Source: Clostridia bacterium (GTDB lineage: Bacteria; Bacillota; Clostridia; Oscillospirales; Acutalibacteraceae). From it: 64,000 bases of DNA. Each line of letters starts with the position of its first letter. Positions within the stretch are counted from its first letter, which is position 1. The notes beneath the pieces were generated by a model. It searched no databases. It was not told the origin of the DNA and worked only from the letters and a program-made list of their open reading frames with translations. This document shows, piece by piece, positions 1 through 64,000 of the stretch. The stretch is taken from positions 124,001 to 188,000 of the forward strand of contig JAFTWB010000024.1 of NCBI GenBank assembly GCA_017465505.1, read 5' to 3'. The position numbers and the translations under genes are program-made.

Positions 1-1
1 A

Positions 2-451
2 GATGGAAATGCTCAAGGGGCAGTGCTGATGATTTCCACCATTATTGAAATCCCCACAATTGTGCTTTTCACAAAGCTTCTTAAGCTTGCAAGCTCAGGC
101 ACATATATGAGGATTTCAGGGGTATTTTTCACTTTAAGAATTATCTTCACCCTCATTCTTCCCGGTATCTGGGGGCTTTACATTGCTCAGATTTGCCAGA
201 TTGCAGGATATGCCCTTTACACAGTCTGCTCTGTTTACTACGCAGGAGAAGTAGTGAGCAACAAGGACACAGTCAAGGGTCAGGCGTACATCTGCTCTGC
301 AAATACAGTGGGTTGTCTTATAGCCCACCTCTCGGGTGGAGCTATGATAGACACCTTCGGAACAGAAAATATGCTTATAGTTACTTCTGTAATTTCTGTA
401 ATTGGTATGACAATGCTATTCTTCACAACAGAAAAGTCAAAAAAGCATTGA
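2..451 (+). CDS. MFS transporter, C-terminal part (5' end outside window)
   Basis: The reading frame is open from the first base of the window, so this is the C-terminal part (about 149 residues) of a longer membrane protein. It shows several hydrophobic segments separated by short loops, including stretches around IVLFTKLLK, IIFTLILPGIWGLYIAQI and MLIVTSVISVIGMTMLFF, and a short basic tail KSKKH. The pattern and motifs such as GGAMIDTFG fit the last five or six helices of a major facilitator superfamily permease of the sugar/nucleoside-symporter type. The substrate cannot be told from this fragment. It ends 42 bp before the tRNA pair, without a visible terminator between them. Confidence 0.6.
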   Translation, partial: DGNAQGAVLMISTIIEIPTIVLFTKLLKLASSGTYMRISGVFFTLRIIFTLILPGIWGLYIAQICQIAGYALYTVCSVYYAGEVVSNKDTVKGQAYICSANTVGCLIAHLSGGAMIDTFGTENMLIVTSVISVIGMTMLFFTTEKSKKH

Positions 452-493
452 CAAGTTCAAAAACTTGTGTTAGAATACAACTTGTCCAAAATT

Positions 494-582
494 GGAGAGA
501 TGTCCGAGCGGTTTAAGGAGCTAGTCTTGAAAACTAGTGATACCGAAAGGTACCAAGGGTTCGAATCCCTTTCTCTCCGCCA
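494..582 (+). tRNA. tRNA-Ser(UGA)
   Basis: A full cloverleaf can be drawn. The acceptor stem GGAGAGA pairs with TCTCTCC, the anticodon loop CTTGAAA gives anticodon TGA, the long variable arm GATACCGAAAGGTACC is typical of class II serine tRNAs, and the T loop is GTTCGAATC. Discriminator G and an encoded CCA end are present. It reads UCA codons, and probably other UCN codons by wobble. Confidence 0.95.
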
Positions 583-615
583 ATTGCATATTACTTTTTT
601 AAGTTCACTATATTC

Positions 616-705
616 GGAGGATTACTCAAGTGGTGAAGAGGCTCCCCTGCTAAGGGAGTAGGTCGGGTAACCGGCGCGAGAGTTCGAATCTCTTGTCCTC
701 CGCCA
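616..705 (+). tRNA. tRNA-Ser(GCU)
   Basis: The acceptor stem GGAGGAT pairs with GTCCTCC (one G-U). The anticodon stem-loop CTCCCCTGCTAAGGGAG gives anticodon GCT for AGC/AGU serine codons. A long variable arm, T loop GTTCGAATC and encoded CCA are present. It lies 33 bp after the first tRNA-Ser, and the two are probably co-transcribed. Confidence 0.95.
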
Positions 706-743
706 AAATCGGCAAGCTTTTTAAGCTTGCCGATTTTACTTTT
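705..743 (+). terminator. Intrinsic terminator after the tRNA pair
   Basis: A long perfect stem AAAATCGGCAAGCTT / AAGCTTGCCGATTTT with a short T loop follows the tRNA CCA directly and is followed by a T-rich stretch. It ends the tRNA transcript. Confidence 0.85.
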
Positions 744-793
744 TCACTCTTAACTATTCCCTCTTCACTTTCTCAGTAGTGACTTTGCCCTAA

Positions 794-830
794 AAAAGCA
801 CCGATAACCCCTGTGTTATCGGCTTTTCTT
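794..830. terminator. Second terminator-like hairpin
   Basis: The stem CCGATAAC / GTTATCGG (801-808, 815-822) is flanked by A-rich sequence on the left and CTTTTCTT on the right. It could act in either direction. The remaining bases up to 959 show nothing else recognisable. Confidence 0.5.
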
Positions 831-959
831 ATGCTCTTTTATCCTCTGAAGGTTTCACATTTGTAATTTTTGCCGTGGCGAAACTCTAATATATATGGTA
901 TAGAATGGGATTTTTAAGACTATATTTATGGATTTTCAAAAAAAATTAACAATTAGGGG

Positions 960-988
960 TTGAAACTCAGCACCTCCTGTGCTATAAT
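960..988 (+). promoter_or_regulatory. Sigma-A type promoter of the NlpC/P60 gene
   Basis: TTGAAA (960-965) and TATAAT (983-988) are separated by exactly 17 bp, about 90 bp before the start codon. The resulting leader of about 85 nt shows no known riboswitch motif. Confidence 0.8.
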
Positions 989-1081
989 GATTACAAAGTT
1001 GTAACAAAGGTTATCGGATTTGTAATTTCCCTGACCTTTACCCTGCCCTGCAATGGGCATTGCAAACACACGGAGGTCTTT

Positions 1082-2590
1082 ATGTTAAAAATCAAAAGAG
1101 CTTTGGCTCTGTTTCTTATACTGGCGGTGATTCTGACAATTTCTGTAGCTTCGGGCACGTCCTTTGCGGCTGCGGGTACAGGAATCGGTCTTTCTGAGCA
1201 CGTACTCAACGCTTATTACAGCGGTTGGTCTTACGTTTACGGCTGTGCAACAGAAGGTGCAGTTGACTGCTCAGGTCTTATTTATATGTATGCAGGCGGC
1301 GACCGCTGTGCAATGATTGATTATTGTCAGGATTCAGGCTATGTGTCTGACGGCGTGCCCAACATCCACGGCTTAGGTCTTTACCAGCCCGGTCACGTTG
1401 GCGTTTATGTAGGCAACGGTATGGCAGTAGACGCCAGAAGCAGTGACTACGGCATTTGCTACGAGTCCGTTTACAGCAAAAACTGGACTATGTGGTTCAA
1501 ACACGAAACTATCGCCTACCCCGACACCGGTTGGGAGTATTTCTCAGGCAACTACTATTACTACGAAAACGGTGAATATTTAACCGACGCTTACATAACT
1601 GTTGATGGTATTGAATATTATCTTGACCCCAGCGGTGCTTGCACCTCTACTCCCGGAGATACCGGCGCACTTGCTGACACTCCCTCTGATTACGAGGCAG
1701 AAGAAGAAACAGTAAGTACTGAGGTTGATGAGTACATCAGACTGGGCAGTACCGATGAAAGAGTTTCTACCATTCAGCTCAGACTTCAGGAGCTTGGCTT
1801 CTACGATTATGAAATAACAGGCTACTACTGCGAGCGGACCGAGGCAGCTTATATGGATTTCCAGACTGCCGCAGGGCTTTATGCCGACGGCATTGCAGGT
1901 CCTTATGAAATTGAGATTCTTCTCTCCGACTCTGCTCCCGTGGCAGAAACAGAAGAGGAAGAAACCGAACCCGAAACTGAGGAAACTGAAGAAGAAACTC
2001 AGGCAGAGGAAGAAATCTCTTACTCCAACGGTGACTTCTCAGACGGTATCTATGAAATTCAGGCAGAGCTTTCTCAGCTTGGATACTTCAACGATGACGC
2101 TACAGGCTACTTTGGCGACTTGACCGAAAGTGCCGTTGCAGACTTCCAGAGTCAGAACGGTCTTGAGCCTACAGGTATGGTTGACGAGCTCACCTATGCC
2201 GCTATTTTCAGCTCAACTGCTTTGGAAAACCCTGACGCCGACAAACCCGAAGACGCAGAAACCCTCACACCTCCTGCAAAAGAGGACGCTACTGCTCCCA
2301 CAGGCACAACTGAGCCTGCTGCTACAAAGCCCGCAAAGATAAGCTCTTCTTCCGCTTGCGAAGAGGTTACTCTCAAGTCTGCAGAGCTTGCCGCAAAGGC
2401 ACTTGAGGGCATTGAGTTTGAGAGCGTTGACGCTGACAAGGATTCTTCCCGTTCAGGCTCCTTTATTATCTGGCTTTTAGTTATGATTGCGTTTATGAGC
2501 GGTGCTTTCTGGTTTGTTTACTCCAACGAGAAAAAGAAGAAGAAGGCACGTTACGAAAGAATCAAGGCAAGAGCCAACAGAAACTGGTAA
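1082..2590 (+). CDS. Secreted NlpC/P60 cell-wall peptidase with two PG-binding domains and C-terminal membrane anchor
   Basis: Predicted peptidoglycan endopeptidase cleaving stem peptides outside the membrane. Seen in order: signal peptide with an AXA-like site near residue 30; an NlpC/P60-type domain at about 38-145 with catalytic Cys63 in VDCSG and His105 in QPGHVGVYVG; a Tyr/Gly-rich segment (150-185) resembling a choline-binding-type repeat; a first peptidoglycan-binding-1 domain (about 215-280); a very acidic Glu/Thr linker; a second PG-binding domain (about 318-380); a Thr/Pro/Ala linker; one membrane segment (about 460-481); and a Lys/Arg-rich cytoplasmic tail. The C-terminal membrane helix is unusual for this family and would tether the enzyme at both cell wall and membrane. 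The ATG is preceded by GGAGGT. Family assignment is firm; the specific cleavage site and role in growth or division are not known. Confidence 0.85.
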   Translation: MLKIKRALALFLILAVILTISVASGTSFAAAGTGIGLSEHVLNAYYSGWSYVYGCATEGAVDCSGLIYMYAGGDRCAMIDYCQDSGYVSDGVPNIHGLGLYQPGHVGVYVGNGMAVDARSSDYGICYESVYSKNWTMWFKHETIAYPDTGWEYFSGNYYYYENGEYLTDAYITVDGIEYYLDPSGACTSTPGDTGALADTPSDYEAEEETVSTEVDEYIRLGSTDERVSTIQLRLQELGFYDYEITGYYCERTEAAYMDFQTAAGLYADGIAGPYEIEILLSDSAPVAETEEEETEPETEETEEETQAEEEISYSNGDFSDGIYEIQAELSQLGYFNDDATGYFGDLTESAVADFQSQNGLEPTGMVDELTYAAIFSSTALENPDADKPEDAETLTPPAKEDATAPTGTTEPAATKPAKISSSSACEEVTLKSAELAAKALEGIEFESVDADKDSSRSGSFIIWLLVMIAFMSGAFWFVYSNEKKKKKARYERIKARANRNW

Positions 2591-2596
2591 TTGACT

Positions 2597-2630
2597 ATCC
2601 CCACCGAGATTAACTTGGTGGGGATTTTTC
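2597..2630 (+). terminator. Intrinsic terminator after the NlpC/P60 gene
   Basis: The stem ATCCCCACC / GGTGGGGAT (2597-2605, 2617-2625) is followed by TTTTTC, starting 7 bp after the stop codon. Confidence 0.85.
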
Positions 2631-2631
2631 A

Positions 2632-2660
2632 TTGACTTATATGCTGACAAATGGTAAAAT
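2632..2660 (+). promoter_or_regulatory. Promoter of the zinc-ribbon membrane protein gene
   Basis: TTGACT (2632-2637) and TAAAAT (2655-2660) with a 17-bp spacer, 29 bp before the chosen ATG. It begins directly after the preceding terminator. Confidence 0.7.
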
Positions 2661-2688
2661 AGCATTTGAAATTTCAGGAGGGTATGAA

Positions 2689-3672
2689 ATGAGTAGAATA
2701 AAAAAAGATACTAAGCACGATCTTGTGTGTGACCGTTGCGGCGGTATGATGGAATATAGCACAGACCGAAAGGAAATGCACTGTGCATACTGCGGAAATG
2801 TTGTGATTCTCCCTGATTTGGAGCAGGAAGAAAAGGTTGCCTATGCCAAACGCAAAGCAGAGCTTGACGCTCAGCACGAGCACTACGAAAAAAGACAGCG
2901 TATGGAGCACAGGCACCTCAACATTTCAAAGCTTATTGCTTTGCTTGTGGTTGCAAGTGTCGTTTTGCTTCCTGCAAGCTGTGCATTTTTACCCTATGTT
3001 TTCAGACCCACCATTAACCCCTTTGAGTATATAGAGGTTAAGTTTGAGGGCATAAACGGCGAAGGCGAGGCCACTGTAGAGCTTATTAAAAGCAACAACA
3101 AGATTCAGTCCCTTGACGACCTTAACATCAGGCTTTCCCAGACCTATAATCTCAGCGAAAACGATGTTATCTCCATCACCACAAACGACGCCAATTCTCC
3201 TTGCTGGCACAGTGTGAAATACAAGGAGTACACAGTTAAGGGCCTGGAGCTTTTCCTTAATGACCTTGATGATATTGATGAAAATGCTGAAAAGGTTATT
3301 CACAACAAATCCGAGCAGCTTATAGGAAAGACAATTGATGACCAGCCTCAGTTTACAAATCTGAAGCAGGAGAAATTCTACCTTATCTCTGACGGCGATA
3401 AGAAAAACGTGCTTTACGATGTTTACAGTTGTGACTGGGAGCTTATTGAGGGCTACGATAAGACAGTTTACCTTGTTGCCTACTATACAGATATTATTGT
3501 CCACAACGGCAAAAACGCAACTTTCAGCTACGATGACTGTATGTATACAGGTGAACTTATGTATGAGGGAAGTTATTCAAACGGCTATGTTTACGGCTTT
3601 GAAAGCCTTGAGGACATTGAGCTTGACCTCACAACAAATCGCTCACCCAATATGGTACTTACTTCAAAATAA
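2689..3672 (+). CDS. Zinc-ribbon single-pass membrane protein of unknown function
   Basis: Not recognised beyond its architecture. The N terminus carries a zinc-ribbon with two Cys pairs, C14/C17 (CDRCGG) and C32/C35 (CAYCG). A charged, probably helical stretch follows (about 45-75), then one membrane segment (about 81-103) and a largely beta-predicted domain of about 220 residues outside or facing the membrane. This resembles the general plan of zinc-ribbon plus TM plus extracytoplasmic domain sensors or assembly proteins, but no enzyme motif is visible. The start at 2689 is chosen because AGGAGGG lies 6 bp upstream; an in-frame ATG farther upstream lacks a ribosome site and would overlap the promoter. 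It is a single-gene transcript between a promoter and a terminator. Confidence 0.6.
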   Translation: MSRIKKDTKHDLVCDRCGGMMEYSTDRKEMHCAYCGNVVILPDLEQEEKVAYAKRKAELDAQHEHYEKRQRMEHRHLNISKLIALLVVASVVLLPASCAFLPYVFRPTINPFEYIEVKFEGINGEGEATVELIKSNNKIQSLDDLNIRLSQTYNLSENDVISITTNDANSPCWHSVKYKEYTVKGLELFLNDLDDIDENAEKVIHNKSEQLIGKTIDDQPQFTNLKQEKFYLISDGDKKNVLYDVYSCDWELIEGYDKTVYLVAYYTDIIVHNGKNATFSYDDCMYTGELMYEGSYSNGYVYGFESLEDIELDLTTNRSPNMVLTSK

Positions 3673-3678
3673 AAGCAA

Positions 3679-3710
3679 AGAGCTTGAGTTAAATCTCAAG
3701 CTCTTTTTTT
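3679..3710. terminator. Shared bidirectional terminator
   Basis: AGAGCTTGAG / CTCAAGCTCT followed by a T run on the plus strand and by TTTGCTTTTA on the minus strand. It lies between convergent genes and overlaps the last codons and stop of hisJ, so the hairpin is partly coding. Confidence 0.85.
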
Positions 3711-4498
3711 CCGTCTTTTGTAATTGTATAAATGCTTTTAAAGCCGCACTCCTTTGCCAGCTCCTTTGATTTCTCAAAGTTAAAGGCAAGGGCATTTACT
3801 TCGTGGCTGTCGCCGCTTAATGTTACCTTTCCACCGTGCTCTGCAATATATCTGAGAAAAACTTCTGAGGGGTAAGGCTCAGGTCTTCTGCCTCTGAAAA
3901 CCGCACCTGTGTTTATTTCGAAAAGCACATCATATTTTAAAAGCTCATCAAGGGCTTTTATTCCTGCATTTATGTATCTCTCAGAGTTTTCGTCAAAGAG
4001 ATTTCCGTCTTTGTTAAAGATTTTTATCAGGTCAAAATGGCCGATAATATCTGTTTTGTGTGCTTTTGGAAGCTTTGCTACATTTTCAAAGTAGCTTTCG
4101 GCAAAGCTGATGTAATCGCCGCCGAAGTACTTCTCTACCGCTTCAGGCTGACCGTCAAAAAGGTCAACGGCGATGTACTTATCCCCTACCTTTACATAAT
4201 GGACAGAGCCTATTACATAATCTGCGTCGGGGTAAGTATTATGGGCGTAAAAATCTCTCTCTATTCCGCACAGGACTTCAATTTCACCCTTATATTTTTC
4301 CTGAAGGCGTCTGCCCTCGGCAAAATATGCGGCTTCGTCCTGTAAGCAGTAATCCCTGTCAAAATCGGTGTAACTGTGAGCTGAAAAACCAATAGCTGAA
4401 AAGCCCTTCTCAATAGAAGCAAGGGTCATTTCCTCAAGGGTGTTTTTTCCGTCGCAAAAAAGAGAATGGGTGTGAAAATCAAAAGGCTTAAAACTCAT
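3689..4498 (-). CDS. hisJ: Histidinol-phosphatase, PHP family
   Basis: Dephosphorylates histidinol phosphate to histidinol, the penultimate stage of histidine synthesis; also called hisK. The PHP metal site is visible: H9-T-H11, D16 and H41 at the N terminus and the GDSHE motif (D230, H232) near the C terminus. The length of 269 residues is normal for the family. It is the last gene of the histidine operon, and its stop touches the hisIE junction side only through a 1-bp overlap at its start (4498). This PHP-type enzyme replaces the HAD-type phosphatase domain fused to HisB in enteric bacteria, consistent with the short HisB here. Confidence 0.88.
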   Translation of the reverse strand: MSFKPFDFHTHSLFCDGKNTLEEMTLASIEKGFSAIGFSAHSYTDFDRDYCLQDEAAYFAEGRRLQEKYKGEIEVLCGIERDFYAHNTYPDADYVIGSVHYVKVGDKYIAVDLFDGQPEAVEKYFGGDYISFAESYFENVAKLPKAHKTDIIGHFDLIKIFNKDGNLFDENSERYINAGIKALDELLKYDVLFEINTGAVFRGRRPEPYPSEVFLRYIAEHGGKVTLSGDSHEVNALAFNFEKSKELAKECGFKSIYTITKDGKKELEI

Positions 4499-5148
4499 TA
4501 TGAAGTCATCTTTTCCTGCTTAACCTTGTGGTCAATTACGTGTCTGCCCTTGAGCTCGTTGTGGATATCCTCAAGAGAAATGCCCATCTGAAGCATAAGC
4601 ACCATTACGTGGTAAGCAAGGTCGGCGATTTCGTAGATTGTTTCTTTCTTGTCGTCTGCTTTTGCGGCGATAATAACCTCTGTGCACTCCTCGCCTACCT
4701 TCTTGAGAATCTTATCAAGACCCTTTTCGAAAAGGTAAGTTGTGTAGGAGCCTTCCTTTTTCTCATTCTTTCTGCCCTCTAACATTGTCATAAGGCCTTC
4801 AAGAGAGAACTCTGTAAGCTCGTCGCTGATAAAAAGAGGCTCAGTAAAGCAGGAATCTGTACCCTTGTGGCAAGCAGGGCCGTCTTTCTCAACCACTACA
4901 ACAAGAGCGTCTCTGTCACAGTCAGCAGTAATGCTTACGATGTGCTGGAAGTTGCCGCTTGTTTCGCCCTTGAGCCAAAGCTGTTGACGGCTTCTACTCC
5001 AAAAACAAGTCTTATGCTCTTTTAAGCTGATACCTAGGCTTTCCTCGTTCATATATGCAAGGGTCAGCACCTTTTTGGAAACTGCGTCCACTACAATTGC
5101 AGGGATAAGACCCTTATCGTCAAATTTCAAATCTTTAATATCTACCAT
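4498..5148 (-). CDS. hisI: Bifunctional phosphoribosyl-AMP cyclohydrolase / phosphoribosyl-ATP pyrophosphatase
   Basis: Carries out steps 2 and 3 of histidine synthesis. The N-terminal HisI half shows the metal-binding ADCDRDALV motif and the zinc cysteine region [12 protein letters not shown]. The C-terminal HisE half shows [19 protein letters not shown] and [11 protein letters not shown], characteristic of the all-helical pyrophosphatase. An ATG at 5148 has GAGTG about 7 bp upstream. An in-frame GTG three codons earlier (5157) abuts the hisF stop and is the alternative start. The hisI-hisE fusion is common in Firmicutes and also called hisIE. Confidence 0.92.
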
Positions 5149-5157
5149 TTTAAACAC

Positions 5158-5916
5158 TCACAGTCTGACATTTATGTCGTTTTTCTTAAGTTCTTTTTTA
5201 AGGTCGTTTATTTTGATTTCGCCAAAGTGGAATACTGAGGCCGCAAGACCTGCGTCAATTGTGGGAATAGCCTTGAAAAGGTCAACGAAATCCTGCATTG
5301 AACCTGCTCCGCCTGAAGCGATAACAGGAACATTTACGGTATTTGTGACAATATCCAGAAGCTCAATGTCAAAGCCTCCTTTAACGCCGTCGGTGTCAAT
5401 AGAGTTTACAACAACTTCGCCGGCTCCCATATCAACACACTTTTTAATCCAGCTTATTGCTTCCATTCCTGTGTCTTCTCTGCCGCCCTTGGCAAAAACC
5501 CTGAACTCACCGTCTACTCTTTTTACGTCCACAGAAAGAACAACACACTGATCCCCGTAAAGCTTTGCCGCCTCACGGATAAGCTCAGGGTTGCGGATTG
5601 CACCACTGTTTACAGAAACCTTGTCTGCTCCGCATTTAAGTACTCTGTCAAAATCTGCAACGGTGTTGATACCGCCGCCCACAGTAAGAGGAATGAAGAT
5701 TGTAGAAGCTACCTCTGTGAGGATGTCTGTAAAGAGAGCTCTGCCCTCGGCGGAGGCAGTGATATCGTAGAAAACAAGCTCATCGGCACCGCTCTCACTG
5801 TAATACTTTGCAAGCTTAACAGGAGATGAAACATCGGCTAAATCAAGAAAGTTTACTCCCTTTACAACTCTGCCGTCCTTAACGTCCAAGCAAGGGATGA
5901 TTCTTTTGGTAATCAT
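5158..5916 (-). CDS. hisF: Imidazole glycerol phosphate synthase cyclase subunit
   Basis: TIM-barrel cyclase that uses ammonia from HisH to convert PRFAR to imidazole glycerol phosphate and AICAR. Catalytic Asp11 in [12 protein letters not shown] and the second catalytic region [12 protein letters not shown] are present, as is the phosphate loop ASGGAGS. 252 residues, normal. Its start codon overlaps the hisA stop by one base, implying coupled translation. The AICAR by-product feeds the purine pathway encoded by the divergent operon. Confidence 0.95.
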
Positions 5917-6641
5917 TAAGCATGACCTCCCTCAGTAAGTGCTACTGCTTCTTTAAGGTCAACATCTCCTGTGTAGAGAGCTTTGCCTAAAATCGCACCG
6001 TAAACGCCGATTTCCATTAAGGCTTTGATGTCTTCAAGAGAAGAAACACCGCCTGAAGCAGTGAAATCAATATTGAATTTACCCTGAAGCTCTCTGTAAA
6101 GCTCAAGGTTAGTGCCTGAGAGAAGTCCGTCCTTGGAAATATCGGTGCAGATAACTGTCTTAACGCCCATTTCTTCCAGAGTTTTGCAGAAATCAAAGCA
6201 GGTAACTGCACTGAGCTCTGTCCAACCCTTAATGGCAACAAAGCCGTCCTTGATATCTACGCCAACGGCGATTTTCTCACCGTATTTGGCGGTCATCTCA
6301 CGGCAGAAATCGGGATTTTCAGCGGCTACTGTGCCAAGGATAACTCGATAAACACCTGCGTCGATGTACTTTCTGATTACCTCTTCGCTTCTGATACCGC
6401 CGCCTACCTCTACCTTAAGGCCGCTTTCTCTGATAATGTCGGCAATAACAGAAATATTGTCTGTGTTGCCGCTTTTTGCACCGTCAAGGTCAACAACGTG
6501 CAGATACTCAGCCCCTGCTTCTTTAAAGCCTTTTGCAACCTCAACAGGGCTTGAGCTGTATACGGTCTTTCGGTTATAGTCGCCTTTTACAAGGCGTACT
6601 GCCTGACCGTCGATTAAATCAATTGCAGGAAAAAGATACAT
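5916..6641 (-). CDS. hisA: ProFAR isomerase
   Basis: Phosphoribosylformimino-5-aminoimidazole carboxamide ribotide isomerase, a TIM barrel related to HisF. Seen: catalytic Asp8 in [24 protein letters not shown] phosphate motif, the second catalytic Asp in [10 protein letters not shown] and the C-terminal GGVSS loop. 241 residues, standard length. It sits between hisH and hisF in the usual operon order. Confidence 0.95.
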
Positions 6642-6650
6642 AATAACTCC

Positions 6651-7265
6651 TTAAATTTCACAGAATGCTTTGAGAATTTTCATACCTACATTGCCGCTTT
6701 TTTCGGGATGGAACTGCATTCCGTAGATGTTGCCGTTGGCAACTGCCGCAGTGATTTCTGCACCATACTCAGTGGTAGCAATGAGGAAGTCCTCACAACC
6801 TACACCGCAGAAGGAATGAACGAAATACACAAAATCCCCTTCTTCAATGTACTTGAAGATTCTGTCCTTCTCCTTACCCTTAAAGGTAAGAGCATTCCAG
6901 CCGATGTGAGGAATCTTATACTTTCTGGGCACAAAGTCCGCAATAGGCTCAATAGAGCCTTTGATAAGACCCAAGCCCTCGTGAACGCCATACTCAAAGC
7001 TTCTCTCGAAAAGAAGCTGCATACCAAGGCAAATGCCCATTAAAGGCTTGCCTTTTTCGGCTTCGTCAATTACAACCTGACCTAAGCCTGTATCCACAAG
7101 CTTCTTTGCGGCGTCGCCAAAAGCACCAACACCGGGAAGAATGATTTTGTCTGCCTTGCGGATGATTTCGGGGTCATTTGTTACAACAGCGCCTGCACCG
7201 ATAAGCTTAAGAGAAGAGCTTAAGGAAAAGAGGTTGCCCACGCCGTAGTCAACTATTGCTATCAT
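6651..7265 (-). CDS. hisH: Imidazole glycerol phosphate synthase glutaminase subunit
   Basis: Class I glutamine amidotransferase that supplies ammonia to HisF. The triad is visible: nucleophile Cys79 in GICLGMQLL, and His186/Glu188 in MQFHPEKS. The N-terminal GVGNLFS and LPGVGAFGDA motifs are typical. 204 residues, normal length. It lies 16 bp downstream of hisB. Confidence 0.95.
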   Translation of the reverse strand: MIAIVDYGVGNLFSLSSSLKLIGAGAVVTNDPEIIRKADKIILPGVGAFGDAAKKLVDTGLGQVVIDEAEKGKPLMGICLGMQLLFERSFEYGVHEGLGLIKGSIEPIADFVPRKYKIPHIGWNALTFKGKEKDRIFKYIEEGDFVYFVHSFCGVGCEDFLIATTEYGAEITAAVANGNIYGMQFHPEKSGNVGMKILKAFCEI

Positions 7266-7281
7266 TTATATCACCTGTTTC

Positions 7282-7869
7282 TTATAAAACACCTTTTGTT
7301 GAGGGAACTTCATCTGAAAACCTTGAGTCAATGCTTACGGCAGTTCTCATAACTCTGCCGAAGGCCTTGAACATACCCTCGATTATATGATGAGAGTTTT
7401 CTCCCTGAAGCTGCTGAATGTGAAGAGCCATTTTGCAATTTCTAACAAAAGCAAGGAAAAACTCCTTTGTAAGCTCTGTATCAAAAGTACCCACCTTCTG
7501 AGAAGGAATCTGAGCCTGAAAAGAAAGCACATCTCTGCCTGAGATATCCACAGCACAAAGGATTAAAGCCTCGTCCATAGGAAGGATAATATTGCCGTAG
7601 CGGGTAATACCACGCTTATCTCCCAGAGCATTTTCAAAAGCAGCGCCAAGGGCAATGCCGATGTCCTCAACTGTGTGGTGGTCGTCAACGTTGATATCAC
7701 CAATACAATTCACATTAAGGTCAAATCTGCCGTGGCTTGCAAAAAGAGTGAGCATATGGTCTAAAAAACCGCAACCTGAGTTTATCTCACTTTTGCCTGT
7801 GCCGTCAAGATTTAAGTATAATTTAATATCGGTTTCGTTGGTTTTTCTGTTTACTGAATATTCTCTCAT
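7282..7869 (-). CDS. hisB: Imidazoleglycerol-phosphate dehydratase (monofunctional)
   Basis: Dehydrates imidazole glycerol phosphate to imidazole acetol phosphate, using manganese. The metal-binding HDDHHTVED-type motif appears as DDHHTVEDIGIALG, and the second as SHHIIEGMFKAFGRV. At 195 residues it is the dehydratase alone, without a phosphatase domain; HisJ supplies that activity. Its start overlaps the hisC stop by 4 bp. Confidence 0.95.
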   Translation of the reverse strand: MREYSVNRKTNETDIKLYLNLDGTGKSEINSGCGFLDHMLTLFASHGRFDLNVNCIGDINVDDHHTVEDIGIALGAAFENALGDKRGITRYGNIILPMDEALILCAVDISGRDVLSFQAQIPSQKVGTFDTELTKEFFLAFVRNCKMALHIQQLQGENSHHIIEGMFKAFGRVMRTAVSIDSRFSDEVPSTKGVL

Positions 7870-8918
7870 AATAACTCCTTAAGACACTCTAAGAATTTGT
7901 CCATCTGAAGGTCTGTACCTATGGTGATTCTGAGAAAATCACCGATGATTTCTTTATCAAAATGGCGGACTAAAACGCCCTTTTCTTTAAGGCCCAGATA
8001 AAGCTCCTTACCCCTTACTCCGTCCTTTTTTGCAAAAAGGAAGTTTGCCTTTGAGTCAAGAACGAAGAAGCCTAAGTTTTCAAGCTCTTTTTTCACTCTT
8101 GCTCTGGTAGCGATGATTTTCTGGCAGTTTGCCTTGTTATAATCGTCCTCTTTAAGAGAGGCAACCCCTGCTGCCAGGGTCATTCTGTTTACGTTATAGG
8201 GATTTGTAGAAAAACGGATGGTATTAAGGTCCTCAATAATCTTCTCGCTTGCAAAGCCAAAGCCCAGACGGGCACCTGCAAGAGAGCGGGATTTTGAAAA
8301 CGTACCTGTAACCAAGAGATTATCAAACTCATTTATAAGGCTCACGGCACTTTCGCCGCCGAAATCCACATAAGCCTCATCAATAACCACCACGTTATGA
8401 GGGTTAGTTCTGAGTATCTCACGGATTTTCTCTAAGGTAATGGTAAGTCCTGTGGGTGCATTGGGGTTTGCTATGAAAATAGTTTTGTTAATACCGCAGT
8501 AATCCTCGGGGTCAATGGAAAAATCCTCTTTAAGAGGGATTTCTGTATAAGGGCAACCGTGAAGCTTGGCAAAAACCGAATAGAATCCGTAGGTAATGTT
8601 GGCAAAAGCCGCTCCGTTTTCTCTGTCTGTATACGCCATAAAGGCGAAGTTAAGCACCTCGTCAGAGCCATTGGTGGCAATGACATTTTTTGTGCTCACC
8701 CCATAAACCTCAGCCAGAGTTTTTATAAGCTCTGTAAGGTCGGGGTCAGAGTAAAGCTGGAGTTTGTTGGCTTCTTTTGCTACTGCCTCAAGAACCCCTT
8801 GAGAGGGCTCGAAAGGAGATTCGTTGGTGTTAAGCTTTATGTACTGCATACCTTTCGGCTGTTCACCGGGAACATAAGGAGAAAGGCTTTTGAATTTATC
8901 GCTTAAAAATTTGCTCAT
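7866..8918 (-). CDS. hisC: Histidinol-phosphate aminotransferase
   Basis: PLP-dependent fold-type I aminotransferase converting imidazole acetol phosphate to histidinol phosphate with glutamate. The PLP lysine is K209 in GTFSKSRSLAGARLG; NPNAPTG, DEAYVDF and the N-terminal LNTNESPF are also present. 350 residues, normal length. Overlap of 4 bp with hisB suggests translational coupling. Confidence 0.93.
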   Translation of the reverse strand: MSKFLSDKFKSLSPYVPGEQPKGMQYIKLNTNESPFEPSQGVLEAVAKEANKLQLYSDPDLTELIKTLAEVYGVSTKNVIATNGSDEVLNFAFMAYTDRENGAAFANITYGFYSVFAKLHGCPYTEIPLKEDFSIDPEDYCGINKTIFIANPNAPTGLTITLEKIREILRTNPHNVVVIDEAYVDFGGESAVSLINEFDNLLVTGTFSKSRSLAGARLGFGFASEKIIEDLNTIRFSTNPYNVNRMTLAAGVASLKEDDYNKANCQKIIATRARVKKELENLGFFVLDSKANFLFAKKDGVRGKELYLGLKEKGVLVRHFDKEIIGDFLRITIGTDLQMDKFLECLKELL

Positions 8919-8939
8919 AGTATCACGACTTTCGAATAA

Positions 8940-10211
8940 TCATTTTAAACGTACTGTTGCACTTCTTGCGTGAGCAGAAAGACCCTCACGCTCGGCAAAA
9001 ACTGCCACCTTGTCCCCTACTTTCTTAAGTGCATCCTCAGTAAAATAAGTAAACTGGGTTTTCTTTACGAAATCATCAACGGAAAGGGGACTTGAAAAAC
9101 GTGCAGTACCGCTGGTGGGAAGAACGTGGTTAGGGCCTGCAAAATAATCACCCAGTGCCTCGGGACAATTCTTGCCCATAAAAATTGAGCCTGCGTGTTT
9201 GATTTTATCAAGATACTCAAAGGGATTATCTACGCATATTTCAAGGTGCTCGGGAGCGATTTCGTTGGCAATGTCAATTGCCTCAAGAAGATTGTTGGAA
9301 ATAATAATTTTGCCGTTGTTATCAATAGAAGTACGGGCAATTTCTTTTCTGGGCAAGAGGTCAATCTGACGCTCAAGCTCAAGAGAAACTGCCTTTGCAA
9401 GCTCCTCACTGTCTGTAACCAAAACTGCTGAAGCGTTCTTGTCGTGCTCTGCCTGAGAAAGCATATCGGCAGCCACAACCTCGGCACTGTTAGTTGAGTC
9501 TGCAACAACCAGAATCTCGGAAGGGCCTGCAATCATATCAATGGACACAAGGCCGAAAACCTGACGCTTTGCCTCTGCAACAAAGGCGTTACCGGGACCT
9601 GTGATTTTGTCTACCTTGGGAACACTTTTTGTACCGTAGGCAAGAGCGGCAACCGCCTGAGCACCACCGATTTTGAAGATTCTGTCAACGCCTGCAATTT
9701 TTGCGGCTGTGAGAATATCGGGGTTTACCTTGCCATTTGCACCTGGAGGAGTAACCATAACAATCTCCCCTACACCTGCGATTTTTGCAGGAATAGCGTT
9801 CATAAGAACAGAAGAGGGATAAGCGGCAGTACCGCCGGGAACATAGATACCTGCCTTTTCAACGGCAGTTACCTTCTGGCCCATAATCACCCCTTCACGC
9901 TCTGAAATAATGAAGCTATTCTTCACCTGCTTCTCGTGAAACTCACGGATATTTGCAGCAGCCTCTCGCATAATGCCGATAAGCTCTTCTCCTGTAAGGG
10001 CAAATGCCTCTTCGATTTCTTCCTCACTTACTTCCAGGGTAGTGAGCTTTGCTTTATCAAATTTTTCGCAGTATTCAAGGATAGCTTCGTCGCCTCTTGC
10101 TCTTACGTTTGCGATAATGTCTGTAACAATATCCTCAACGTTGAAGCTGTCGCTGGCTCGGGAGAAAATCTGAGAATTTTCTACCTCGCCGTATTTATAT
10201 GTAGTAATCAT
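8940..10211 (-). CDS. hisD: Histidinol dehydrogenase
   Basis: Zinc- and NAD-dependent enzyme oxidising histidinol to histidine in two steps. Signatures include GPGNAFVAEAKRQVFG, the zinc/catalytic region SQAEHDKNASAVLVT, APEHLEI, and GPNHVLPTSGTARF. 423 residues, as expected. It lies 9 bp downstream of hisG. Confidence 0.95.
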   Translation of the reverse strand: MITTYKYGEVENSQIFSRASDSFNVEDIVTDIIANVRARGDEAILEYCEKFDKAKLTTLEVSEEEIEEAFALTGEELIGIMREAAANIREFHEKQVKNSFIISEREGVIMGQKVTAVEKAGIYVPGGTAAYPSSVLMNAIPAKIAGVGEIVMVTPPGANGKVNPDILTAAKIAGVDRIFKIGGAQAVAALAYGTKSVPKVDKITGPGNAFVAEAKRQVFGLVSIDMIAGPSEILVVADSTNSAEVVAADMLSQAEHDKNASAVLVTDSEELAKAVSLELERQIDLLPRKEIARTSIDNNGKIIISNNLLEAIDIANEIAPEHLEICVDNPFEYLDKIKHAGSIFMGKNCPEALGDYFAGPNHVLPTSGTARFSSPLSVDDFVKKTQFTYFTEDALKKVGDKVAVFAEREGLSAHARSATVRLK

Positions 10212-10220
10212 TTTATCACC

Positions 10221-10853
10221 TTATTCTGCACAGTACTCTGCAATTTTTCCGGCAAGCTCGGTAATCTGTGCGTTTTTGAATTTGAAGCTGACCTTATTGG
10301 AAATAAGCCTTGCACTTATAGGCACAATGGTTTCAAAGGGCTTGAGGTCATTTTCAATGAGGGTTTTGCCTGTTTCCACAATATCTACAATAACATCACT
10401 AAGTCCTAAAATGGGAGCAATTTCAATAGAGCCGTTAAGCTTGATAATATCAATTTCACGGCTGATGGAGTTGTAGTAGGTTCTGGCGATATTTGGAAAC
10501 TTCGTAGCAACCTTAAGGGTGCGTGTGCGGTCATCCCTGAAGTCTTTTTTGCCTGCAACCGCCATACGGCATTTGCCCATCTGAAGGTCTGCAAGCTCGT
10601 AAACATCGGGGCTGTACTCAAGAAGAATGTCCTTACCTGCAACACCGATGTCAGCCGCTCCTCGTTCAACGTAAATTGCAACATCGGAAGGCTTTACCCA
10701 GAAATATCTTACGCCTTTTTCTTTGTTTTCGAAGATAAGCTTACGGTTTTTCTCTTTAATAGAGGGGCACTCAAAGCCGCATTTTTCAAAAATATCATAT
10801 ACCTTTTCCCCAAGTCTGCCTTTGGGAAGGGCAACATTTATCATATCAGCCAT
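10221..10853 (-). CDS. hisG: ATP phosphoribosyltransferase catalytic subunit, short form
   Basis: First step of histidine synthesis, joining ATP and PRPP. At 210 residues it lacks the C-terminal allosteric ACT-like domain of long HisG, so it needs HisZ as regulatory partner. The PRPP-binding stretch DVIVDIVETGKTL and GVAGKDILLEY are seen. It starts 2 bp after the hisZ stop, consistent with a HisG-HisZ complex. Confidence 0.94.
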   Translation of the reverse strand: MADMINVALPKGRLGEKVYDIFEKCGFECPSIKEKNRKLIFENKEKGVRYFWVKPSDVAIYVERGAADIGVAGKDILLEYSPDVYELADLQMGKCRMAVAGKKDFRDDRTRTLKVATKFPNIARTYYNSISREIDIIKLNGSIEIAPILGLSDVIVDIVETGKTLIENDLKPFETIVPISARLISNKVSFKFKNAQITELAGKIAEYCAE

Positions 10854-10855
10854 TT

Positions 10856-11947
10856 TTATGCCTCCTCTCTTAAGTCTAAGGTTTCTTTTGAGGATATATT
10901 TTCAGCACTTTTTGAAGCCTTGGCTGTCTTACCCTGAGAAACCGCTTTTTCCATTGCGTCTATAACCTTTTCGGGAGAAGTCCTGTCGTCATAAATTACC
11001 AGAATATCCACACTTGTGTCTGCACTTGTATTTACAAGCTGCTCAAGGGTGTCAAGGTAGAAAGCAAAGCCGATAGCTCCAGCCTCTTTCTTCATACGCT
11101 TGAGAAGGTTGTCGTATCTTCCGCCTGAAAGTACCTTATCGGAAATACCCTTGATATAGCCTGAGAAGATAATGCCGTTATAGTAACGCATATCGTTGAT
11201 AACAGAGAAATCAAGGTAAAGGTTTTCTGTGCCGTAAATCCTCATAAGAGAATCAATTGCCTTAAGCTCGTCAAAAGCTACTTGCATATTGTTGTTGAGA
11301 ATAAGAGGCTCTATAGAGCTCAAAGCCTCACTCAAAGGCATATAAAGACTTGTTAAGGCAAGAATCGCATCTTTTACCTTTTCGCTGACACCTGCTTCCA
11401 TAAGAAGACTTTCTGCCTGAGCGGAGTTTTTCTGAGAGATAAGCTCTAAAAGCTCCTTGGTAATTTCTGCAGGTACGTTCTCACTTAAAAGAGCAGAGAT
11501 AAAACCCATATGAGAGATATCCAGAATATAGTCACTGCTTACTGCCTTAAGGCTTTTTGCGGCGAGCATAAGCACCTCGGCTGTGGAGTAAAGGTCAACC
11601 TCACCGATACACTCAAGACCTGTCTGCATAATCTCCTTAAAGCCCTGAGAGCCCTGATGTGTACGGTAAACGTTTTCGGAATAATAGAGCTTGGAAAGCC
11701 CCTTTTCCCTTACGGTGTTTTTCACAATTGAAAGGGTAACGTCGGGTTTTAAAGCCATCAGATGACCTGTTGTATCTGTAAAGGTCAGCACGTTGTCGCT
11801 TACCAGGAAAGCCTTGTTTTTTGCGTAAAGGTCATACTGCTCAAACTTACTCACCTTATACTGGCTGTAGCCGTACTGCTCAAAGAGCATTCGCATATCA
11901 AAGAGAGCACTTTCAAATTTTGAAAGCTTCACATTTTTATACTGCAT
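10856..11947 (-). CDS. hisZ: ATP phosphoribosyltransferase regulatory subunit
   Basis: Histidyl-tRNA synthetase paralogue that forms a hetero-octamer with short HisG and confers histidine feedback. Class II synthetase-like motifs remain: YSENVYRTHQGSQGFKEIMQ (motif 2) and LSGGRYDNLLKR. 363 residues, shorter than a real HisRS and without an anticodon-binding domain. The adjacent short hisG supports HisZ rather than HisS. The C-terminal approximately 60 residues form a small Ser/Lys-rich extension. Confidence 0.9.
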   Translation of the reverse strand: MQYKNVKLSKFESALFDMRMLFEQYGYSQYKVSKFEQYDLYAKNKAFLVSDNVLTFTDTTGHLMALKPDVTLSIVKNTVREKGLSKLYYSENVYRTHQGSQGFKEIMQTGLECIGEVDLYSTAEVLMLAAKSLKAVSSDYILDISHMGFISALLSENVPAEITKELLELISQKNSAQAESLLMEAGVSEKVKDAILALTSLYMPLSEALSSIEPLILNNNMQVAFDELKAIDSLMRIYGTENLYLDFSVINDMRYYNGIIFSGYIKGISDKVLSGGRYDNLLKRMKKEAGAIGFAFYLDTLEQLVNTSADTSVDILVIYDDRTSPEKVIDAMEKAVSQGKTAKASKSAENISSKETLDLREEA

Positions 11948-11950
11948 AAT

Positions 11951-12241
11951 TTATTTTTCCTCCATAATTCTGTCCAGCACGGTCTGATATCCGCCTGCAC
12001 CGTAAAGGCAACATCTGTTAACCCTGCTGATAGTAGCAGAAGAAGCACCTGTTTCTTTGGAAATTTTATTGTACACTTCTTTTTCTCTCAGCATTTTGGC
12101 AACACCAAGACGCTGGCTGATGTCGATAATTTCTCTGGTGGTCATAATATCCTCCAGAAAAGCTCTGACCTCCTCCTCGTTTTCAAGACAGAGGATGGCA
12201 TTTATGAGAAGTTTTGTATGGTTTTCTTCAAAAACGTTCAT
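11951..12241 (-). CDS. TrpR-family regulator (YerC/HisR-like), first gene of the his operon
   Basis: A 96-residue protein of the TrpR/YerC-YecD family. The helix-turn-helix is visible as VYNKISKETGASSATISRVN, preceded by the TrpR-like TREIIDISQRLGVAKML segment. TrpR-family proteins linked to his genes in Gram-positive bacteria have been proposed as histidine-responsive repressors (HisR), and its place as promoter-proximal gene of a complete his operon supports auto-regulation. Effector and operator are inferences. The ATG has GAGGTG upstream. It is separated from hisZ by only 3 bp. Confidence 0.8.
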   Translation of the reverse strand: MNVFEENHTKLLINAILCLENEEEVRAFLEDIMTTREIIDISQRLGVAKMLREKEVYNKISKETGASSATISRVNRCCLYGAGGYQTVLDRIMEEK

Positions 12242-12260
12242 AGTTTACACCTCTTTTTCA

Positions 12261-12311
12261 GTGTTTTGCTTTAGCACGTTAATATACTACCATAAAAAAG
12301 TGAAATGTCAA
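12261..12311 (-). promoter_or_regulatory. Histidine operon promoter with candidate operator
   Basis: On the minus strand TTGACA (12306-12311) is followed by a -10 region at about 12281-12289; TAGTAT at 16 bp or TATATT at 19 bp are the choices. Just downstream, at about +1 to +20, lies an imperfect palindrome GTGCTAAAGCAAAACAC (12261-12277) containing TGCT-TT-AGCA (12267-12276), well placed for a repressor. The leader is only about 35 nt, leaving no room for a T-box or attenuator. Promoter likely; operator a guess. Confidence 0.5.
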
Positions 12312-12443
12312 TAGTGTATCTGAACAAAAATAATATCACTTTAGGGTGTATTTTGTAAAGGTATATTTTACTTATAATATATATATCGCCGTTTTAACCA
12401 ATAACTCTCATAGGCTGCTGAGCAAAATTATGTATTTATTAAA

Positions 12444-12473
12444 TTGACAGCTGAGCCATATTTGTGTTAAAAT
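12444..12473 (+). promoter_or_regulatory. Purine operon promoter
   Basis: TTGACA (12444-12449), 18-bp spacer, TAAAAT (12468-12473) preceded by TGT as an extended -10. It precedes the purE leader of about 65 nt. Divergent from the his promoter about 130 bp away. Confidence 0.7.
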
Positions 12474-12488
12474 TATGTTGTGTTTTTA

Positions 12489-12517
12489 TTCGCCAAAATA
12501 TCCTTATTTTCGGCGAA
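12489..12517 (+). promoter_or_regulatory. Hairpin in the purE 5' leader
   Basis: TTCGCCAAAATA pairs with TATTTT(c)GGCGAA with one bulged C and loop TCCT. It sits between the promoter and the AAGGAGG ribosome site, 17 bp before the latter. There is no T run, so it is not a terminator. It may stabilise the mRNA or bind a regulator. It does not match a purine or ZTP riboswitch core. Confidence 0.5.
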
Positions 12518-12544
12518 AAACTTTCATATCCAAGGAGGATTATT

Positions 12545-13039
12545 ATGAAGAAAGTCGGAATCCTTATGGGCAGCGATTCAGATTTGCCCGTAATCAGAAA
12601 AGCCACCGATATGCTGGAAGCCTTAGAGGTACCCTTTGAGGTGCACGTTTATTCCGCACACAGAACTCCTGAGCAAGCGATATCTTTTGCCAAGAACGCA
12701 AAAGAATCAGGCTTTGGGGTTATTATTGCCGCAGCAGGAATGGCAGCTCACCTTGCAGGTGTTATTGCGGCTAATACTACTCTGCCTGTTATCGGCATAC
12801 CCTGTAAATCTAAAAATCTTGACGGCATTGACGCACTTCTGTCCACTGTTCAGATGCCCCCCGGCATACCTGTTGCAACAGTAGGAATCGACGGAGGAGT
12901 TAATGCCGCTTTACTTTCTGCTGAAATTATTGCCGTTACAGACGAAGCTCTCTCTGAGCGACTTATGGCAAAACGTAAGGCAGACACAGAAAATGTACTT
13001 AAAAAGGACGCTGAGGTTTCAGCAATGTTCATAAAATAA
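12545..13039 (+). CDS. purE: N5-carboxyaminoimidazole ribonucleotide mutase
   Basis: Class I PurE, which shifts the carboxyl group of N5-CAIR to give CAIR in de novo purine synthesis. Motifs: GSDSDLPVI near the N terminus, catalytic His39 in VYSAHRTPEQ, and AAGMAAHLAGV. About 164 residues, as expected. The start at 12545 follows AAGGAGG by 6 bp; an upstream in-frame extension would cover the leader hairpin. PurK, which makes N5-CAIR, is not in the window, nor are PurB and PurC. Confidence 0.94.
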   Translation: MKKVGILMGSDSDLPVIRKATDMLEALEVPFEVHVYSAHRTPEQAISFAKNAKESGFGVIIAAAGMAAHLAGVIAANTTLPVIGIPCKSKNLDGIDALLSTVQMPPGIPVATVGIDGGVNAALLSAEIIAVTDEALSERLMAKRKADTENVLKKDAEVSAMFIK

Positions 13040-13051
13040 GAGGGTGAGTCT

Positions 13052-14506
13052 ATGAGAAAAATCAACGAAGAATGTGGTGTATTCGGTATTTTCGGAAATG
13101 AAAATGCTGATGTTGCCAGAAGCACCTATTACGGACTTTATGCTTTACAGCACAGAGGTCAGGAAAGCTGCGGTATTGTAGTTAACGACGACGGTCTTTT
13201 CACTTCAAAAAGAGACAACGGTCTTGTTAATGATGTTTTCACCGCTGAAACACTTGATAAGCTGGGAGAAGGCAACATAGCCGTGGGCCACGTCCGTTAC
13301 GGCACAAACAAAACTAAAGGCAGAGCCAACGCTCAGCCCTTGGTTGTAAACCACATCAAAGGCAGAATGGCTATTTCCTACAATGGTAACATTATCAATG
13401 CTTACGACTTAAGATGTGAGCTTGAAATGGAAGGCTGTCTTTTCCACACAACCTCCGACACCGAGGTTATTTCCTACATCATCACAAAAGAACGCCTCAG
13501 AACAGGCTCAATCGAAGACGCTGTGAACAAGGCTATGTGCACCATCAAGGGCGCTTATGCACTTGTGGTTATGTCACCTTCAAAGCTTATTGCAGCCCGT
13601 GACCCTCACGGACTTAAGCCTCTTTGCCTTGGCAAAACCTCAGAAGGTCAGTACGTTGTAACATCCGAAAGCTGTGCTCTGGACGCAACAGGTGCTGAGT
13701 TTATCCGTGACGTTAAGCCCGGTGAAATTGTTGTTATCAACAAAGACGGCCTTAAGAGCATTGAGGACCACTGCGGCGAAGCACCTATGAAAAGCTGTGT
13801 ATTTGAATACGTTTACTTTGCTCGTCCCGACTCTGTTATCGACGGTGTTTCCGTTCATAAAGCAAGAAAAAGAGCAGGTATGTATCTTGCACAGGAATAT
13901 CCTGTTGAGGCTGACGTTGTTATCGGTGTTCCCGACTCGGGACTTGACGCCGCTATCGGCTATGCTGAGGAGTCCGGTATCCCCTACGGAATCGGCTTCC
14001 TTAAAAACAAATACATCGGAAGAACCTTTATCGCTCCCGGTCAGAGTGTCCGCGAGGATAAGGTAAGAATTAAGCTTAATCCCATTGTTGATACAGTAAA
14101 AGACAAGAGAGTTGTTATTATTGACGACTCAATTGTACGAGGCACTACCTGTGCAAGAATCATAAGACTTTTAAGAAACGCCGGTGCAAAGGAGATCCAC
14201 CTTCGTTCCTCCGCTCCTAAGTTCCTTAACCCTTGTTATTACGGCACAGATATTGACTCCCGTGAAAACCTTATTGCCTGCAAGCACACAACAGAAGAAA
14301 TCTGTGAGATTGTCGGCGCAGACACCTTGGGCTTCTTAAGTGTTGAAAACGTCAAGAAGATTGCTATTGAGGCAGGAGAAGACTGCTTCTGCACAGCTTG
14401 CTTTGACAACATCTACCCCACAGAGATTCCCAAGGAAACAAAGAAGTACAGATACGAGGATAAAATCTCGGTTGCAAAAAAGAAAGAAAATGAGGAGAAG
14501 AAATGA
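13052..14506 (+). CDS. purF: Amidophosphoribosyltransferase
   Basis: Commits PRPP to purine synthesis by adding the amide nitrogen of glutamine. N-terminal Ntn glutaminase domain whose nucleophile is Cys8 (MRKINEECGVFG), implying removal of a 7-residue propeptide. The PRPP-binding motif VVIIDDSIVRGTT lies near residue 353. Cysteines in the C-terminal region, including CFCTAC, fit the [4Fe-4S] cluster of the Bacillus-type enzyme. 484 residues. Overlaps purM by 4 bp. Confidence 0.95.
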   Translation: MRKINEECGVFGIFGNENADVARSTYYGLYALQHRGQESCGIVVNDDGLFTSKRDNGLVNDVFTAETLDKLGEGNIAVGHVRYGTNKTKGRANAQPLVVNHIKGRMAISYNGNIINAYDLRCELEMEGCLFHTTSDTEVISYIITKERLRTGSIEDAVNKAMCTIKGAYALVVMSPSKLIAARDPHGLKPLCLGKTSEGQYVVTSESCALDATGAEFIRDVKPGEIVVINKDGLKSIEDHCGEAPMKSCVFEYVYFARPDSVIDGVSVHKARKRAGMYLAQEYPVEADVVIGVPDSGLDAAIGYAEESGIPYGIGFLKNKYIGRTFIAPGQSVREDKVRIKLNPIVDTVKDKRVVIIDDSIVRGTTCARIIRLLRNAGAKEIHLRSSAPKFLNPCYYGTDIDSRENLIACKHTTEEICEIVGADTLGFLSVENVKKIAIEAGEDCFCTACFDNIYPTEIPKETKKYRYEDKISVAKKKENEEKK

Positions 14507-15537
14507 ACAATTCAAGATCTGAAAGCTATGCAGCAGCAGGCGTAGACATTACTGCAGGCTACAAATCCGTAGAGCTTATGAAAGCCCACATCAAACGCAC
14601 CCGTAACGAAGGCTGTCTTGATGATGTAGGCGGTTTTGGCGGTTGTTTCGGACTTCCCACAGGTATGGAAGAGCCTGTGCTTGTTTCCGGCACAGACGGT
14701 TGCGGTACAAAAGTAAAGCTGGCTATCCTTATGGACAAGCACGACACCATCGGTATTGACGCAGTGGCAATGTGCGTAAACGATATTATCTGCACAGGTG
14801 CAAAGCCACTCTTCTTCCTCGACTATATTGCTTGCGGCAAAAACTACCCCGAAAAGATTGCTTCAATCGTTAGCGGTGTTGCAGAAGGCTGTGTTCAGTC
14901 AGGTGCGGCTCTTATCGGCGGCGAAACCGCAGAGCACCCCGGCTTAATGCCTTTAGAGGACTATGACCTTGCAGGCTTTGCCGTAGGTATTGTTGATAAA
15001 AAGAAAATGATAGATAACACTCAGGTTAAGGCAGGCGATGTTTTGCTCGCTCTTCCTTCAACAGGTGTTCACTCCAACGGCTTCTCACTTGTAAGAAAGG
15101 TGTTTGACATTGAAAACACTGACATTAACAGAACTTACGAAGAGCTTGGCGAGAAGACATTAGGCGAAACTCTTCTTACTCCCACAAAAATTTACGTTAA
15201 GCCCGTACTTGCTCTTTTAGAGGAAGTTAAGGTAAAAGCTATCTCTCACATCACAGGCGGCGGCTTCTACGAGAACATCCCCCGTTCTATTCCCGACGGC
15301 TTCTGCGCAAAGATTGACAAGAGCGCTGTGAAGATTCTTCCTATCTTCAAGCTTATCCAGAAAGAGGGTAACATCAGCGAGCGTGATATGTTCAACACAT
15401 TCAATATGGGTGTTGGTATGAGCATTGTTGTAAGTGCTGACGAAGCTGAAAAGGCTCTTGAAATTCTTAAGGCAAACGGTGAGGACGCTTACATCATAGG
15501 TGAAATCACAGAAGGCGACGAAAAGGTGATTTTATGA
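14503..15537 (+). CDS. purM: Phosphoribosylformylglycinamidine cyclo-ligase (AIR synthetase)
   Basis: ATP-dependent closure of the imidazole ring of AIR. Seen: SYAAAGVDITAG at the N terminus, GGFGGCFGLP, GTDGCGTKVKLA, GGETAEHPG and ITGGGFYENIPR. 344 residues, normal. ATGA overlap with the purF stop and a 4-bp overlap with purN point to coupled translation. Confidence 0.95.
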   Translation: MNNSRSESYAAAGVDITAGYKSVELMKAHIKRTRNEGCLDDVGGFGGCFGLPTGMEEPVLVSGTDGCGTKVKLAILMDKHDTIGIDAVAMCVNDIICTGAKPLFFLDYIACGKNYPEKIASIVSGVAEGCVQSGAALIGGETAEHPGLMPLEDYDLAGFAVGIVDKKKMIDNTQVKAGDVLLALPSTGVHSNGFSLVRKVFDIENTDINRTYEELGEKTLGETLLTPTKIYVKPVLALLEEVKVKAISHITGGGFYENIPRSIPDGFCAKIDKSAVKILPIFKLIQKEGNISERDMFNTFNMGVGMSIVVSADEAEKALEILKANGEDAYIIGEITEGDEKVIL

Positions 15538-16142
15538 GCAAGGCACGGATTGCTTGCTTAGTGTCAGGCGGCGGCACAAATCTGGGTGCTCTCATAAAAG
15601 CACAGGAAGAGGGTATTCTTGCAAGCGGCGAAATCAAGCTTGTTATTTCAAGCAAGGCTGACGCTTATGCTCTGGTAAGAGCTGAAAATGCAGGTATCAA
15701 ATCTGCCGTTGCAGTTAAAAAGGAATTGGGCTCACAGGAAGCTTTTGAGGCTGAAGTTAAAAGACTTCTTGAAGAAAATGAAATTGACCTCATTATTCTT
15801 GCAGGTTTTATGACAATTCTCAGTGCCGATTTCACAAAAGCTTATCCTGACAGAATCATCAACGTTCATCCTGCTCTTATCCCTTCCTTCTGCGGCAAGG
15901 GTGCCTATGGCTTGAGAGTTCACGAAATGGCTCTTGAGTATGGCGTTAAGGTGACAGGTGCAACAGTTCACTTTGTAAACGAAATCCCCGACGGCGGAAA
16001 AATCATTATGCAGAAGGCCGTTGAAATCAACGACGATGATACACCTGAAACTTTACAAAGACGTGTAATGGAACAGGCTGAGTGGCAGATTCTTCCCTTA
16101 GCGGCAGAAAAGGTGTCAGCCGAAATTATAAAGAACAAGTGA
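15534..16142 (+). CDS. purN: Phosphoribosylglycinamide formyltransferase
   Basis: Folate-dependent GAR transformylase. The N-terminal SGGGTN motif, the catalytic Asn/His region INVHPALIPSFCGKGAYG, and the downstream HFVNEIPDGG with the catalytic Asp are visible. 202 residues. Starts inside the purM stop (ATGA). Confidence 0.94.
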   Translation: MSKARIACLVSGGGTNLGALIKAQEEGILASGEIKLVISSKADAYALVRAENAGIKSAVAVKKELGSQEAFEAEVKRLLEENEIDLIILAGFMTILSADFTKAYPDRIINVHPALIPSFCGKGAYGLRVHEMALEYGVKVTGATVHFVNEIPDGGKIIMQKAVEINDDDTPETLQRRVMEQAEWQILPLAAEKVSAEIIKNK

Positions 16143-16152
16143 GGATATAAAA

Positions 16153-16878
16153 ATGGATATCTACAAAATTAACAACATTGCTAAGCTTATTGAGGGCAAC
16201 TCCTATGTAGGCAGAGGTATCGTAATCGGTAAAACCGAGGACGGCACAAAGGCTCTCACAGCTTACTTCATTATGGGCAGAAGCAACAACAGCCGTAACC
16301 GTATTTTCGTAGAAAACGGCGACGAAGTTATTATCCACCCCTACGACGCTTCCAAGGTAGAGGACCCCAGCCTTATTATCTATTCCCCTATCAGAAAGTT
16401 TGAAAATAACCTTATCGTTACAAACGGCGACCAGACCGACACAGTTTATGACGGTTTAGAGGCAGGCAAGAGCTTTTCTCAGGCTTTAGAGAGCCGTGAG
16501 TTTGAGCCCGACGCTCCTAACTTCACACCCCGAATCAGTGGTATGATGACTTTTGAAAATGATGACTTTACATATCAGATGAGCATTTTAAAAAGTGCAG
16601 ACGCCGAGGGCACAGCTTGTAACCGCTTTACATACAGCTATGCTTCCTTAAAGGGTCTTGGCCACTTTATCCACACTTATGTTTGTGACGGTGCTCCTAT
16701 TCCTACATTCCAGGGTGAGCCCGAGAGAGTTGCTATCGGCAATGACATCGACGCTTTCACAAATGAGCTTTGGAACGCACTGGATGAGGACAACAAGATT
16801 TCTCTCTATGTTCGCACAGTTGACCTTAAGACAGGCGAGATTGAGAACAGAATGATTAACAAATTCCAGAAAGTTTAA
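16153..16878 (+). CDS. purO: IMP cyclohydrolase, PurO type
   Basis: Closes FAICAR to IMP, the last step of de novo purine synthesis. The 241-residue protein resembles the PurO family first known from archaea (N-terminal NSYVGRGIVIGKT, central IMGRSNNSRNR, TYSYASLKGLGHFIHTYVCDG) rather than the MGS-like cyclohydrolase domain of PurH. It stands directly upstream of a stand-alone AICAR transformylase, and together they replace bifunctional PurH. RBS GAGGATATAAAA lies before the ATG. Assignment relies on family recognition and context. Confidence 0.85.
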   Translation: MDIYKINNIAKLIEGNSYVGRGIVIGKTEDGTKALTAYFIMGRSNNSRNRIFVENGDEVIIHPYDASKVEDPSLIIYSPIRKFENNLIVTNGDQTDTVYDGLEAGKSFSQALESREFEPDAPNFTPRISGMMTFENDDFTYQMSILKSADAEGTACNRFTYSYASLKGLGHFIHTYVCDGAPIPTFQGEPERVAIGNDIDAFTNELWNALDEDNKISLYVRTVDLKTGEIENRMINKFQKV

Positions 16879-16890
16879 GGAGATATAAAA

Positions 16891-18075
16891 ATGAAAGAGT
16901 TTGAGCTTAAATACGGCTGTAACCCCAACCAGAAGCCTGCTAAGATTTTTATGGAGAACGGCAAGGATTTACCTATTGAAATTCTCTGTGGCCGTCCCGG
17001 TTTTATCAACTTCCTTGACGCTTTCAACTCCTGGCAGTTAGTTAAGGAAATCAAGGAGCAGTTAGGCGTTGAGGCAGCTACTTCCTTCAAGCACGTTTCC
17101 CCTACTTCTGCCGCCATTGCAGTTCCAATGAGCAAAGAATTAAAAAGAGCTACATTTACAGACGACATTGAGGGTCTTGACGATTCTCCCCTTGCTACTG
17201 CTTTTGCAAGAGCAAGAGGCACAGACAGAATGTGCTCTTTCGGCGACTGGATTGCACTTTCCGACGTTTGCGACGTAACAACAGCAAAGCTTATTCAGCG
17301 TGAAGTAAGCGACGGCGTTATTGCTCCCGGCTTTACTCCCGAGGCTCTTGAGATTTTAAGAAGCAAGCGTAACGGCAACTACAACATCGTTAAGATTGAC
17401 AAGGACTATGTTCCCGAGGTTCAGGAAAAGAAGCAGGTTTTCGGCATTACCTTTGAGCAGGGCAGAAACAACTTTGAAATCAACAAAGAGCTTCTCACAA
17501 ACCTCGTTACAAACAACAAGCACCTTCCTGACTCTGCTGTAAGAGATCTTATTATCTCTCTTATTACTCTTAAGTACACTCAGTCCAACTCTGTTTGCTT
17601 TGCAGTTGATGGTCAGGCTATCGGCGTTGGTGCAGGTCAGCAGTCAAGAATCCATTGCACACGTCTTGCAGGCGGCAAGGCTGACACCTGGCAGCTCAGA
17701 CAGTGCGAAAAGGTTCTTGAGCTTCCCTTCCTTGATACTCTCGGCAGACCTCAGAGAGATAACGTTATCGACGGTTACATCAACAAGAACGAAGAGGATG
17801 TATGTGCTGACGGTATCTGGCAGAAGTACTTCACAAGAAAGCCCGAGCCTCTCACTCAGGATGATATTGATTCTTATCTTAAGACAATCTCAGGCGTTTC
17901 TGTTGGTAGTGACGCATTCTTCCCCTTTGATGACAACATCGAACGTGCAAGAAAGAGCGGCGTAAGCTACATTGCTCAGCCCGGCGGCTCTATCAGAGAT
18001 GACATTGTTATTGAGTGCTGCAACAAGTACGACATTGCAATGGCATTTACAGGTATGCGACTTTTCCACCACTAA
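16891..18075 (+). CDS. purH: AICAR transformylase, stand-alone (PurH C-terminal domain type)
   Basis: Formyl transfer to AICAR. The 394-residue protein matches only the transformylase part of PurH and lacks the N-terminal IMP cyclohydrolase domain. Recognisable motifs include the N-terminal LKYGCNPNQKPAKI, SFKHVSPTSAA with the catalytic Lys-His, GVGAGQQSRIHCTRLAG, and SDAFFPFDDNIERA. Spaced 12 bp after purO, whose product completes the reaction. It receives AICAR both from de novo synthesis and from HisF/HisH of the neighbouring operon. Confidence 0.92.
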   Translation: MKEFELKYGCNPNQKPAKIFMENGKDLPIEILCGRPGFINFLDAFNSWQLVKEIKEQLGVEAATSFKHVSPTSAAIAVPMSKELKRATFTDDIEGLDDSPLATAFARARGTDRMCSFGDWIALSDVCDVTTAKLIQREVSDGVIAPGFTPEALEILRSKRNGNYNIVKIDKDYVPEVQEKKQVFGITFEQGRNNFEINKELLTNLVTNNKHLPDSAVRDLIISLITLKYTQSNSVCFAVDGQAIGVGAGQQSRIHCTRLAGGKADTWQLRQCEKVLELPFLDTLGRPQRDNVIDGYINKNEEDVCADGIWQKYFTRKPEPLTQDDIDSYLKTISGVSVGSDAFFPFDDNIERARKSGVSYIAQPGGSIRDDIVIECCNKYDIAMAFTGMRLFHH

Positions 18076-18090
18076 TACGGAGTTTTAAAT

Positions 18091-19365
18091 ATGAAGATTA
18101 TGGTTGTAGGCGGTGGCGGCAGAGAGCACGCCATCATCAAGAAATTAAAAGAAAACGAGAGTGTTGAGAAAATCTACGCTCTCCCCGGCAACGGCGGTAT
18201 TGCCGCTGACGCAGAATGTGTTGCAGTTAAGGCAACCGACCTTGATGGTATCTGCGAATTTGCCAAGGCAAACGCAATTGACTACGCAGTAGTTGCTCCT
18301 GATGATCCCCTTGTTCTTGGCTGTGTTGACAGACTTAACGAGCTTGGTATTCCCTGCTTCGGCCCTGAGGCTAAGGCAGCTATTATCGAAGGAAGCAAGG
18401 TTTTCTCCAAGAATCTTTGCAAAAAGTATGGTATCCCCACTGCACAGTACGAAGTTTTCACTGATGTTGAGTCAGCTCTCAATTATCTTGAAACTGCTCC
18501 TATCCCCACAGTTATCAAGGCTGATGGTCTTGCTCTTGGCAAAGGCGTAATCATCGCCGAAACAAGAGAAGACGCCAAAAAAGCAGTTAAAGAGATGATG
18601 GAGGATAAGGTTTTCGGCAAGAGCGGCGATCAGATTGTTATTGAAGAGTTCCTCACAGGCCCTGAGGTTTCTGTTCTTTCCTTTACAGACGGCAAGGTAG
18701 TTGTTCCTATGATTTCTTCTATGGATCACAAGAGAGCTCTTGACGACGATAAGGGACTTAACACAGGCGGTATGGGCACAGTTGCTCCCAACCCCTACTA
18801 TACAAAGAGCATTGCAGACAGATGTATGAAAGAAATCTTCGTTCCTACAATGAACGCAATGAACGCTGAGGGCAGAACCTTTAAAGGTTGCCTCTACTTC
18901 GGCCTTATGCTTACTCCCAATGGTCCCAAGGTAATTGAGTTTAACTGCCGCTTCGGTGATCCTGAAACTCAGGTAGTTTTACCTCTTCTTAAGACTGACC
19001 TTCTTGAGGTTATGCAGGCTGTTACCAACTCTACTCTTTCAGATGTTGAGGTAGAGTTTTCAGAGGAGAGTGCCGCTTGCGTAGTTATGGCTTCCTCAGG
19101 CTATCCTCAAAAGTACGAAACAGGCTTTGAGATTACTGCTGAGGGCGACGTTATGAAGGATATCTTCGTAGCAGGTGCACGTCTTGAGGACGGTAAGCTT
19201 CTCACAGGCGGCGGCAGAGTTTTAGGCGTTACTGCTTTAGGCTCTTGCCTGAGCTGTGCAATCAACAACGCCTATGAAAAGGTAAATAAAGTTCACTTTG
19301 ACAATGCCTTCTACCGCAAGGACATCGGCAAAAGAGCATTACAGGCACAGAAAGGGAATGACTAA
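18091..19365 (+). CDS. purD: Phosphoribosylamine-glycine ligase
   Basis: ATP-grasp ligase forming GAR from phosphoribosylamine and glycine. Seen: VVGGGGREHAI at the N terminus, PTVIKADGLALGKGVI and GGMGTVAPNPYYT in the ATP-grasp region, and VIEFNCRFGDPETQVVLPLL in the metal-binding part. 424 residues, normal. Its stop overlaps the purL start by one base (TAATG). Confidence 0.95.
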   Translation: MKIMVVGGGGREHAIIKKLKENESVEKIYALPGNGGIAADAECVAVKATDLDGICEFAKANAIDYAVVAPDDPLVLGCVDRLNELGIPCFGPEAKAAIIEGSKVFSKNLCKKYGIPTAQYEVFTDVESALNYLETAPIPTVIKADGLALGKGVIIAETREDAKKAVKEMMEDKVFGKSGDQIVIEEFLTGPEVSVLSFTDGKVVVPMISSMDHKRALDDDKGLNTGGMGTVAPNPYYTKSIADRCMKEIFVPTMNAMNAEGRTFKGCLYFGLMLTPNGPKVIEFNCRFGDPETQVVLPLLKTDLLEVMQAVTNSTLSDVEVEFSEESAACVVMASSGYPQKYETGFEITAEGDVMKDIFVAGARLEDGKLLTGGGRVLGVTALGSCLSCAINNAYEKVNKVHFDNAFYRKDIGKRALQAQKGND

Positions 19366-22300
19366 TGGTTTATCGAATTTATGTTGAAAAAAAGCAGGCT
19401 TTCAGAAATGAAAGCAGAGATCTGCTTCACGAAGTTAACGAGCTTTTAGGCATTAAGAGCGTTAAGGATATCAGAGTTATCAACCGTTATGATGTTGAGA
19501 ACATCGAAAAAGACCTTTTCGATTACTCTGTTAAGACTGTTTTCTCTGAGCCTCAGTTAGACGATACCTTTGAAGAAATCTCTACTGAGGGTTACACTGC
19601 TTTCGCAGTTGAGTTTCTCCCCGGTCAGTTTGACCAGAGAGCCGACTCTGCCGCTCAGTGTATCCAGATTATCTCTCAGAAGGAGCGTCCCACAGTTAAG
19701 GCCGCCAAGGTTTACCTTATTACAGGCGATGTAACTGAGGAAGAGCTCGCAGCAGTTAAAAAGCACGTTATCAACCCTGTTGAATCAAGAGAAGCAGCTA
19801 TGGAAATGCCCGAAACACTTGCTACTGTTTACGACATTCCCACAACTGTTGAAACACTTGACGGCTTTATTGACCTTGACAAAGAAGGTCTTGCAGATTT
19901 TGTTAATAAGTACGCCCTTGCTATGGATAACGACGACATCGCTTTCTGCCAGGCATACTTCAAAAGCGAAGATAGAGATCCCACAATCACTGAAATCAGA
20001 ATGATTGATACATACTGGTCTGATCACTGCCGTCACACCACTTTCCTTACAAACATCGACAACGTAAGCTTTGAAGATGAGCTTTTACAGAAAGCTTACG
20101 ACAGATATATGAAAACAAGAGAAGAGCTTAACCGTACTCATAAGCCCGTTTGCCTTATGGACCTTGCAACAGTTGCCGCAAGATACTTAAAGGCAACAGG
20201 CAAGCTGGAGAAGCTTGACGAGAGTGAAGAAATCAACGCTTGCACAGTTAAGATTGACGTTGAAATCGACGGCGTTAAGGAGCCCTGGCTCTTACTCTTC
20301 AAGAATGAAACCCACAACCACCCCACAGAAATCGAGCCCTTCGGCGGTGCCGCTACCTGTATCGGCGGTGCTATCCGCGATCCCCTTTCAGGCAGAAGCT
20401 ATGTTTACGGTGCTATGCGTGTAACAGGCGGTGCTAACCCCTTAAAGCCTGTAAGCGAAACCATCAAGGGTAAGCTTCCTCAGAGAAAAATCGTTACCAC
20501 TGCTGCCGCAGGTTATTCTTCTTACGGTAACCAGATTGGTCTTGCAACAGGTATGGTTGACGAGCTCTATCACGACGGCTACGCCGCAAAGAGAATGGAA
20601 ATCGGCGCAGTTGTTGCCGCTGCTCCTCAGGAAAACGTAAGACGTGAGCGTCCCGAAGCAGGCGATGTTGTAATTCTCCTTGGCGGTGCAACAGGCAGAG
20701 ATGGTTGCGGCGGTGCAACAGGTTCTTCCAAATCTCACACAACTGAATCTCTTGAAACCTGCGGTGCAGAGGTTCAGAAGGGTAATGCACCTGAGGAAAG
20801 AAAGCTTCAGCGTCTTTTCAGAAACAAAGAAGCTTGTCAGATGATTAAGCGTTGCAACGACTTCGGTGCAGGCGGTGTTTCCGTTGCTATCGGTGAGCTT
20901 GCAGACGGCCTTAAGATTAACCTTAACGCAGTTCCCAAGAAGTACGACGGTCTTGACGGCACAGAGCTTGCAATCAGCGAAAGCCAGGAGAGAATGGCTG
21001 TTGTTGTTGAGCCCAAGGACGTTGAGGGCTTCCTCGCTCTTGCCGCAAGTGAAAACCTTAATGCAACTGTTGTTGCTGAGGTTACAGAAGAGCCCAGACT
21101 TGTTATGAACTGGAACGGCAATGACATTGTTAACATCAGCCGTGATTTCTTAAATTCCAACGGTGCTCAGAAGCACATCGACATCACTCCCACAGCTCCT
21201 CAGTGTTACAAGAAGAACATTGAGGGTACATTCTCAGATAATATGAAGAAGACTGCCGACGACCTTAACATCTGCTCTCGCCGTGGTCTTTCCGAGAGAT
21301 TTGACTCCACAATCGGTGCAGGCACAGTGCTTATGCCTTTTGGTGGCAAGAATCAGACAACTCCCATTCAGGCAATGGCCCACAAGATTCCCGTTGAGAA
21401 GAAGCACACCAACACCTGCTCACTTATGAGCTGGGGCTACAATCCCTTTATTGCTGAGAAGAGCCCCTATCACGGTGCTTATCTCGCAGTTGTTGAATCT
21501 GTTTGCAAGCTTATTGCCAGCGGTGCTGACATTACAGATGTATATCTCACATTCCAGGAGTACTTTGAGCGTCCCGGTAAAGACGGCAAGCGTTGGGGCA
21601 AGCCTTTAGCTGCTCTTCTTGGTGCTTTTGAGGCTCAGCTTGAGCTGGGTATCGGCTCTATCGGCGGTAAGGACTCTATGAGCGGTACTTTCGAAGACTT
21701 AGACGTACCTCCCACTCTTGTTTCCTTTGCAGTTACAACTGCTGACAGTAAGGATGTTATCTCTCCCGAATTCAAGAAGGCAGGCAACAAGGTAGTAAGA
21801 ATTGCCGCTGAGCTTGACGAGAATCACCTGCCCAAGACAGAGTCCCTCTTTGCAGTTGTGGGCAAAGTTACAGAGCTTATGAGAGAAGGCAAGGTTTACT
21901 CTGCTTATACTCCCACTATGGGCGGTATCGCTGAGGCAGTTATGAAGATGGCTATGGGTAACTCCTACGGCTTTAAGTTCGAAGAGAGCCTTACAAATGA
22001 AGCAATCTTCGGTTATGATTACGCTTCCTTCCTCTTAGAAGTTGACGCAAACGAAGAATTCGGCGAGGTTATCGGCTTTGTTACAGACGATGGTGCATTT
22101 ACAAAGGGTGCTGAGTCTGTTGCTACTAATGAGATTGACAAGCTTTACGAGGATAAGCTCGAGTCCGTTTACTCCTGCAACATCAAGCACGAGAAGAAGG
22201 ACATTCCTGCTTTTGAATATAAGACAGACATCAAGCTTGCTCCTGCTATCAAGGTAGCTAAGCCCAAGGTTATTATCCCTGCATTCCCCGGCACAAACTG

Positions 22301-23060
22301 TGAGTATGACAGTGCAAAGGCTATGATGGACGCAGGTGCTGAGGCTGAGATTATCGTTGTTAAGAACCTTACCGCAAACGCAATTGCACAAAGTGTTGAG
22401 TATTTTGCTGAGCGTGTTAAGGACGCACAGATGATCTTCATCCCCGGCGGCTTCTCAGGCGGTGACGAGCCCGACGGTTCTGCTAAGTTTATCACTGCAT
22501 TCTTCAGAAATGCCGCTGTTAAAGAGGCAGTTACAGACCTTTTAGATAACAGAGATGGTCTTATGTGCGGTATCTGCAACGGCTTCCAGGCACTTATCAA
22601 GCTTGGCTTAGTACCCTTCGGCAAGATTATCGACACTGACGACACCTGCCCCACTCTTGGTTTCAACACAATTGCAAGACACCAGTCTAAGATTGTAAGA
22701 ACAAGAATCGCTTCCAACAAATCTCCTTGGCTCAGCGGAATGGAAGTTGGTGACATTGTAAACGTTCCCATCTCTCACGGTGAGGGTCGCTTCATTGCCA
22801 GCGACGAGCTTATCAAGAAGCTTGCAGAAAACGGCCAGATTGCTACTCAGTATGTTGACCTTGCAGGTAATCCCACAAGTGACGTTCAGTTTAACCCCAA
22901 CGATTCTATGTATGCTATTGAGGGTATCACTTCTCCCGACGGCAGAGTATTCGGTAAGATGGGTCACTCCGAGCGTAAGGGTGAGTACCTCTACAAGAAC
23001 GTAGAAGGTAACTACGACATCAAGATGTTCGAGTCCGCAGTTAAATATTTCACCCGTTAA
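19365..23060 (+). CDS. purL: Phosphoribosylformylglycinamidine synthase, single-chain PurL-PurQ
   Basis: Converts FGAR to FGAM with ATP and glutamine. At 1231 residues it is the large single-chain form carrying both synthetase and glutaminase, so no purS or purQ is needed. Synthetase motifs include SDHCRHTTF, FKNETHNHPTEIEPFGGAATCIGG and GGKDSMSGTF. The C-terminal class I amidotransferase has FPGTNCEYD, GGFSGGDEPDGSAKF, the nucleophile Cys1071 in CGICNGFQALIKLG, and SHGEGRF. This form matches the clostridial clade of the long enzyme. Last gene of the operon; the start overlaps the purD stop. Confidence 0.95.
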   Translation: MVYRIYVEKKQAFRNESRDLLHEVNELLGIKSVKDIRVINRYDVENIEKDLFDYSVKTVFSEPQLDDTFEEISTEGYTAFAVEFLPGQFDQRADSAAQCIQIISQKERPTVKAAKVYLITGDVTEEELAAVKKHVINPVESREAAMEMPETLATVYDIPTTVETLDGFIDLDKEGLADFVNKYALAMDNDDIAFCQAYFKSEDRDPTITEIRMIDTYWSDHCRHTTFLTNIDNVSFEDELLQKAYDRYMKTREELNRTHKPVCLMDLATVAARYLKATGKLEKLDESEEINACTVKIDVEIDGVKEPWLLLFKNETHNHPTEIEPFGGAATCIGGAIRDPLSGRSYVYGAMRVTGGANPLKPVSETIKGKLPQRKIVTTAAAGYSSYGNQIGLATGMVDELYHDGYAAKRMEIGAVVAAAPQENVRRERPEAGDVVILLGGATGRDGCGGATGSSKSHTTESLETCGAEVQKGNAPEERKLQRLFRNKEACQMIKRCNDFGAGGVSVAIGELADGLKINLNAVPKKYDGLDGTELAISESQERMAVVVEPKDVEGFLALAASENLNATVVAEVTEEPRLVMNWNGNDIVNISRDFLNSNGAQKHIDITPTAPQCYKKNIEGTFSDNMKKTADDLNICSRRGLSERFDSTIGAGTVLMPFGGKNQTTPIQAMAHKIPVEKKHTNTCSLMSWGYNPFIAEKSPYHGAYLAVVESVCKLIASGADITDVYLTFQEYFERPGKDGKRWGKPLAALLGAFEAQLELGIGSIGGKDSMSGTFEDLDVPPTLVSFAVTTADSKDVISPEFKKAGNKVVRIAAELDENHLPKTESLFAVVGKVTELMREGKVYSAYTPTMGGIAEAVMKMAMGNSYGFKFEESLTNEAIFGYDYASFLLEVDANEEFGEVIGFVTDDGAFTKGAESVATNEIDKLYEDKLESVYSCNIKHEKKDIPAFEYKTDIKLAPAIKVAKPKVIIPAFPGTNCEYDSAKAMMDAGAEAEIIVVKNLTANAIAQSVEYFAERVKDAQMIFIPGGFSGGDEPDGSAKFITAFFRNAAVKEAVTDLLDNRDGLMCGICNGFQALIKLGLVPFGKIIDTDDTCPTLGFNTIARHQSKIVRTRIASNKSPWLSGMEVGDIVNVPISHGEGRFIASDELIKKLAENGQIATQYVDLAGNPTSDVQFNPNDSMYAIEGITSPDGRVFGKMGHSERKGEYLYKNVEGNYDIKMFESAVKYFTR

Positions 23061-23064
23061 CCAA

Positions 23065-23132
23065 CCGTTAGCCACGGTGAGTAATTCCGCCTTTTAATAA
23101 GTTTATTTATAAATGAACTTCATTAACGGCGG
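23065..23132 (-). repeat. Dispersed 68-bp element, copy 1
   Basis: On the minus strand it begins CCGCCGTTAA, has a TTAAAAGGCGGAA middle and ends CACCGTGGCTAACGG. The copy at 62597-62665 has the same layout and nearly the same length (69 bp), with a diverged middle. The CCGCC and GGCGG blocks can pair. It starts 4 bp after the purL stop. Function unknown. Confidence 0.65.
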
Positions 23133-23159
23133 GTTATAATGTAGATTATATTATAATAT

Positions 23160-23192
23160 AACAGCCTTTCTGTAACGGAAGGCTGTTTTTTC
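23160..23192 (+). terminator. Purine operon terminator
   Basis: ACAGCCTTTC / GGAAGGCTGT stem followed by TTTTTTC, about 100 bp after purL, just past the dispersed element. An AT-rich stretch (23135-23160) precedes it. Confidence 0.85.
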
Positions 23193-23284
23193 GTCCCAAA
23201 AATACATCTTTTATCCCGGATTCAAACGTTTCTATGATATTTGTGTTATTATCTAAGAGATTATTTTAGTTTTGGGGCATATTT

Positions 23285-23548
23285 ATGAAAAAAATTCTGG
23301 AATTTATGGGCACTGCAATTGCCCTGAGTTTTTTCTTTCTCGGCATTGAGTACATTATCTACGACCTTATGACTAAGGAAAATAAGCTTTATTATCTATT
23401 CGATGTTGTTCTTATCTCTTTAGTTGCGGTTTCTATAATTTATCTTAACAAGAAGAATCGTTTTAACACTCTCGTAAACACTCTTTTGGTTCTGGCTTCT
23501 GTTATGCTGGGAATCGGTCTGTTGGGTCTTTTACTTATGTTTATTTAA
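23285..23548 (+). CDS. Small membrane protein, unknown
   Basis: An 87-residue very hydrophobic protein with three predicted membrane helices (about 8-28, 37-54 and 62-86) and short charged loops (DLMTKENK, NKKNRFN). No motif was recognised. The ribosome site is weak (TTGGGGC about 10 bp before ATG). It is followed at once by a good promoter for the next gene, so it is probably monocistronic. Real gene likely but not certain. Confidence 0.55.
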   Translation: MKKILEFMGTAIALSFFFLGIEYIIYDLMTKENKLYYLFDVVLISLVAVSIIYLNKKNRFNTLVNTLLVLASVMLGIGLLGLLLMFI

Positions 23549-23551
23549 ATA

Positions 23552-23580
23552 TTGATTAAAGCCTGAAAAAGTACTATAAT
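23552..23580 (+). promoter_or_regulatory. Promoter of the thioesterase gene
   Basis: TTGATT (23552-23557), 17-bp spacer, TATAAT (23575-23580), 21 bp before the ATG. AAGGAG lies between them. Confidence 0.75.
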
Positions 23581-23601
23581 AGCAGTGAAGGAGCTGAAAT
23601 T

Positions 23602-24015
23602 ATGTACTCTTACAAGCACAAAATCAAATACTACGAAACCGACAAAATGGGGATAACTCACCATTCCAACTACATAAGATTTATGGAAGAGGCAAGGACA
23701 GACTTTCTCTGTTTCCACGGCTTTGACTATGCAAAGCTTGAAGAAATGGGCATTATCTCCCCTGTTGTGTCAGTTCAGTGCAAATACAAAGCCACCACAA
23801 CCTATCCCGACGAAATCGAAATTTTCGTAACCGTGGGTGAGGTCAGGGCGGCTAAAATCCAATTTGATTATCTTATGAAAAAGGCCGACGGCACTGTTTG
23901 CATTGAGGCCTCAAGCGAACACTGTTTTTTAACAACCGACGGCAAAATAGCAAGGCTCAAGAAAGATTTTCCCGATTTCTATGAGGCTATGCAAAAACTT
24001 GCTGAAAACAAATAA
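23602..24015 (+). CDS. YbgC/4-hydroxybenzoyl-CoA-type acyl-CoA thioesterase
   Basis: Hot-dog-fold thioesterase, 137 residues, expected to hydrolyse acyl-CoA or acyl-ACP in the cytosol. The N-terminal signature YYETDKMGITHHSNYIRFME contains the catalytic Asp14 and the conserved His and Tyr of the YbgC/FadM group. The C-terminal half fits the fold (FDYLMKKADGTVCIEASSEH). It stands alone between a promoter and a bidirectional terminator, so the natural substrate is not suggested by neighbours. Confidence 0.85.
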   Translation: MYSYKHKIKYYETDKMGITHHSNYIRFMEEARTDFLCFHGFDYAKLEEMGIISPVVSVQCKYKATTTYPDEIEIFVTVGEVRAAKIQFDYLMKKADGTVCIEASSEHCFLTTDGKIARLKKDFPDFYEAMQKLAENK

Positions 24016-24020
24016 AACTT

Positions 24021-24047
24021 AAGGCGACTCTTTTGGAGTCGCCTTTT
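24021..24047. terminator. Bidirectional terminator between convergent genes
   Basis: GGCGACTC-TTTTG-GAGTCGCC stem followed by TTTTACTTT on plus; the minus strand side ends in TTAAGTTTTATTTG. Serves the thioesterase gene and the dockerin protein gene. Confidence 0.85.
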
Positions 24048-24050
24048 ACT

Positions 24051-25355
24051 TTAATCATAAACTGCCGTTACTTGCGAAACCTTGATACCTCTCAAGTCTT
24101 TTATGTCCTCTTTATTTACTTCAAAATAGATGTTGTAGTTTGCCAAAGCCTCTTGCCAGCCTCCATCTTCTCCGGGGTCATCATATCCGCACCATATATG
24201 TAGTACGCCATCTTTATATGTAAGGCTGTCAGGTGCAATGTGCTGAGAAGAGCTGAAATAAAATCTGTAAAGATATACAAGAGATTTGGTTTCGAAAAAC
24301 TCTTCGTCAAATTTTTCTGAGCTTCTGCCAAAGAAAGCCTCAAATTCCTCTACGCTCTTAAACACAGTTGTGTAATTTGAAACATCAGGAGTATCGTAGT
24401 TAAGTATCAGGTCAAGCTCACCGCTTGAAAGAGGCCCTGAGGAGTATTTTACTGACTCAATAACCTTTTCTTCTGTATCGTTACGATATCTGAAGGTTAC
24501 CGGATAAAGCTCTCTTCTACAAGTATATTTAAGGCCTGCCAGCTTTTTCTGTATGTTTGTTACATCCCTTATGTCGATTTTTAAGTCGCCGTTGAAGTCT
24601 GCAACCAGCTTATAAACCTCGTCAATCTTTGCAAGATACTTCTGCAATGCGGTGGCGTCACGGATGTTAAGCTTTTCATCCTTATTTACGTCACCGATTA
24701 TTCTACATCCCTCAAGCTTTTCGTCAAACCACTCGGCACTGTCCCTGACCTTTACAGGCAAATATCGACCTGTTGCTTCATAGTCAACATCCCAGTAGAA
24801 ATTCTCATCATAAGGCTTATTGGAATAAACAACAATCAGCTTATTCCAGACGCCAATGCGGTATTCGCACCGGGTGAGAGTGTGAGGGTTATCTTCCTCA
24901 ATGGCAGAGTAGTGAATATGTCCGTTTTCTTCAAACTTGATTGCTCCGTCAACGTTAAGGGATTTCTGAATTTGTTCTTCATTTAAGTTGTAGTATATCA
25001 TAAACCTCAGAGCATTGGAAACACCATCACAAGAATATGAGGTAAAGGTATAGTCGACGCCTTGTCGGTAGGAGCTTTCTGCATAGCTGAAGCTTTCAGC
25101 GATATATTCCTTATCCTTGGGCTGAGGAATCACAACCTCTTTAAGCTCAAGGTGATAGCCTGTGGGGATATCCCTGTGAAAATAATAATCCTCAACAAAA
25201 GGATAATCCTCCAAAAAATCATCCAGCGACTGAAGCATTTCTTCTTTTTCTGTGAAAGACCGGGAATATGGCGGTGTTTCAGCATTTACGGAAATTACCG
25301 AGCCCACCACAAGAAGAGTTGCCAGCATAAGAGAAAAAATCTTTTTGAATGTCAT
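24051..25355 (-). CDS. Secreted dockerin-containing protein
   Basis: A 434-residue secreted protein with a signal peptide (cleavage near ISVNA, residue 25) and a type I dockerin placed in the middle (about 220-275). The two calcium-binding F-hand repeats are clear: GDVNKDEKLNIRDATALQKY (D222, N224, D226) and ADFNGDLKIDIRDVTNIQKK (D253, N255, D257). Dockerins bind cohesin domains of scaffoldins or surface anchors. The N-terminal (30-205) and C-terminal (285-434) parts are not recognised; no catalytic motif is visible. Internal placement of the dockerin between two unknown domains is less common than a C-terminal one. AAGGAGG before the ATG supports the start. Cohesin-like domains at the right end of this window are possible partners, an inference. 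Confidence 0.8.
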   Translation of the reverse strand: MTFKKIFSLMLATLLVVGSVISVNAETPPYSRSFTEKEEMLQSLDDFLEDYPFVEDYYFHRDIPTGYHLELKEVVIPQPKDKEYIAESFSYAESSYRQGVDYTFTSYSCDGVSNALRFMIYYNLNEEQIQKSLNVDGAIKFEENGHIHYSAIEEDNPHTLTRCEYRIGVWNKLIVVYSNKPYDENFYWDVDYEATGRYLPVKVRDSAEWFDEKLEGCRIIGDVNKDEKLNIRDATALQKYLAKIDEVYKLVADFNGDLKIDIRDVTNIQKKLAGLKYTCRRELYPVTFRYRNDTEEKVIESVKYSSGPLSSGELDLILNYDTPDVSNYTTVFKSVEEFEAFFGRSSEKFDEEFFETKSLVYLYRFYFSSSQHIAPDSLTYKDGVLHIWCGYDDPGEDGGWQEALANYNIYFEVNKEDIKDLRGIKVSQVTAVYD

Positions 25356-25497
25356 AATAACGCCTCCTTTTATGTTCAGGTTTTACCCTTTCACCTATTA
25401 GACGCAAATTTTCAGAAAAACTCACCCAAGTATTTTAATATTTTTTCGATTTGTCATACTCTCTAAATATAGTCTTCTTTCTTTAGTAACTTCAACT

Positions 25498-25534
25498 AAA
25501 AAACCTCTGCTCTTTTCAGAACAGAGGTTTTTAT
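25498..25534 (-). terminator. Terminator of the tepA-mscL gene group
   Basis: Stem ACCTCTG / CAGAGGT with a 14-nt loop and flanking A/T blocks (25499-25534). On the minus strand it ends in TTTTTTAG, just downstream of mscL. Confidence 0.75.
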
Positions 25535-25544
25535 GTAAGCAAAA

Positions 25545-26012
25545 TTATTCAGAAAGCTCGCTTGTGCAGTGAGGACAACGAGTTGCCTTGATGTCGATTT
25601 CTGTGCAGCAGAAGGGACATTTTTTAGTTGTGGGCTCAGGCTTGGGAGCGTCCTTCTTGGGAACAAGACCCTTAACGCCTGCAATAGCCTTAACGAGTAA
25701 GAACACAACAAAAGCAAGGATAAGGAAGTAGATAACTGCGGAGATGAAGTTACCATAGCTGAATGTTGCAACGCCTGCTTCTTTAAGAGCGGCTAAGTTG
25801 TTCTCAACGCCCTCAGGGATTTCACCAAGTACAATGTACCAGCTTGAAAAATCCATACCGCCTGTAATGAGAGAGATGAAAGGCATAATTACGTCGTCAA
25901 CCAGTGACTTGATAATGCCCTGAAAAGCAGCACCGATTACAACACCGACAGCCATATCAATTACGCTGCCCTTGGAAATGAACGCCTTAAATTCTTGGAA
26001 AAACTTTTTCAT
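25545..26012 (-). CDS. mscL: Large-conductance mechanosensitive channel with C-terminal zinc ribbon
   Basis: Pentameric membrane channel that opens under osmotic downshock. The N-terminal [20 protein letters not shown] and the first helix [23 protein letters not shown] region are typical of MscL, and the second helix is near residues 90-110. Instead of ending with the usual short helix bundle, the protein has a Pro/Lys linker and a four-cysteine zinc-ribbon, [18 protein letters not shown] (about 133-150). Such MscL-ribbon fusions occur in some Firmicutes; the role of the ribbon is unknown. 155 residues. It is downstream of tyrS on the same strand. Confidence 0.92.
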
Positions 26013-26042
26013 TTCTGAACACCCTTTTCATTTAATATTAAA

Positions 26043-27308
26043 TTATTTCAAAACGGCTTTGTGGAAAACCTTTTTGCCCTTTTTAATTACGATGTAGCCA
26101 TCTGTGAAATCATCCTTTGTAAAGGACTTAAACACATCTGTTACCTTTTCGTCCTTGGCAACAACGCCACCCTGCTGAACAAGACGTCTTGCCTCGCCCT
26201 TAGATGGTGCAAGCTTGCACTTAACCATTAAATCCATAATACCGATAGCACCGTCTGTGAAATCCTCGTCAGCAATCTCTGTGGAAGGCATATTCTCTGT
26301 GCTTACAGCACCTGAGAAGAGAGCACGGGCAGTTTCCTGAGCCTTTGTTGCCTCTTCCTCGCCGTGGATAAGCTTTGTAACCTCAAAAGCAAGGATTTCC
26401 TTGGCCTTGTTGATTTCGCCGCCTTCCCAGCCTGCAATCTCGTCGATATACTCAAGGGGTAAGAATGTGAGAATCTTCATACAACGGATAACATCAGCGT
26501 CGTTGATGTTTCTCCAGTACTGATAGAACTCGTAGGGGCTTGTCTTGTTGGGGTCAAGCCAGAGAGCACCCTTCTCGGTTTTGCCCATTTTCTTGCCTTC
26601 AAAGTTTGTAAGCAAGGAGCAGGTAAAGGCGTTTGCCTTTGCGGTTTCAGGAATGGGAGTGCCGTTTTCTTCGTGCTCTTTGGCAGCGATTCTTCTGATA
26701 AGCTCAACGCCGCCAATCATATTGCTCCACTGGTCATCGCCACCGAGCTCAAGCTTACAGCCGTACTTCTGGTTAAGTACATAGAAGTCGTAGCTCTGCA
26801 TAAGCATATAGTTAAGCTCAAAGAATGTAAGACCTCTCTCCATTCTCTGCTTGTAGCACTCGGCAGAAAGCATTTTTGCCACTGTGAAATGAACGCCAAC
26901 CTTCTTGATAAACTGGATGTAGTTAAGGTCCAAGAGCCAGTCTGCGTTATTAACGATAAGAGCCTTACCGTCGGAAAAATCAATGAGGTTACTCATCTGC
27001 TTCTTGAAGCACTCAACGTTGTGGTTGATGTCCTCCATAGTAAGCATTTTACGCATATCACTCTTACCTGAGGGATCGCCAACTACACCTGTGCCGCCGC
27101 CGAAGAGAGCGATGGGAACGTGACCTGCGCGCTGAAGGTGAGCCATCATAATAATGGGAATAAAGTGGCCGATATGAAGTGAATCTGCTGTGGGGTCAAA
27201 GCCTACATAAAAGTGCACGGGACCTTCGTTAAGCTGCTTAACGATTTCTTCCTCGTTGGTGCACTGGGCAACAATGCCACGGGCTTTGAGTTCTTCAAAA
27301 ACTGTCAT
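26043..27308 (-). CDS. tyrS: Tyrosyl-tRNA synthetase
   Basis: Class I aminoacyl-tRNA synthetase. Seen: FYVGFDPTADSLHIGHFIP with the HIGH motif, GGGTGVVGDPSGKSDMR, LGGDDQWSNMIGG, the KMSKS counterpart KMGKTEKG, and a C-terminal S4 RNA-binding region (KGEARRLVQQGGV). The ATG at 27308 has AAGGA at suitable distance; a TTG three codons upstream lies on top of that ribosome site and is rejected. About 421 residues. The 67-bp upstream gap is too short for a T-box leader. Confidence 0.95.
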   Translation of the reverse strand: MTVFEELKARGIVAQCTNEEEIVKQLNEGPVHFYVGFDPTADSLHIGHFIPIIMMAHLQRAGHVPIALFGGGTGVVGDPSGKSDMRKMLTMEDINHNVECFKKQMSNLIDFSDGKALIVNNADWLLDLNYIQFIKKVGVHFTVAKMLSAECYKQRMERGLTFFELNYMLMQSYDFYVLNQKYGCKLELGGDDQWSNMIGGVELIRRIAAKEHEENGTPIPETAKANAFTCSLLTNFEGKKMGKTEKGALWLDPNKTSPYEFYQYWRNINDADVIRCMKILTFLPLEYIDEIAGWEGGEINKAKEILAFEVTKLIHGEEEATKAQETARALFSGAVSTENMPSTEIADEDFTDGAIGIMDLMVKCKLAPSKGEARRLVQQGGVVAKDEKVTDVFKSFTKDDFTDGYIVIKKGKKVFHKAVLK

Positions 27309-27375
27309 TGGTATCAATCCTTATATATTTTTATAGTGTATAGTATAAAATGAAACTCGACATAAATCAAGTATT

Positions 27376-29238
27376 TTATCTTTTTTTGCCTCGTTTTGTG
27401 GGCTTTTTGCCCTTATTTTTGCCGTTTTTGCTCCTTGCCACTGGTTTTGCAGGTGGCAAAGTGCCTTTTACAAGGCAATTTGCGGTATTTCCTATAAGGT
27501 CAGTCCTGCCTGCCATCTTAAGGCCTTCAATAATAAGCTCTTTATTTTCAGGTCTGTAATACTGCATTAAGGCACGTTGAATCCGCTTTTCCTTGTCGCT
27601 TTTGGCTACATAAACTTCCTCTAACGTATAAGGGTCAAGTCCTGTGTAGAACATAGCGGTGGAAATTGTACCCGGTGTGGGGTAAAAATCCTGCACTTGG
27701 TCAGGTCGGATTTTTTCTTTTTTCAGAAAAACTGCCAGTTCCACGGCTTCTTTTACAGAGCACCCGGGGTGAGAGCTCATAAGATAAGGCACAACGTACT
27801 GCTCCTTGCCCACCTTGCGGGTTATGCGGTAAAACTCGTCGCAGAATTTTTTGTAAACCTCAATATGAGGCTTACCCATTTTATCCAAAACGATATTGGA
27901 ACAATGCTCGGGAGCGGTGCGAAGCTGACCGCTGACGTGGTGCTCTACAAGCTCACGGAAAAACTCCTTATCCCTGTCTTCCATAAGATAATCAAATCTG
28001 ACGCCTGAACGGATAAAGACCTTCTTGACGTGAGGCAGAGCTCGGAGTTTTCTCAGCAAGTCAAGGTAGTCGCTGTGGTCAACGTCAAGATTCTTGCAAG
28101 GAGTGGGAGCTAAGCACCTTTTGTTTTTGCATACACCGTGCTCAAGCTGCTTCTGACAGGAAGGACGGCGAAAATTAGCGGTAGGGCCGCCAACATCGCT
28201 GATATAGCCCTTGAAATTCTTATAATTCTTGAAATCCTCAGCTTCCTTTAAAACTGACTGGTGGCTTCTCACTGTAACTGTTCTGCCCTGATGAAAAGCA
28301 AGGGCACAGAAGTTACAGGCACCGAAGCAGCCTCGGTTGTGGGTGATGGAAAACTCAACCTCTTCTATTCCCGGCACACCGCCCAAAGCTTCGTAAGAGG
28401 GATGATATGTACGCTCATAAGGCAGAGCGTAAACCTCGTCAAGCTCCTGGGTATTAAGAGGCGGCATTGGTGGATTACAGATTAAAATACTGTCGCCGTG
28501 ACGCTGGATACATCTTCTGGAAGAGTAGGCGTCATTTTGCTCAAGCTCTTTTCTTGCGGCAACGGCATAGTCCTTTTTGGACTCCTTAACTCGCTCAAAG
28601 CTGGGCAAGTCCACGGCAGGTGCAGGAGTATAATCCTTGGTTTTTACTGTGTAGCAAAGGCCTTTTATATCCTCAAGACTTCTGCCCTCATCTAATGCGT
28701 GGGCAATTTCGCGGGTCTGATTCTCACCCATTCCGTAGGTAAGGTAGTCCGCCTTTGAGTCAAAAAGGATAGAGGGCATAACTTTATCTGACCAATAATC
28801 ATAGTGGGCAAAACGCCTTAATGACGCCTCAAGTCCGCCTATAATAATCACACTGTCAGGGAAAAGCCTGCGTATAATTTTAGAGTAAACAGTAACGGCT
28901 CTGTCAGGTCTTTTGCCTGATTTGCCGCCTGCTGTATAAGCGTCGTCGCTTCTGGGACGTTTGTTGACGGTATAGTGTGCCACCATACTGTCGATATTGC
29001 CCGAATTTACCAGAAAGCCGAGGCGAGGCTTGCCAAACTGCAAAAAGTCGTCGTCTTTTCTCCAGTCGGGCTGAGGCAGAATTGCCACTTTAAAGCCTTC
29101 TGCCTCTAAAACTCGGGAGATTATAGCCGTGCCAAAGGCAGGGTGGTCAACGTAAGCGTCGCCTGTAACAAGCACAAAGTCAACCTCATCCCAGCCTCTT
29201 TTTCTCACATCTTCAATTGTAATAGGAAGAAAAGCCAT
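27376..29238 (-). CDS. ygiQ: YgiQ-family radical SAM protein
   Basis: A 620-residue member of the YgiQ (UPF0313) family. It has an N-terminal domain of the cobalamin-binding-like type (MAFLPITIEDVRKRGWDEVD, GDAYVDHPAFG), a radical SAM core with the cluster motif CFGACNFC at about 306-313, and a basic Lys/Gly-rich C-terminal tail. An extra cysteine-rich stretch (SCQKQLEHGVCKNKRCLAPTPC region) may hold a further metal site. The reaction of this family is not known. Lies 12 bp downstream of ftsK. Confidence 0.9.
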   Translation of the reverse strand: MAFLPITIEDVRKRGWDEVDFVLVTGDAYVDHPAFGTAIISRVLEAEGFKVAILPQPDWRKDDDFLQFGKPRLGFLVNSGNIDSMVAHYTVNKRPRSDDAYTAGGKSGKRPDRAVTVYSKIIRRLFPDSVIIIGGLEASLRRFAHYDYWSDKVMPSILFDSKADYLTYGMGENQTREIAHALDEGRSLEDIKGLCYTVKTKDYTPAPAVDLPSFERVKESKKDYAVAARKELEQNDAYSSRRCIQRHGDSILICNPPMPPLNTQELDEVYALPYERTYHPSYEALGGVPGIEEVEFSITHNRGCFGACNFCALAFHQGRTVTVRSHQSVLKEAEDFKNYKNFKGYISDVGGPTANFRRPSCQKQLEHGVCKNKRCLAPTPCKNLDVDHSDYLDLLRKLRALPHVKKVFIRSGVRFDYLMEDRDKEFFRELVEHHVSGQLRTAPEHCSNIVLDKMGKPHIEVYKKFCDEFYRITRKVGKEQYVVPYLMSSHPGCSVKEAVELAVFLKKEKIRPDQVQDFYPTPGTISTAMFYTGLDPYTLEEVYVAKSDKEKRIQRALMQYYRPENKELIIEGLKMAGRTDLIGNTANCLVKGTLPPAKPVARSKNGKNKGKKPTKRGKKR

Positions 29239-29249
29239 AATAAAAATCC

Positions 29250-31835
29250 TTAATTGTCAATTCTGTTGGTTCTTTCCAACCAATCCTGATATGTTATGAG
29301 AACATCTCTGGGCTTTGCACCCTGATGAGGCCCTACAATGCCCATCTGCTCCATATCGTCAATCATTCTGCCTGCTCGTGCATAGCCTACTTTCAGACGA
29401 CGCTGTAAAAGAGATGTAGAAGCCTGTCCTGCGTCAATAACACACTTGATAGCTTCTTCCATTTTTGCGTCAACGGCGATTTCACCTTCCTCTTCACTGC
29501 CGCCTTTGTTCTTAGCGTCAAGGTCTTCGGCAGTGATACGGCGAATCTGCTCTTCAATATCTTCGTTATACTGAGCTTTGTTCTGATTTTTAATGAAATC
29601 CGTAACACCTTCGATTTCCTCATCTGTTGCGTAACAGCCCTGCACACGGATGGGCTTGGAAACACCAACAGGAGCAAAGAGCATATCGCCTCGTCCAATA
29701 AGGTTTTCGGCACCGCCGAAATCAAGTATAGTACGGGAGTCAACCTGTGAGCTAACCTTAAGGGCAATTCGGGAAGGAATGTTTGCTTTAATAACACCTG
29801 TAATAACGTTAACAGAGGGTCGCTGGGTAGCAATAACAAGGTGCATACCGGCGGCACGAGCCATCTGGGCAAGTCGGCAGATTGCGTCTTCTACCTCTTT
29901 GGGAGCGGCCATCATAAGGTCGGCAAGCTCGTCAATGGCAATAACAATCTGAGGAAGCTTTTCTTTGGGCACAGGAAGACCCGAAACCTCCATACAAACC
30001 TCCTGCTCATCGGTGGAATTTTCCTCGATAAACTTAAGGTTTGCGTCGATAAGACGGTTATAGGAGTGAATCTCCTTACAGTCGTATTCGGAGAAAAGAC
30101 GGTATCTCTGCATCATTTCCGTAACTGCCCAGTTAAGAGCACCTGCCGCCTTTTTTGCGTCAGAAACTACGGGAACAAGCAAATGAGGAAGCCCTTTATA
30201 CTTTGAAAACTCAACCATTTTAGGGTCGATAAGAACAAACTTAACCTGGTCTGGAGTTGCCTTGAAAAGTATGCTCATAAGAATTGAGTTTACGCATACA
30301 GATTTACCTGAGCCTGTTGTACCTGCAATAAGCAGATGAGGCATTTTTGCAAGGTCGGTGGAAACAATCTCGCCCGAAATGTCTTTACCAAGAACACAGG
30401 TAAGCTTACTGTCAGCCTTTTTGAAAGGCTCGGAGTCAATAAGCTCACGCATTGTAACAACGCTTGTGTATTTGTTGGGCACCTCAATACCCACGGCTGC
30501 TTTACCGGGGATGGGAGCTTCAATTCGAACCTTATCGGCGGCAAGATTAAGGGCGATATCGTCGGCAAGGTTGGTGATTTTGTTAATCTTAACGCCAGCG
30601 GCAGGCTTAAGCTCGTAACGGGTTACGGACGGACCGCGGCAGATGTTTGTAATGGAAGCAGAAACACCGAAGGACTTGAGGGTATCCACCAGCTTTGTGG
30701 CATTGCCCTGAAGCTCACGCATAGCGTCGCCGTCGTTAGAGTCAAAACGCTGACGAAGAAGTCTTACAGAGGGGAAAGTATAGGCAGAAACCTGTTTTAT
30801 CTCAGCCTTGACTTCCTCTTCAATTGCCTTTTCCTCAGCCGCAAGGTCAACATTAACGGAAGCCTTGGGGTCAACAGCAACTGTTTCGGGGTTAGCTTGC
30901 TTTGCACCACTTTCGATTACAGGACTATTCTTAGAATCGCTTATCTGTCTTGCAATTTCGCTGGCCTGATAAACGCCTGTATCGTCGATATAATCGCCGT
31001 TTGCAATTCTCACGGAATTGATGAGCTTATCGGAAGCACTGGTGTCCAAGGTAGGCTCGGGCTCGACATCGGCGGCAATATCGGGGGTAGCGTGACGTTT
31101 TTTCTTTTTTCTTGTGTCAAGAGGAATATCAATACGGCTGTTCTGACGCTCCACCTTTGAGAAATCTCTCTTGGGCTCTTCCTCCTGTGCATATCTGTGC
31201 TCTTCGTCGTAGCGGCGTTTACGCTCACGCAGAGCAATCATCTGCTTCTTGGCAACGTTCTCAATATCAATGAGAGAAATGCCGGTGAGAATCATAATAA
31301 CCGCAATTAAAGCCACAATTACCAGAAGCTTGGGAACAAAATTATCGCCGATTAAGGCGGTAAGGGTATATCCTAAAAAGCAACTTATTACACCGCCCGA
31401 GAAAGGATGGGCGCTTGAGTATGTGTATGTATTGCCTATGGCTTTGAAAAAGTTTTCGTCCTTAACTTCAGCCGAACCGTAAAGGTAGAAAAGAGAGCTT
31501 ACAAGAAGCACTGTAAGGGTCACAAGTGCCACCTTTGTACCTGCACGGTTTATTTGCTTTTCCTTAGCGGTCATAATGGCAAAGTAACCCAGTGCCACAG
31601 GCAAAAGGTAGGAGCAGAAGCCGAAAAGGCCGAACATCACACAGTGAAGCCAGTTCCAGAAATGCTCGCCTTTAAAAAGAGCAAGGACTAAAAGCACAAC
31701 GGCAGAGGCAAGCATTAAAATCGCCTTTACCTGAGGATTGAGGCGTTTTTTGGCAGGAGCCTGAGCTTTGCTTCTGCTGCTTTTTGAGGGTCTGCCTCTT
31801 TTGGTTGAAGATGGTTTTTTCTTAGTTTGAGCCAA
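29250..31835 (-). CDS. ftsK: DNA translocase FtsK/SpoIIIE
   Basis: Septal DNA pump that moves chromosome ends across the division or sporulation septum. N-terminal basic tail, four predicted membrane helices (about 35-190), an acidic/variable linker (to about 350), the motor domain with Walker A IAGTTGSGKSVCVNS near residue 505 and Walker B IVIAIDELADLMM, and a C-terminal gamma winged-helix domain (about 790-850, ASTSLLQRRLKVGYARAGRM). 861 residues. The start is TTG, preceded by AAAGGATG 8 bp away; no in-frame ATG occurs nearby. Its linkage with tepA matches the tepA-spoIIIE neighbourhood of Bacillus. Confidence 0.93.
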   Translation of the reverse strand: MAQTKKKPSSTKRGRPSKSSRSKAQAPAKKRLNPQVKAILMLASAVVLLVLALFKGEHFWNWLHCVMFGLFGFCSYLLPVALGYFAIMTAKEKQINRAGTKVALVTLTVLLVSSLFYLYGSAEVKDENFFKAIGNTYTYSSAHPFSGGVISCFLGYTLTALIGDNFVPKLLVIVALIAVIMILTGISLIDIENVAKKQMIALRERKRRYDEEHRYAQEEEPKRDFSKVERQNSRIDIPLDTRKKKKRHATPDIAADVEPEPTLDTSASDKLINSVRIANGDYIDDTGVYQASEIARQISDSKNSPVIESGAKQANPETVAVDPKASVNVDLAAEEKAIEEEVKAEIKQVSAYTFPSVRLLRQRFDSNDGDAMRELQGNATKLVDTLKSFGVSASITNICRGPSVTRYELKPAAGVKINKITNLADDIALNLAADKVRIEAPIPGKAAVGIEVPNKYTSVVTMRELIDSEPFKKADSKLTCVLGKDISGEIVSTDLAKMPHLLIAGTTGSGKSVCVNSILMSILFKATPDQVKFVLIDPKMVEFSKYKGLPHLLVPVVSDAKKAAGALNWAVTEMMQRYRLFSEYDCKEIHSYNRLIDANLKFIEENSTDEQEVCMEVSGLPVPKEKLPQIVIAIDELADLMMAAPKEVEDAICRLAQMARAAGMHLVIATQRPSVNVITGVIKANIPSRIALKVSSQVDSRTILDFGGAENLIGRGDMLFAPVGVSKPIRVQGCYATDEEIEGVTDFIKNQNKAQYNEDIEEQIRRITAEDLDAKNKGGSEEEGEIAVDAKMEEAIKCVIDAGQASTSLLQRRLKVGYARAGRMIDDMEQMGIVGPHQGAKPRDVLITYQDWLERTNRIDN

Positions 31836-31863
31836 AATTAAACATCCTTTGTTTCAAAATAAA

Positions 31864-32796
31864 TTAAGCAAAGGTAAAGCAAACAGTTGATTTAGTCACC
31901 ATTTCATAAATGCTGACACCAACCACTGCAAGACCTGCAAGAGCTGTGTAAATCACAAAAATATAGGTGCGGTCTGTCTTGAGAAGCCACTTGAAAAGAG
32001 CGATAGAGAAATAACCCACCACCGCTGAGAAAATCATACCTACAATAACAGGGCCAAAGTCAACGGAAAGCCCCTGGGGAGCTTTAATTGCGTCTAAAAG
32101 CTCAAGAGCAGCGGCGGCTAAAATAGAAGGAATGGCAAGGACAAAGGTATAGTCCATTGCGTCCTGCTTTTTGATACTTCTTGACTGACCTGCTGCCAAA
32201 GTAGAGCCTGAGCGGGAAAGTCCGGGTAAAATTGCGGCAACGCACTGAGTAAGGCCTACTGTTAGAGCGTCCAGCACCTTATAGTCGGTCTTAAGCTTGG
32301 TTTTGCCCATTTTCTCAAGCTCTTCGTTTTTGCGATTTATCCTTGAACCTGCAAACAAAAGAACCGAGGTGAGCAAAAGAGAAATACCTGTTACGATAAA
32401 GAAAGAGCTGTCCCCTGTAAGAATATCCGCAAGGTCCTTTACCTTCATATCGTTACCGATGGGCACAAACAAAAGGAAAAGAGGCAGTAAGCCGATTACA
32501 AGCATTACAAGAAGATTTTCATCCTTTGTAAGCTTTTTAAAGCTGAACTTACCTGTGAAAATCTTTTTCACAAGAGAGCCAAAAGCCTTAATGAGCCTGA
32601 AAATCAGCTTGTAGTAGAAGGCACAAACCGCAACCAGTGTGCCCAGGTGAAGCATAACGTTGAAGAAAAGGTTACCCTCTCCCGAAATGCCTGTGAAATG
32701 CTGAAAAATGTTGAGATGTCCGCTGCTGCTGACAGGCAGAAACTCTGTAAGTCCCTGCACAACGCCCTGCAAAGCGGCGAGTATGTAGTCTATCAT
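31864..32796 (-). CDS. uppP: Undecaprenyl-diphosphatase (BacA/UppP)
   Basis: Membrane enzyme recycling undecaprenyl pyrophosphate for cell-wall synthesis; gives bacitracin resistance when abundant. Signature motifs: QGLTEFLPVSSSGHL near the N terminus and LPGLSRSGSTLAAG in the second active-site loop; about eight membrane helices. About 310 residues. The ATG at 32796 is chosen because GGAGGT lies 5 bp upstream; the alternative TTG start overlaps that site. Confidence 0.94.
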   Translation of the reverse strand: MIDYILAALQGVVQGLTEFLPVSSSGHLNIFQHFTGISGEGNLFFNVMLHLGTLVAVCAFYYKLIFRLIKAFGSLVKKIFTGKFSFKKLTKDENLLVMLVIGLLPLFLLFVPIGNDMKVKDLADILTGDSSFFIVTGISLLLTSVLLFAGSRINRKNEELEKMGKTKLKTDYKVLDALTVGLTQCVAAILPGLSRSGSTLAAGQSRSIKKQDAMDYTFVLAIPSILAAAALELLDAIKAPQGLSVDFGPVIVGMIFSAVVGYFSIALFKWLLKTDRTYIFVIYTALAGLAVVGVSIYEMVTKSTVCFTFA

Positions 32797-32831
32797 ATTT
32801 ACCTCCAATATGTAATTACCCCAAAGGGGTA

Positions 32832-33578
32832 TTATTCATTATTTATCATCTCATAAAGAGCGTCCATTGCGTCAGCAAGACTTCCCACGGAGTCAATAAG
32901 CCCCTCGTCAACTGCTTCCTGACCTTCTAAAATTGTGCCGATATCCAGCACAAGCTCACCTGTGTTGAGCACAAGCTCGTTGTACCTTCCCTTTGAGATG
33001 TTGGAATTATCCGACACAAAGGTGGTGATTCTGTCCTGCATTTTTCTGAAATATTCAAAAGTCTGCGGAGCACCCACAGTCAACCCCGTTGTGCGTACAG
33101 GGTGAACTGTCATAGAAGCACTTTTGGCGATAAAGCTTTTTTTGGAAGCCACTGCCAAGGGTATGCCAATGGAATGACCGCCTCCCAGAACAATTGAAAC
33201 AACAGGCTTTTTCATACCCGAAATAACCTCGGCTATGGCAAGGCCTGCCTCTACATCTCCCCCACAGGTGTTGAGAAGAATCAAAAGGCCCTGAATCCTG
33301 TCGTCCTCATCCACCGCCACAAGCTGAGGAATCACGTGCTCGTACTTTGTGGCTTTGTTGGACTGAGGCAGAATATAATGCCCTTCAATCTGCCCCACAA
33401 TGGTAAGGCAGTGGATAATCACACCGTTTCGATTCACAAGCACCGCACCTGTTTCCACAATCTGCTCTGTGGTGGTTTCGGATACAGGGGAATTTTCGAT
33501 GTCGGCACCGTCATTTTCAGCAGGATTTCGGATGTAAGAATCTTCACTGCTCTGATTTTTACCAGGATTTTTGCTCAT
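32832..33578 (-). CDS. tepA: TepA-like ClpP-class serine protease
   Basis: ClpP/crotonase-fold protein of the TepA (translocation-enhancing, YmfB) family. Cytosolic, about 248 residues with an N-terminal Ser/Asn/Glu-rich tail (1-40). The probable catalytic Ser136 lies in LGGGHSIGIPLA, and His159 in MTVHPVRTTG. In Bacillus it is encoded next to spoIIIE, as here with ftsK two genes downstream. The ATG at 33578 follows TTGAGGTG; the upstream TTG is part of the ribosome site. Confidence 0.85.
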   Translation of the reverse strand: MSKNPGKNQSSEDSYIRNPAENDGADIENSPVSETTTEQIVETGAVLVNRNGVIIHCLTIVGQIEGHYILPQSNKATKYEHVIPQLVAVDEDDRIQGLLILLNTCGGDVEAGLAIAEVISGMKKPVVSIVLGGGHSIGIPLAVASKKSFIAKSASMTVHPVRTTGLTVGAPQTFEYFRKMQDRITTFVSDNSNISKGRYNELVLNTGELVLDIGTILEGQEAVDEGLIDSVGSLADAMDALYEMINNE

Positions 33579-33639
33579 TAAAATACACCTCAAGGGTATT
33601 ATTGCCGACTTACCCCTTATAAATGTATATATATTATTT

Positions 33640-33668
33640 ATTATATCAAATTAAGCTCATTTCTTCAA
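33640..33668 (-). promoter_or_regulatory. Promoter of the tepA-uppP-ftsK-ygiQ-tyrS-mscL group
   Basis: On the minus strand TTGAAG (33663-33668), 17-bp spacer, TATAAT (33640-33645), about 60 bp before tepA. Confidence 0.75.
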
Positions 33669-33736
33669 GTTTTTAATTATATTTCTTTATTACAATATTG
33701 TTTTTAAATTTTGTGATATGATATGCTTGAGGTGTT

Positions 33737-35002
33737 ATGAATTTGAATACAACTATATACTTAGTAATTATCGTTATTTTAATTGCACTTTCTGCTTTTT
33801 GCTCATGTATTGAAACCGCCTTTTCCTGCGCAAGCAACATAAGGCTGAAAAAATTTGCAGACGCAGGCAACAAAAAGGCCAAAACCGCACTTTACATCAT
33901 CAACAACTACGACAAAGCCCTCACCGCAATACTTATTCTCAACAACATTGTGAACCTTGGCTGTTCTTCTCTGGCAACTGTTGTTTGTCTGGAGCTTTTC
34001 GGTGATTACGGTGCTGCTATCTCCACAGGTGTCACCACACTTTTAGTGCTTACCTTCGGCGAGATTATCCCCAAGTGCCTTGGCAAAGAGAAAAGCGACT
34101 CCATCTCAATGGCGGTTGCAAAAATCCTCAAGGTGCTTATGATTATCCTCACCCCTTTTATTTTCGTTTTTTCAAAAATAAAAAACCTTGCTCTCAAGCT
34201 TTTCAGGGTTAAGCAGGAAGACTCCACCGTTACAGAGGACGAGCTTAAGATTATTGTTGAAAGCATTGAGGAACAAGGCGTTTTAGAGGAGCAGGAATCA
34301 CAAATGGTTCGCTCTGCCCTTGATTTTGACGAAAAAACTGCTGAGGAAATCCTCACACCCCGAGTTGATGTCACCGCAATTGACATTGACGATGACCCTG
34401 ACACAATCACGGACATCATCCGCACACAAAGATACTCCAGAATCCCCGTTTACAAGGGCACAGTGGACAACGTTGTGGGTATTTTACATAGCTGGGACTA
34501 TATGGATGAGATTATCAAAGGCGGCAAACCCGACCTTGAAAAGCTTATCATAAAGCCCGAATTTATTTTCAGAACCCAGAAGCTTTCTGCAATTCTTGCA
34601 AACTTCAGAAAGAAAAAGCTTCACATTGCAATCGTTACCGACGAATACGGCGGTACTTTAGGTATCCTTACAATGGAAGATTTGCTTGAAGAAATCGTAG
34701 GCGAAATCTGGGACGAGGACGAAGAAGTTGAGCAGGAGTTCACCAAAATCTCCGACACCGAGTACAAGGTAAGCGGCGATATGGAACTTGAAGATATGCT
34801 CTCTCTCTTTGACAAAAAGCTTGACGACATTGAGTGCGAAAGCCTTACAGTAGGCGGCTTTGTGTTTGAAACTCTTGGCACAGTACCCGAAGAAAATGCA
34901 GAGGTTAAGCGTGACGGTCTTGAGTTTAAGGTTATTAAAGTAAAAGACCGCAGAATCCACAGTGTTATTGTAAAAGCAGTTGAAGAAACTGAAGACGAAT
35001 AA
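33737..35002 (+). CDS. CNNM/CorC (HlyC) family transporter
   Basis: Membrane protein of the CorC/CNNM family, thought to take part in magnesium or cobalt efflux. Order seen: DUF21 transmembrane domain (about 1-150, three to four helices), a pair of CBS domains (about 205-330, TPRVDVTAI, YSRIPVYKGTVDNVVGILH, VTDEYGGTLGILTMEDLLEEIVG), and a C-terminal CorC_HlyC domain (about 345-420). 421 residues. RBS GAGGTG before the ATG; an extended -10 TGATATGAT lies at 33714-33722. Transport direction and metal are inferred from the family. Confidence 0.88.
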   Translation: MNLNTTIYLVIIVILIALSAFCSCIETAFSCASNIRLKKFADAGNKKAKTALYIINNYDKALTAILILNNIVNLGCSSLATVVCLELFGDYGAAISTGVTTLLVLTFGEIIPKCLGKEKSDSISMAVAKILKVLMIILTPFIFVFSKIKNLALKLFRVKQEDSTVTEDELKIIVESIEEQGVLEEQESQMVRSALDFDEKTAEEILTPRVDVTAIDIDDDPDTITDIIRTQRYSRIPVYKGTVDNVVGILHSWDYMDEIIKGGKPDLEKLIIKPEFIFRTQKLSAILANFRKKKLHIAIVTDEYGGTLGILTMEDLLEEIVGEIWDEDEEVEQEFTKISDTEYKVSGDMELEDMLSLFDKKLDDIECESLTVGGFVFETLGTVPEENAEVKRDGLEFKVIKVKDRRIHSVIVKAVEETEDE

Positions 35003-35024
35003 ATAAATACATACAACAAAAAAT

Positions 35025-35060
35025 CACACCGCAGGCTCGTAAGTCTGCGGTGTTTCTTTT
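35025..35060 (+). terminator. Terminator after the CorC-type gene
   Basis: ACACCGCAG / CTGCGGTGT stem with an 11-nt loop followed by TTCTTTT; lies between convergent genes and may also serve rubrerythrin. Confidence 0.8.
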
Positions 35061-35075
35061 ATGAAATATTTTATA

Positions 35076-35612
35076 TTAGTAGTTTTCAGCTTTGATGAGG
35101 AAGTATGCCTGAGGATGGAAGCAAACGGGACATACCTTGGGAGCTTCTGTGCCTACTACGATGTGACCGCAGTTGCCGCATTCCCAGATAACGATAGAGC
35201 CCTTCTTGAATACTTCGCCCTTCTGAACGTTCTCAAGAAGCTTGCGGTATCTTTCCTCGTGAACCTTCTCAACCTTTGCAACTGCCTCAAACTGAGCAGC
35301 AATAGCGTCGAAGCCTTCTTCCTTAGCTTCCTTTGCAAATGTTGCGTACATATCTGTCCACTCGTAGTTCTCGCCGTCAGCAGCAGCCTCTAAGTTCTCA
35401 GCAGTTGTGCCGATACCGTTAAGGTGCTTGAACCAGAGCTTTGCGTGCTCTTTCTCGTTGTTAGCTGTCTGCTCGAAAAGGTCAGCAATCTGATTGTAGC
35501 CTTCTTTTCTTGCCTTGGAAGCAAAGTATGTGTACTTGTTTCTTGCCTGGCTCTCGCCTGCAAAAGCAGCCATTAAGTTTGCTTCGGTTTTTGTGCCCTT
35601 TAAATCTTTCAT
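35076..35612 (-). CDS. rbr: Rubrerythrin
   Basis: Cytosolic peroxide-reducing diiron protein of anaerobes. N-terminal four-helix diiron domain with the Glu ligands in [11 protein letters not shown] and [10 protein letters not shown], and a second ExxH-type set near EKVHEERY; C-terminal rubredoxin domain with CGNCG and CPVC iron-binding pairs. 178 residues. RBS AAAGGAG. Own promoter with a PerR/Fur-like palindrome. Confidence 0.95.
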
Positions 35613-35638
35613 AGTGATATCTCCTTTATTTTATAAAA

Positions 35639-35653
35639 TAGTAATCATTACTG
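35639..35653. promoter_or_regulatory. Candidate PerR/Fur-type operator of rbr
   Basis: The 15-bp site TAGTAATCATTACTG contains the perfect palindrome AGTAAT-N-ATTACT, which keeps the TAAT-N-ATTA core of PerR/Fur 7-1-7 boxes. It lies at about +10 to +24 relative to the expected start of transcription, a typical repression site. No perR gene is in the window. Confidence 0.5.
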
Positions 35654-35665
35654 ATTTGTTGTGAT

Positions 35666-36262
35666 TTAATTATAACTCATTTCTGTTAGTTTGTCAACTA
35701 TTTCGTTCTTATTATACAAACAATTTATTGCACAAAGCATTGCATTAGCCGAAAGATAGGTCGGAAGCCCTAGTTTTTCAAGAAGCTCCTGTCTCAGCTT
35801 TGCAGAGTTTGCCCTTCCGGAAAGCCCCATTTCATAAAAATCCATCTTGGTGATTTCCTGCTTTTTTATAGGTTTTTCTTCGCCTATAATCTCTGCGCCG
35901 CACTTTCTCAGTGCCTCTGCCAAGGTTTCGGCACTTAAGCCTTCTACTCCCAGAAAACCATCCTTTGATGGAGCAGATTTTCGCTTTTCCACACCTTTTA
36001 CAAGGGGTACATAGCACTGCTTTATTTTGCTTTTATCGGCTACTCCCACTAAAAAAGAGCGGATAACCTGCCCTGCTTTGTCGGGGTCGGTCATAAGGAT
36101 GATTCCGTTTTTGGCGGCAATTTCACGGATTAAAAACTGCTTTTCCTTATCTGCAAAAATCCGAAACCCCTCGGTAGTGATTATGGGTGACGCAATAAAC
36201 TCTCTAAGCCTCATAAGGTCATACTTGCCTTCTACCACCACAGTTTCTTTAAGCTCAAGCAT
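35666..36262 (-). CDS. RNase M5-like Toprim protein with DUF4093
   Basis: A 198-residue protein with an N-terminal Toprim domain: the catalytic Glu in TVVVEGKYDLMRL and the acidic DPDKAG motif. The C-terminal half (about 110-198) matches the DUF4093 type found after the Toprim domain in Firmicutes RNase M5, which matures 5S rRNA. The start at 36262 follows AGAGGAG; the longer frame runs into holA. Start and holA stop overlap by 8 bp. RNase M5 activity is likely but not proven by the sequence. Confidence 0.75.
   Translation of the reverse strand: MLELKETVVVEGKYDLMRLREFIASPIITTEGFRIFADKEKQFLIREIAAKNGIILMTDPDKAGQVIRSFLVGVADKSKIKQCYVPLVKGVEKRKSAPSKDGFLGVEGLSAETLAEALRKCGAEIIGEEKPIKKQEITKMDFYEMGLSGRANSAKLRQELLEKLGLPTYLSANAMLCAINCLYNKNEIVDKLTEMSYN
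35669..35697 (-). promoter_or_regulatory. Rubrerythrin promoter
   Basis: Perfect consensus on the minus strand: TTGACA (35692-35697), 17 bp, TATAAT (35669-35674). It is embedded in the last codons of the upstream gene. Confidence 0.9.
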
Positions 36263-37328
36263 AAGCAAGCTCCTCTTTGGCAATGAGGGTGAGCTTTGCA
36301 ATAAGCTTAAGCACCTCTGCCTCTTCGTTAAGGGCAACTGTATTGAGCCTTGCGCTTAAATCCAGAATTTCTCCCAGACTTCGGCGTATGGCATTGGTAG
36401 AAAGCCGCTCAGACTTGCCTTTGATTTTATTAAGCACCCAGGTGCGATTTCCATATTTAAAAAAATCGGCAGTTTCGCTCATATTTGCACCGCTCTCAGT
36501 AGTAACCCTTGCTCTGTAAATATCAACATAAGAGTTTCCCAGAAGCCTTACTATAGAGCGTGGGTCTTCCTTAAGCTCAAAAAGCTTCGCCAGCAAGCTG
36601 TACGCTTTTTCCAGATTACCGAGGATTACAAAATCCATCAAATCAAAAATCTTCGCCTCAAGTTTTTTGACAACGACTTTTTCAATGTCATCGACAGTAA
36701 TCTCTTCTCTGTCCCCTGTGTAAGCAATAAGCTTATCCAGCTCGTTTTTCAGGGCCTGAAGATTTGTACCGCAGTAATAAATCACCTTGCTGGCAGTAGG
36801 AAGGCTTATTTTTTTGCCTCGTTTGTCAGCCCAGGCGGCAAGCTGATGTTCAAGCGCTACAGCGTCACGCTGATTAAGCTCATAAACCTCTCCCTGAAGT
36901 TTTATAACCTTATCACAGAAGGGCTTGAACTTAGACTTTTTCCCAGCCTCGCCTGTTTTTGCGTTGGTGTCAAAGGTAGGATATGTGAAAATCAGCACAG
37001 TGCTGTCAGGAACACTTGCCAAAATCCCCTGCAATGCTTCAAAATCTTCCTTATCCAGCTTGTTGATGTCCATATCGTAAACCACAACAGTGTTGTAAAG
37101 AGCGGTGAAAGCCACCGCACCCACGGCAACACTGAGGTGCTGAAGGTCAACATCCTTGGTAAACTCGTGAAAAGCAAACTCGTCGGGACTTTCCCCTGCC
37201 ACCTTTTTAATAAGCTGGCTTGTGTAATGCTTAATGAGAAACTTTTCATCACCGAAAAGCACATATATATTATTGTATTTTTTCGAACTAATATGCTTAG
37301 TAAGACTTTTTTCATCAAGATATGCCAT
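36255..37328 (-). CDS. holA: DNA polymerase III subunit delta
   Basis: Clamp-loader subunit that opens the sliding clamp. N-terminal AAA+-like fold with YVLFGDEKFLIKHYTSQLI, then STVLIFTYPTFD, a Lys/Asn-rich middle, and the helical collar (DDIEKVVVKKLEAKIFDLMDF). 357 residues; the family is poorly conserved but the arrangement is typical. Directly downstream of comEC, a frequent comEC-holA order in Firmicutes. Confidence 0.88.
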   Translation of the reverse strand: MAYLDEKSLTKHISSKKYNNIYVLFGDEKFLIKHYTSQLIKKVAGESPDEFAFHEFTKDVDLQHLSVAVGAVAFTALYNTVVVYDMDINKLDKEDFEALQGILASVPDSTVLIFTYPTFDTNAKTGEAGKKSKFKPFCDKVIKLQGEVYELNQRDAVALEHQLAAWADKRGKKISLPTASKVIYYCGTNLQALKNELDKLIAYTGDREEITVDDIEKVVVKKLEAKIFDLMDFVILGNLEKAYSLLAKLFELKEDPRSIVRLLGNSYVDIYRARVTTESGANMSETADFFKYGNRTWVLNKIKGKSERLSTNAIRRSLGEILDLSARLNTVALNEEAEVLKLIAKLTLIAKEELAYA

Positions 37329-37331
37329 AAT

Positions 37332-39524
37332 CTAACCTACAATATCAAAATTTACAACATCCTCAACCAAAACAGTGTTGCAATCTCTGAGGCGGTAAAA
37401 ATCTGCTACCGCTAATCTGTGAAATTCATCGCCGTTTGCAATCAAGGTGTCAAAGGTGAGAAGCTCCATATTTTCAATAAGAGAGCAAGTTATCAGTACG
37501 TTCGCACTACGCATATCTTCGGGAATATGCAAAACATCCCCAAGTTTTGGAAGAATCAGCACCGACTCATTAAAAAACTCAAGGTACTGATAGACGTTGC
37601 CATCCCTGTAAATTATGCTCAACGTCCCTTTGTCCCAGAGGTTAATGCGGTAATCCTGTTGGGTTTCAATAACGTTTTCTGAATACTCTCTCACATCGTC
37701 AACGTTTTCATCTATATCATACAGCAAAATTTCCTCATAGTCAAACGAAGAAAGTATGTTGCAGGCATTTATTTGGGCGGTGTTGTCATCTGAAGCAACC
37801 ACCATAAGACTGTTTTTAGAATATGTTGAATCCAGAAGAGTTATGAGCTTTTCACTGTTATAAAAGCGACCTGAGCAGGACAGCACAGCATTACCCTCAG
37901 AGCAGTTCAGCAAAACACACTGTCCGTCTTTGGCAGAGCTCACATACACACTTAAAGCGTTCCTGTCTGACAAGCTGTATCCCAACACACCTGAAAACAA
38001 AATCAAGGCACTTAGCACAGAGCTTAGAAGATTAAGCCCTTTTCCCTGAAATCGAACAAGATATATGAAAGCAAAAAGGAGAAGGCTTACAATCATCCAA
38101 TAGAAAACAAAGTTATAATCTGCCTTGACGTAAGACATAGGCAAAGAGGCGAAAAACTCGGCAACTTCGAAAATGAACTTACCAATAAATTCTGCAATTA
38201 AGGCAACGAAATCGGTTATGTTTTCAAAGCCGGGAATAAAATGCGTAGCAGAGCACAAGGCGGCAAATGCCATAAAGAAAGGCACAACAGGGATAACCAC
38301 CATATTTGATAAAATCTGCACCAAAGAAACCTTGCCAAAGAAAATAACCGTCACAGGCAAAGTTCCCAAACCAGCCGTCAGTGTAGTGGAAAACAAGGTG
38401 ATAATTGCCCTGAGAAGCCTATTTGGAAACTTAAACCAGACTTCATTAACAGGCTTAAGAGGTGATTTCAGGAACCTTTCCAGTTTTCCGGAAAAAGCGG
38501 TTATTCCAAAGGTTGCAGAAAAGGAAAGTAAAACACCGATATCTCCCACAATCAGCGGATTTGAAATAATCATAATAATTGCGGCAAGCCCCAAGGAGTT
38601 CACCGAATCTCCACGCCGCTTGAAGAAATGAGAAACATAAATAACCAAAAGCATAATAGCTGCTCTTATGGTAGATTTTCCAAAGCCTGTCAGAAAAATA
38701 AAAGCTATTACTACCAAAACTGAGATTACAGAACCTGTTAACCTGCCTTTTGGAAAACGTCTGAAGAGCTTATAAAACAGTGTTGAAACAATTGAAAGGT
38801 GCAATCCCGAAACAACAGTAATGTGACTTAATCCTGCACGGCGGATGTTATTGGCGTTTTCCGGGGAAATTCCTGCGTTATCTCCCAGAAGTGTGGCTGA
38901 GGCAAGGCCTGCACAGTCAAAGTCCAGCTCACTGTAAAAGGAAGAGCGTATAGCCCTTCTCAGGTTTACAACATAACCATAAAAAGGAAGTCTTTCGCAT
39001 TTTTCGGTTTTAAGCCCATCTTCAGAAAATACAACCGCCGACACATAAACCTTTTCGGAATAATACTTTTCCAAAATCTCATTGGTAAGCTCCGCTTCAA
39101 ACTCGAATGTATCCCCTATATCACAAGGAATTTCGTACTTATATTTAAGCATAAGCCTGAAATCTGCTTTATTTCCGTCAATTTCTTTAACTCTCAGCTT
39201 ATAATCACAGTAGGAGCTCGTGCTTCTCTTCTGAGGCTCTTCCATAAGCACCGCTGAAACCTTATGTACTCCTGTGCAGTATTTTTCCTGCACAGGCTTA
39301 ACTGCAAACTGACAGAAAAAATTAAAGAAAGTGACACTCAGCAGTATGGTAGCAAAAAAGACAACAGGTGAGATTTCTTTTCTGATTTTCTCCACTAAAA
39401 TACCGGCCATAAGCCCCAGTGTACTCAGCACCGCCAGAACTACCTGTACTTGGGGTTCAAAATAAAAACAGACCGCCAGCACAAACATAGATGTTAAACC
39501 TGTCAGTGCCAACGGTCTTCTCAT
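37332..39524 (-). CDS. comEC: ComEC/Rec2-type DNA uptake channel with degenerate C-terminal domain
   Basis: Polytopic membrane protein of the competence channel family. Order: N-terminal helices and an OB-like DUF4131 region (about 1-190); the Competence domain with GDNAGISPENANNIRRAGLSH, VVSGLHLSIV and many helices (about 205-500); and a soluble C-terminal part (about 505-730). This last part sits where ComEC has a metallo-beta-lactamase domain, but no HxHxDH motif is present, so it is probably inactive. 730 residues. No other competence genes (comEA, comF, dprA) occur in the window. Confidence 0.87.
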   Translation of the reverse strand: MRRPLALTGLTSMFVLAVCFYFEPQVQVVLAVLSTLGLMAGILVEKIRKEISPVVFFATILLSVTFFNFFCQFAVKPVQEKYCTGVHKVSAVLMEEPQKRSTSSYCDYKLRVKEIDGNKADFRLMLKYKYEIPCDIGDTFEFEAELTNEILEKYYSEKVYVSAVVFSEDGLKTEKCERLPFYGYVVNLRRAIRSSFYSELDFDCAGLASATLLGDNAGISPENANNIRRAGLSHITVVSGLHLSIVSTLFYKLFRRFPKGRLTGSVISVLVVIAFIFLTGFGKSTIRAAIMLLVIYVSHFFKRRGDSVNSLGLAAIIMIISNPLIVGDIGVLLSFSATFGITAFSGKLERFLKSPLKPVNEVWFKFPNRLLRAIITLFSTTLTAGLGTLPVTVIFFGKVSLVQILSNMVVIPVVPFFMAFAALCSATHFIPGFENITDFVALIAEFIGKFIFEVAEFFASLPMSYVKADYNFVFYWMIVSLLLFAFIYLVRFQGKGLNLLSSVLSALILFSGVLGYSLSDRNALSVYVSSAKDGQCVLLNCSEGNAVLSCSGRFYNSEKLITLLDSTYSKNSLMVVASDDNTAQINACNILSSFDYEEILLYDIDENVDDVREYSENVIETQQDYRINLWDKGTLSIIYRDGNVYQYLEFFNESVLILPKLGDVLHIPEDMRSANVLITCSLIENMELLTFDTLIANGDEFHRLAVADFYRLRDCNTVLVEDVVNFDIVG

Positions 39525-39536
39525 TTAACTCAATCC

Positions 39537-40073
39537 TTACTTAAAAAATAGAGGAAGCTTCTCTAAAAAGATAATGTCGTCTCTGTCGGCAGCGTCCCCT
39601 TCTGCAAGAACTGCGGCCTTGCCCACAACATTGGCACCGCACTTACTTGCAAGCTCCTCAAGAGCCTTGAGACTTTCGCCTGTGGAAATCACGTCGTCAA
39701 GAATAAGGACTCTCTTGCCCTTAAGCTCTTTTACCTCACTCTCGCCAAGGTGAAGAGTCTGCTGATTTTTGGTGGTAATGGACTGCACGGTAACGCTTAA
39801 GGGGTTACGCATATAAACCTTGAGTCCTTTTCTTGCCACAATAAACTTTCTGCAACCGATACGTGCAAACTCGTAGGCAAGAGAAATGCTCTTTGCCTCG
39901 GCAGTAAGCACAACGTCGTGTTCGGGGCAGATTTTAAGGAGTGCCTCGGCACTTTTCTCGGTGATTTCTACATCATTAAAAAGGATAAAAGCAGCGATAT
40001 CAAGGTGCTCGTTAACCTCGAACATCTCAAGCTCACGCTCTACTCCTGCAATAGTCATTTTATATGTGCTCAT
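39537..40073 (-). CDS. Phosphoribosyltransferase of the Apt/Xpt type
   Basis: Type I phosphoribosyltransferase, 178 residues. The PRPP-binding motif VLILDDVISTGESLKALEEL is at about 125-145, and the loop region FARIGCRKFIVARKG corresponds to the hood/loop of adenine phosphoribosyltransferases. It could be a purine salvage enzyme or a PRTase-like regulator. The N-terminal 45 residues (MTIAGVERELEMFEVNEHLD) do not match classical Apt. Encoded between the HIT protein gene and comEC; GAGGTG supports the first ATG. Confidence 0.75.
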   Translation of the reverse strand: MSTYKMTIAGVERELEMFEVNEHLDIAAFILFNDVEITEKSAEALLKICPEHDVVLTAEAKSISLAYEFARIGCRKFIVARKGLKVYMRNPLSVTVQSITTKNQQTLHLGESEVKELKGKRVLILDDVISTGESLKALEELASKCGANVVGKAAVLAEGDAADRDDIIFLEKLPLFFK

Positions 40074-40084
40074 ACCCTTGCACC

Positions 40085-40426
40085 TCAGTTAAGCTTTTCG
40101 GAAAGCTTCTCGCCGCCGATAAGATGGAAGTGGATGTGCTTAACGGTCTGGGCGCCGTTTTCGCCGCAGTTATTTACAATGCGATAGCCTTCTTCAAGCC
40201 CTGAAAGCTTTGCAATATGAGGAATCTTTGTGAAAATATAAGTGATTATGTCCACATTTTCCTCAGTAATATCGTCAGCACAGCTAAGAACGTGCTCCTT
40301 GGGAATAATCACGTTGTGCACAGGTGCACAGGGGTTGATATCTTTAAAAACAAGGATTTTTTCATCCTCATAAACCTTGGTTGAGGGGATTTCTCCTGCT
40401 ACGATTTTACAAAAAATACAGTCCAT
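40085..40426 (-). CDS. HIT-family nucleotide hydrolase (HinT-like)
   Basis: Small histidine-triad protein, 113 residues, hydrolysing nucleoside phosphoramidates or related compounds. The triad HIHFHLIGG (H97, H99, H101) and the N-terminal DCIFCKIVAGEIPS are diagnostic; Cys3/Cys6 may bind zinc. RBS AGGAG before the ATG. Confidence 0.93.
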   Translation of the reverse strand: MDCIFCKIVAGEIPSTKVYEDEKILVFKDINPCAPVHNVIIPKEHVLSCADDITEENVDIITYIFTKIPHIAKLSGLEEGYRIVNNCGENGAQTVKHIHFHLIGGEKLSEKLN

Positions 40427-40517
40427 TTTTCATTCTCCTGTAATCAGATTCATTTTCTTACATTTTACTACAAAGGGTACCCCAATTCAAGGGGTTGCAC
40501 CTAATTTTTAAAAATAA

Positions 40518-40541
40518 AAGAGCCCTCATAATGAAGGCTCT
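40518..40541 (-). terminator. Terminator after plsY
   Basis: GAGCC-c-TCAT-a-ATGA-a-GGCTC hairpin (40520-40540) followed on the minus strand by TTTTATTTTT. Confidence 0.8.
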
Positions 40542-40546
40542 CAAAA

Positions 40547-41290
40547 TTAAGCTTCTTTCTTTTTGGCGGTGATTTTCTTCTCCTCGCCTTTTAAGATTCT
40601 TTTTATGTTGTCCTTGTGCTTGATAATTGCAAAAATGCCGATACAAGCCGCTAAGATGGAAGTACCCCATACAAAGAAAAGGCTGTAAGGGTCAGCGGTT
40701 TCCAGTGAGGGCTTATACATAAAGAAGTAGGTCACAATAAAGTTTGAGGGACCCATCATAATGCCTGCGATAATTGAGCTTAAGGAAATGATACGGCTGA
40801 AAACAAAAACAATAAGGAAAGTACCCAGAACAAAAAGGAAAAATCTCCAGTCGATAACAGCCATCATTGCCGCAGTTGTTACAACACCCTTGCCACCCTT
40901 GAAGTTGAAGAAAACAGGGAAGCTGTGACCGACAACGCAGAAAAGACCTGCAATGAGCATTGTGTAATACATAAACTCGGTCTGTGCAGCAGAACCCTGG
41001 GCAACACCCTCAACAGGTAAGAATGTAATAAGCAGGCGAGCACAGAGCACAGAGATAACCGCCTTTAAAAAGTCAAATACAAAGGTCATAACCGCAGGGA
41101 AAACGCCTACACATCTTAAAACATTTGTAAAGCCTGCGTTACCTGAGCCAAGGGTGCGGATATCCTGCTTTTTCACGATTCTTGTGAAAACAACGGCAAA
41201 ATTGATACTGCCCAGAATATAGGAAAAAACCGCAAGGGCGATTATGCACCACCAATAATTCTGAAGATAAAAAATCAGGGATTGGTTCAT
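40547..41290 (-). CDS. plsY: Acyl-phosphate glycerol-3-phosphate acyltransferase
   Basis: Membrane enzyme making lysophosphatidic acid. The three PlsY motifs are visible: SYILGSINFAVV, RTLGSGNAGFTNVLR and GHSFPVFFNFKGGKGVVT. About seven membrane helices and a Lys-rich tail. 247 residues, slightly longer than the usual 200 because of the tail and an inserted loop around residues 90-105. Its start directly follows the der stop; the der-plsY pair is common in Firmicutes. Confidence 0.93.
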   Translation of the reverse strand: MNQSLIFYLQNYWWCIIALAVFSYILGSINFAVVFTRIVKKQDIRTLGSGNAGFTNVLRCVGVFPAVMTFVFDFLKAVISVLCARLLITFLPVEGVAQGSAAQTEFMYYTMLIAGLFCVVGHSFPVFFNFKGGKGVVTTAAMMAVIDWRFFLFVLGTFLIVFVFSRIISLSSIIAGIMMGPSNFIVTYFFMYKPSLETADPYSLFFVWGTSILAACIGIFAIIKHKDNIKRILKGEEKKITAKKKEA

Positions 41291-42613
41291 TTATTTATCT
41301 CCTCTCTCCCTAACAATAATTCTTATGGGTGTACCCTCAAGACCAAAGGTTTCGCGGATTCTGTTTTCCAGATAACGCTGATAGGAGAAGTGGAAAAGCT
41401 GAGCGTTATTGCAGAAGAAAACAAAGGTAGGCGGCTTTGTAGAGGGCTGGGTTGCGTAATAAATCTTAAGTCTTCTGCCTTTATCTGAAGGAGGCTGAAC
41501 ACGGGTGGTAGCCTCAGCCAGAAGCTCGTTGAGGATACCTGTTTTAATACGCATTGCGTTGGTGTTTGCAACGTATTTGATAAGCTCAAAGAGCCTGTCC
41601 AGTCTTTGACCTGTTTTGGCAGAAATGAAAATTGTGGGAGCATAGGACATAAAACCGAACTCAACGTCAAGATTTTTACGGAACTCGTTCATTGTCTTGT
41701 CGTCTTTTTCAATAGCGTCCCATTTGTTAACGGCAATTATACAGCCCTTGCCTGCCTCGTGAGCCATACCTGCAATTTTTGTATCCTGCTCCGTAGGACC
41801 TTCTTCGGCGTCTATCATAATTACGCAGACGTCACATCTGTCAATTGCCATCTGAGCACGGATGATACTGTACTTTTCAATTGCGTCGTCCACCCTGCTT
41901 TTACGTCTGATACCTGCGGTGTCAATAAAGGTGAACTCACCGTGGGAATTTTTGATTTTTGAGTCAATACTGTCACGGGTTGTACCGGCAATGTTTGAAA
42001 CAATACATCTCTCTTCTCCTGTGATTCTGTTTACAAGAGAAGATTTGCCAACGTTGGGCTTACCGATAACTGCAACCGAGATAACCTCACTGTCCTCTTC
42101 TTCCTCTGTATCCCAGTTAATAAAGGAGAACACCTCGTCAAGTAAATCGCCTGTACCGTGACCGTGAACTGAAGAAACTCTTATAGGCTCGCCAAGGCCA
42201 AGATTATAAAACTCGTAAAATTCAGGCTCGGGCTCACCTACTGTGTCGCACTTATTTACGCAAAGAACAACGGGCTTGCCGCTTTTTAAGAGCATAGCCG
42301 CAACCTCGTGGTCTGTTGCCACAACGCCTGTGCGGATATCTGTAACAAGGATGGTAACGTCGGCAGTTTCAATGGCAAGCTCTGCCTGACGTCTCATCTG
42401 CGAAAGAATAATATCATCGGAATAAGGCTCAATACCGCCTGTATCAATAAGGCTTGCCTTGTGACCGCACCACTCAATTTCGCCGTAGATTCGGTCACGG
42501 GTAACACCGGGGGTGTCGTCAACAATGGCAGTACGCTGACCTGTCAGCTTGTTAAAAAGTGTAGACTTGCCTACATTTGGTCTGCCCACAACAGCTATAA
42601 CGGGTTTTGCCAT
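41291..42613 (-). CDS. der: Ribosome-assembly GTPase Der (EngA)
   Basis: Double GTPase acting in 50S subunit maturation. Two GTPase domains in tandem: GRPNVGKST, DTPGVTRDR, NKCD in the first, and GKPNVGKSS, DTAGIRR, NKWD in the second; a C-terminal KH-like domain follows (about 350-440). 440 residues, normal. GGAGGCGAT ribosome site. Confidence 0.96.
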   Translation of the reverse strand: MAKPVIAVVGRPNVGKSTLFNKLTGQRTAIVDDTPGVTRDRIYGEIEWCGHKASLIDTGGIEPYSDDIILSQMRRQAELAIETADVTILVTDIRTGVVATDHEVAAMLLKSGKPVVLCVNKCDTVGEPEPEFYEFYNLGLGEPIRVSSVHGHGTGDLLDEVFSFINWDTEEEEDSEVISVAVIGKPNVGKSSLVNRITGEERCIVSNIAGTTRDSIDSKIKNSHGEFTFIDTAGIRRKSRVDDAIEKYSIIRAQMAIDRCDVCVIMIDAEEGPTEQDTKIAGMAHEAGKGCIIAVNKWDAIEKDDKTMNEFRKNLDVEFGFMSYAPTIFISAKTGQRLDRLFELIKYVANTNAMRIKTGILNELLAEATTRVQPPSDKGRRLKIYYATQPSTKPPTFVFFCNNAQLFHFSYQRYLENRIRETFGLEGTPIRIIVRERGDK

Positions 42614-42627
42614 AATATCGCCTCCGT

Positions 42628-43923
42628 TTATCGTAAAATTTCGTCTAAAAGCTGTGCTCCGTCATTGGCGGTAGGCACAACCTCAACCTTAAGGGCATTT
42701 CGAACGTCGTCTACTGAGGTGTCGTCTAAGAACAAGTCGCCGTCACTTCTCAGCATTGAGGTGGAAAACAGGAGCTTATCTCCCAGATTTCTGTCCTTAA
42801 GGGTATTTATCAGATCCCTGCCTACAACCAGTCCTGTAACGTTTATCTTGTGACCGAAAAAGTCATTTATAACAGGCACAACGGTGACCTTAACCTTGGG
42901 AAATTTTTCCTCAAGAGTATCAAAAAGCCTCTGAAGGTAAGGTGCGGCGGATTCACCACTGGCAAGGGTAATGTTTCTTACTAAATTTTCGTCTGCCTGC
43001 TTTTCTTCAAGAGCAAAAGCAAACTCGTCATATAAAAGTGAAAGTAACCCCACGCCGTTTTCCAAACAAGGGAAATCCTCATAAAACTCAGCCTCGGGGA
43101 TTTCACGCTCTGCCATAATGTAAAGCTCATCTGCAGCAAAAGCAATGCGTCTGCAATACTTTTCGAGGCATTTTTCTGAAAATTCCTCAACTATTTTAAG
43201 GGTCGCCTCAGCACTTTCCTTATTAAAGGGAGTGAGAGGGTAAAGCCCCTCACGGTGGTCAGTAAGACCCACAGGAACAACTGCAATGGAGTTGACTTTA
43301 AGCTTTTCAAGGTCGTTTAAGCTTCTCTTAAGCTCTTCGCCGTCGTTAATAGTGGGGCAGATAACAAGCTGGCAATTAAGGGTAATCCCTGCCTCAGAGA
43401 ACTTTTCAAGAATCTTCAGCGACTGGCCTGCAAAGCGGTTGTTCATCATCATACATCTCAGCTCAGGGTTAGTGGTGTGCACCGAAACGTTAACAGGGCT
43501 GATGTGCATTTTGATAATTCGGTCAATCTCGTGCTGAGTGAGATTTGTCAAGGTGATATAATTGCCGAAAAGAAAGCTCAGTCGGCTGTCGTCATCCTTG
43601 TAGTAAAGAGTGTCACGCATACCCTTTGGAAGCTGGTCTATAAAGCAGAAAATACATTTATTCCTGCAAGAACGTTCCTTGTCCATAAGATAAGTGTCAA
43701 ACTCAAGGCCTAACTCTTCGTATTCGGTTTTGGTAACTTTTACGGTGTACTCGCCTTTCTCACCCTTAAGAGTGACGTCAAGGTGAGTTTCAAGCTGGTA
43801 AAAGCGGTAGTCAAGGACATCAACGATTTTGTTGCCGTTAAGAGCCACAAGCTCCTCTCCAGCCTTGATACCTGCCCTGAATGCCGCAGAGCGAGGAGTA
43901 ACGGATGAAATTTTTACAGACAT
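42628..43923 (-). CDS. DUF512 radical SAM-like protein with N-terminal PDZ
   Basis: Iron-sulphur protein family often encoded next to der in Firmicutes. N-terminal PDZ-like segment (about 1-65, SVTPRSAAFRAGIKAGEELV), a radical SAM-like barrel with the cluster motif CRNKCIFCF, and the C-terminal DUF512 part (DELYIMAEREIPEAEFYEDF to GLVVGRDLI). About 431 residues. The biochemical role is unknown. The ATG at 43923 follows GGAGGG; the earlier TTG overlaps it. Confidence 0.88.
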   Translation of the reverse strand: MSVKISSVTPRSAAFRAGIKAGEELVALNGNKIVDVLDYRFYQLETHLDVTLKGEKGEYTVKVTKTEYEELGLEFDTYLMDKERSCRNKCIFCFIDQLPKGMRDTLYYKDDDSRLSFLFGNYITLTNLTQHEIDRIIKMHISPVNVSVHTTNPELRCMMMNNRFAGQSLKILEKFSEAGITLNCQLVICPTINDGEELKRSLNDLEKLKVNSIAVVPVGLTDHREGLYPLTPFNKESAEATLKIVEEFSEKCLEKYCRRIAFAADELYIMAEREIPEAEFYEDFPCLENGVGLLSLLYDEFAFALEEKQADENLVRNITLASGESAAPYLQRLFDTLEEKFPKVKVTVVPVINDFFGHKINVTGLVVGRDLINTLKDRNLGDKLLFSTSMLRSDGDLFLDDTSVDDVRNALKVEVVPTANDGAQLLDEILR

Positions 43924-43932
43924 AGAACCCTC

Positions 43933-43967
43933 CAAAAAAACAAAAGGGCGGCTTAATTAAAGCCGCC
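43933..43967 (-). terminator. Terminator of the DUF177-rpmF transcript
   Basis: GGCGGCTT / AAGCCGCC with AATT in the loop (43947-43967), followed on the minus strand by CTTTTGTTTTTTT. Confidence 0.85.
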
Positions 43968-44000
43968 TTGTATCTTTTGTTAAGCTAAACCGGTTTCAGA

Positions 44001-44183
44001 TTAGTCTTCCTTAGCGATAACCTGTCTGCCGTTGTATACGCCGCAGCTGGAGCATACCTTGTGGGGAGCCATATACTCGCCGCAGTTGGGGCAAATGCTG
44101 AGTGCGGGAGCGTCGAGCTTCCAAACATTGGAGCGTCTCTTATCTCTTCTTGCCTGTGAATGTTTGTTCTTTGGTACTGCCAT
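44001..44183 (-). CDS. rpmF: Ribosomal protein L32
   Basis: 60-residue L32 with the basic N terminus MAVPKNKHSQARRDKRRSN and a zinc-ribbon, CPNCGEYMAPHKVCSSCG. Since all four Cys are retained, it is the zinc-binding form. Paired with the upstream DUF177 gene, as in most bacteria. Confidence 0.96.
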   Translation of the reverse strand: MAVPKNKHSQARRDKRRSNVWKLDAPALSICPNCGEYMAPHKVCSSCGVYNGRQVIAKED

Positions 44184-44214
44184 CTCTTACAGACCTCCTT
44201 ATAAATTTTATATG

Positions 44215-44709
44215 TTAATCAATAAGCTGTTTTAAAATCTCGAGCCTTGGGTCGATGTTACCTTTTCGGCAGTCACACTCAGCGTCGTTCAGGTTACATC
44301 CGCAATGGGGACATAAGCCTTTGCAATCCTCTGAGCAAAGGTACTTGCCGGGCAGGTCCAGTAAAATGTCGGAAACCACCAGGTCGTCGAGCTCAAGCTC
44401 AAAATCAGGCACTTCGATATAGTCATCGTCCTCGCTGTCTGATAAACCTGCAACGAGACGGTGTTCAAAAGAAAACTCAAGCTCTCTGCGAAGCTCCTTA
44501 AAGCAGCGGTCGCAGGGGCGGCAATAAACAAAGCTTACATCAAGCACAAGGCTGACAAAACCAAGCTTATTTTTAGCTTCAGCTCTTACCTCAGCGTCAG
44601 AATCGAATGGATAAATTCCGTCGAGAGTTATGGGCTTAAGCTCCACCTGAAACTCGGCATTTACTTTTGCTCCGTCGTTGAGGAAAACATCTTTAAGATT
44701 TAAAACCAT
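44215..44709 (-). CDS. DUF177/YceD family protein
   Basis: 164-residue protein of the YceD (DUF177) family, which is nearly always encoded upstream of rpmF and has been linked to 23S rRNA or ribosome assembly. Seen: a central CRPCDRCF pair, DLVVSDILLDLPGKYLCSEDCKGLCPHCG and a final CDCRKGNIDPRLEILKQL. The cysteines probably bind zinc. The ATG at 44709 follows GAGGTG; the upstream TTG belongs to the ribosome site. Confidence 0.88.
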   Translation of the reverse strand: MVLNLKDVFLNDGAKVNAEFQVELKPITLDGIYPFDSDAEVRAEAKNKLGFVSLVLDVSFVYCRPCDRCFKELRRELEFSFEHRLVAGLSDSEDDDYIEVPDFELELDDLVVSDILLDLPGKYLCSEDCKGLCPHCGCNLNDAECDCRKGNIDPRLEILKQLID

Positions 44710-44756
44710 AATGCACCTCAAAAACGCAATGACTCATAGTGAAAATACCATAAAGT

Positions 44757-44785
44757 ATTATATCTGTTAGAGTACGATTTGTCAA
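44757..44785 (-). promoter_or_regulatory. Promoter of DUF177-rpmF
   Basis: TTGACA (44780-44785), 17-bp spacer, TATAAT (44757-44762) on the minus strand: a perfect consensus, as expected for ribosomal genes. Confidence 0.9.
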
Positions 44786-44857
44786 TGATAATTTTGCCGA
44801 TATTCGTATTCTTTTTTGCCTATATGTTATAAAACTTGATAAAAACCGCCGATTTTT

Positions 44858-45442
44858 TTATTTTGAGGAATTTTTACTCTTCAAAGCCTTGGAAAAACAC
44901 CTGTGACACATAGCGATATACTTGTCCTCTGCACCCAGCAGAACCTGCTCGCCGTGAGTGAGGATATTGCCATTTTCGTCGATTCTGGCGTTTACCGTTG
45001 CCTTTGCTCCGCAGGAGCAGATGGTCTTGATTTCCGTGATGGAATCCGCCACCTCAAAAAGCCTTTTACTGCCCTCAAAAAGTAGTGTTTTAAAATCCGT
45101 TCTCAGACCGAAGCACATAACAGGGATATCCTGAAAATCTACGATTTCCCTGAGCTGGTCTATCTGCTCTTTGGTGAAGAACTGGCACTCATCGGAGATA
45201 ATTACGTCAACCCCCGATTTTTTGCTTAAAAGCTCAAGTATGCTGTCATCCTTGCCGATTATATCTGCCTCGGCAGAAAGTCCGATTCGGGATTTTAAGG
45301 TGTGCAGGCCGTCCCTTGTGTCAACCGAGGGCTTAATAAGCCACACCTTCATACCACGCTCTTCGTAATTAAATTTGGTTATCAGGGCATTTGCAGACTT
45401 CGAACTGCCCATTGCCCCATATTTAAAGTATAATTTTGCCAT
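44858..45442 (-). CDS. tdk: Thymidine kinase
   Basis: Salvage kinase making dTMP from thymidine. P-loop GAMGSSKSAN, the Asp/Glu motif IISDECQFFTKEQ, the lasso region with a zinc site (CSCGAK and CHRC), about 194 residues. The ATG at 45442 has AAAGGA upstream; the longer frame lacks one. Last gene of the deo cluster, 2 bp after deoB. Confidence 0.93.
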   Translation of the reverse strand: MAKLYFKYGAMGSSKSANALITKFNYEERGMKVWLIKPSVDTRDGLHTLKSRIGLSAEADIIGKDDSILELLSKKSGVDVIISDECQFFTKEQIDQLREIVDFQDIPVMCFGLRTDFKTLLFEGSKRLFEVADSITEIKTICSCGAKATVNARIDENGNILTHGEQVLLGAEDKYIAMCHRCFSKALKSKNSSK

Positions 45443-45444
45443 TT

Positions 45445-46617
45445 TTAATCCTTTATAATTTCTTTTAAAAAACTCTCGCCACACACATCTGCCGAAACCT
45501 TCAGATAATCACAGACAGTCTTGCCAATATGACAAAAGCCTTGCTTTGTGCCCAAATTGCAGGATTTAATTCTTTTTCCGAATATTAAAGCAGGTATATG
45601 CTCTCTTGTGTGGTCAGTGCTCTCAGTAAAGCCCGGGTCACAGCCGTGGTCAGCGGTAATAATCAATAAATCTTCATCCCTGAGATTTTTCACAATTTCG
45701 GGCACTGCCTTATCAAAATCAGCCAGAGCCTTTGCGTAACCGTCCACGTCGTTTCTGTGACCATAGACCATATCAAAATCCACAAGATTTACAAAACAAA
45801 GCCCCGAAAAATCCTTTTTAAGATATTCAAGAGTACGCTCTACTCCCTCAGAATTCGAAGCGGTGTATACATACTCCGTGATTCCTCGGCCGGTGAAAAT
45901 ATCCTTTATCTTGCCCACAGCAATAACTTTTTGCTCGTTTTCGCTGATATAATCAAGAATGGTCTTAAAAGGCGGAGCAAGAGAGTAATCGTGACGATCT
46001 GCCGTTCTTCTGAATCGACCTTCCTCACCTGTGAAAGGTCGGGCAATAACCCTACCCACACCGTGCTCTCCCCGCAAAAGCTTTCTTGCAATTTCGCAAT
46101 ACTCATAGAGCTTACTCAGAGGCACAACGTTTTCGTGGGCGGCTATCTGAAAGACACTGTCGGCGGAAGTATAGACAATCAAATCTCCGCTTTCAATGTG
46201 TTTTTGTCCGAAATCTGCAAGCACATCTGTTCCCGAATAAGGCTTGTTGCAAAGCACACCTCTGCCGCATTTCTGAGAAAATTCTTTGATAATCTCATCA
46301 GGAAAGCCTTGAGGATAGGTAGGCAAAGGCTTCTCACTTATGACACCGCAGATTTCCCAATGTCCCACGGTGGTGTCCTTGCCCTGAGAAAGCTCGGAAA
46401 ACCTGCCAAACGCAGCAGTAGGAAAAGCTACACCCTCAAGAAAATCTACTCCGTCAATATTGAAAAGCCCCATAGACTTAAGATTTTTCAAATCAAAGTA
46501 TTCAGATTTTGAAACAGAGCGTAGGGTATTTGCACCCTTATCGCCGAATTTTTCGGCGTCAGCCATTTCGCCTATTCCGAAGCTATCCAGAACTATAAGA
46601 AAAACTCGTTTGCTCAT
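45445..46617 (-). CDS. deoB: Phosphopentomutase
   Basis: Interconverts (deoxy)ribose 1- and 5-phosphates. Alkaline-phosphatase-fold enzyme: metal Asp11 in FLIVLDSFGIGEM, FSQKCGRGVLCNKPYSGTDV, and the metal-binding ITADHGCDPGFTESTDHTRE. 390 residues, normal. Between deoD, which makes its substrate, and tdk. Confidence 0.95.
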   Translation of the reverse strand: MSKRVFLIVLDSFGIGEMADAEKFGDKGANTLRSVSKSEYFDLKNLKSMGLFNIDGVDFLEGVAFPTAAFGRFSELSQGKDTTVGHWEICGVISEKPLPTYPQGFPDEIIKEFSQKCGRGVLCNKPYSGTDVLADFGQKHIESGDLIVYTSADSVFQIAAHENVVPLSKLYEYCEIARKLLRGEHGVGRVIARPFTGEEGRFRRTADRHDYSLAPPFKTILDYISENEQKVIAVGKIKDIFTGRGITEYVYTASNSEGVERTLEYLKKDFSGLCFVNLVDFDMVYGHRNDVDGYAKALADFDKAVPEIVKNLRDEDLLIITADHGCDPGFTESTDHTREHIPALIFGKRIKSCNLGTKQGFCHIGKTVCDYLKVSADVCGESFLKEIIKD

Positions 46618-46619
46618 AA

Positions 46620-47375
46620 TTACTCTTTAACAGTAAGCTGAGGAAGGCTTTCTGCCATCACGGCAGTTTCCAAAGCTAAAATCATCATATCTGTAAAGGT
46701 TTTCTCTCTGTCCTCGGCACACAAGGACTCAAAAGGCGGATACACCAAATCGGAAATGGTGCATATTGCCAGTGCACGTTTATTAAGTCGCTGAGCCGTC
46801 ATATAAAGTGCCGCGGCTTCCATTTCTACTGCAAGGCACCCTACCTTACCCCACTCAACAGAAGGTGTAGTATCATCATAAAAGGTATCGGAAGAATAAA
46901 GCGAGCCTACCTTTATATTGATGTTATTTTCAAAAGAAGCTTTATCGGCAGTTTTCAGCAAATCAAAACTGCACACAGGGGCAACATTTCCTTTTAATCC
47001 GTACTGATTGGCAAAAGCGGAGTTTGTAGAAGCACCTATACCTACCACAATGTCTTTAAGCTTAACCTCACTGCTAATAGCCCCTGCACTGCCAACGCGG
47101 ATAATATTCTGGACACCAAAAAACTTAAAAAGCTCATAAGAATAAATACCGATGGAAGGCATACCCATACCGCTTGCCATAACAGAAACCTTCACACCTT
47201 TGTAAAAACCTGTGTAACCCTGGATACCCCTCACGTTGTTCACAAGGGTGGGGTTTTCAAGAAAGTTTTCGGCTATAAACTTTGCTCGCAAGGGGTCACC
47301 CGGCATAAGCACGGTTTTGCCGAAGCCAAGATTTTTGTCCATAAGATTTATATGAGGTGTGTTAATATACTCCAT
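46620..47375 (-). CDS. deoD: Purine-nucleoside phosphorylase DeoD type
   Basis: Phosphorolysis of purine (deoxy)nucleosides. Seen: [50 protein letters not shown] and SDLVYPPF near the base-binding Asp. 251 residues, a little longer than the usual 235. A uridine phosphorylase is the alternative, but [14 protein letters not shown] and the overall pattern favour DeoD. Its start overlaps deoC by 14 bp. Confidence 0.85.
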
Positions 47376-48033
47376 TTACGTCACCCATACCCTTTACAAT
47401 TTTAACAATACGGCTTGTACCAAGGCGTGAGGCACCAAGACTAATGAAAAGCTGAGCGTCCTCTAAAGAAGAAATACCGCCTGCCGCCTTGATTTTCACA
47501 TTTTCCGAAACATTTTCGGCAAAAAGCTTTATATCCTCAGCAGTTGCTCCGCCTGTACCAAAGCCTGTGGAAGTCTTGATAAAATCTGCACCCGACTCAG
47601 AAACCACCTGACACATACGGATTTTTTCACTTTCTGTCAGAAAGCAGGTTTCTATAATAACCTTAAGCACCTTGCCGCAACAAGCCTTCTTAACCGCCTT
47701 GATTTCCTTTATAATCTTGTCAAAATCTCCGTTTTTCACGTCACCTATATTGATTACCATATCAATCTCGTCAGCACCCTCTGCCACTGCCTCGGTAGCC
47801 TCAAAGCACTTCACATTTTCTGTAACGTAACCATTTGGAAAGCCGATAACCGTGCAGATTTTAAGCCTGTCGCCCACATACTCCTTGGCTCTTCTGACGT
47901 AAGACATCGGAATACACACAGAGGCGGTTTTATACTTTATACCCTCGTCACAAAGAGCTTTGATTTCTTCAAAGCTTGCACTCTGGGAAAGAAGAGTATG
48001 GTCCACCATACTCAAGATTTTTTCAACGTCCAT
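47362..48033 (-). CDS. deoC: Deoxyribose-phosphate aldolase
   Basis: Splits deoxyribose 5-phosphate to glyceraldehyde 3-phosphate and acetaldehyde through a Schiff base. Reactive Lys153 in [15 protein letters not shown], second Lys in KIKAAGGIS, and DHTLL at the N terminus. 223 residues. First gene of deoC-deoD-deoB-tdk, a complete route for deoxynucleoside use. Confidence 0.95.
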
Positions 48034-48062
48034 AGTATCACCCGAAATTCATTGTTATATAG

Positions 48063-48091
48063 ATTATATATAATCAAAAAACGCTAGTCAA
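48063..48091 (-). promoter_or_regulatory. Promoter of the deo operon
   Basis: TTGACT (48086-48091), 17-bp spacer, TATAAT (48063-48068) on the minus strand, 30 bp before deoC. Confidence 0.8.
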
Positions 48092-48106
48092 CACGATAAA
48101 AGAATA

Positions 48107-48135
48107 TTGACAAATTTATGGTTTTAGTTCAAAAT
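48107..48135 (+). promoter_or_regulatory. Possible promoter of the hydrolase gene
   Basis: TTGACA (48107-48112), 17-bp spacer, CAAAAT (48130-48135). The -10 is poor, so this is tentative. Divergent from the deo promoter. Confidence 0.45.
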
Positions 48136-48179
48136 ATATATTGGATTTTTATGTTGATTTTCAGGGAAGAAGGGATTTC

Positions 48180-49136
48180 TTGATACCTCTTATTATTTTA
48201 GCTGTACTTATTATCGGTTTGCTTATTTTCTGCGTTGTCTTTGGTTTTCTGGCTTTTGAAAGAAGCTTCACCCGTCGGATTTATGAAGGTAACCCTATTG
48301 AAGCTGCCGTAAAAAAAGTGGGGGATCGCCCCTATAACCGGGATTTTAAAAAGGGAATTTGCTGGTTCAGAGATTTTCCTCACAAAGAAGAAATAAATAT
48401 AAAAAGCTTTGACGGCTTAAACCTCAAGGGATATTACCTTAAAAATGAAAAGTCCCAAGGCAAGGTAGCAATCCTTTGCCACGGTTACCGCTCATTCCCC
48501 TATTTTGACTTTTCCGCCTCTGCCAAAATGTACTACGAACTTGGCTTTGACCTGCTTTTTATCGTTCACAGAACTCACGGAGAAAGCGACGGAAAATACA
48601 TAACCTTTGGCATTAAGGAAAGATTTGACCTTCTTAAGTGGATTGAATACACCGACAAACGCCACTGCGGCAAGGCAAAAATCCTTCTTGCCGGAGTTTC
48701 TATGGGTGCTTCAACAGTTATGTATACTCTTGGTCTTGAGCTTCCTCAATGTGTAAAGGGTGCTGTGTGCGATTGCGGCTTTGACACTCCCAAGCACGTT
48801 ATCGGCTTTGCTCTCAGAGAGGTTTTCAAAACAAAGTGGCTGGCTGATTTTATGTCCAACTTTGTAAGCTTTGCCGCTCTTTTTAAGATTGGTTCATTTT
48901 TAGGCAAAGTCAACACCTCAAAAAGCCTTAAGCACAACAAGCTCCCTGTTATGTTTGCCCACGGCAAGGCAGACGACGTTGTACCGTACAGTATGTACGA
49001 AAAGAATATCAGCGTGGGAGATTTTGAAAAAATCAAGGTTACCAGCGAAAACGCCGCTCACGGCCTTGTATTTTACTATGAGTACGAAGAATACCGCAAA
49101 GCTCTTATAAAACTTATGGATATTGCAGAAATCTGA
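48180..49136 (+). CDS. Membrane-anchored alpha/beta hydrolase
   Basis: Serine hydrolase with an N-terminal membrane helix (LIPLIILAVLIIGLLIFCVV). The nucleophile elbow GVSMGAS, the oxyanion region ILCHGYRSF, the acid HGKADDVVP and the base AAHGLVF are in the right order. The substrate is unknown; similar proteins are annotated as esterases or lysophospholipases. The start is taken as TTG at 48180, preceded by AGAAGGG. A TTG at 48141 would sit at the expected transcription start. A 10-codon frame (48151-48183) ends in a TGA that overlaps this TTG, which could couple translation. Confidence 0.75.
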   Translation: MIPLIILAVLIIGLLIFCVVFGFLAFERSFTRRIYEGNPIEAAVKKVGDRPYNRDFKKGICWFRDFPHKEEINIKSFDGLNLKGYYLKNEKSQGKVAILCHGYRSFPYFDFSASAKMYYELGFDLLFIVHRTHGESDGKYITFGIKERFDLLKWIEYTDKRHCGKAKILLAGVSMGASTVMYTLGLELPQCVKGAVCDCGFDTPKHVIGFALREVFKTKWLADFMSNFVSFAALFKIGSFLGKVNTSKSLKHNKLPVMFAHGKADDVVPYSMYEKNISVGDFEKIKVTSENAAHGLVFYYEYEEYRKALIKLMDIAEI

Positions 49137-49145
49137 GTATTTTCG

Positions 49146-49174
49146 TTGAAACCTCACTGATATTATGATAAAAT
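49146..49174 (+). promoter_or_regulatory. Promoter of the two polytopic membrane protein genes
   Basis: TTGAAA (49146-49151), 17-bp spacer, TAAAAT (49169-49174), 27 bp before the ATG at 49201. Confidence 0.75.
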
Positions 49175-49200
49175 AAATATTTGTTTTTCGGGAGGTATAT

Positions 49201-49872
49201 ATGAACAAAAAGCAAAAGATTATTACAGTTTCCACATTTTTAGTAAACTCTGCCCTTGCCATTATGGAGTTTGTGGGCTTGGTGCTGATGGTTGAGCTTT
49301 ACAAAAGCTACAACCTGCACCCTTTCGGCTGGATTAAGTATTACACCCAGCTTTCCAACATTTTCTCTATGATTGTTGCCCTTATGGTGGTGGTTTGCTC
49401 TTTAAAGGATTTGGCAAAGAATACATACTCAGAGAAAAAGACAGTAAGGCTTCTTAAGTTTATCTCCACCTGTTGCCTTACAGAAACCTTTCTGGTAACT
49501 ATGTTTGTGCTGGCACCTATGGGAATGATGGGCGGTTTTGTCCCCATTATGTTTGAAGGGCCTAACCTTTATCACCACTTTCTCTGCCCCATTGTTTCCC
49601 TGCTTTCTCTTTGTATCCTTGAAAGAGGCAGCAAAATCCGGTTTAAGCACTGCATTTACGCTTTAGTGCCAACCCTTATTTACGGAGCAGTAACAGTAAC
49701 TCTCAACATTATGAAGGTTATGCACGGCCCGTATCCCTTTCTTCACGTTTATGAACAGCCTGTTTATATGTCTTTAATCTGGGCTGTGGTAGTTTTAGGC
49801 GGAGCTTTTGCAATTACTTTACTTGTAAAGCTCCTTGCAAATATAAATACAAAAAAGAAAAAGGAGAGTTAA
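49201..49872 (+). CDS. Six-helix membrane protein (Pr6Pr/FAR-17a-like)
   Basis: 223-residue integral membrane protein with about six helices and a Lys-rich C-terminal tail. Features such as YYTQLSNIFSMIVALMVVV, and PNLYHHFLCPIVSLLSL resemble the Pr6Pr/FAR-17a-like family, for which no firm bacterial function is known. GGGAGGT ribosome site. It ends 1 bp before the next membrane protein gene, so the two are expected to be co-expressed. Confidence 0.6.
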   Translation: MNKKQKIITVSTFLVNSALAIMEFVGLVLMVELYKSYNLHPFGWIKYYTQLSNIFSMIVALMVVVCSLKDLAKNTYSEKKTVRLLKFISTCCLTETFLVTMFVLAPMGMMGGFVPIMFEGPNLYHHFLCPIVSLLSLCILERGSKIRFKHCIYALVPTLIYGAVTVTLNIMKVMHGPYPFLHVYEQPVYMSLIWAVVVLGGAFAITLLVKLLANINTKKKKES

Positions 49873-49873
49873 A

Positions 49874-51487
49874 ATGGCAAAGAAAAATCAGGCAGTAAAA
49901 GCCCCTAAGCTGAGATTTACGGTAAATCACGCTTTGGTCACTCTTTATACCATTCTGATGTTCACACTTTTCCCTTTGTTTCTGACAAATGCCTATCAGT
50001 ACGCACGACGTGACAAATTCTGGGTTTTTGTTGTACTTACGGGAGTTGTGGGTGCTGCTGTGGGAATTATCCTTTTATGTCAGTATTTTTCAAAAGACAC
50101 TGCTTCATACAAAGGTGTTCAGACCTACAAAGACCCTTTCAGACTTAACCTTACAGACGTTGGTATTCTGGCTTTTTTAGGTGTAAACATTATTTCCACT
50201 ATTATTGCTTTAATCAACGGCGGTGATTTTTACAATCTCTTCATTGCCAACAGTAATGCCAGAAATATGGGCTTGCTGATGATTATTGCGATTACGGTCT
50301 GCTACTTCTGTGTTACAAGATTTTTCTACTACACAAAGTATGTGATTTACTTTATTTTTGTAGGTATGACCGTAATGAGCTTTGTGGCAGTGCTTAACTA
50401 CTATCACATTGATGTTCTGGGCATTTTTGCAAAGTACAAGTCAAACTTGGATGTTCAGACAAACTTCACATCCACCATCGGCAACAAGAACTACCTTTCT
50501 GCTATGATTACGGTAGCCTTGCCTTTCTCGGCAGGTCTTGCACTTGCTACGGAAGACAAAATCCTCAGAATAATCGCTTATGTAAGCACAGGACTTCAGT
50601 TTATGGGCCTGTTGGTTGCAACCTCCGACAGTGGTTTCCTCGGTACATTTGCTGCCTTTGCGGTTATGCTGGTAATCGCCAGCAAGGATATGAAGAAGCT
50701 TTCAAGATTCTTCTTCTGCCTTGCAATTATGATGTTCTCCGCTAAGCTTCTGTGGCTTTTCGACCTTCTTATGAAAGGCAATAACAAAGGCTACACAAGC
50801 TTCTCCGAAATTTTCGTTTACAACCACTTTGTTGCAATACTTATTCCCTTGTTCCTCATCTTTGCAATTCTTTGCAGTCTTGCCAAGGATAAAGGTGTAG
50901 AAAAGTTTGCGTTTATCGGCTCTTTTGCTCTTGTGGCTGTAGGTTTTGCAGGAATTGTGGCAATGTTCATTTACTACTCTGTTATTGACACAACCTCAAC
51001 TCTGGGCTCTTTCACAAGATTCTTCCGCTTTGACGAAAGATGGGGTACTCACCGAGGCTTTATGTGGATTAAGTCCTTTGAGGCATTCAAGGGCTACAAC
51101 TTCTTCGAGGTGCTCTTCGGCACAGGCCCCGACACCTTCTTCAATGTGTTCAAGCCTTATTTCAAGGAGCTTTCTCAGAAATTTGGTGACGGCTCTACAA
51201 ATGCAGCTCATAACGTTTACATCAACTACCTTATGACCGTAGGCGTTTTGGGTATTATGAGCTACCTCTTATTTGTGGGCTCAGCTATCACAAATGTTAT
51301 CAGAAACTCCTTTAAAAACCCATTGGCTCTTATGTGTGTGGGCGTAATTGTTGCTTACGCAACTCAGGACATTGTAAACATTGCAAACCCTGTAAACACA
51401 CCTTGGTTTATTATGTTCATCGCCCTTGCAGAATCTACCAGACTCAAAGCAAACTCTACGGAAAGACTTCTGGAAGAAAAGTTTTAA
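49874..51487 (+). CDS. O-antigen ligase/polymerase-like membrane protein
   Basis: 537-residue polytopic protein with about 12 helices and a long extracytoplasmic loop (about 355-450). The segment ERWGTHRGFMWIKSFEAFKG, FGTGPDTFF and AAHNVYINYLMTVGVLG match the O-antigen ligase (WaaL/Wzy PF04932) pattern, where the Arg and the loop His act in glycan transfer to a lipid or wall acceptor. In a Gram-positive cell the likely job is attachment or polymerisation of a surface glycan. AAAGGAGAG ribosome site. No glycosyltransferases are linked here. Confidence 0.75.
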   Translation: MAKKNQAVKAPKLRFTVNHALVTLYTILMFTLFPLFLTNAYQYARRDKFWVFVVLTGVVGAAVGIILLCQYFSKDTASYKGVQTYKDPFRLNLTDVGILAFLGVNIISTIIALINGGDFYNLFIANSNARNMGLLMIIAITVCYFCVTRFFYYTKYVIYFIFVGMTVMSFVAVLNYYHIDVLGIFAKYKSNLDVQTNFTSTIGNKNYLSAMITVALPFSAGLALATEDKILRIIAYVSTGLQFMGLLVATSDSGFLGTFAAFAVMLVIASKDMKKLSRFFFCLAIMMFSAKLLWLFDLLMKGNNKGYTSFSEIFVYNHFVAILIPLFLIFAILCSLAKDKGVEKFAFIGSFALVAVGFAGIVAMFIYYSVIDTTSTLGSFTRFFRFDERWGTHRGFMWIKSFEAFKGYNFFEVLFGTGPDTFFNVFKPYFKELSQKFGDGSTNAAHNVYINYLMTVGVLGIMSYLLFVGSAITNVIRNSFKNPLALMCVGVIVAYATQDIVNIANPVNTPWFIMFIALAESTRLKANSTERLLEEKF

Positions 51488-51551
51488 ATTTCCTTTAGAG
51501 AAGATAAACCCTCACTTGCAAGTTTTTTTATTGAAAATTGCAGAGATTTTA

Positions 51552-51581
51552 TTGACAGACAAGGCTTTTTGGATGTATAAT
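51552..51581 (+). promoter_or_regulatory. Promoter of the CofE-like gene
   Basis: TTGACA (51552-51557), 18-bp spacer, TATAAT (51576-51581). It leaves a leader of about 80 nt containing a small GTCC/GGAC hairpin but no known riboswitch. Confidence 0.75.
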
Positions 51582-51667
51582 AAATCGTCTTTTTTAAATA
51601 CTTATTGAGTATCTAAAGAAATCAGACAGCGTCCGCTTTAAACAGGACACGAAAGGAAGTAAAAGCT

Positions 51668-52849
51668 ATGCATTACACCGGAGTTGTTTCAAGAGGTATC
51701 ATCACCCCTATTTTTCAGGAAGGTGACGATCTTGTATCAGCTATCGTAAAGAGCATCACAGATGCTGCTGAAAACGAAAAATTTGAGCTTCAGGACAGAA
51801 ACATTGTAGGCGTTACAGAGGCAGTTGTTGCAAGAACACAGGGCAACTACGCTACTGTGGATCAGATTGCGGCTGATGTACGCAATAAATTCGGCGGTGA
51901 GGACCTCGGTATTGTGTTCCCTATCCTCTCCAGAAACCGTTTTGCAATTCTTCTTCGTGCAATCGCAAAGGGTTGCAAGAAGCTTTATGTTCAGCTTTCT
52001 TACCCCTCTGACGAGGTTGGTAACTCCTTTATCACCTACGACGCTATCGACGAAAAGGGTGTTAACCCTTACAGCGACAGCTTCGACGAGGAAGGTTTCC
52101 GCAAGGTTTTCGGCTTTGAAACAAAGCACACCTTCACAGGTGTTGACTACATCGAGTATTACAAGAGTCTTGGCGACAACATTGAAATCGTTTTCTCCAA
52201 TGACCCCAGATATATTCTCAACTACACAAAAAATGTTCTCAACTGTGACATTCACACACGCTTCCGTACTCAGCGTCTTCTTTTAGCCGCAGGTGCAGAA
52301 AAGGTTTACCGAATGGACCAGATTCTCACTGAGAGCGTTGACGGCTCAGGCTTCAACCCCCAGTACGGTATCTTAGGCTCCAACAAAGCAACAGAAGAAA
52401 AGGTTAAGCTCTTCCCCAGAGATTGCGATAAGTTCGTAACCAAGCTTCAGCAGGCTCTCCTGGAAGCAACAGGCAAGCATATGGAAGTTATGGTATACGG
52501 CGACGGCGGCTTTAAAGATCCCGTAGGCGGCATTTGGGAGCTTGCAGACCCTGTTGTTTCTCCCGGCTACACAAGTGGTCTTGAGGGTACACCTAACGAG
52601 ATTAAGATGAAGTACTTTGCCGACAACGACCTTGCAGGTCTTAAGGGTGAGGAGCTTGCAGCAGCTATGAAAGAGCTTATCAAGAAAAAGGAAAGCAACC
52701 TTGTTGGCGATATGACTTCTCAGGGCACAACACCCAGACGTCTTACCGACCTTCTGGGCAGCCTTTGCGACCTTACCAGCGGCTCAGGCGACAGAGGTAC
52801 TCCCTGTATTCTCATTCAGGGCTACTTCGACAACTACGCAACAGAATAA
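51668..52849 (+). CDS. CofE-like (F420-0:gamma-glutamyl ligase family) protein
   Basis: 393-residue protein that I recognise as the F420 ligase family (PF01996) member common in Firmicutes. Seen: SRGIITPIFQEGDDLVSAIV near the N terminus, NIVGVTEAVVARTQG, a Gly-rich VYGDGGFKDPVGG motif, and the metal-binding-like C-terminal part TSQGTTPRRLTDLLGS. True CofE adds glutamate to F420; no other F420 genes are in the window and the host type is not a known F420 producer, so another amide-ligase reaction is likely. AAAGGAAGT ribosome site; monocistronic between promoter and terminator. Confidence 0.7.
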   Translation: MHYTGVVSRGIITPIFQEGDDLVSAIVKSITDAAENEKFELQDRNIVGVTEAVVARTQGNYATVDQIAADVRNKFGGEDLGIVFPILSRNRFAILLRAIAKGCKKLYVQLSYPSDEVGNSFITYDAIDEKGVNPYSDSFDEEGFRKVFGFETKHTFTGVDYIEYYKSLGDNIEIVFSNDPRYILNYTKNVLNCDIHTRFRTQRLLLAAGAEKVYRMDQILTESVDGSGFNPQYGILGSNKATEEKVKLFPRDCDKFVTKLQQALLEATGKHMEVMVYGDGGFKDPVGGIWELADPVVSPGYTSGLEGTPNEIKMKYFADNDLAGLKGEELAAAMKELIKKKESNLVGDMTSQGTTPRRLTDLLGSLCDLTSGSGDRGTPCILIQGYFDNYATE

Positions 52850-52855
52850 AATTTT

Positions 52856-52888
52856 ACGGACTGTGCACAACACAGTCCGTATTTTTTT
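52856..52888 (+). terminator. Terminator of the CofE-like gene
   Basis: ACGGACTGTG / CACAGTCCGT (52856-52865, 52871-52880) followed by ATTTTTTT. Confidence 0.9.
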
Positions 52889-52889
52889 C

Positions 52890-52918
52890 TTGATTATTCA
52901 GGGTTAAAGTAGTATACT
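52890..52918 (+). promoter_or_regulatory. Promoter of the small lipoprotein gene
   Basis: TTGATT (52890-52895), 17-bp spacer, TATACT (52913-52918), 29 bp before the ATG. Confidence 0.7.
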
Positions 52919-52947
52919 TAGTTTATTAAATTAAAGGGGTAGATTTT

Positions 52948-53286
52948 ATGAAAAAGTCAGCAGCCTTTGTTGCTGTGATTCTTGTGCTGTGCTGTATGCT
53001 TTCAGCCTGCGGCAAAGCTTCTGAAAATCTTGAGGGAAGCTGGACTCACACAGAGGACGGTGTTTCAATCACTTTGGTGTTCAATGCTGACGGAACAGGA
53101 AAAATCGAGGCTCTCGGCGGTCTTATGTCTGTTCAGTATACTTACAAGCTTGATGGCGACACCATTGTTTTTCACGAGCTTAACCAAGAAATTCTGGGCT
53201 CAAATCCCTACACTATGAAAATAAAAGGCGATGAACTTTCTCTTACCGCAGGCGGCGAGGTAATGGTATTCACCAAGGATAAATAA
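52948..53286 (+). CDS. Small lipoprotein
   Basis: 112-residue lipoprotein: signal peptide ending in the lipobox LSAC (Cys21), followed by a compact beta-rich domain with SWTHTEDGVSITLVFNADGTG, a pattern found in many small lipocalin-like or DUF5640-type lipoproteins that bear a 'G.W' start. No function can be assigned. AAAGGGGTAG before the ATG. Monocistronic. Confidence 0.75.
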   Translation: MKKSAAFVAVILVLCCMLSACGKASENLEGSWTHTEDGVSITLVFNADGTGKIEALGGLMSVQYTYKLDGDTIVFHELNQEILGSNPYTMKIKGDELSLTAGGEVMVFTKDK

Positions 53287-53294
53287 CAAACACA

Positions 53295-53327
53295 AAACGG
53301 AGTCACAAAAGTGACTCCGTTTTTTTA
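53295..53327. terminator. Terminator between the lipoprotein and TetR genes
   Basis: AAACGGAGTCAC / GTGACTCCGTTT stem with a short A loop and T run on plus; the minus-strand side reads GTTTTGTGTTTG, so it may serve both convergent genes. Confidence 0.85.
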
Positions 53328-53894
53328 TCTGAGCATATCATTTATAAGCTTCATCTGTGCCTGAACATCCTTCTCGGTAACGGGAATAATCACCGAGTGC
53401 TTGCACATACCCTCAATAATAAAGCAAATCTGCTTTGCCGCTGCCTTGGGGTCTTTGCAATGATAAACCTCTGTCTTGTTGCCCATTTTAATAAGCTCTT
53501 CAAGGATTTTCAGACAATCCTCGGCACGTTTAACTGCAATCTCACGACCATTTTTGCCGTTGGTTGCAAACTCGGTAATGGCGTTGTCTATGCCAAAACT
53601 GTTTTCTAAAATATTATTGAGCCTGTGCTCAAGGTAAACCTCGAGGATTTTATCAGGGGCAATCTCCCCCTCACGAGCTTTCTTAAGGGAAGCAAAAGCA
53701 CTTTGCTGCTCCCTTTCAATAATCGCTGTAAAAATCATTGCTGTAGAGGAATAATGCCTGTAAAGTCCACCTCTGGAAATAAACGACTCTGCACATATAT
53801 CTTTCATAGTAACGGCAGTGAAGCCTCGCTCTGCAAAAAGTCTCTCAGCAGCGTCAAGTATTCTTTTATCGGTAGCCATACCCTTTGCGCCCAA
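53325..53894 (-). CDS. TetR-family transcriptional regulator
   Basis: 189-residue regulator with an N-terminal TetR helix-turn-helix (DKRILDAAERLFAERGFTAV, TMKDICAESFISRGGLYRHY) and a variable ligand-binding domain. The start is taken as TTG at 53894, which has GAGGGTG 6 bp upstream; an ATG five codons later (53879) is the alternative but has AAAGGGT directly abutting. No target gene is evident: the downstream gene is convergent and the upstream region is a repeat. Ligand unknown. Confidence 0.85.
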   Translation of the reverse strand: MGAKGMATDKRILDAAERLFAERGFTAVTMKDICAESFISRGGLYRHYSSTAMIFTAIIEREQQSAFASLKKAREGEIAPDKILEVYLEHRLNNILENSFGIDNAITEFATNGKNGREIAVKRAEDCLKILEELIKMGNKTEVYHCKDPKAAAKQICFIIEGMCKHSVIIPVTEKDVQAQMKLINDMLR

Positions 53895-54044
53895 TTTTTA
53901 CACCCTCTCAGATATAGTTTTGACACACAAAGTATAGCATATCATTTTTATAAAAACTATAAAATAAGCAAAAATGACGTTTTTTTAGTAAAAAAAGCAA
54001 TTTTTGCTTAATTTTTTATAAATTTAACTCTTGACATTAAAAAA

Positions 54045-54409
54045 GCCCTCTCTGAAACGAAAGCGGGGTTGCTAAGGACAGTTATCTTTAATAAACGCGA
54101 AATTTGGCACACAAATTTCCTGCTTGTAACAGTATAAGACAAAACTACCCGAAGAAGAGAAAACAACACTCTTTTTCGGGTAGTAATTTTTATATAGTGA
54201 TATTCTGTGCTTTTCGCACAGAGTGATATTTCCCTTTCGGGAAGTGATATTGAAACCTTACGGTTTCAGTGATATTTTATTCGCCAAAAACTGCCGAAGG
54301 CAATATCACTTGAACTTTAGTTCAAATATCACTGCGTAGCAATATCACTCGCTGCAAGGCAAATAAAACTGCCCAAGTGTCCTTAAGAACACTTGGGCAA
54401 TGAGAGGGC
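54045..54409. repeat. Mini-hairpin array element, copy 1
   Basis: Non-coding region bounded by GCCCTCTC (54045-54052) and its complement GAGAGGGC (54402-54409). Inside are a long hairpin (54145-54183, CTACCCGAA / TTCGGGTAG) and then small hairpins joined by a 9-bp linker. AGTGATATT occurs in the forward sense at 54196, 54222, 54243 and 54268, and its complement AATATCACT at 54302, 54325 and 54341, so the array inverts around 54277-54301. The small stems carry TTTC, TTAC or TTTA-type loops. No open frame of note. A second, degraded array lies at 57497-57640. Possibly a non-autonomous mobile or structured RNA element; no transposase is nearby. Confidence 0.7.
54369..54399 (-). terminator. Terminator of the degV gene
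   Basis: TGCCCAAGTGT / ACACTTGGGCA, a perfect 11-bp stem, followed on the minus strand by GTTTTATTTG. It is 20 bp beyond the degV stop and overlaps the repeat element. Confidence 0.8.
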
Positions 54410-54419
54410 AGTTTTAATC

Positions 54420-55280
54420 TTATTCTGTCATAAAGAGAACGCCTAAAGTAGCGGGGCCGCAATGGCTGGAAATTGTACAGCTTGCAGAGGTAACGAAAAT
54501 CTCCTTGAAAATGCCCTTGCTCTTGAGGTGTTCAAGAGCAATTTTCACGATATCGTCCTTATCTGAGGAATATGTAATAAAAGCTCTGTCGGTTTTGATG
54601 TTGTCGTACTGAGCCAAAGTGTCGTCGATATAATCTGTAATTACCTTTGTAAGCTTACCGCGATACTTCTTTGTAACGCCCATAGCACCATTTTTTGAGT
54701 TATCAACGCCAATGCAGGGTTTGAGTCCGAGAAGATTTGCACCGAAAGCCGCAACAGCAGAACATCTGCCGCCTGCCTTCATAAACTCAAGAGTATCAAG
54801 AATAAAGCTGGCGTGGTTCTTCTGGTTAAGGGCTCTTACTTCCTCAGCAATCTGCTTTGCAGGCATACCCTGCTGAGCTCTGATTGCCGCCTCAATTGTA
54901 AGAAGACCTGCGCCTGTGCTCAGTGAGCAGGAATCAATGGTGTGAAGCTTTCCCTCAAGCTCTTCAGCAGCAAGAACGGAGCTTCTGTAGCTTACAGAAA
55001 GAGCTGAGCCAAGGCTTACATAAACGATTTCGTAACCGTCATCAATATAGGGCTTGAATGTATCAATAAGCTCCTCGCTGTTAATAGCAGCAGTCTTGGG
55101 GAGCTCTTTGGTTTCGTAGTAGTGATTGAAAAGCTCTGTAGTGGTTATGTTTACGTTATCCTCATAGGTTTTACCCCCTAAGTTTATATGCATAGGGATT
55201 GTCTTGATACCATATCTTTCGTAAAGCTCAGGGGTAAGGTCAATTGTGCTGTCAGAGAAAACTAAAACCTTGTTACTCAT
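54420..55280 (-). CDS. DegV family fatty-acid-binding protein
   Basis: 286-residue DegV protein (FakB-like) that binds a fatty acid and presents it to a kinase such as FakA. N-terminal SDSTIDLTPELYERYGI, central SLGSALSVSYRSS, TIDSCSLSTGAGLL and FMKAGGRCSAVAAF, all typical. AAAGGAAG ribosome site. No fakA is in the window. Divergent from the GH31 gene. Confidence 0.92.
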   Translation of the reverse strand: MSNKVLVFSDSTIDLTPELYERYGIKTIPMHINLGGKTYEDNVNITTTELFNHYYETKELPKTAAINSEELIDTFKPYIDDGYEIVYVSLGSALSVSYRSSVLAAEELEGKLHTIDSCSLSTGAGLLTIEAAIRAQQGMPAKQIAEEVRALNQKNHASFILDTLEFMKAGGRCSAVAAFGANLLGLKPCIGVDNSKNGAMGVTKKYRGKLTKVITDYIDDTLAQYDNIKTDRAFITYSSDKDDIVKIALEHLKSKGIFKEIFVTSASCTISSHCGPATLGVLFMTE

Positions 55281-55313
55281 AAAAAGCTTCCTTTCTCAAA
55301 AAGAAAATTTCTG

Positions 55314-55342
55314 TTGTGAAGTCGGGATAAATATGCTACAAT
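55314..55342 (+). promoter_or_regulatory. Promoter of the GH31 gene
   Basis: TTGTGA (55314-55319), 17-bp spacer, TACAAT (55337-55342) with TGC as extended -10; the leader is about 70 nt. Confidence 0.7.
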
Positions 55343-55418
55343 TAAATTGCAGTATATAATTATAACTATTTTATTATATACTATATTTAAAAATATTTCA
55401 ATAAGGCGTGAGAACATT

Positions 55419-57407
55419 ATGACAAAAAAATACACCTACGGCAGTCCTTTTTTTACAGGTGCTGTTGTTAAGGATTTAGCGATTGAAGCTACCCCTATCC
55501 CCTACTTTAAGGTTTGCCTTGAGGATGGCATTTCCTTTGAATATAAAATGAATGACAGGGACATTGTTTACGGCTTAGGTGAGGCTTCACGAGGCATTAA
55601 CAAGCGTGGATACGTTTACGACTCTTATTGCAGTGACGATTTCTGCCATCTTGAAACCACTCGCTCTCTTTACGGTGCTCACAACTTCATCCTCATTGAA
55701 GGCGAGCAGACTTTCGGTGCTTTCTTTGATTATCCCACAAAGATCACCTTTGACATCGGCTTTACAAAGGCAGACACACTAAAGATTTTCTGCAACAAAG
55801 CAGACATCGACGTTTATATTATTGAGGGTGACTCTCCTCTTGAAATTGTAAAATCCTTCAGACAGCTTATCGGCAAGAGCTACATTCCTCCACGTTGGGC
55901 TATGGGCTATATGCAGAGCCGTTGGAGCTACTATACCTCAGACGCTGTAAGAGAGGTCGCAAAGAATTACCGCAAAGAAAACATTCCTCTGGACGCAATC
56001 TTCCTTGATATCGACTATATGGAGGACTACAAAGACTTCACCATAAATAGCGAGCGTTTCGGTGACCTGCCTCAGCTTATTGAGGAAATGAAAGAGGAAG
56101 GTATCCGCCTTGTACCTATCATTGACGCAGGCGTTAAGATTGAAGACGGCTATGATATATACGAAGAGGGTTTAGAAAAAGGCTATTACTGCGTTGACAA
56201 AGACGGCAAGCCTTTCAAAGCAGGCGTATGGCCCGGACTTACCCACTTCCCCGATTTTCTTAACGAGGAAGCAGGACTTTGGTTTGGACTTAAATACAAG
56301 GCTCTCACCGACCTTGGCATTGAAGGCTTCTGGAACGATATGAACGAGCCTGCTATTTTCTATTCCGAAAACGGAATCAACCGCTTCTACGAAAAGCTTT
56401 CCGAAATTACAAACGGGGATAAGTCCGTTGACAACTACAACAAAATCAAGGACATTGTAAATTCATTACAAAACTCTCAGGAGGACTACAACTCCATTTA
56501 TCACAACGTTAACGGCAAGCTTATAAAGCACAACGACATCCACAATATGTACGGCTACAAAATGACAGAGTGTACCGCAAAGGCTCTTAAAAAACTCCGC
56601 CCCGATGAAAGAACTCTTCTCTTCTCCCGTGCCTCTTACGTTGGTATGCACCGCTGTGCAGGTATCTGGACAGGCGACAACTTCTCCTGGTGGAGCCACA
56701 TTCTCCTTGAGCTCAAGCAGCTTCCTGCTCTTAATATGTGTGGTTTCCTTTATGTGGGTGCTGATTTAGGCGGATTTGGCAACAACGCCAGCCGTGACCT
56801 TGTTTTAAGATGGCTGGGACTTGGAATTTTCACTCCTCTTATGCGTAACCACGCCGCTCTCTGTACAAGAGATCAGGAGTGCTATCAGTTTGAAAATCCC
56901 GAAGATTTCAAGAATATAATTGACCTCAGATACCGCCTTATCCCCTATCTTTACAGTGAGTTCTTAAAGTGTGCCGTGGAGGACAAGATGTTCTTCAAAC
57001 CCCTTGGCTTTGAGTATAAGGACGACGAAATGGCAAGAAACTGTGAAGACCAGCTCTTTGTTGGTGAGGAGCTTATGATTGCCCCTGTTTACACTCAGAA
57101 CGCCATTGGCAGATACGTTTATCTCCCCGAGGATATGATGTCTGTCCGCCTTAAAGCAGGCGGAGAGCTTGAATTTGCAGAAATGGCAAAGGGTCATCAC
57201 TTTGTTGAGATTCCTCTCAATGAAGTTGTATTCTTCATAAGAAGCGGCAAGTGTATTCCTCTTTGCGAGCCTGCTCTTTCCACAGACAGCCTTGATATGG
57301 ACAACCTCACCTTAATCGGCTTTGATGGTGCAAGCTATGAGCTTTACACCGATGACGGTATGAGCACCGATTTAAGCAAAATTCAGAAAAAGACACTTGA
57401 AAAATAA
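55419..57407 (+). CDS. GH31 alpha-glucosidase, cytosolic
   Basis: Glycoside hydrolase family 31 enzyme expected to release glucose from the ends of maltooligosaccharides or related alpha-glucans. The catalytic nucleophile is Asp307 in EGFWNDMNEPA and the acid/base Asp420 in AGIWTGDNFSWW. Other family signatures are YGLGEASRGINKRG, PPRWAMGYMQSRWSY and PLMRNHAA. 662 residues from the chosen ATG, with no signal peptide, so the substrate must be imported first. AAGGCGTGAG lies upstream of the ATG; a longer in-frame extension is hydrophobic but overlaps the promoter. It fits an organism with surface starch-binding proteins, as suggested at the right end. Confidence 0.93.
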   Translation: MTKKYTYGSPFFTGAVVKDLAIEATPIPYFKVCLEDGISFEYKMNDRDIVYGLGEASRGINKRGYVYDSYCSDDFCHLETTRSLYGAHNFILIEGEQTFGAFFDYPTKITFDIGFTKADTLKIFCNKADIDVYIIEGDSPLEIVKSFRQLIGKSYIPPRWAMGYMQSRWSYYTSDAVREVAKNYRKENIPLDAIFLDIDYMEDYKDFTINSERFGDLPQLIEEMKEEGIRLVPIIDAGVKIEDGYDIYEEGLEKGYYCVDKDGKPFKAGVWPGLTHFPDFLNEEAGLWFGLKYKALTDLGIEGFWNDMNEPAIFYSENGINRFYEKLSEITNGDKSVDNYNKIKDIVNSLQNSQEDYNSIYHNVNGKLIKHNDIHNMYGYKMTECTAKALKKLRPDERTLLFSRASYVGMHRCAGIWTGDNFSWWSHILLELKQLPALNMCGFLYVGADLGGFGNNASRDLVLRWLGLGIFTPLMRNHAALCTRDQECYQFENPEDFKNIIDLRYRLIPYLYSEFLKCAVEDKMFFKPLGFEYKDDEMARNCEDQLFVGEELMIAPVYTQNAIGRYVYLPEDMMSVRLKAGGELEFAEMAKGHHFVEIPLNEVVFFIRSGKCIPLCEPALSTDSLDMDNLTLIGFDGASYELYTDDGMSTDLSKIQKKTLEK

Positions 57408-57414
57408 ATAAAAA

Positions 57415-57448
57415 GCTTTAGAGGTGAGATACACTTCACCTCTAAAGC
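57415..57448. other. Strong hairpin after the GH31 gene
   Basis: GCTTTAGAGGTGA / TCACCTCTAAAGC, a 13-bp perfect stem 8 bp after the stop codon. On the plus strand it is followed by AAAAATAAAAG, not by a T run; on the minus strand it is followed by TTTTTATTTATTTTTC, so as a canonical terminator it would act on minus-strand transcripts. Confidence 0.65.
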
Positions 57449-57460
57449 AAAAATAAAAGC

Positions 57461-57783
57461 CCGCCGTTGAGGCACCCTCCGTAAGGAAGGTGCCTCAGTT
57501 ATATTCGCCTTACGGCGAGTGATATTACTTCGCAGTGATATTATGCTTCGCACAGTGCTATTGTCTTTCGGACAGTTTTGGCACGAATATAACATCACGA
57601 AGACCGACAGGTTTTCATATCACTTTGCAATAATGCAAAATATAACTGTGAGACCTGTCTCACGACATCACTACTTATTTGAAGGAAATGTCGTTTTCGA
57701 TATAAAAAAACGGAGACTACTTCTTTACGAAGTGTCTCCGTTAAGCGAGGCTTCAATTATTTGAAACTTTTCAAAAGGCGGAA
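57461..57783. repeat. Dispersed element copy interrupted by a second mini-hairpin array
   Basis: Starts with CCGCCGTTGA (57461-57470) and ends with AAAAGGCGGAA (57773-57783), the same blocks that lie only about 30 bp apart in the elements at 23065 and 62597. Between them are a GAGGCACC / GGTGCCTC hairpin and a degraded array with AGTTATATT (57497), AGTGATATT (57518, 57534) and AGTGCTATT (57554), followed by reverse-sense ATATCACT-type motifs (from 57617). This suggests that an array sits inside an older element. No gene is visible in this 390-bp gap. Confidence 0.55.
57703..57742 (-). terminator. Terminator of pduL
   Basis: AACGGAGAC-ta-CTTC / GAAG-t-GTCTCCGTT hairpin (57709-57742), followed on the minus strand by TTTTTTTATA. 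Confidence 0.8.
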
Positions 57784-57797
57784 TGTGCCTGCTGTTA

Positions 57798-58367
57798 TCA
57801 GCAGATAATCTCGCCGTCTACTGTGCCTGTTAAGCCGGCAGCGTTGGACTCATCAGTGTCGATGTGCATTGCAGGGAAGAACTTGTCGCTTACGCGGCAA
57901 ACAACGTCGCCGAATGTGAGCTCTCTGCCTGTACCCATACCAACCTTAACGGAAACAATCTGCTTGTCCTCTACGCCGAACTCAGCAGCAGCTTCGGGAG
58001 TAAGATGGATATGACGCTTTGCAGCGATAACGCCCTCAGTGATTTCAACCTCACCCATAGGGCCAACCAGCTTGCAGCCGGGTGTGCCTGCAACATCGCC
58101 GGACTCACGAACAGGAGCAGCAATGCCAAGCTTTCTGGCGTCGGTGAGAGCAACCTCAACCTGATCAGCAGGTCTTACAGGGCCGAGAATAGACATTGTA
58201 AGGTCACCTTTGGGGCCAACAACCTTAACCTTCTCTGCACAAGCAAACTGACCGGGCTGAGAAAGGTCCTTTTTGTTGGTAAGCACTGCGTCCTTACCGA
58301 AAAGTGTTTCAAGAGTAGACTGACATACGTGAATATGTCTTGCAGAAGTTTCTACCATAATTTTCAT
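57798..58367 (-). CDS. pduL: PduL-type phosphate acyltransferase
   Basis: Transfers acetyl or propionyl groups between CoA and phosphate. 189 residues made of two similar beta-barrel halves, with the zinc-binding ARHIHV near the N terminus and KRHIHLTPEAAAEFGV in the second half. No encapsulation peptide is evident at the N terminus and no microcompartment genes are near, so it probably serves as the housekeeping phosphotransacetylase for acetate formation. Monocistronic with its own promoter and terminator. Confidence 0.9.
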   Translation of the reverse strand: MKIMVETSARHIHVCQSTLETLFGKDAVLTNKKDLSQPGQFACAEKVKVVGPKGDLTMSILGPVRPADQVEVALTDARKLGIAAPVRESGDVAGTPGCKLVGPMGEVEITEGVIAAKRHIHLTPEAAAEFGVEDKQIVSVKVGMGTGRELTFGDVVCRVSDKFFPAMHIDTDESNAAGLTGTVDGEIIC

Positions 58368-58407
58368 TTTGAAATTACCACCATTTCATTAAATATTTAA
58401 CAATGTT

Positions 58408-58436
58408 ATTTTACACCCAACTGCGACAAATTTCAA
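58408..58436 (-). promoter_or_regulatory. Promoter of pduL
   Basis: TTGAAA (58431-58436), 17-bp spacer, TAAAAT (58408-58413) on the minus strand, about 40 bp before the ATG. Confidence 0.75.
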
Positions 58437-58464
58437 CTCTTTTATCCATTTTAGGAGGGATTAT

Positions 58465-59037
58465 ATGTATAAAACCTGGGAAGAATTGCAAAAAGCCTGC
58501 AATACCTGCACAAAATGCGGTCTTTGTGAGGACAGAACCAATGTTGTTTTTGGCGTTGGCGTTAAAAATGCCGAGGTAATGTTTATTGGCGAAGGTCCGG
58601 GAGAGAACGAGGACATACAGGGCGAGCCCTTTGTAGGCAGAGCCGGAAAGCTTCTGGACAAAATGCTTGAGGCGGTGGATTTAAGCCGAGAGAAAAATAT
58701 ATACATCGCAAATATGGTAAAATGCAGACCACCAAAAAACCGTGACCCAAAGCCTGAGGAAACCGAGCTTTGTATTGACTGGCTTAGGAATCAGTTCAGG
58801 CTTATGAAGCCCAAAATTGTGGTTTGCTTAGGCAGAATTGCCGCCGCTAAGCTTATTAAGCCTGACATAAAAATCACCAAAGAGCACGGAATGTGGTTTG
58901 AGAAAAACGGCACACTGATGATGGCAATGCTCCACCCTGCCGCACTTTTACGTGACCCGAGAAAAAAGCCCGAGGCGTTTGAAGATTTCCTCACCTTACA
59001 GGCAAAAATCAAGGAAATCTGCGAAAGCACATACTGA
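58465..59037 (+). CDS. Uracil-DNA glycosylase, family 4 type
   Basis: Removes uracil from DNA. N-terminal cysteines (C12, C15, C18, C21) and the later Cys in MVKCRPP and TELCIDW provide the ligands of the [4Fe-4S] cluster of family 4/5 enzymes. Active-site motifs GEGPGENEDIQGEPFVGRAG and MLHPAALLRDP are present. 190 residues. AGGAGGG ribosome site. Ends 9 bp before the GNAT gene. Confidence 0.93.
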   Translation: MYKTWEELQKACNTCTKCGLCEDRTNVVFGVGVKNAEVMFIGEGPGENEDIQGEPFVGRAGKLLDKMLEAVDLSREKNIYIANMVKCRPPKNRDPKPEETELCIDWLRNQFRLMKPKIVVCLGRIAAAKLIKPDIKITKEHGMWFEKNGTLMMAMLHPAALLRDPRKKPEAFEDFLTLQAKIKEICESTY

Positions 59038-59046
59038 GAGGCTGCT

Positions 59047-59469
59047 ATGGAAATCAGAGTTTTTCACAAGTTACCCCTTGAAGCTGTTAACATAAGAATG
59101 AATATTTTCGTTAAGGAGCAAGGTTTTTCCGAAACTCTTGAGATTGATGAAAACGAAGAGAGAGCAACCCACATCGTAGGCTTTATAGACGGCAAGCCTG
59201 CAGCCACCTCCAGATTCTTTTATGATGAAAGAAGAGGTGCTTACCTTATAAGCCGAATTGCAGTTTTGAAGGAACACAGAGGTAAAGGGCTGGGTGCACT
59301 AATAGTAAAAGCCGCCGAAGAACAAATCAGGGCTCAGAATGGCAAGACTACAGTTATTCACGCTCAGCTCAGAGTCAAGGGTTTTTATGAATCCATAGGC
59401 TACACTGCTTATGGTGATGTTGACCTTGAGGAAGGCGTAGAGCATATTATGATGAGAAAAGATTTATAA
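59047..59469 (+). CDS. GNAT-family N-acetyltransferase (ElaA-like)
   Basis: 140-residue acetyltransferase. The acetyl-CoA loop is ISRIAVLKEHRGKGLGALIV, followed by VIHAQLRVKGFYESIGYTAYG, as in the ElaA/YjcF group. Acceptor unknown. Likely co-transcribed with the UDG gene; the pair has no functional link that I can see. Confidence 0.88.
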   Translation: MEIRVFHKLPLEAVNIRMNIFVKEQGFSETLEIDENEERATHIVGFIDGKPAATSRFFYDERRGAYLISRIAVLKEHRGKGLGALIVKAAEEQIRAQNGKTTVIHAQLRVKGFYESIGYTAYGDVDLEEGVEHIMMRKDL

Positions 59470-59477
59470 AGAGCACA

Positions 59478-59504
59478 ACAAAACCCCCGAGGTTTCCTCG
59501 GGGG
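59478..59504. terminator. Terminator between the GNAT gene and the surface-protein array
   Basis: CCCCCGAGG-TTT-CCTCGGGGG (59484-59504). T-rich sequence is better on the minus strand (TTTTGTTGTG), so it probably ends the surface gene transcript and may serve the GNAT gene as well. Confidence 0.8.
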
Positions 59505-59569
59505 TAAGTTGTTTCGACAATTATATATTATCTGTCAATCAGACTGAAAGTAGAAAAGTAAAGTATAAA

Positions 59570-60406
59570 TTACTCAGTTACCTTCTTGCGAGCGAAGAAA
59601 ACTACGCCAGCAGCAGCGATCATCATAGCGATAGCTACAACAACGATTGTTGTTTCCTGACCGGAAGAAACTGCGCCACCTGTGGAAGGTGTAGCGGGAG
59701 CGTCAACTGTAGGAGCAACGGACTTCTCCTGTTCCCAAGCAACTTCTACGCCGGAATCCTTGATGAGCTTAGCTGTTGTATCCTGAGAAAGACCGAGAGC
59801 AGTGGACATATCGTCGATGATAGCCTGATCCTGCTTACCGCTATATGTTCTAGCGTCATCGAGCCAATCGTTGAGGAAGTCTGTGAAGAGCTTCTCAGCT
59901 GTAACTCCGGGGGGGAGGCAAGTACCGATGAGGTTACCGATAGATGTAACCTGCATTACGGGACCGTAGAGAGACTTATCCTGGTTCTTCCAGAAAGCAG
60001 CAACTGCTGTCTTGGAGCTATCCTGGGGGTTCTCATAGATTGTGCCATCAGCGTAAAGTGTATCGCCGTAGCAAGCAGATGTCATAATTGTGTCGTAAGT
60101 CTGAAGGCCGATATCTACGCTGAAGATTACACCGTAGTACTCGCCGTCTGTAAGACCGCCAACCTTGGATACATCGTAGGAATAGAGCTTATCTTCAACC
60201 TTTGTGCACTTCTCCTTCTTGGACTGCCAAGCTGCGAGAGAGTCACCGCCGTATGCCCAGATGTGGCAGTATACGGAGCTGAAGTTGTTCCAATCTGCGG
60301 GAACTTCGAAATAAATTGTTGTGTCGTCAGCAGCACTTACGCCGATAACAGCAACACTAGCCATGCAAACGAGAGCAAGAGCTAAGCAAAGAATCTTTTT
60401 GAACAT
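59570..60406 (-). CDS. Surface protein A: CBM26-like domain, linker, C-terminal anchor
   Basis: 278-residue secreted protein. Signal peptide (1-25, VSAAD), then a beta-rich domain (about 29-165) starting IYFEVPADWNNFSSVYCHIW that resembles CBM26-type starch-binding modules and closely matches the paralogue at 61473. A helical segment follows (about 168-225), then a Pro/Thr linker, PSTGG (240-244) and a hydrophobic stretch (about 252-271) ending FARKKVTE. The tail looks like a sorting or membrane anchor without a canonical LPXTG. Three Cys (67, 112, 163) are shared with its paralogue. Starch binding is an inference from similarity of the aromatic pattern; no enzyme motif is present. AGGAGGAG before the ATG. 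Confidence 0.7.
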   Translation of the reverse strand: MFKKILCLALALVCMASVAVIGVSAADDTTIYFEVPADWNNFSSVYCHIWAYGGDSLAAWQSKKEKCTKVEDKLYSYDVSKVGGLTDGEYYGVIFSVDIGLQTYDTIMTSACYGDTLYADGTIYENPQDSSKTAVAAFWKNQDKSLYGPVMQVTSIGNLIGTCLPPGVTAEKLFTDFLNDWLDDARTYSGKQDQAIIDDMSTALGLSQDTTAKLIKDSGVEVAWEQEKSVAPTVDAPATPSTGGAVSSGQETTIVVVAIAMMIAAAGVVFFARKKVTE

Positions 60407-60443
60407 TGCAATCTCCTCCTAAAAATATAAATGTTCAGTCTGA

Positions 60444-60457
60444 GACGATATATCGTC
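60444..60457. promoter_or_regulatory. Perfect palindrome in the leader of surface gene A
   Basis: GACGATATATCGTC is a perfect 14-bp inverted repeat located just after the expected transcription start. It could be an operator or a small RNA stem that protects the mRNA. It is not present in the leaders of the other two genes. Confidence 0.5.
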
Positions 60458-60463
60458 ATACTG

Positions 60464-60492
60464 ATTATACACTATATATTTCAAAACTGCAA
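60464..60492 (-). promoter_or_regulatory. Promoter of surface gene A (59570-60406)
   Basis: TTGCAG (60487-60492), 17-bp spacer, TATAAT (60464-60469) on the minus strand. The -35 lies in CTATTGC, shared with the other promoters of this array. Confidence 0.85.
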
Positions 60493-60550
60493 TAGTTTTG
60501 TATATTTTGTAACCAAAAAAATTAAAATTTTTATTATAATTTATTTAGAA

Positions 60551-60583
60551 AAGAAAAAACCTTCCGATTACTCGGAAGGTTTT
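60551..60583 (-). terminator. Terminator of surface gene B
   Basis: AAACCTTCCGA-TTAC-TCGGAAGGTTT followed on the minus strand by TTTTCTTTTC. Confidence 0.85.
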
Positions 60584-60607
60584 GAAATTTTAAGTTATTG
60601 CTTAAAA

Positions 60608-61327
60608 TTAAGCGTTAGCCTTCTTGCGAAGAACTACAACTGCAGCACCAGCCATAGCAACTACTGCGAGAACTGCGAACATAGCAACTGTGGAACCTGT
60701 GGGAGGTGTGTCGTTGCCGTCAGCAGGAGTTGTAGCTGTGGAGCCCTGAACGTCTGTTGCAGGAACAAGAGTTGTAGCCTCAGCTGTTGTAGCCTCTGTG
60801 GGAGCAACTGTTGTAGCCTCTGTGGGAGCAACTGTTGTTGTGGGAACTGTTGCCTGTGTTGTGGGAGCAACGTAGCCTACCATAGCTTCGTCAAGAACAA
60901 CTGCGTCGTTCTTCTTCTCGCTATTTGTGTAGTAGGAATCGCCGTCCTTCTCTGTCATCTCTTCGATTGTGATAGCAGCAGTAGCCTCACCATCGCCGAT
61001 AGCCTTGAACTTGATCTCTACGAGTGTAGCAGCTGCCTTGAAGTCAATACCCTTAACAACGGAAGCGTTGAAGTATACTGTACCGGCAACCTCTGTGTTT
61101 ACGATAGCGGAATCACCAAGGTTAGGTGTCTCACAAGCAACAACCTCAAGAACTGCGGGATCGTATGTAACGTAGCCCTGAACGTCCTCGATGAGCTCGG
61201 GAGTTGTAAGAGTAGCTGTGTAAACATACTCGCCCTCAGCGTCAGCTGTTAATGCGCTAGCGCCAACGATTGCAAAGCTTGCGAGGCAAACAATTGCAAG
61301 TGCTAAAGTGATAATTCTCTTGAACAT
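60608..61327 (-). CDS. Surface protein B: cohesin-like domain, Thr/Pro linker, C-terminal anchor
   Basis: 239-residue secreted protein. Signal peptide (1-25, GASAL), then a beta-sandwich (about 30-150) with features of cohesin folds: VYTATLTTPELIEDVQGYV, VTYDPAVLEVV, AGTVYFNASV and TLVEIKFKAIGDGEATAAIT. A Thr/Val/Ala/Pro linker (151-206) includes a repeat TTVAPTEA encoded by two perfect 24-bp DNA copies (60786-60833). The tail has DTPPTG (207-211), a hydrophobic helix (213-233) and RKKANA. The start at 61327 follows AGGAGG; upstream in-frame ATGs overlap the promoter. The same domain and tail occur in the protein at 62795. Cohesin function (dockerin binding) is an inference. Confidence 0.7.
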   Translation of the reverse strand: MFKRIITLALAIVCLASFAIVGASALTADAEGEYVYTATLTTPELIEDVQGYVTYDPAVLEVVACETPNLGDSAIVNTEVAGTVYFNASVVKGIDFKAAATLVEIKFKAIGDGEATAAITIEEMTEKDGDSYYTNSEKKNDAVVLDEAMVGYVAPTTQATVPTTTVAPTEATTVAPTEATTAEATTLVPATDVQGSTATTPADGNDTPPTGSTVAMFAVLAVVAMAGAAVVVLRKKANA

Positions 61328-61358
61328 TTGGATTTTCCTCCTAAAAAATATTTTCTTC

Positions 61359-61387
61359 ATTATACAATATCTGCTCATTAAAAGCAA
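61359..61387 (-). promoter_or_regulatory. Promoter of surface gene B (60608-61327)
   Basis: TTGCTT (61382-61387), 17-bp spacer, TATAAT (61359-61364) on the minus strand, with CTATTGC over the -35. Confidence 0.85.
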
Positions 61388-61423
61388 TAGTATTTTACAA
61401 AAAAATATTGGAATTTTTTAAAA

Positions 61424-61450
61424 AAACAAATCCTCGGCAGTTGCCGAGGA
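61424..61450 (-). terminator. Terminator of surface gene A'
   Basis: TCCTCGGCA / TGCCGAGGA (61431-61450) followed on the minus strand by TTTGTTTTTTT. Confidence 0.85.
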
Positions 61451-61472
61451 CTTTTTCAGTCTGTTTTAAGGG

Positions 61473-62312
61473 TTAATTTGCAGATTTTTTGCGTAAGAAA
61501 ACTACAACCGCAACTGCACAAATCATCATAACTGCGGCAACTGCAACAACTGTTGTTTCCTGACCTGAAGAAACTGCACCACCGGCTGACGGTGTTACAG
61601 GCTTGTCAACTGTGGGAGCCTGGCTCTGAGCCTTTTCCCACTTAACCTCTACGCCATTTTCTTTGATAATAGCCTCTCCCTTATCCTGAGAAAGACCGAG
61701 AGCGTTTAAGATATCGTCGATAATCTGCTGGTCAGTCTTACCGCTGTGAGTCTGGGCACTTGAGAGGTTATTCTTAAGGAAGCCCTCAAAGAGAGTTTCG
61801 GCAGTTGAACCTGAGGGAATACAAGTACCCACAAGGTTACCGATAGATGTTACCTGCATAATAGGTCCGTAAACAGAACGGTCCTGATTTTTCCAGAAGG
61901 CAGCAAGGGCTGTCTTTGAGCTGTCGGAAGGATTCTCATAAACTGTACCGTCGCTGTAAAGTGTGTCGCCGATACAATCGGTTGTGAGAAGTGCGTCGTA
62001 GGTCTGGAGGTCGATATCAACCACAAAAATAAGACCGTAGTTAACACCTGCCTGAAGTCCGCCTGCTTTGCTGAGGTCATAGGAATAGAGCTTGCCTTCA
62101 ACCTGCTCGCAGGCACCTTTCTTTGATTTCCAGCCAACAATAGGACCTGAGCCGTCAAGATTCCAGATGTAGCAGAACACCTTGGAGTAGTTGTTCCAGT
62201 TTTCAGGAACTTCGAAATAAATTTTGTCAGCGTCAGCGGCACTGACACCAACCATGGCAATGCCTGCAACGCAGACAAGTACCAGTGCAAGACAAAGAAC
62301 TCTCTTTATCAT
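61473..62312 (-). CDS. Surface protein A': paralogue of the CBM26-like protein
   Basis: 279-residue paralogue of the protein at 59570, with the same order: signal peptide (VSAAD), CBM26-like domain (IYFEVPENWNNYSKVFCYIW), conserved GDTLYSDGTVYENPSDSSKT and GPIMQVTSIGNLVGTC blocks, a helical segment, Pro/Thr linker, a tail with PSAGGAVSSGQETTVV, a hydrophobic helix and LRKKSAN. Here the STGG of the paralogue is SAGG, so a strict sorting motif is not kept. The two share almost every aromatic residue of the first domain, which suggests both still bind ligand. AGGAGGAA ribosome site. Confidence 0.7.
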   Translation of the reverse strand: MIKRVLCLALVLVCVAGIAMVGVSAADADKIYFEVPENWNNYSKVFCYIWNLDGSGPIVGWKSKKGACEQVEGKLYSYDLSKAGGLQAGVNYGLIFVVDIDLQTYDALLTTDCIGDTLYSDGTVYENPSDSSKTALAAFWKNQDRSVYGPIMQVTSIGNLVGTCIPSGSTAETLFEGFLKNNLSSAQTHSGKTDQQIIDDILNALGLSQDKGEAIIKENGVEVKWEKAQSQAPTVDKPVTPSAGGAVSSGQETTVVAVAAVMMICAVAVVVFLRKKSAN

Positions 62313-62367
62313 CTGATATTCCTCCTAAATAAAAAGATATTCCTTGCAAGCGTATCTCCTTGAGTCT

Positions 62368-62396
62368 ATTATATATCAACTTTATACTATTTGCAA
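62368..62396 (-). promoter_or_regulatory. Promoter of surface gene A' (61473-62312)
   Basis: TTGCAA (62391-62396), 17-bp spacer, TATAAT (62368-62373) on the minus strand, with CTATTGC over the -35. Confidence 0.85.
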
Positions 62397-62442
62397 TAGA
62401 CCATTTAAATTTATTGAGAATTTTAAGTCCAAGAAACAATAA

Positions 62443-62688
62443 AAGCTTCACTTTAAAGTTAGGCACGATTACATCCAAACGCCACTCAGCCTTTACACCG
62501 CCTTCAATATGCCCTATCTCCCCACCGATTTTTCAGAAGTTGTAATCTCCCACTGTAACTACCAGTTCGGTTATCCTGGGAATAATTTTTGTGACTCCGC
62601 CGTTAACGTGCTATTCCTTCATCGCAAACCTTCCAAAAGGCGGAAATGCCCACCGTGGATAACGGACGGAAACGCCCACCGTGGATAA
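62443..62688 (+). other. Start-less open frame running into the tandem repeat
   Basis: The frame containing 62464 is open for about 80 codons (HDYIQTPLSLYTAFNMPYLP and on to CNYQFGYPGNNFCDSAVN, LFLHRKPSKRRK) and ends inside the 26-bp repeats. It lacks an ATG/GTG/TTG with a ribosome site at its beginning. The coding-like composition could mean a decayed gene end or a translated repeat; it may also be chance. Otherwise this 480-bp gap holds only the promoter, repeats and terminator listed. Confidence 0.3.
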
Positions 62689-62718
62689 CGGACGGAAATG
62701 TCCACCGTGGCTAACGGT
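62597..62718 (+). repeat. Dispersed element copy 2 with three 26-bp tandem repeats
   Basis: CCGCCGTTAA at 62597, AAAAGGCGGAA, then CCACCGTGGATAACGG ending at 62665. The terminal part is repeated three times with a 26-bp period: 62641-62666, 62667-62692 and 62693-62718. Units differ at a few positions (ATGCCC, ACGCCC, ATGTCC; GGATAA versus GGCTAA). The last unit ends GGCTAACGGT like the copy at 23065. Confidence 0.8.
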
Positions 62719-62721
62719 AAA

Positions 62722-62750
62722 AAGAAAACTCCTCCCCATAAGGGGAGGAG
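62722..62750 (-). terminator. Terminator of surface gene B'
   Basis: CTCCTCCCC-ATAA-GGGGAGGAG (62729-62750) followed on the minus strand by TTTTCTTTTT. Confidence 0.85.
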
Positions 62751-62794
62751 CAAAGCATAAAACTAAGAGTTAAATATTCTTAGATGTCTTTGAA

Positions 62795-64000
62795 TTAAGC
62801 GTTAGCCTTCTTGCGAAGAACAACAACTGCTGCTGCAGCCATAGCAACTACTGCGAGAACTGCGAAGATAGCAACGTTTGCACCTGTGGGAGGTGTATCG
62901 TTACCGCCAGCGGGAGTTGTAGCTGTGGAGCCCTGAACATCTGTTGCAGGAGCTGTGGGAGCTGCTGTGGGAGCAACTGTCTCTGTGGGAGCTACTGTTG
63001 TTGCAGGAACTGTGGGTGTGGGAGGTACGGGAACGTCGAGTGTCTCTGTGAGAACAACTGCGTCGTTAACCTGCTCGTCGTTTGTGAAGTAGGAGTCGCC
63101 GTCCTTCTCTGTCATCTCGTTGATTGTGAGAACGATCTCAGAAGCCTCAGCTGTGAGAACCTTGAACTCAAGAACAACGAGGCCAGCCTCTGTTGTGAAG
63201 TCCATACCCTTAACTACGGAAGCGTTGAAGTTAACTTCGCCAGCGATTTCTGTGTTGAGGATAGCAGAATCTTCGATAACGGGAAGAGTGCAGCTAACGA
63301 GCTCTAACTTAGTAGCATCGTACTTAACGAGAGCCTGAACGTCCTCGATAAGAGCAGGAGTCTTAAGTGTAGCTGTGTATGTAACAACATCGTCTACGAG
63401 AGCTGTGTAGTCTGTGCCAGCAACTGTGATAGTAGCTGCCTCAACTGCAGGCTCAGAAGGAGTTGTTGTGTCTGTGTTCTCAACAGGAACGGGAGCCTCG
63501 AAGTAGCTCTGCTGATTGAAGTAAACAGCGCCCTTCTCAGGTGTGTAGCCGTACTCGCCGTTGCCGTAGTAGTAGAACCACTCACCAGCGAATGTGGACT
63601 TACCGCTGAAATCGTTAACTTCTGTCTTGGACTCGTCAACAACGTAGATCATCTCGTCGAAGCTGGGAAGACCTTCAGGATAGTTAGCGCTCTCATCGGG
63701 ATCATAATACTCAGAACCGATGTTCTTTGTCTGATATGCTGCTGTGTAGATAGCCTGCTCAGCGTCTGTGCCGCCGTCGATAGCGTTGTTCCAGATGATT
63801 GTTGTAACGTCAGCATTTACATCATAGTAGTAAATGTTTTCAACATCTGTCTTGTTTGCTACATAGCCGGGCCATGCGTCGCACTTGCCAGTGCCTTCCC
63901 ACCAGTAAATACCAGCGGTTGTTGCGTACTCGTTGTACCAGGTCTCAGGCATAGAGAAATAGTATCTGTTGTAGCCATCTTCCTTAGCAGGAAGCTCAGC
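62795..64000 (-). CDS. Surface protein B' (5' end outside window): starch-module-like plus cohesin-like domain
   Basis: The frame is open to the end of the window, so the N terminus is missing; about 401 residues are visible. The first part (YYFSMPETWYNEYATTAGIY, WPGY, TTIIWNNAIDGG) looks like another carbohydrate-binding module of the CBM26 kind, with a conserved tail FAGEWFYYYGNGEYG. Then follows a cohesin-like domain almost colinear with the protein at 60608 (TATLKTPALIEDVQALVKYD, DSAILNTEIAGEVNFNASVV, NEMTEKDGDSYFTN), a Pro/Thr/Ala linker, TPPTG, a hydrophobic helix and RKKANA. It is thus a natural fusion of a binding module and the B domain. Function inferred from domains only. Confidence 0.7.
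   Translation of the reverse strand, partial: AELPAKEDGYNRYYFSMPETWYNEYATTAGIYWWEGTGKCDAWPGYVANKTDVENIYYYDVNADVTTIIWNNAIDGGTDAEQAIYTAAYQTKNIGSEYYDPDESANYPEGLPSFDEMIYVVDESKTEVNDFSGKSTFAGEWFYYYGNGEYGYTPEKGAVYFNQQSYFEAPVPVENTDTTTPSEPAVEAATITVAGTDYTALVDDVVTYTATLKTPALIEDVQALVKYDATKLELVSCTLPVIEDSAILNTEIAGEVNFNASVVKGMDFTTEAGLVVLEFKVLTAEASEIVLTINEMTEKDGDSYFTNDEQVNDAVVLTETLDVPVPPTPTVPATTVAPTETVAPTAAPTAPATDVQGSTATTPAGGNDTPPTGANVAIFAVLAVVAMAAAAVVVLRKKANA

Follow-up and report, generated by a model that had tools for sequence, protein, structure and literature searches.

A six-gene array of cohesin and Sas20d1-type starch-binding proteins as the probable anchoring locus of an amylosome in a Clostridia bacterium

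How do bacteria such as Ruminococcus bromii, which PMC9112005 describes as a keystone organism in the degradation of resistant starch, keep starch and enzymes together? This is still being worked out. A gene array that bears on it lies at the end of a 64,000-nucleotide stretch of a Clostridia bacterium genome (hereafter, the window). Here we argue that the array is very probably the locus that anchors an amylosome, the starch system built on cohesins and dockerins and known from R. bromii, to the cell surface, and that by homology it would represent an enlarged version of the known amylosome in a gut relative of Ruminococcus.

A preliminary description had proposed four consecutive minus-strand genes in the order B'-A'-B-A. 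All four (4/4) are present as claimed. The order is right for these genes and incomplete for the array, which is cut by the window end: B' starts at C25:188084 (about window position 64084), 84 bases outside, and two further genes of the same kind, C and B'', lie upstream of it. The full array comprises six minus-strand genes in the order B''-C-B'-A'-B-A. Three genes (57798..59469) form the downstream flank, and the PduL-like and uracil-DNA-glycosylase-like ones tag the equivalent locus in relatives. In the following list, the names of the flanking genes are read from their sequences and not from a family scan, the terminator-like hairpins come from a consensus scan only, and the ATG start of B was adopted instead of the upstream TTG placed by the open reading frame (ORF) table.

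24051..25355, minus strand: dockerin protein, 434 aa, Pfam dockerin 36.6 bits
57798..58367, minus strand: presumably a PduL-like protein
58465..59037, plus strand: presumably a uracil-DNA-glycosylase-like protein
59047..59469, plus strand: presumably a GNAT-like protein
59483..59505, minus strand: terminator-like hairpin after A (L003 505-483)
59570..60406, minus strand: gene A, 278 aa; signal peptide (read from sequence), Sas20d1-like domain (DNA 59732-60328), short linker, anchor-like tail
60556..60583, minus strand: terminator-like hairpin after B (L003 1583-1556)
60608..61327, minus strand: gene B, 239 aa, ATG start; signal peptide, one probable cohesin (DNA 60878-61237), Thr/Pro linker, TPPTG-type tail
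61428..61453, minus strand: terminator-like hairpin after A' (L003 2453-2428)
61473..62312, minus strand: gene A', 279 aa, paralogue of A with the same layout
62728..62751, minus strand: terminator-like hairpin after B' (L003 3751-3728)
62795..64000, 5' end outside the window (64084), minus strand: gene B', 429 aa; signal peptide, CBM26-related module B1N (DNA 63485-63994), probable cohesin (DNA 63023-63394), linker, TPPTG-type tail
upstream, outside the window, minus strand: gene C, 254 aa, Pfam cohesin 43.3 bits
upstream, outside the window, minus strand: gene B'', 475 aa; X25 starch-binding module, PVETTAA linker, probable cohesin, B-type tail

A and A' are paralogues, as previously described (64% identity over 276 residues), and A falls just short of the Pfam CBM26 cut-off (27.9 bits, cut-off 28.1). 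A profile of A matches the PDB entries 7RAW and 7RFT, both named "dockerin domain-containing protein", at E 4e-38, its positions 28-200 aligning to 7RAW chain positions 17-207, i.e., along the beta-sandwich and into the helical part. Judged from these alignments, A and A' are homologues of Sas20 domain 1 (Sas20 being a starch binder of the R. bromii amylosome), and the earlier view of A as CBM26-like is borne out by its homology to this solved domain. According to PMC9112005, domain 1 has, like A, a CBM26-like part, after which the chain continues towards the C-terminus, as helices in the crystal structure. In the numbering given there, W72, N151, D154 and K157 of Sas20 are kept in A, as W60, N126, D129 and K132 respectively, whereas Y60 and T152 are replaced by W50 and P127. 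The essential platform tryptophan (W72 in Sas20) is conserved in 26/26 A modules compared, and the position of Y60 is occupied by W in 25 of the 26 and by Y in one.

The array had also been explained by duplication of a two-gene unit. This account is not supported as it stands: six genes were found, and in the tree of A modules the A' sequences of four genomes cluster together (support 0.997), so that the A/A' duplication is old.

The other four proteins would carry one cohesin each. C exceeds the Pfam cohesin (PF00963) cut-off with 43.3 bits; B reached 22 bits in the genome search with this model, below its cut-off of 24.1, and B, B' and B'' searched as proteins gave no Pfam cohesin match, while a B'-like protein of the relative G045 is above the cut-off (34 bits). 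B is related to C (E 3e-7), and a joint cohesin profile (A3; 23 rows, 5 of them C-type) matched four PDB chains up to E 0.1. The best is 7URP (E 1.1e-9), whose entry bears the name "Ribonucleases G and E"; the clearly named ones are weak, namely the cellulosomal anchoring scaffoldin B 4UMS (E 0.0078), R. bromii Amy4 9QF3 (E 0.02) and the scaffolding protein 1G1K (E 0.095). Such matches came from the profile only; B', C and B'' searched singly against the PDB gave nothing significant. Because of their homology to C and the A3 matches, B, B' and B'' are probably cohesin-bearing, in agreement with the cohesin-like character first attributed to B. Furthermore, the common cohesin, Thr/Pro linker and tail reported for B and B' are confirmed by 61% identity over the 204 aligned residues that span them, and B'' is 63% identical to B over 211 residues. 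The similarity within the A/A' and B/B' pairs is far beyond chance.

The additional module of B' had been taken to suggest a fused ancestor. Fusion as such finds a parallel in relatives, where A and a cohesin occur in single ORFs; B1N, however, is a separate module that occupies the equivalent position in all four syntenic relatives (4/4). It has no significant match in the PDB and only a weak link to CBM26: aligned to A with hhalign it gives E 4.7e-5 and a probability of 68%, and the B1N of one relative scores 20.7 bits against Pfam CBM26, below the cut-off.

The cohesin proteins appear to be exported, the signal peptides of the array having been read from sequence and not with a prediction tool. 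The array tails are of the TPPTG or SSGQETT type, not LPXTG: in B, B' and B'', TPPTG is followed by a hydrophobic stretch and RKK, the hydrophobic, anchor-like tail of A has ARKKVTE as final residues, and C has no TG motif. All NCBIfam and Pfam anchor models remained below cut-off on the array proteins, and the genome has four sortase matches. The non-LPXTG tails, the sub-cut-off models and the lack of a TG motif in C make wall attachment uncertain, and simple membrane anchoring is possible instead.

The genome, which is 84% complete, contains 60 dockerin ORFs. Their commonest Pfam partner domain is CBM26 (17/60), and others are LRR_5 (15/60), GH13 (4/60, two of the four with CBM48 and MucBP), and X25, CHAP, Peptidase_C1 and CotH (2/60 each). 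The glycoside hydrolase domains among them are GH13 (4), GH25 (2) and MGH1-like (1), with no Pfam cellulase or xylanase at the thresholds used in this 84% complete genome. On contig C11, an A-dockerin gene adjoins a B1N-dockerin gene. The sole Pfam dockerin match inside the window, at 24051..25355, is a possible client of the array. In turn, cohesin matches number six in the genome, four of them within the array, and each lies in a separate ORF, so that no multi-cohesin scaffoldin was found in the 84% that is covered. The 60 dockerin ORFs, four with GH13 and 17 with CBM26, point to an anchoring locus of the amylosome type.

In such a locus, B, B', B'' and C would act as single-cohesin scaffoldins held at the envelope by their C-terminal tails, each docking one dockerin protein. 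Possible partners include GH13 amylases, pullulanases and starch binders of the CBM26 or X25 type. B' and B'' would add a starch-binding type module of their own, and A and A', as anchored Sas20d1-type binders, would hold starch chains by their non-reducing ends next to the enzymes so docked. We infer, for the array proteins, secretion, anchoring, starch binding, cohesin-dockerin binding and joint action.

The system had been considered related to, but not identical with, known amylosome components. This distinction is not supported, because A belongs to the Sas20d1 family, with a published anchored R. bromii homologue, and B is of the anchored-scaffoldin kind. Sas20 itself has an X25-type second domain and a dockerin (PMC9112005), whereas A and A' have an anchor-like tail and no dockerin. 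Closer in layout is the anchored protein L2-63_00923 of R. bromii L2-63 (printed as RBR_02940 and RBR_09240), which combines, like A, a Sas20d1-like module with a C-terminal surface signal and shows the same two residue changes; its gene is reported to be flanked by those of alanine-tRNA ligase and an endonuclease, no cohesin gene adjoining it, and the protein was judged outside the amylosome, whereas here two copies stand inside a scaffoldin array (PMC9112005). Moreover, Sca2 and Sca5 of R. bromii, compared by description and not by sequence, are like the B-type proteins in being cohesin proteins with a C-terminal surface signal, and Sca5, like B'', combines X25 modules with cohesins; it has two of each, whereas here four one-cohesin genes share one array (PMC5814915, PMC9112005). 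With the cellulosome, this genome shares the cohesin-dockerin principle and the Pfam type I dockerins, and it differs in its enzyme repertoire and in the lack of a detected multi-cohesin scaffoldin, as detailed above. In the open-licence literature searched, no description of a paired scaffoldin/A array was found by title or abstract start.

The backbone of the array recurs in four relatives (L082-L085), with exact gene order in one and gains and losses in three, and in altered form in L090. The cohesin-A pair is found more widely. We inspected 20 downstream-flank loci across the genus and found neither A nor a cohesin at 11 of them; where A is present at this locus, a same-strand cohesin gene lies directly upstream in seven of eight cases, the region of the eighth starting at the contig start. 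A and a cohesin are joined in one ORF in three of the four syntenic relatives (L083, L084 and L085) and in G068. In G045, G072 and G078, a scaffoldin cluster, a CBM26-dockerin gene, GH13 genes and an anchored A are found within ~25 kb. The anticipated pairing in relatives is thus recurrent and not universal: 7/12 named A loci have no cohesin in the DNA examined, and L086, L087 and L088 have an anchored A gene with no cohesin gene in the DNA examined.

Those last three loci would fit A and A' being free-standing starch adhesins, chance neighbours of the scaffoldin genes, with adhesion separate from enzyme docking. A lacks both cohesin and dockerin, and PMC9112005 deems its R. bromii homologue an unlikely amylosome part. 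We nevertheless find chance proximity rather doubtful, given the cohesin gene upstream of flank-locus A, the natural fusions, and L088 itself, where the A gene comes after one dockerin gene and a pair of GH13-CBM26 genes. The gene pairing argues that anchored A belongs with the amylosome, against the published exclusion of its R. bromii homologue.

What the cohesins hold is a further matter. Starch enzymes are a minority among the dockerin proteins, so the cohesin proteins may serve a broader surface system in which LRR, CHAP, peptidase and CotH proteins dock too, as the partner counts would allow; the dockerin proteins published for the R. bromii amylosome likewise include LRR and peptidase-like ones. 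We see here a sizeable minority possibility, against which stand the prevalence of CBM26 as dockerin partner, the lack of Pfam cellulases and xylanases in the 60 ORFs at the thresholds used, and the starch-binding type modules of A, A' and B''. That the domains merely resemble CBM26 and cohesin and have an unrelated role, e.g., general adhesion to host or cells, seems highly improbable: A is homologous to a domain of known crystal structure, for which maltotriose binding is reported, and retains most of its contact residues, and the genome has its 60 dockerin ORFs. An amylosome anchoring locus remains the preferred reading.

The least expected result was a sharp divergence of the cohesin beside kept flanking parts. 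Between the B' proteins of two near relatives, the signal peptide, starch-binding module and tail are mostly 83-100% identical, and the cohesin core only 33-62%. In the cohesin tree, the three stand-alone B-type cohesins of L084 form their own class (support 0.946), outside which its fusion cohesin falls; the B'', B' and fusion-copy cohesins of L085 group at 0.960, and the three B-type cohesins of our genome at 0.787. The L082 and L083 copies pair by position, not genome, and support for concerted evolution among the B-type cohesins is only partial. Dockerin calcium loops, the only dockerin part compared with the cohesin classes, showed no shift (30 own loci, 15 of G026 and 15 of G074, of which 13 gave loops).

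Tentatively, and with the odds against it, we propose a docking-site cassette system, in which B-type genes would keep signal peptide, starch-binding module and anchor tail, the cohesin core would be exchanged, and the stand-alone B-type cohesins of a genome would tend to switch together to one class. Close relatives would then show different docking faces, with the sampled dockerin calcium loops visibly unchanged. If true, swapping cohesins would either reserve a lineage's enzymes for itself or help its surface proteins to evade phages or immunity.

Through pairing and natural fusions, the locus ties to scaffoldins the anchored Sas20d1 proteins that PMC9112005 left outside the amylosome. The small single-cohesin proteins of the array should be easy to express and test, and since kept starch-binding parts coexist at one locus with cohesins that have diverged strongly, the specificity of cohesin-dockerin pairing can be tested directly between related species.

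The four minus-strand genes A, B, A' and B' named in the preliminary description were found as described. Their order, given there as B'-A'-B-A, holds within the window and is incomplete beyond it: the window end cuts the array, the start of B' lying 84 bases outside, and two further genes, C (254 aa) and B'' (475 aa), lie upstream, so that in the direction of transcription the whole array of the source genome (1.9 Mb in 30 contigs, 84% complete) reads B''-C-B'-A'-B-A. The window corresponds to positions 124001-188000 of contig C25. A and A' share 64% identity over 276 residues, and B and B' 61% over 204. In a consensus scan, each of the six genes was followed on its own strand by a terminator-like hairpin (24 such sites on both strands of the array region vs. 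7.0 expected from shuffles), which suggests individual units instead of a single operon.

Two features accompany the array. Between B' and A' (window 62641-62717) stand three tandem 26-base units, whose core, CCCACCGTGGATAACGG, is a dispersed repeat: with one mismatch allowed it occurs 24 times on many contigs of the genome, and its reversed control 0 times. Nearby, on the plus strand (window 55347-57407), there is a large ORF that resembles a GH31 alpha-glucosidase.

With 27.9 and 24.1 bits, A and A' fall slightly short of the Pfam CBM26 cut-off (28.1 bits). A alone matched the PDB entries 7RAW and 7RFT at 1e-24, and its profile did so at 4e-38; from the molecule name and residue spacing we infer that both are structures of domain 1 of Sas20, the starch-binding protein of the R. 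bromii amylosome. This domain reportedly combines a beta-sandwich with a helical bundle and captures the non-reducing end of maltooligosaccharides (PMC9112005). Among the ligand contacts compared, which exclude Q127 and N130 for want of a confident placement, A retains W72, N151, D154 and K157 and carries Y60 to W and T152 to P, the identical two changes described in the same study for an anchored R. bromii homologue (PMC9112005).

C matched the Pfam cohesin model at 43.3 bits. B shows homology to C (E 3e-7), as do B' and B'' to B; B reached 22 bits in the genome search, under the Pfam cohesin cut-off, and as proteins B, B' and B'' gave no match to this model. A joint cohesin profile (23 rows, five of them C-type) matched four PDB chains: 7URP, deposited as "Ribonucleases G and E" (best, 1.1e-9), 4UMS, anchoring scaffoldin B (0.0078), 9QF3, R. 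bromii Amy4 (0.02), and 1G1K, a scaffolding protein (0.095). Additionally, B'' bears an X25 module over the Pfam cut-off (35.4 bits), and the extra N-terminal module of B' (B1N) shows a weak relationship to CBM26. On contig C11 (~57.1-59.0 kb; region L141, 3079-4976), adjacent genes encode A-dockerin (324 aa) and B1N-dockerin (267 aa) proteins, dockerin-bearing counterparts of two modules anchored in the array.

The genome holds 62 Pfam dockerin matches in 60 ORFs, with a single common consensus. Among the 25 of 41 Pfam families listed for these ORFs are CBM26 (17/60), LRR_5 (15/60), GH13 (4/60), X25 (2/60) and CBM48 (2/60). Pfam scans one by one (55 ORFs at E 1e-4, the remaining five in separate scans) found no cellulase or xylanase domain in any of the 60, and in several the dockerin was the sole domain found. 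The cohesin profile recovered six cohesins in this genome, four in the array, one on contig C6 and one on C27, and there are four sortase matches. The C6 protein (433 aa; L139, 3445-4746) joins cohesin and dockerin in one ORF and is possibly an adaptor scaffoldin; the C27 match (L140, 3237-3881), a short ORF with a lipoprotein-like start, is possibly a lipid-anchored docking site.

The named records in which A has relatives are MAGs; the gut of goat, sheep or roe deer yielded several of them, and several carry the label Ruminococcus sp. A was matched in 87 of 148 genomes (the source, 85 of the 89 others of its genus and one of another genus), and the cohesin profile in 88 of the 90 genomes of the genus. 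The array backbone recurs at four of 12 named A loci (L082-L085), with a PduL-like gene downstream in all four and oadA upstream in L082-L084, L085 being cut there. L082 keeps the exact order; L083 has an additional B-type gene and an A-cohesin fusion; in L084 such a fusion replaces A'; and L085 has a fusion and lacks a separate B. A tblastn search of L082-L085 did not recover the X25 module of B'', whose N-terminal module thus differs there. Locus L090, with a matching downstream flank, carries an X25-CBM26-three-cohesin scaffoldin, a single-cohesin gene and two A genes, and no cohesin was found in the available DNA around seven of the 12 named loci.

A less biased test of pairing is offered by the PduL-like gene, matched in 38 of 40 genus genomes. 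We inspected the upstream side of 20 of these 38 loci, picked partly by the amount of DNA there; the source genome, that of L083 and 16 others were left out, and G036 was included though both its matches were already known to be close. In seven of the 20, A comes immediately after a cohesin gene on the same strand; cohesins alone were found in one, A alone in one, whose region begins at a contig start, and neither in 11, one of these regions being just 1,753 bases. The pair is thus common at this locus and not universal, and where A is present a cohesin is with it. Outside these counts, further pairs occur in G005, G031, G047, G071 and G076, whose regions were picked for nearby A and cohesin matches, and in G068, picked as a single-contig genome.

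Does A belong with cohesins at all? Its anchored R. bromii homologue was judged an unlikely amylosome member and reportedly has no cohesin neighbor (PMC9112005), which speaks against a strict A-cohesin link. Contrary to that view, the fusions and gene neighborhoods, our best arguments, suggest that A would work with scaffoldins and amylases. In L083, L084 and L085 a single ORF with a single tail spans A and a B-type cohesin (474, 434 and 451 aa), and of these fusions only that of L084 matched the Pfam cohesin, under cut-off; a 641-aa ORF of G068 matched both the A and cohesin profiles and neither Pfam model. Within ~25 kb, each of G045, G072 and G078 holds a scaffoldin cluster together with an anchored A, a CBM26-dockerin gene and GH13-CBM26 genes (eight of these genes scanned with Pfam), and at L088 a dockerin gene and two GH13-CBM26 genes precede an anchored A.

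Most cohesins of this locus diverge more strongly than their surroundings. Between the source and L084, identity is 98% for oadA, 97% for PduL, 92% for A, 90% for BCCP, 89% for the UDG-like protein, 82% for B1N and 74% for the GNAT-like one, vs. 76, 48, 41 and 37% for the cohesins of C, B'', B and B'; A' has no L084 counterpart, the fusion copy there showing 38%. The pattern is clearest in B' of L083 and L084:

L083 4036-5304 and L084 6104-7342, B' genes compared, with signal peptide, binding module and tail conserved around a strongly diverged cohesin core

In 30-residue windows, these are 87-100% identical over the first 180 residues, 70% and 35% nearing the linker, 33-62% in the cohesin and 83-90% in the tail. 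B and B'' show a weaker pattern (B signal region 69%, tails 96-100%). Between L083 and L084, dS is 0.17 for the A domain and 0.24 for B1N, and 1.06 for the B' cohesin. Since high dS accompanies high dN, the sequences suggest that diverged versions took the place of the cohesin core, and not just that its amino acids changed fast. The cohesin tree groups copies by genome in L084 (B'', B' and B, 0.946), L085 (B'', B' and the fusion copy, 0.960) and the source (its three, 0.787); as counter-cases, L082 and L083 copies pair by position and the L084 fusion cohesin is placed elsewhere. Dockerin calcium loops sampled from the source, G026 (which contains L083) and G074 (which contains L084) look alike.

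PMC9112005 and PMC5814915 already describe Sas20 domain 1, X25 scaffoldins, anchored cohesins and the amylosome; as far as searches of open-licence papers show, the six-gene array, the recurring cohesin-A pair, the A-cohesin fusions and the mosaic cohesin divergence are apparently new. Most likely, the array proteins would be exported and tethered to the envelope through their tails, presumably in wall or membrane; B, B', B'' and C, each through its single cohesin, would dock dockerin-bearing amylases, pullulanases and starch binders, while A, A' and the modules of B' and B'', if expressed, would grip starch. Many dockerin proteins of this genome are BspA-type leucine-rich-repeat proteins (15 of the 60 ORFs), and the docking system may therefore carry much besides starch enzymes.
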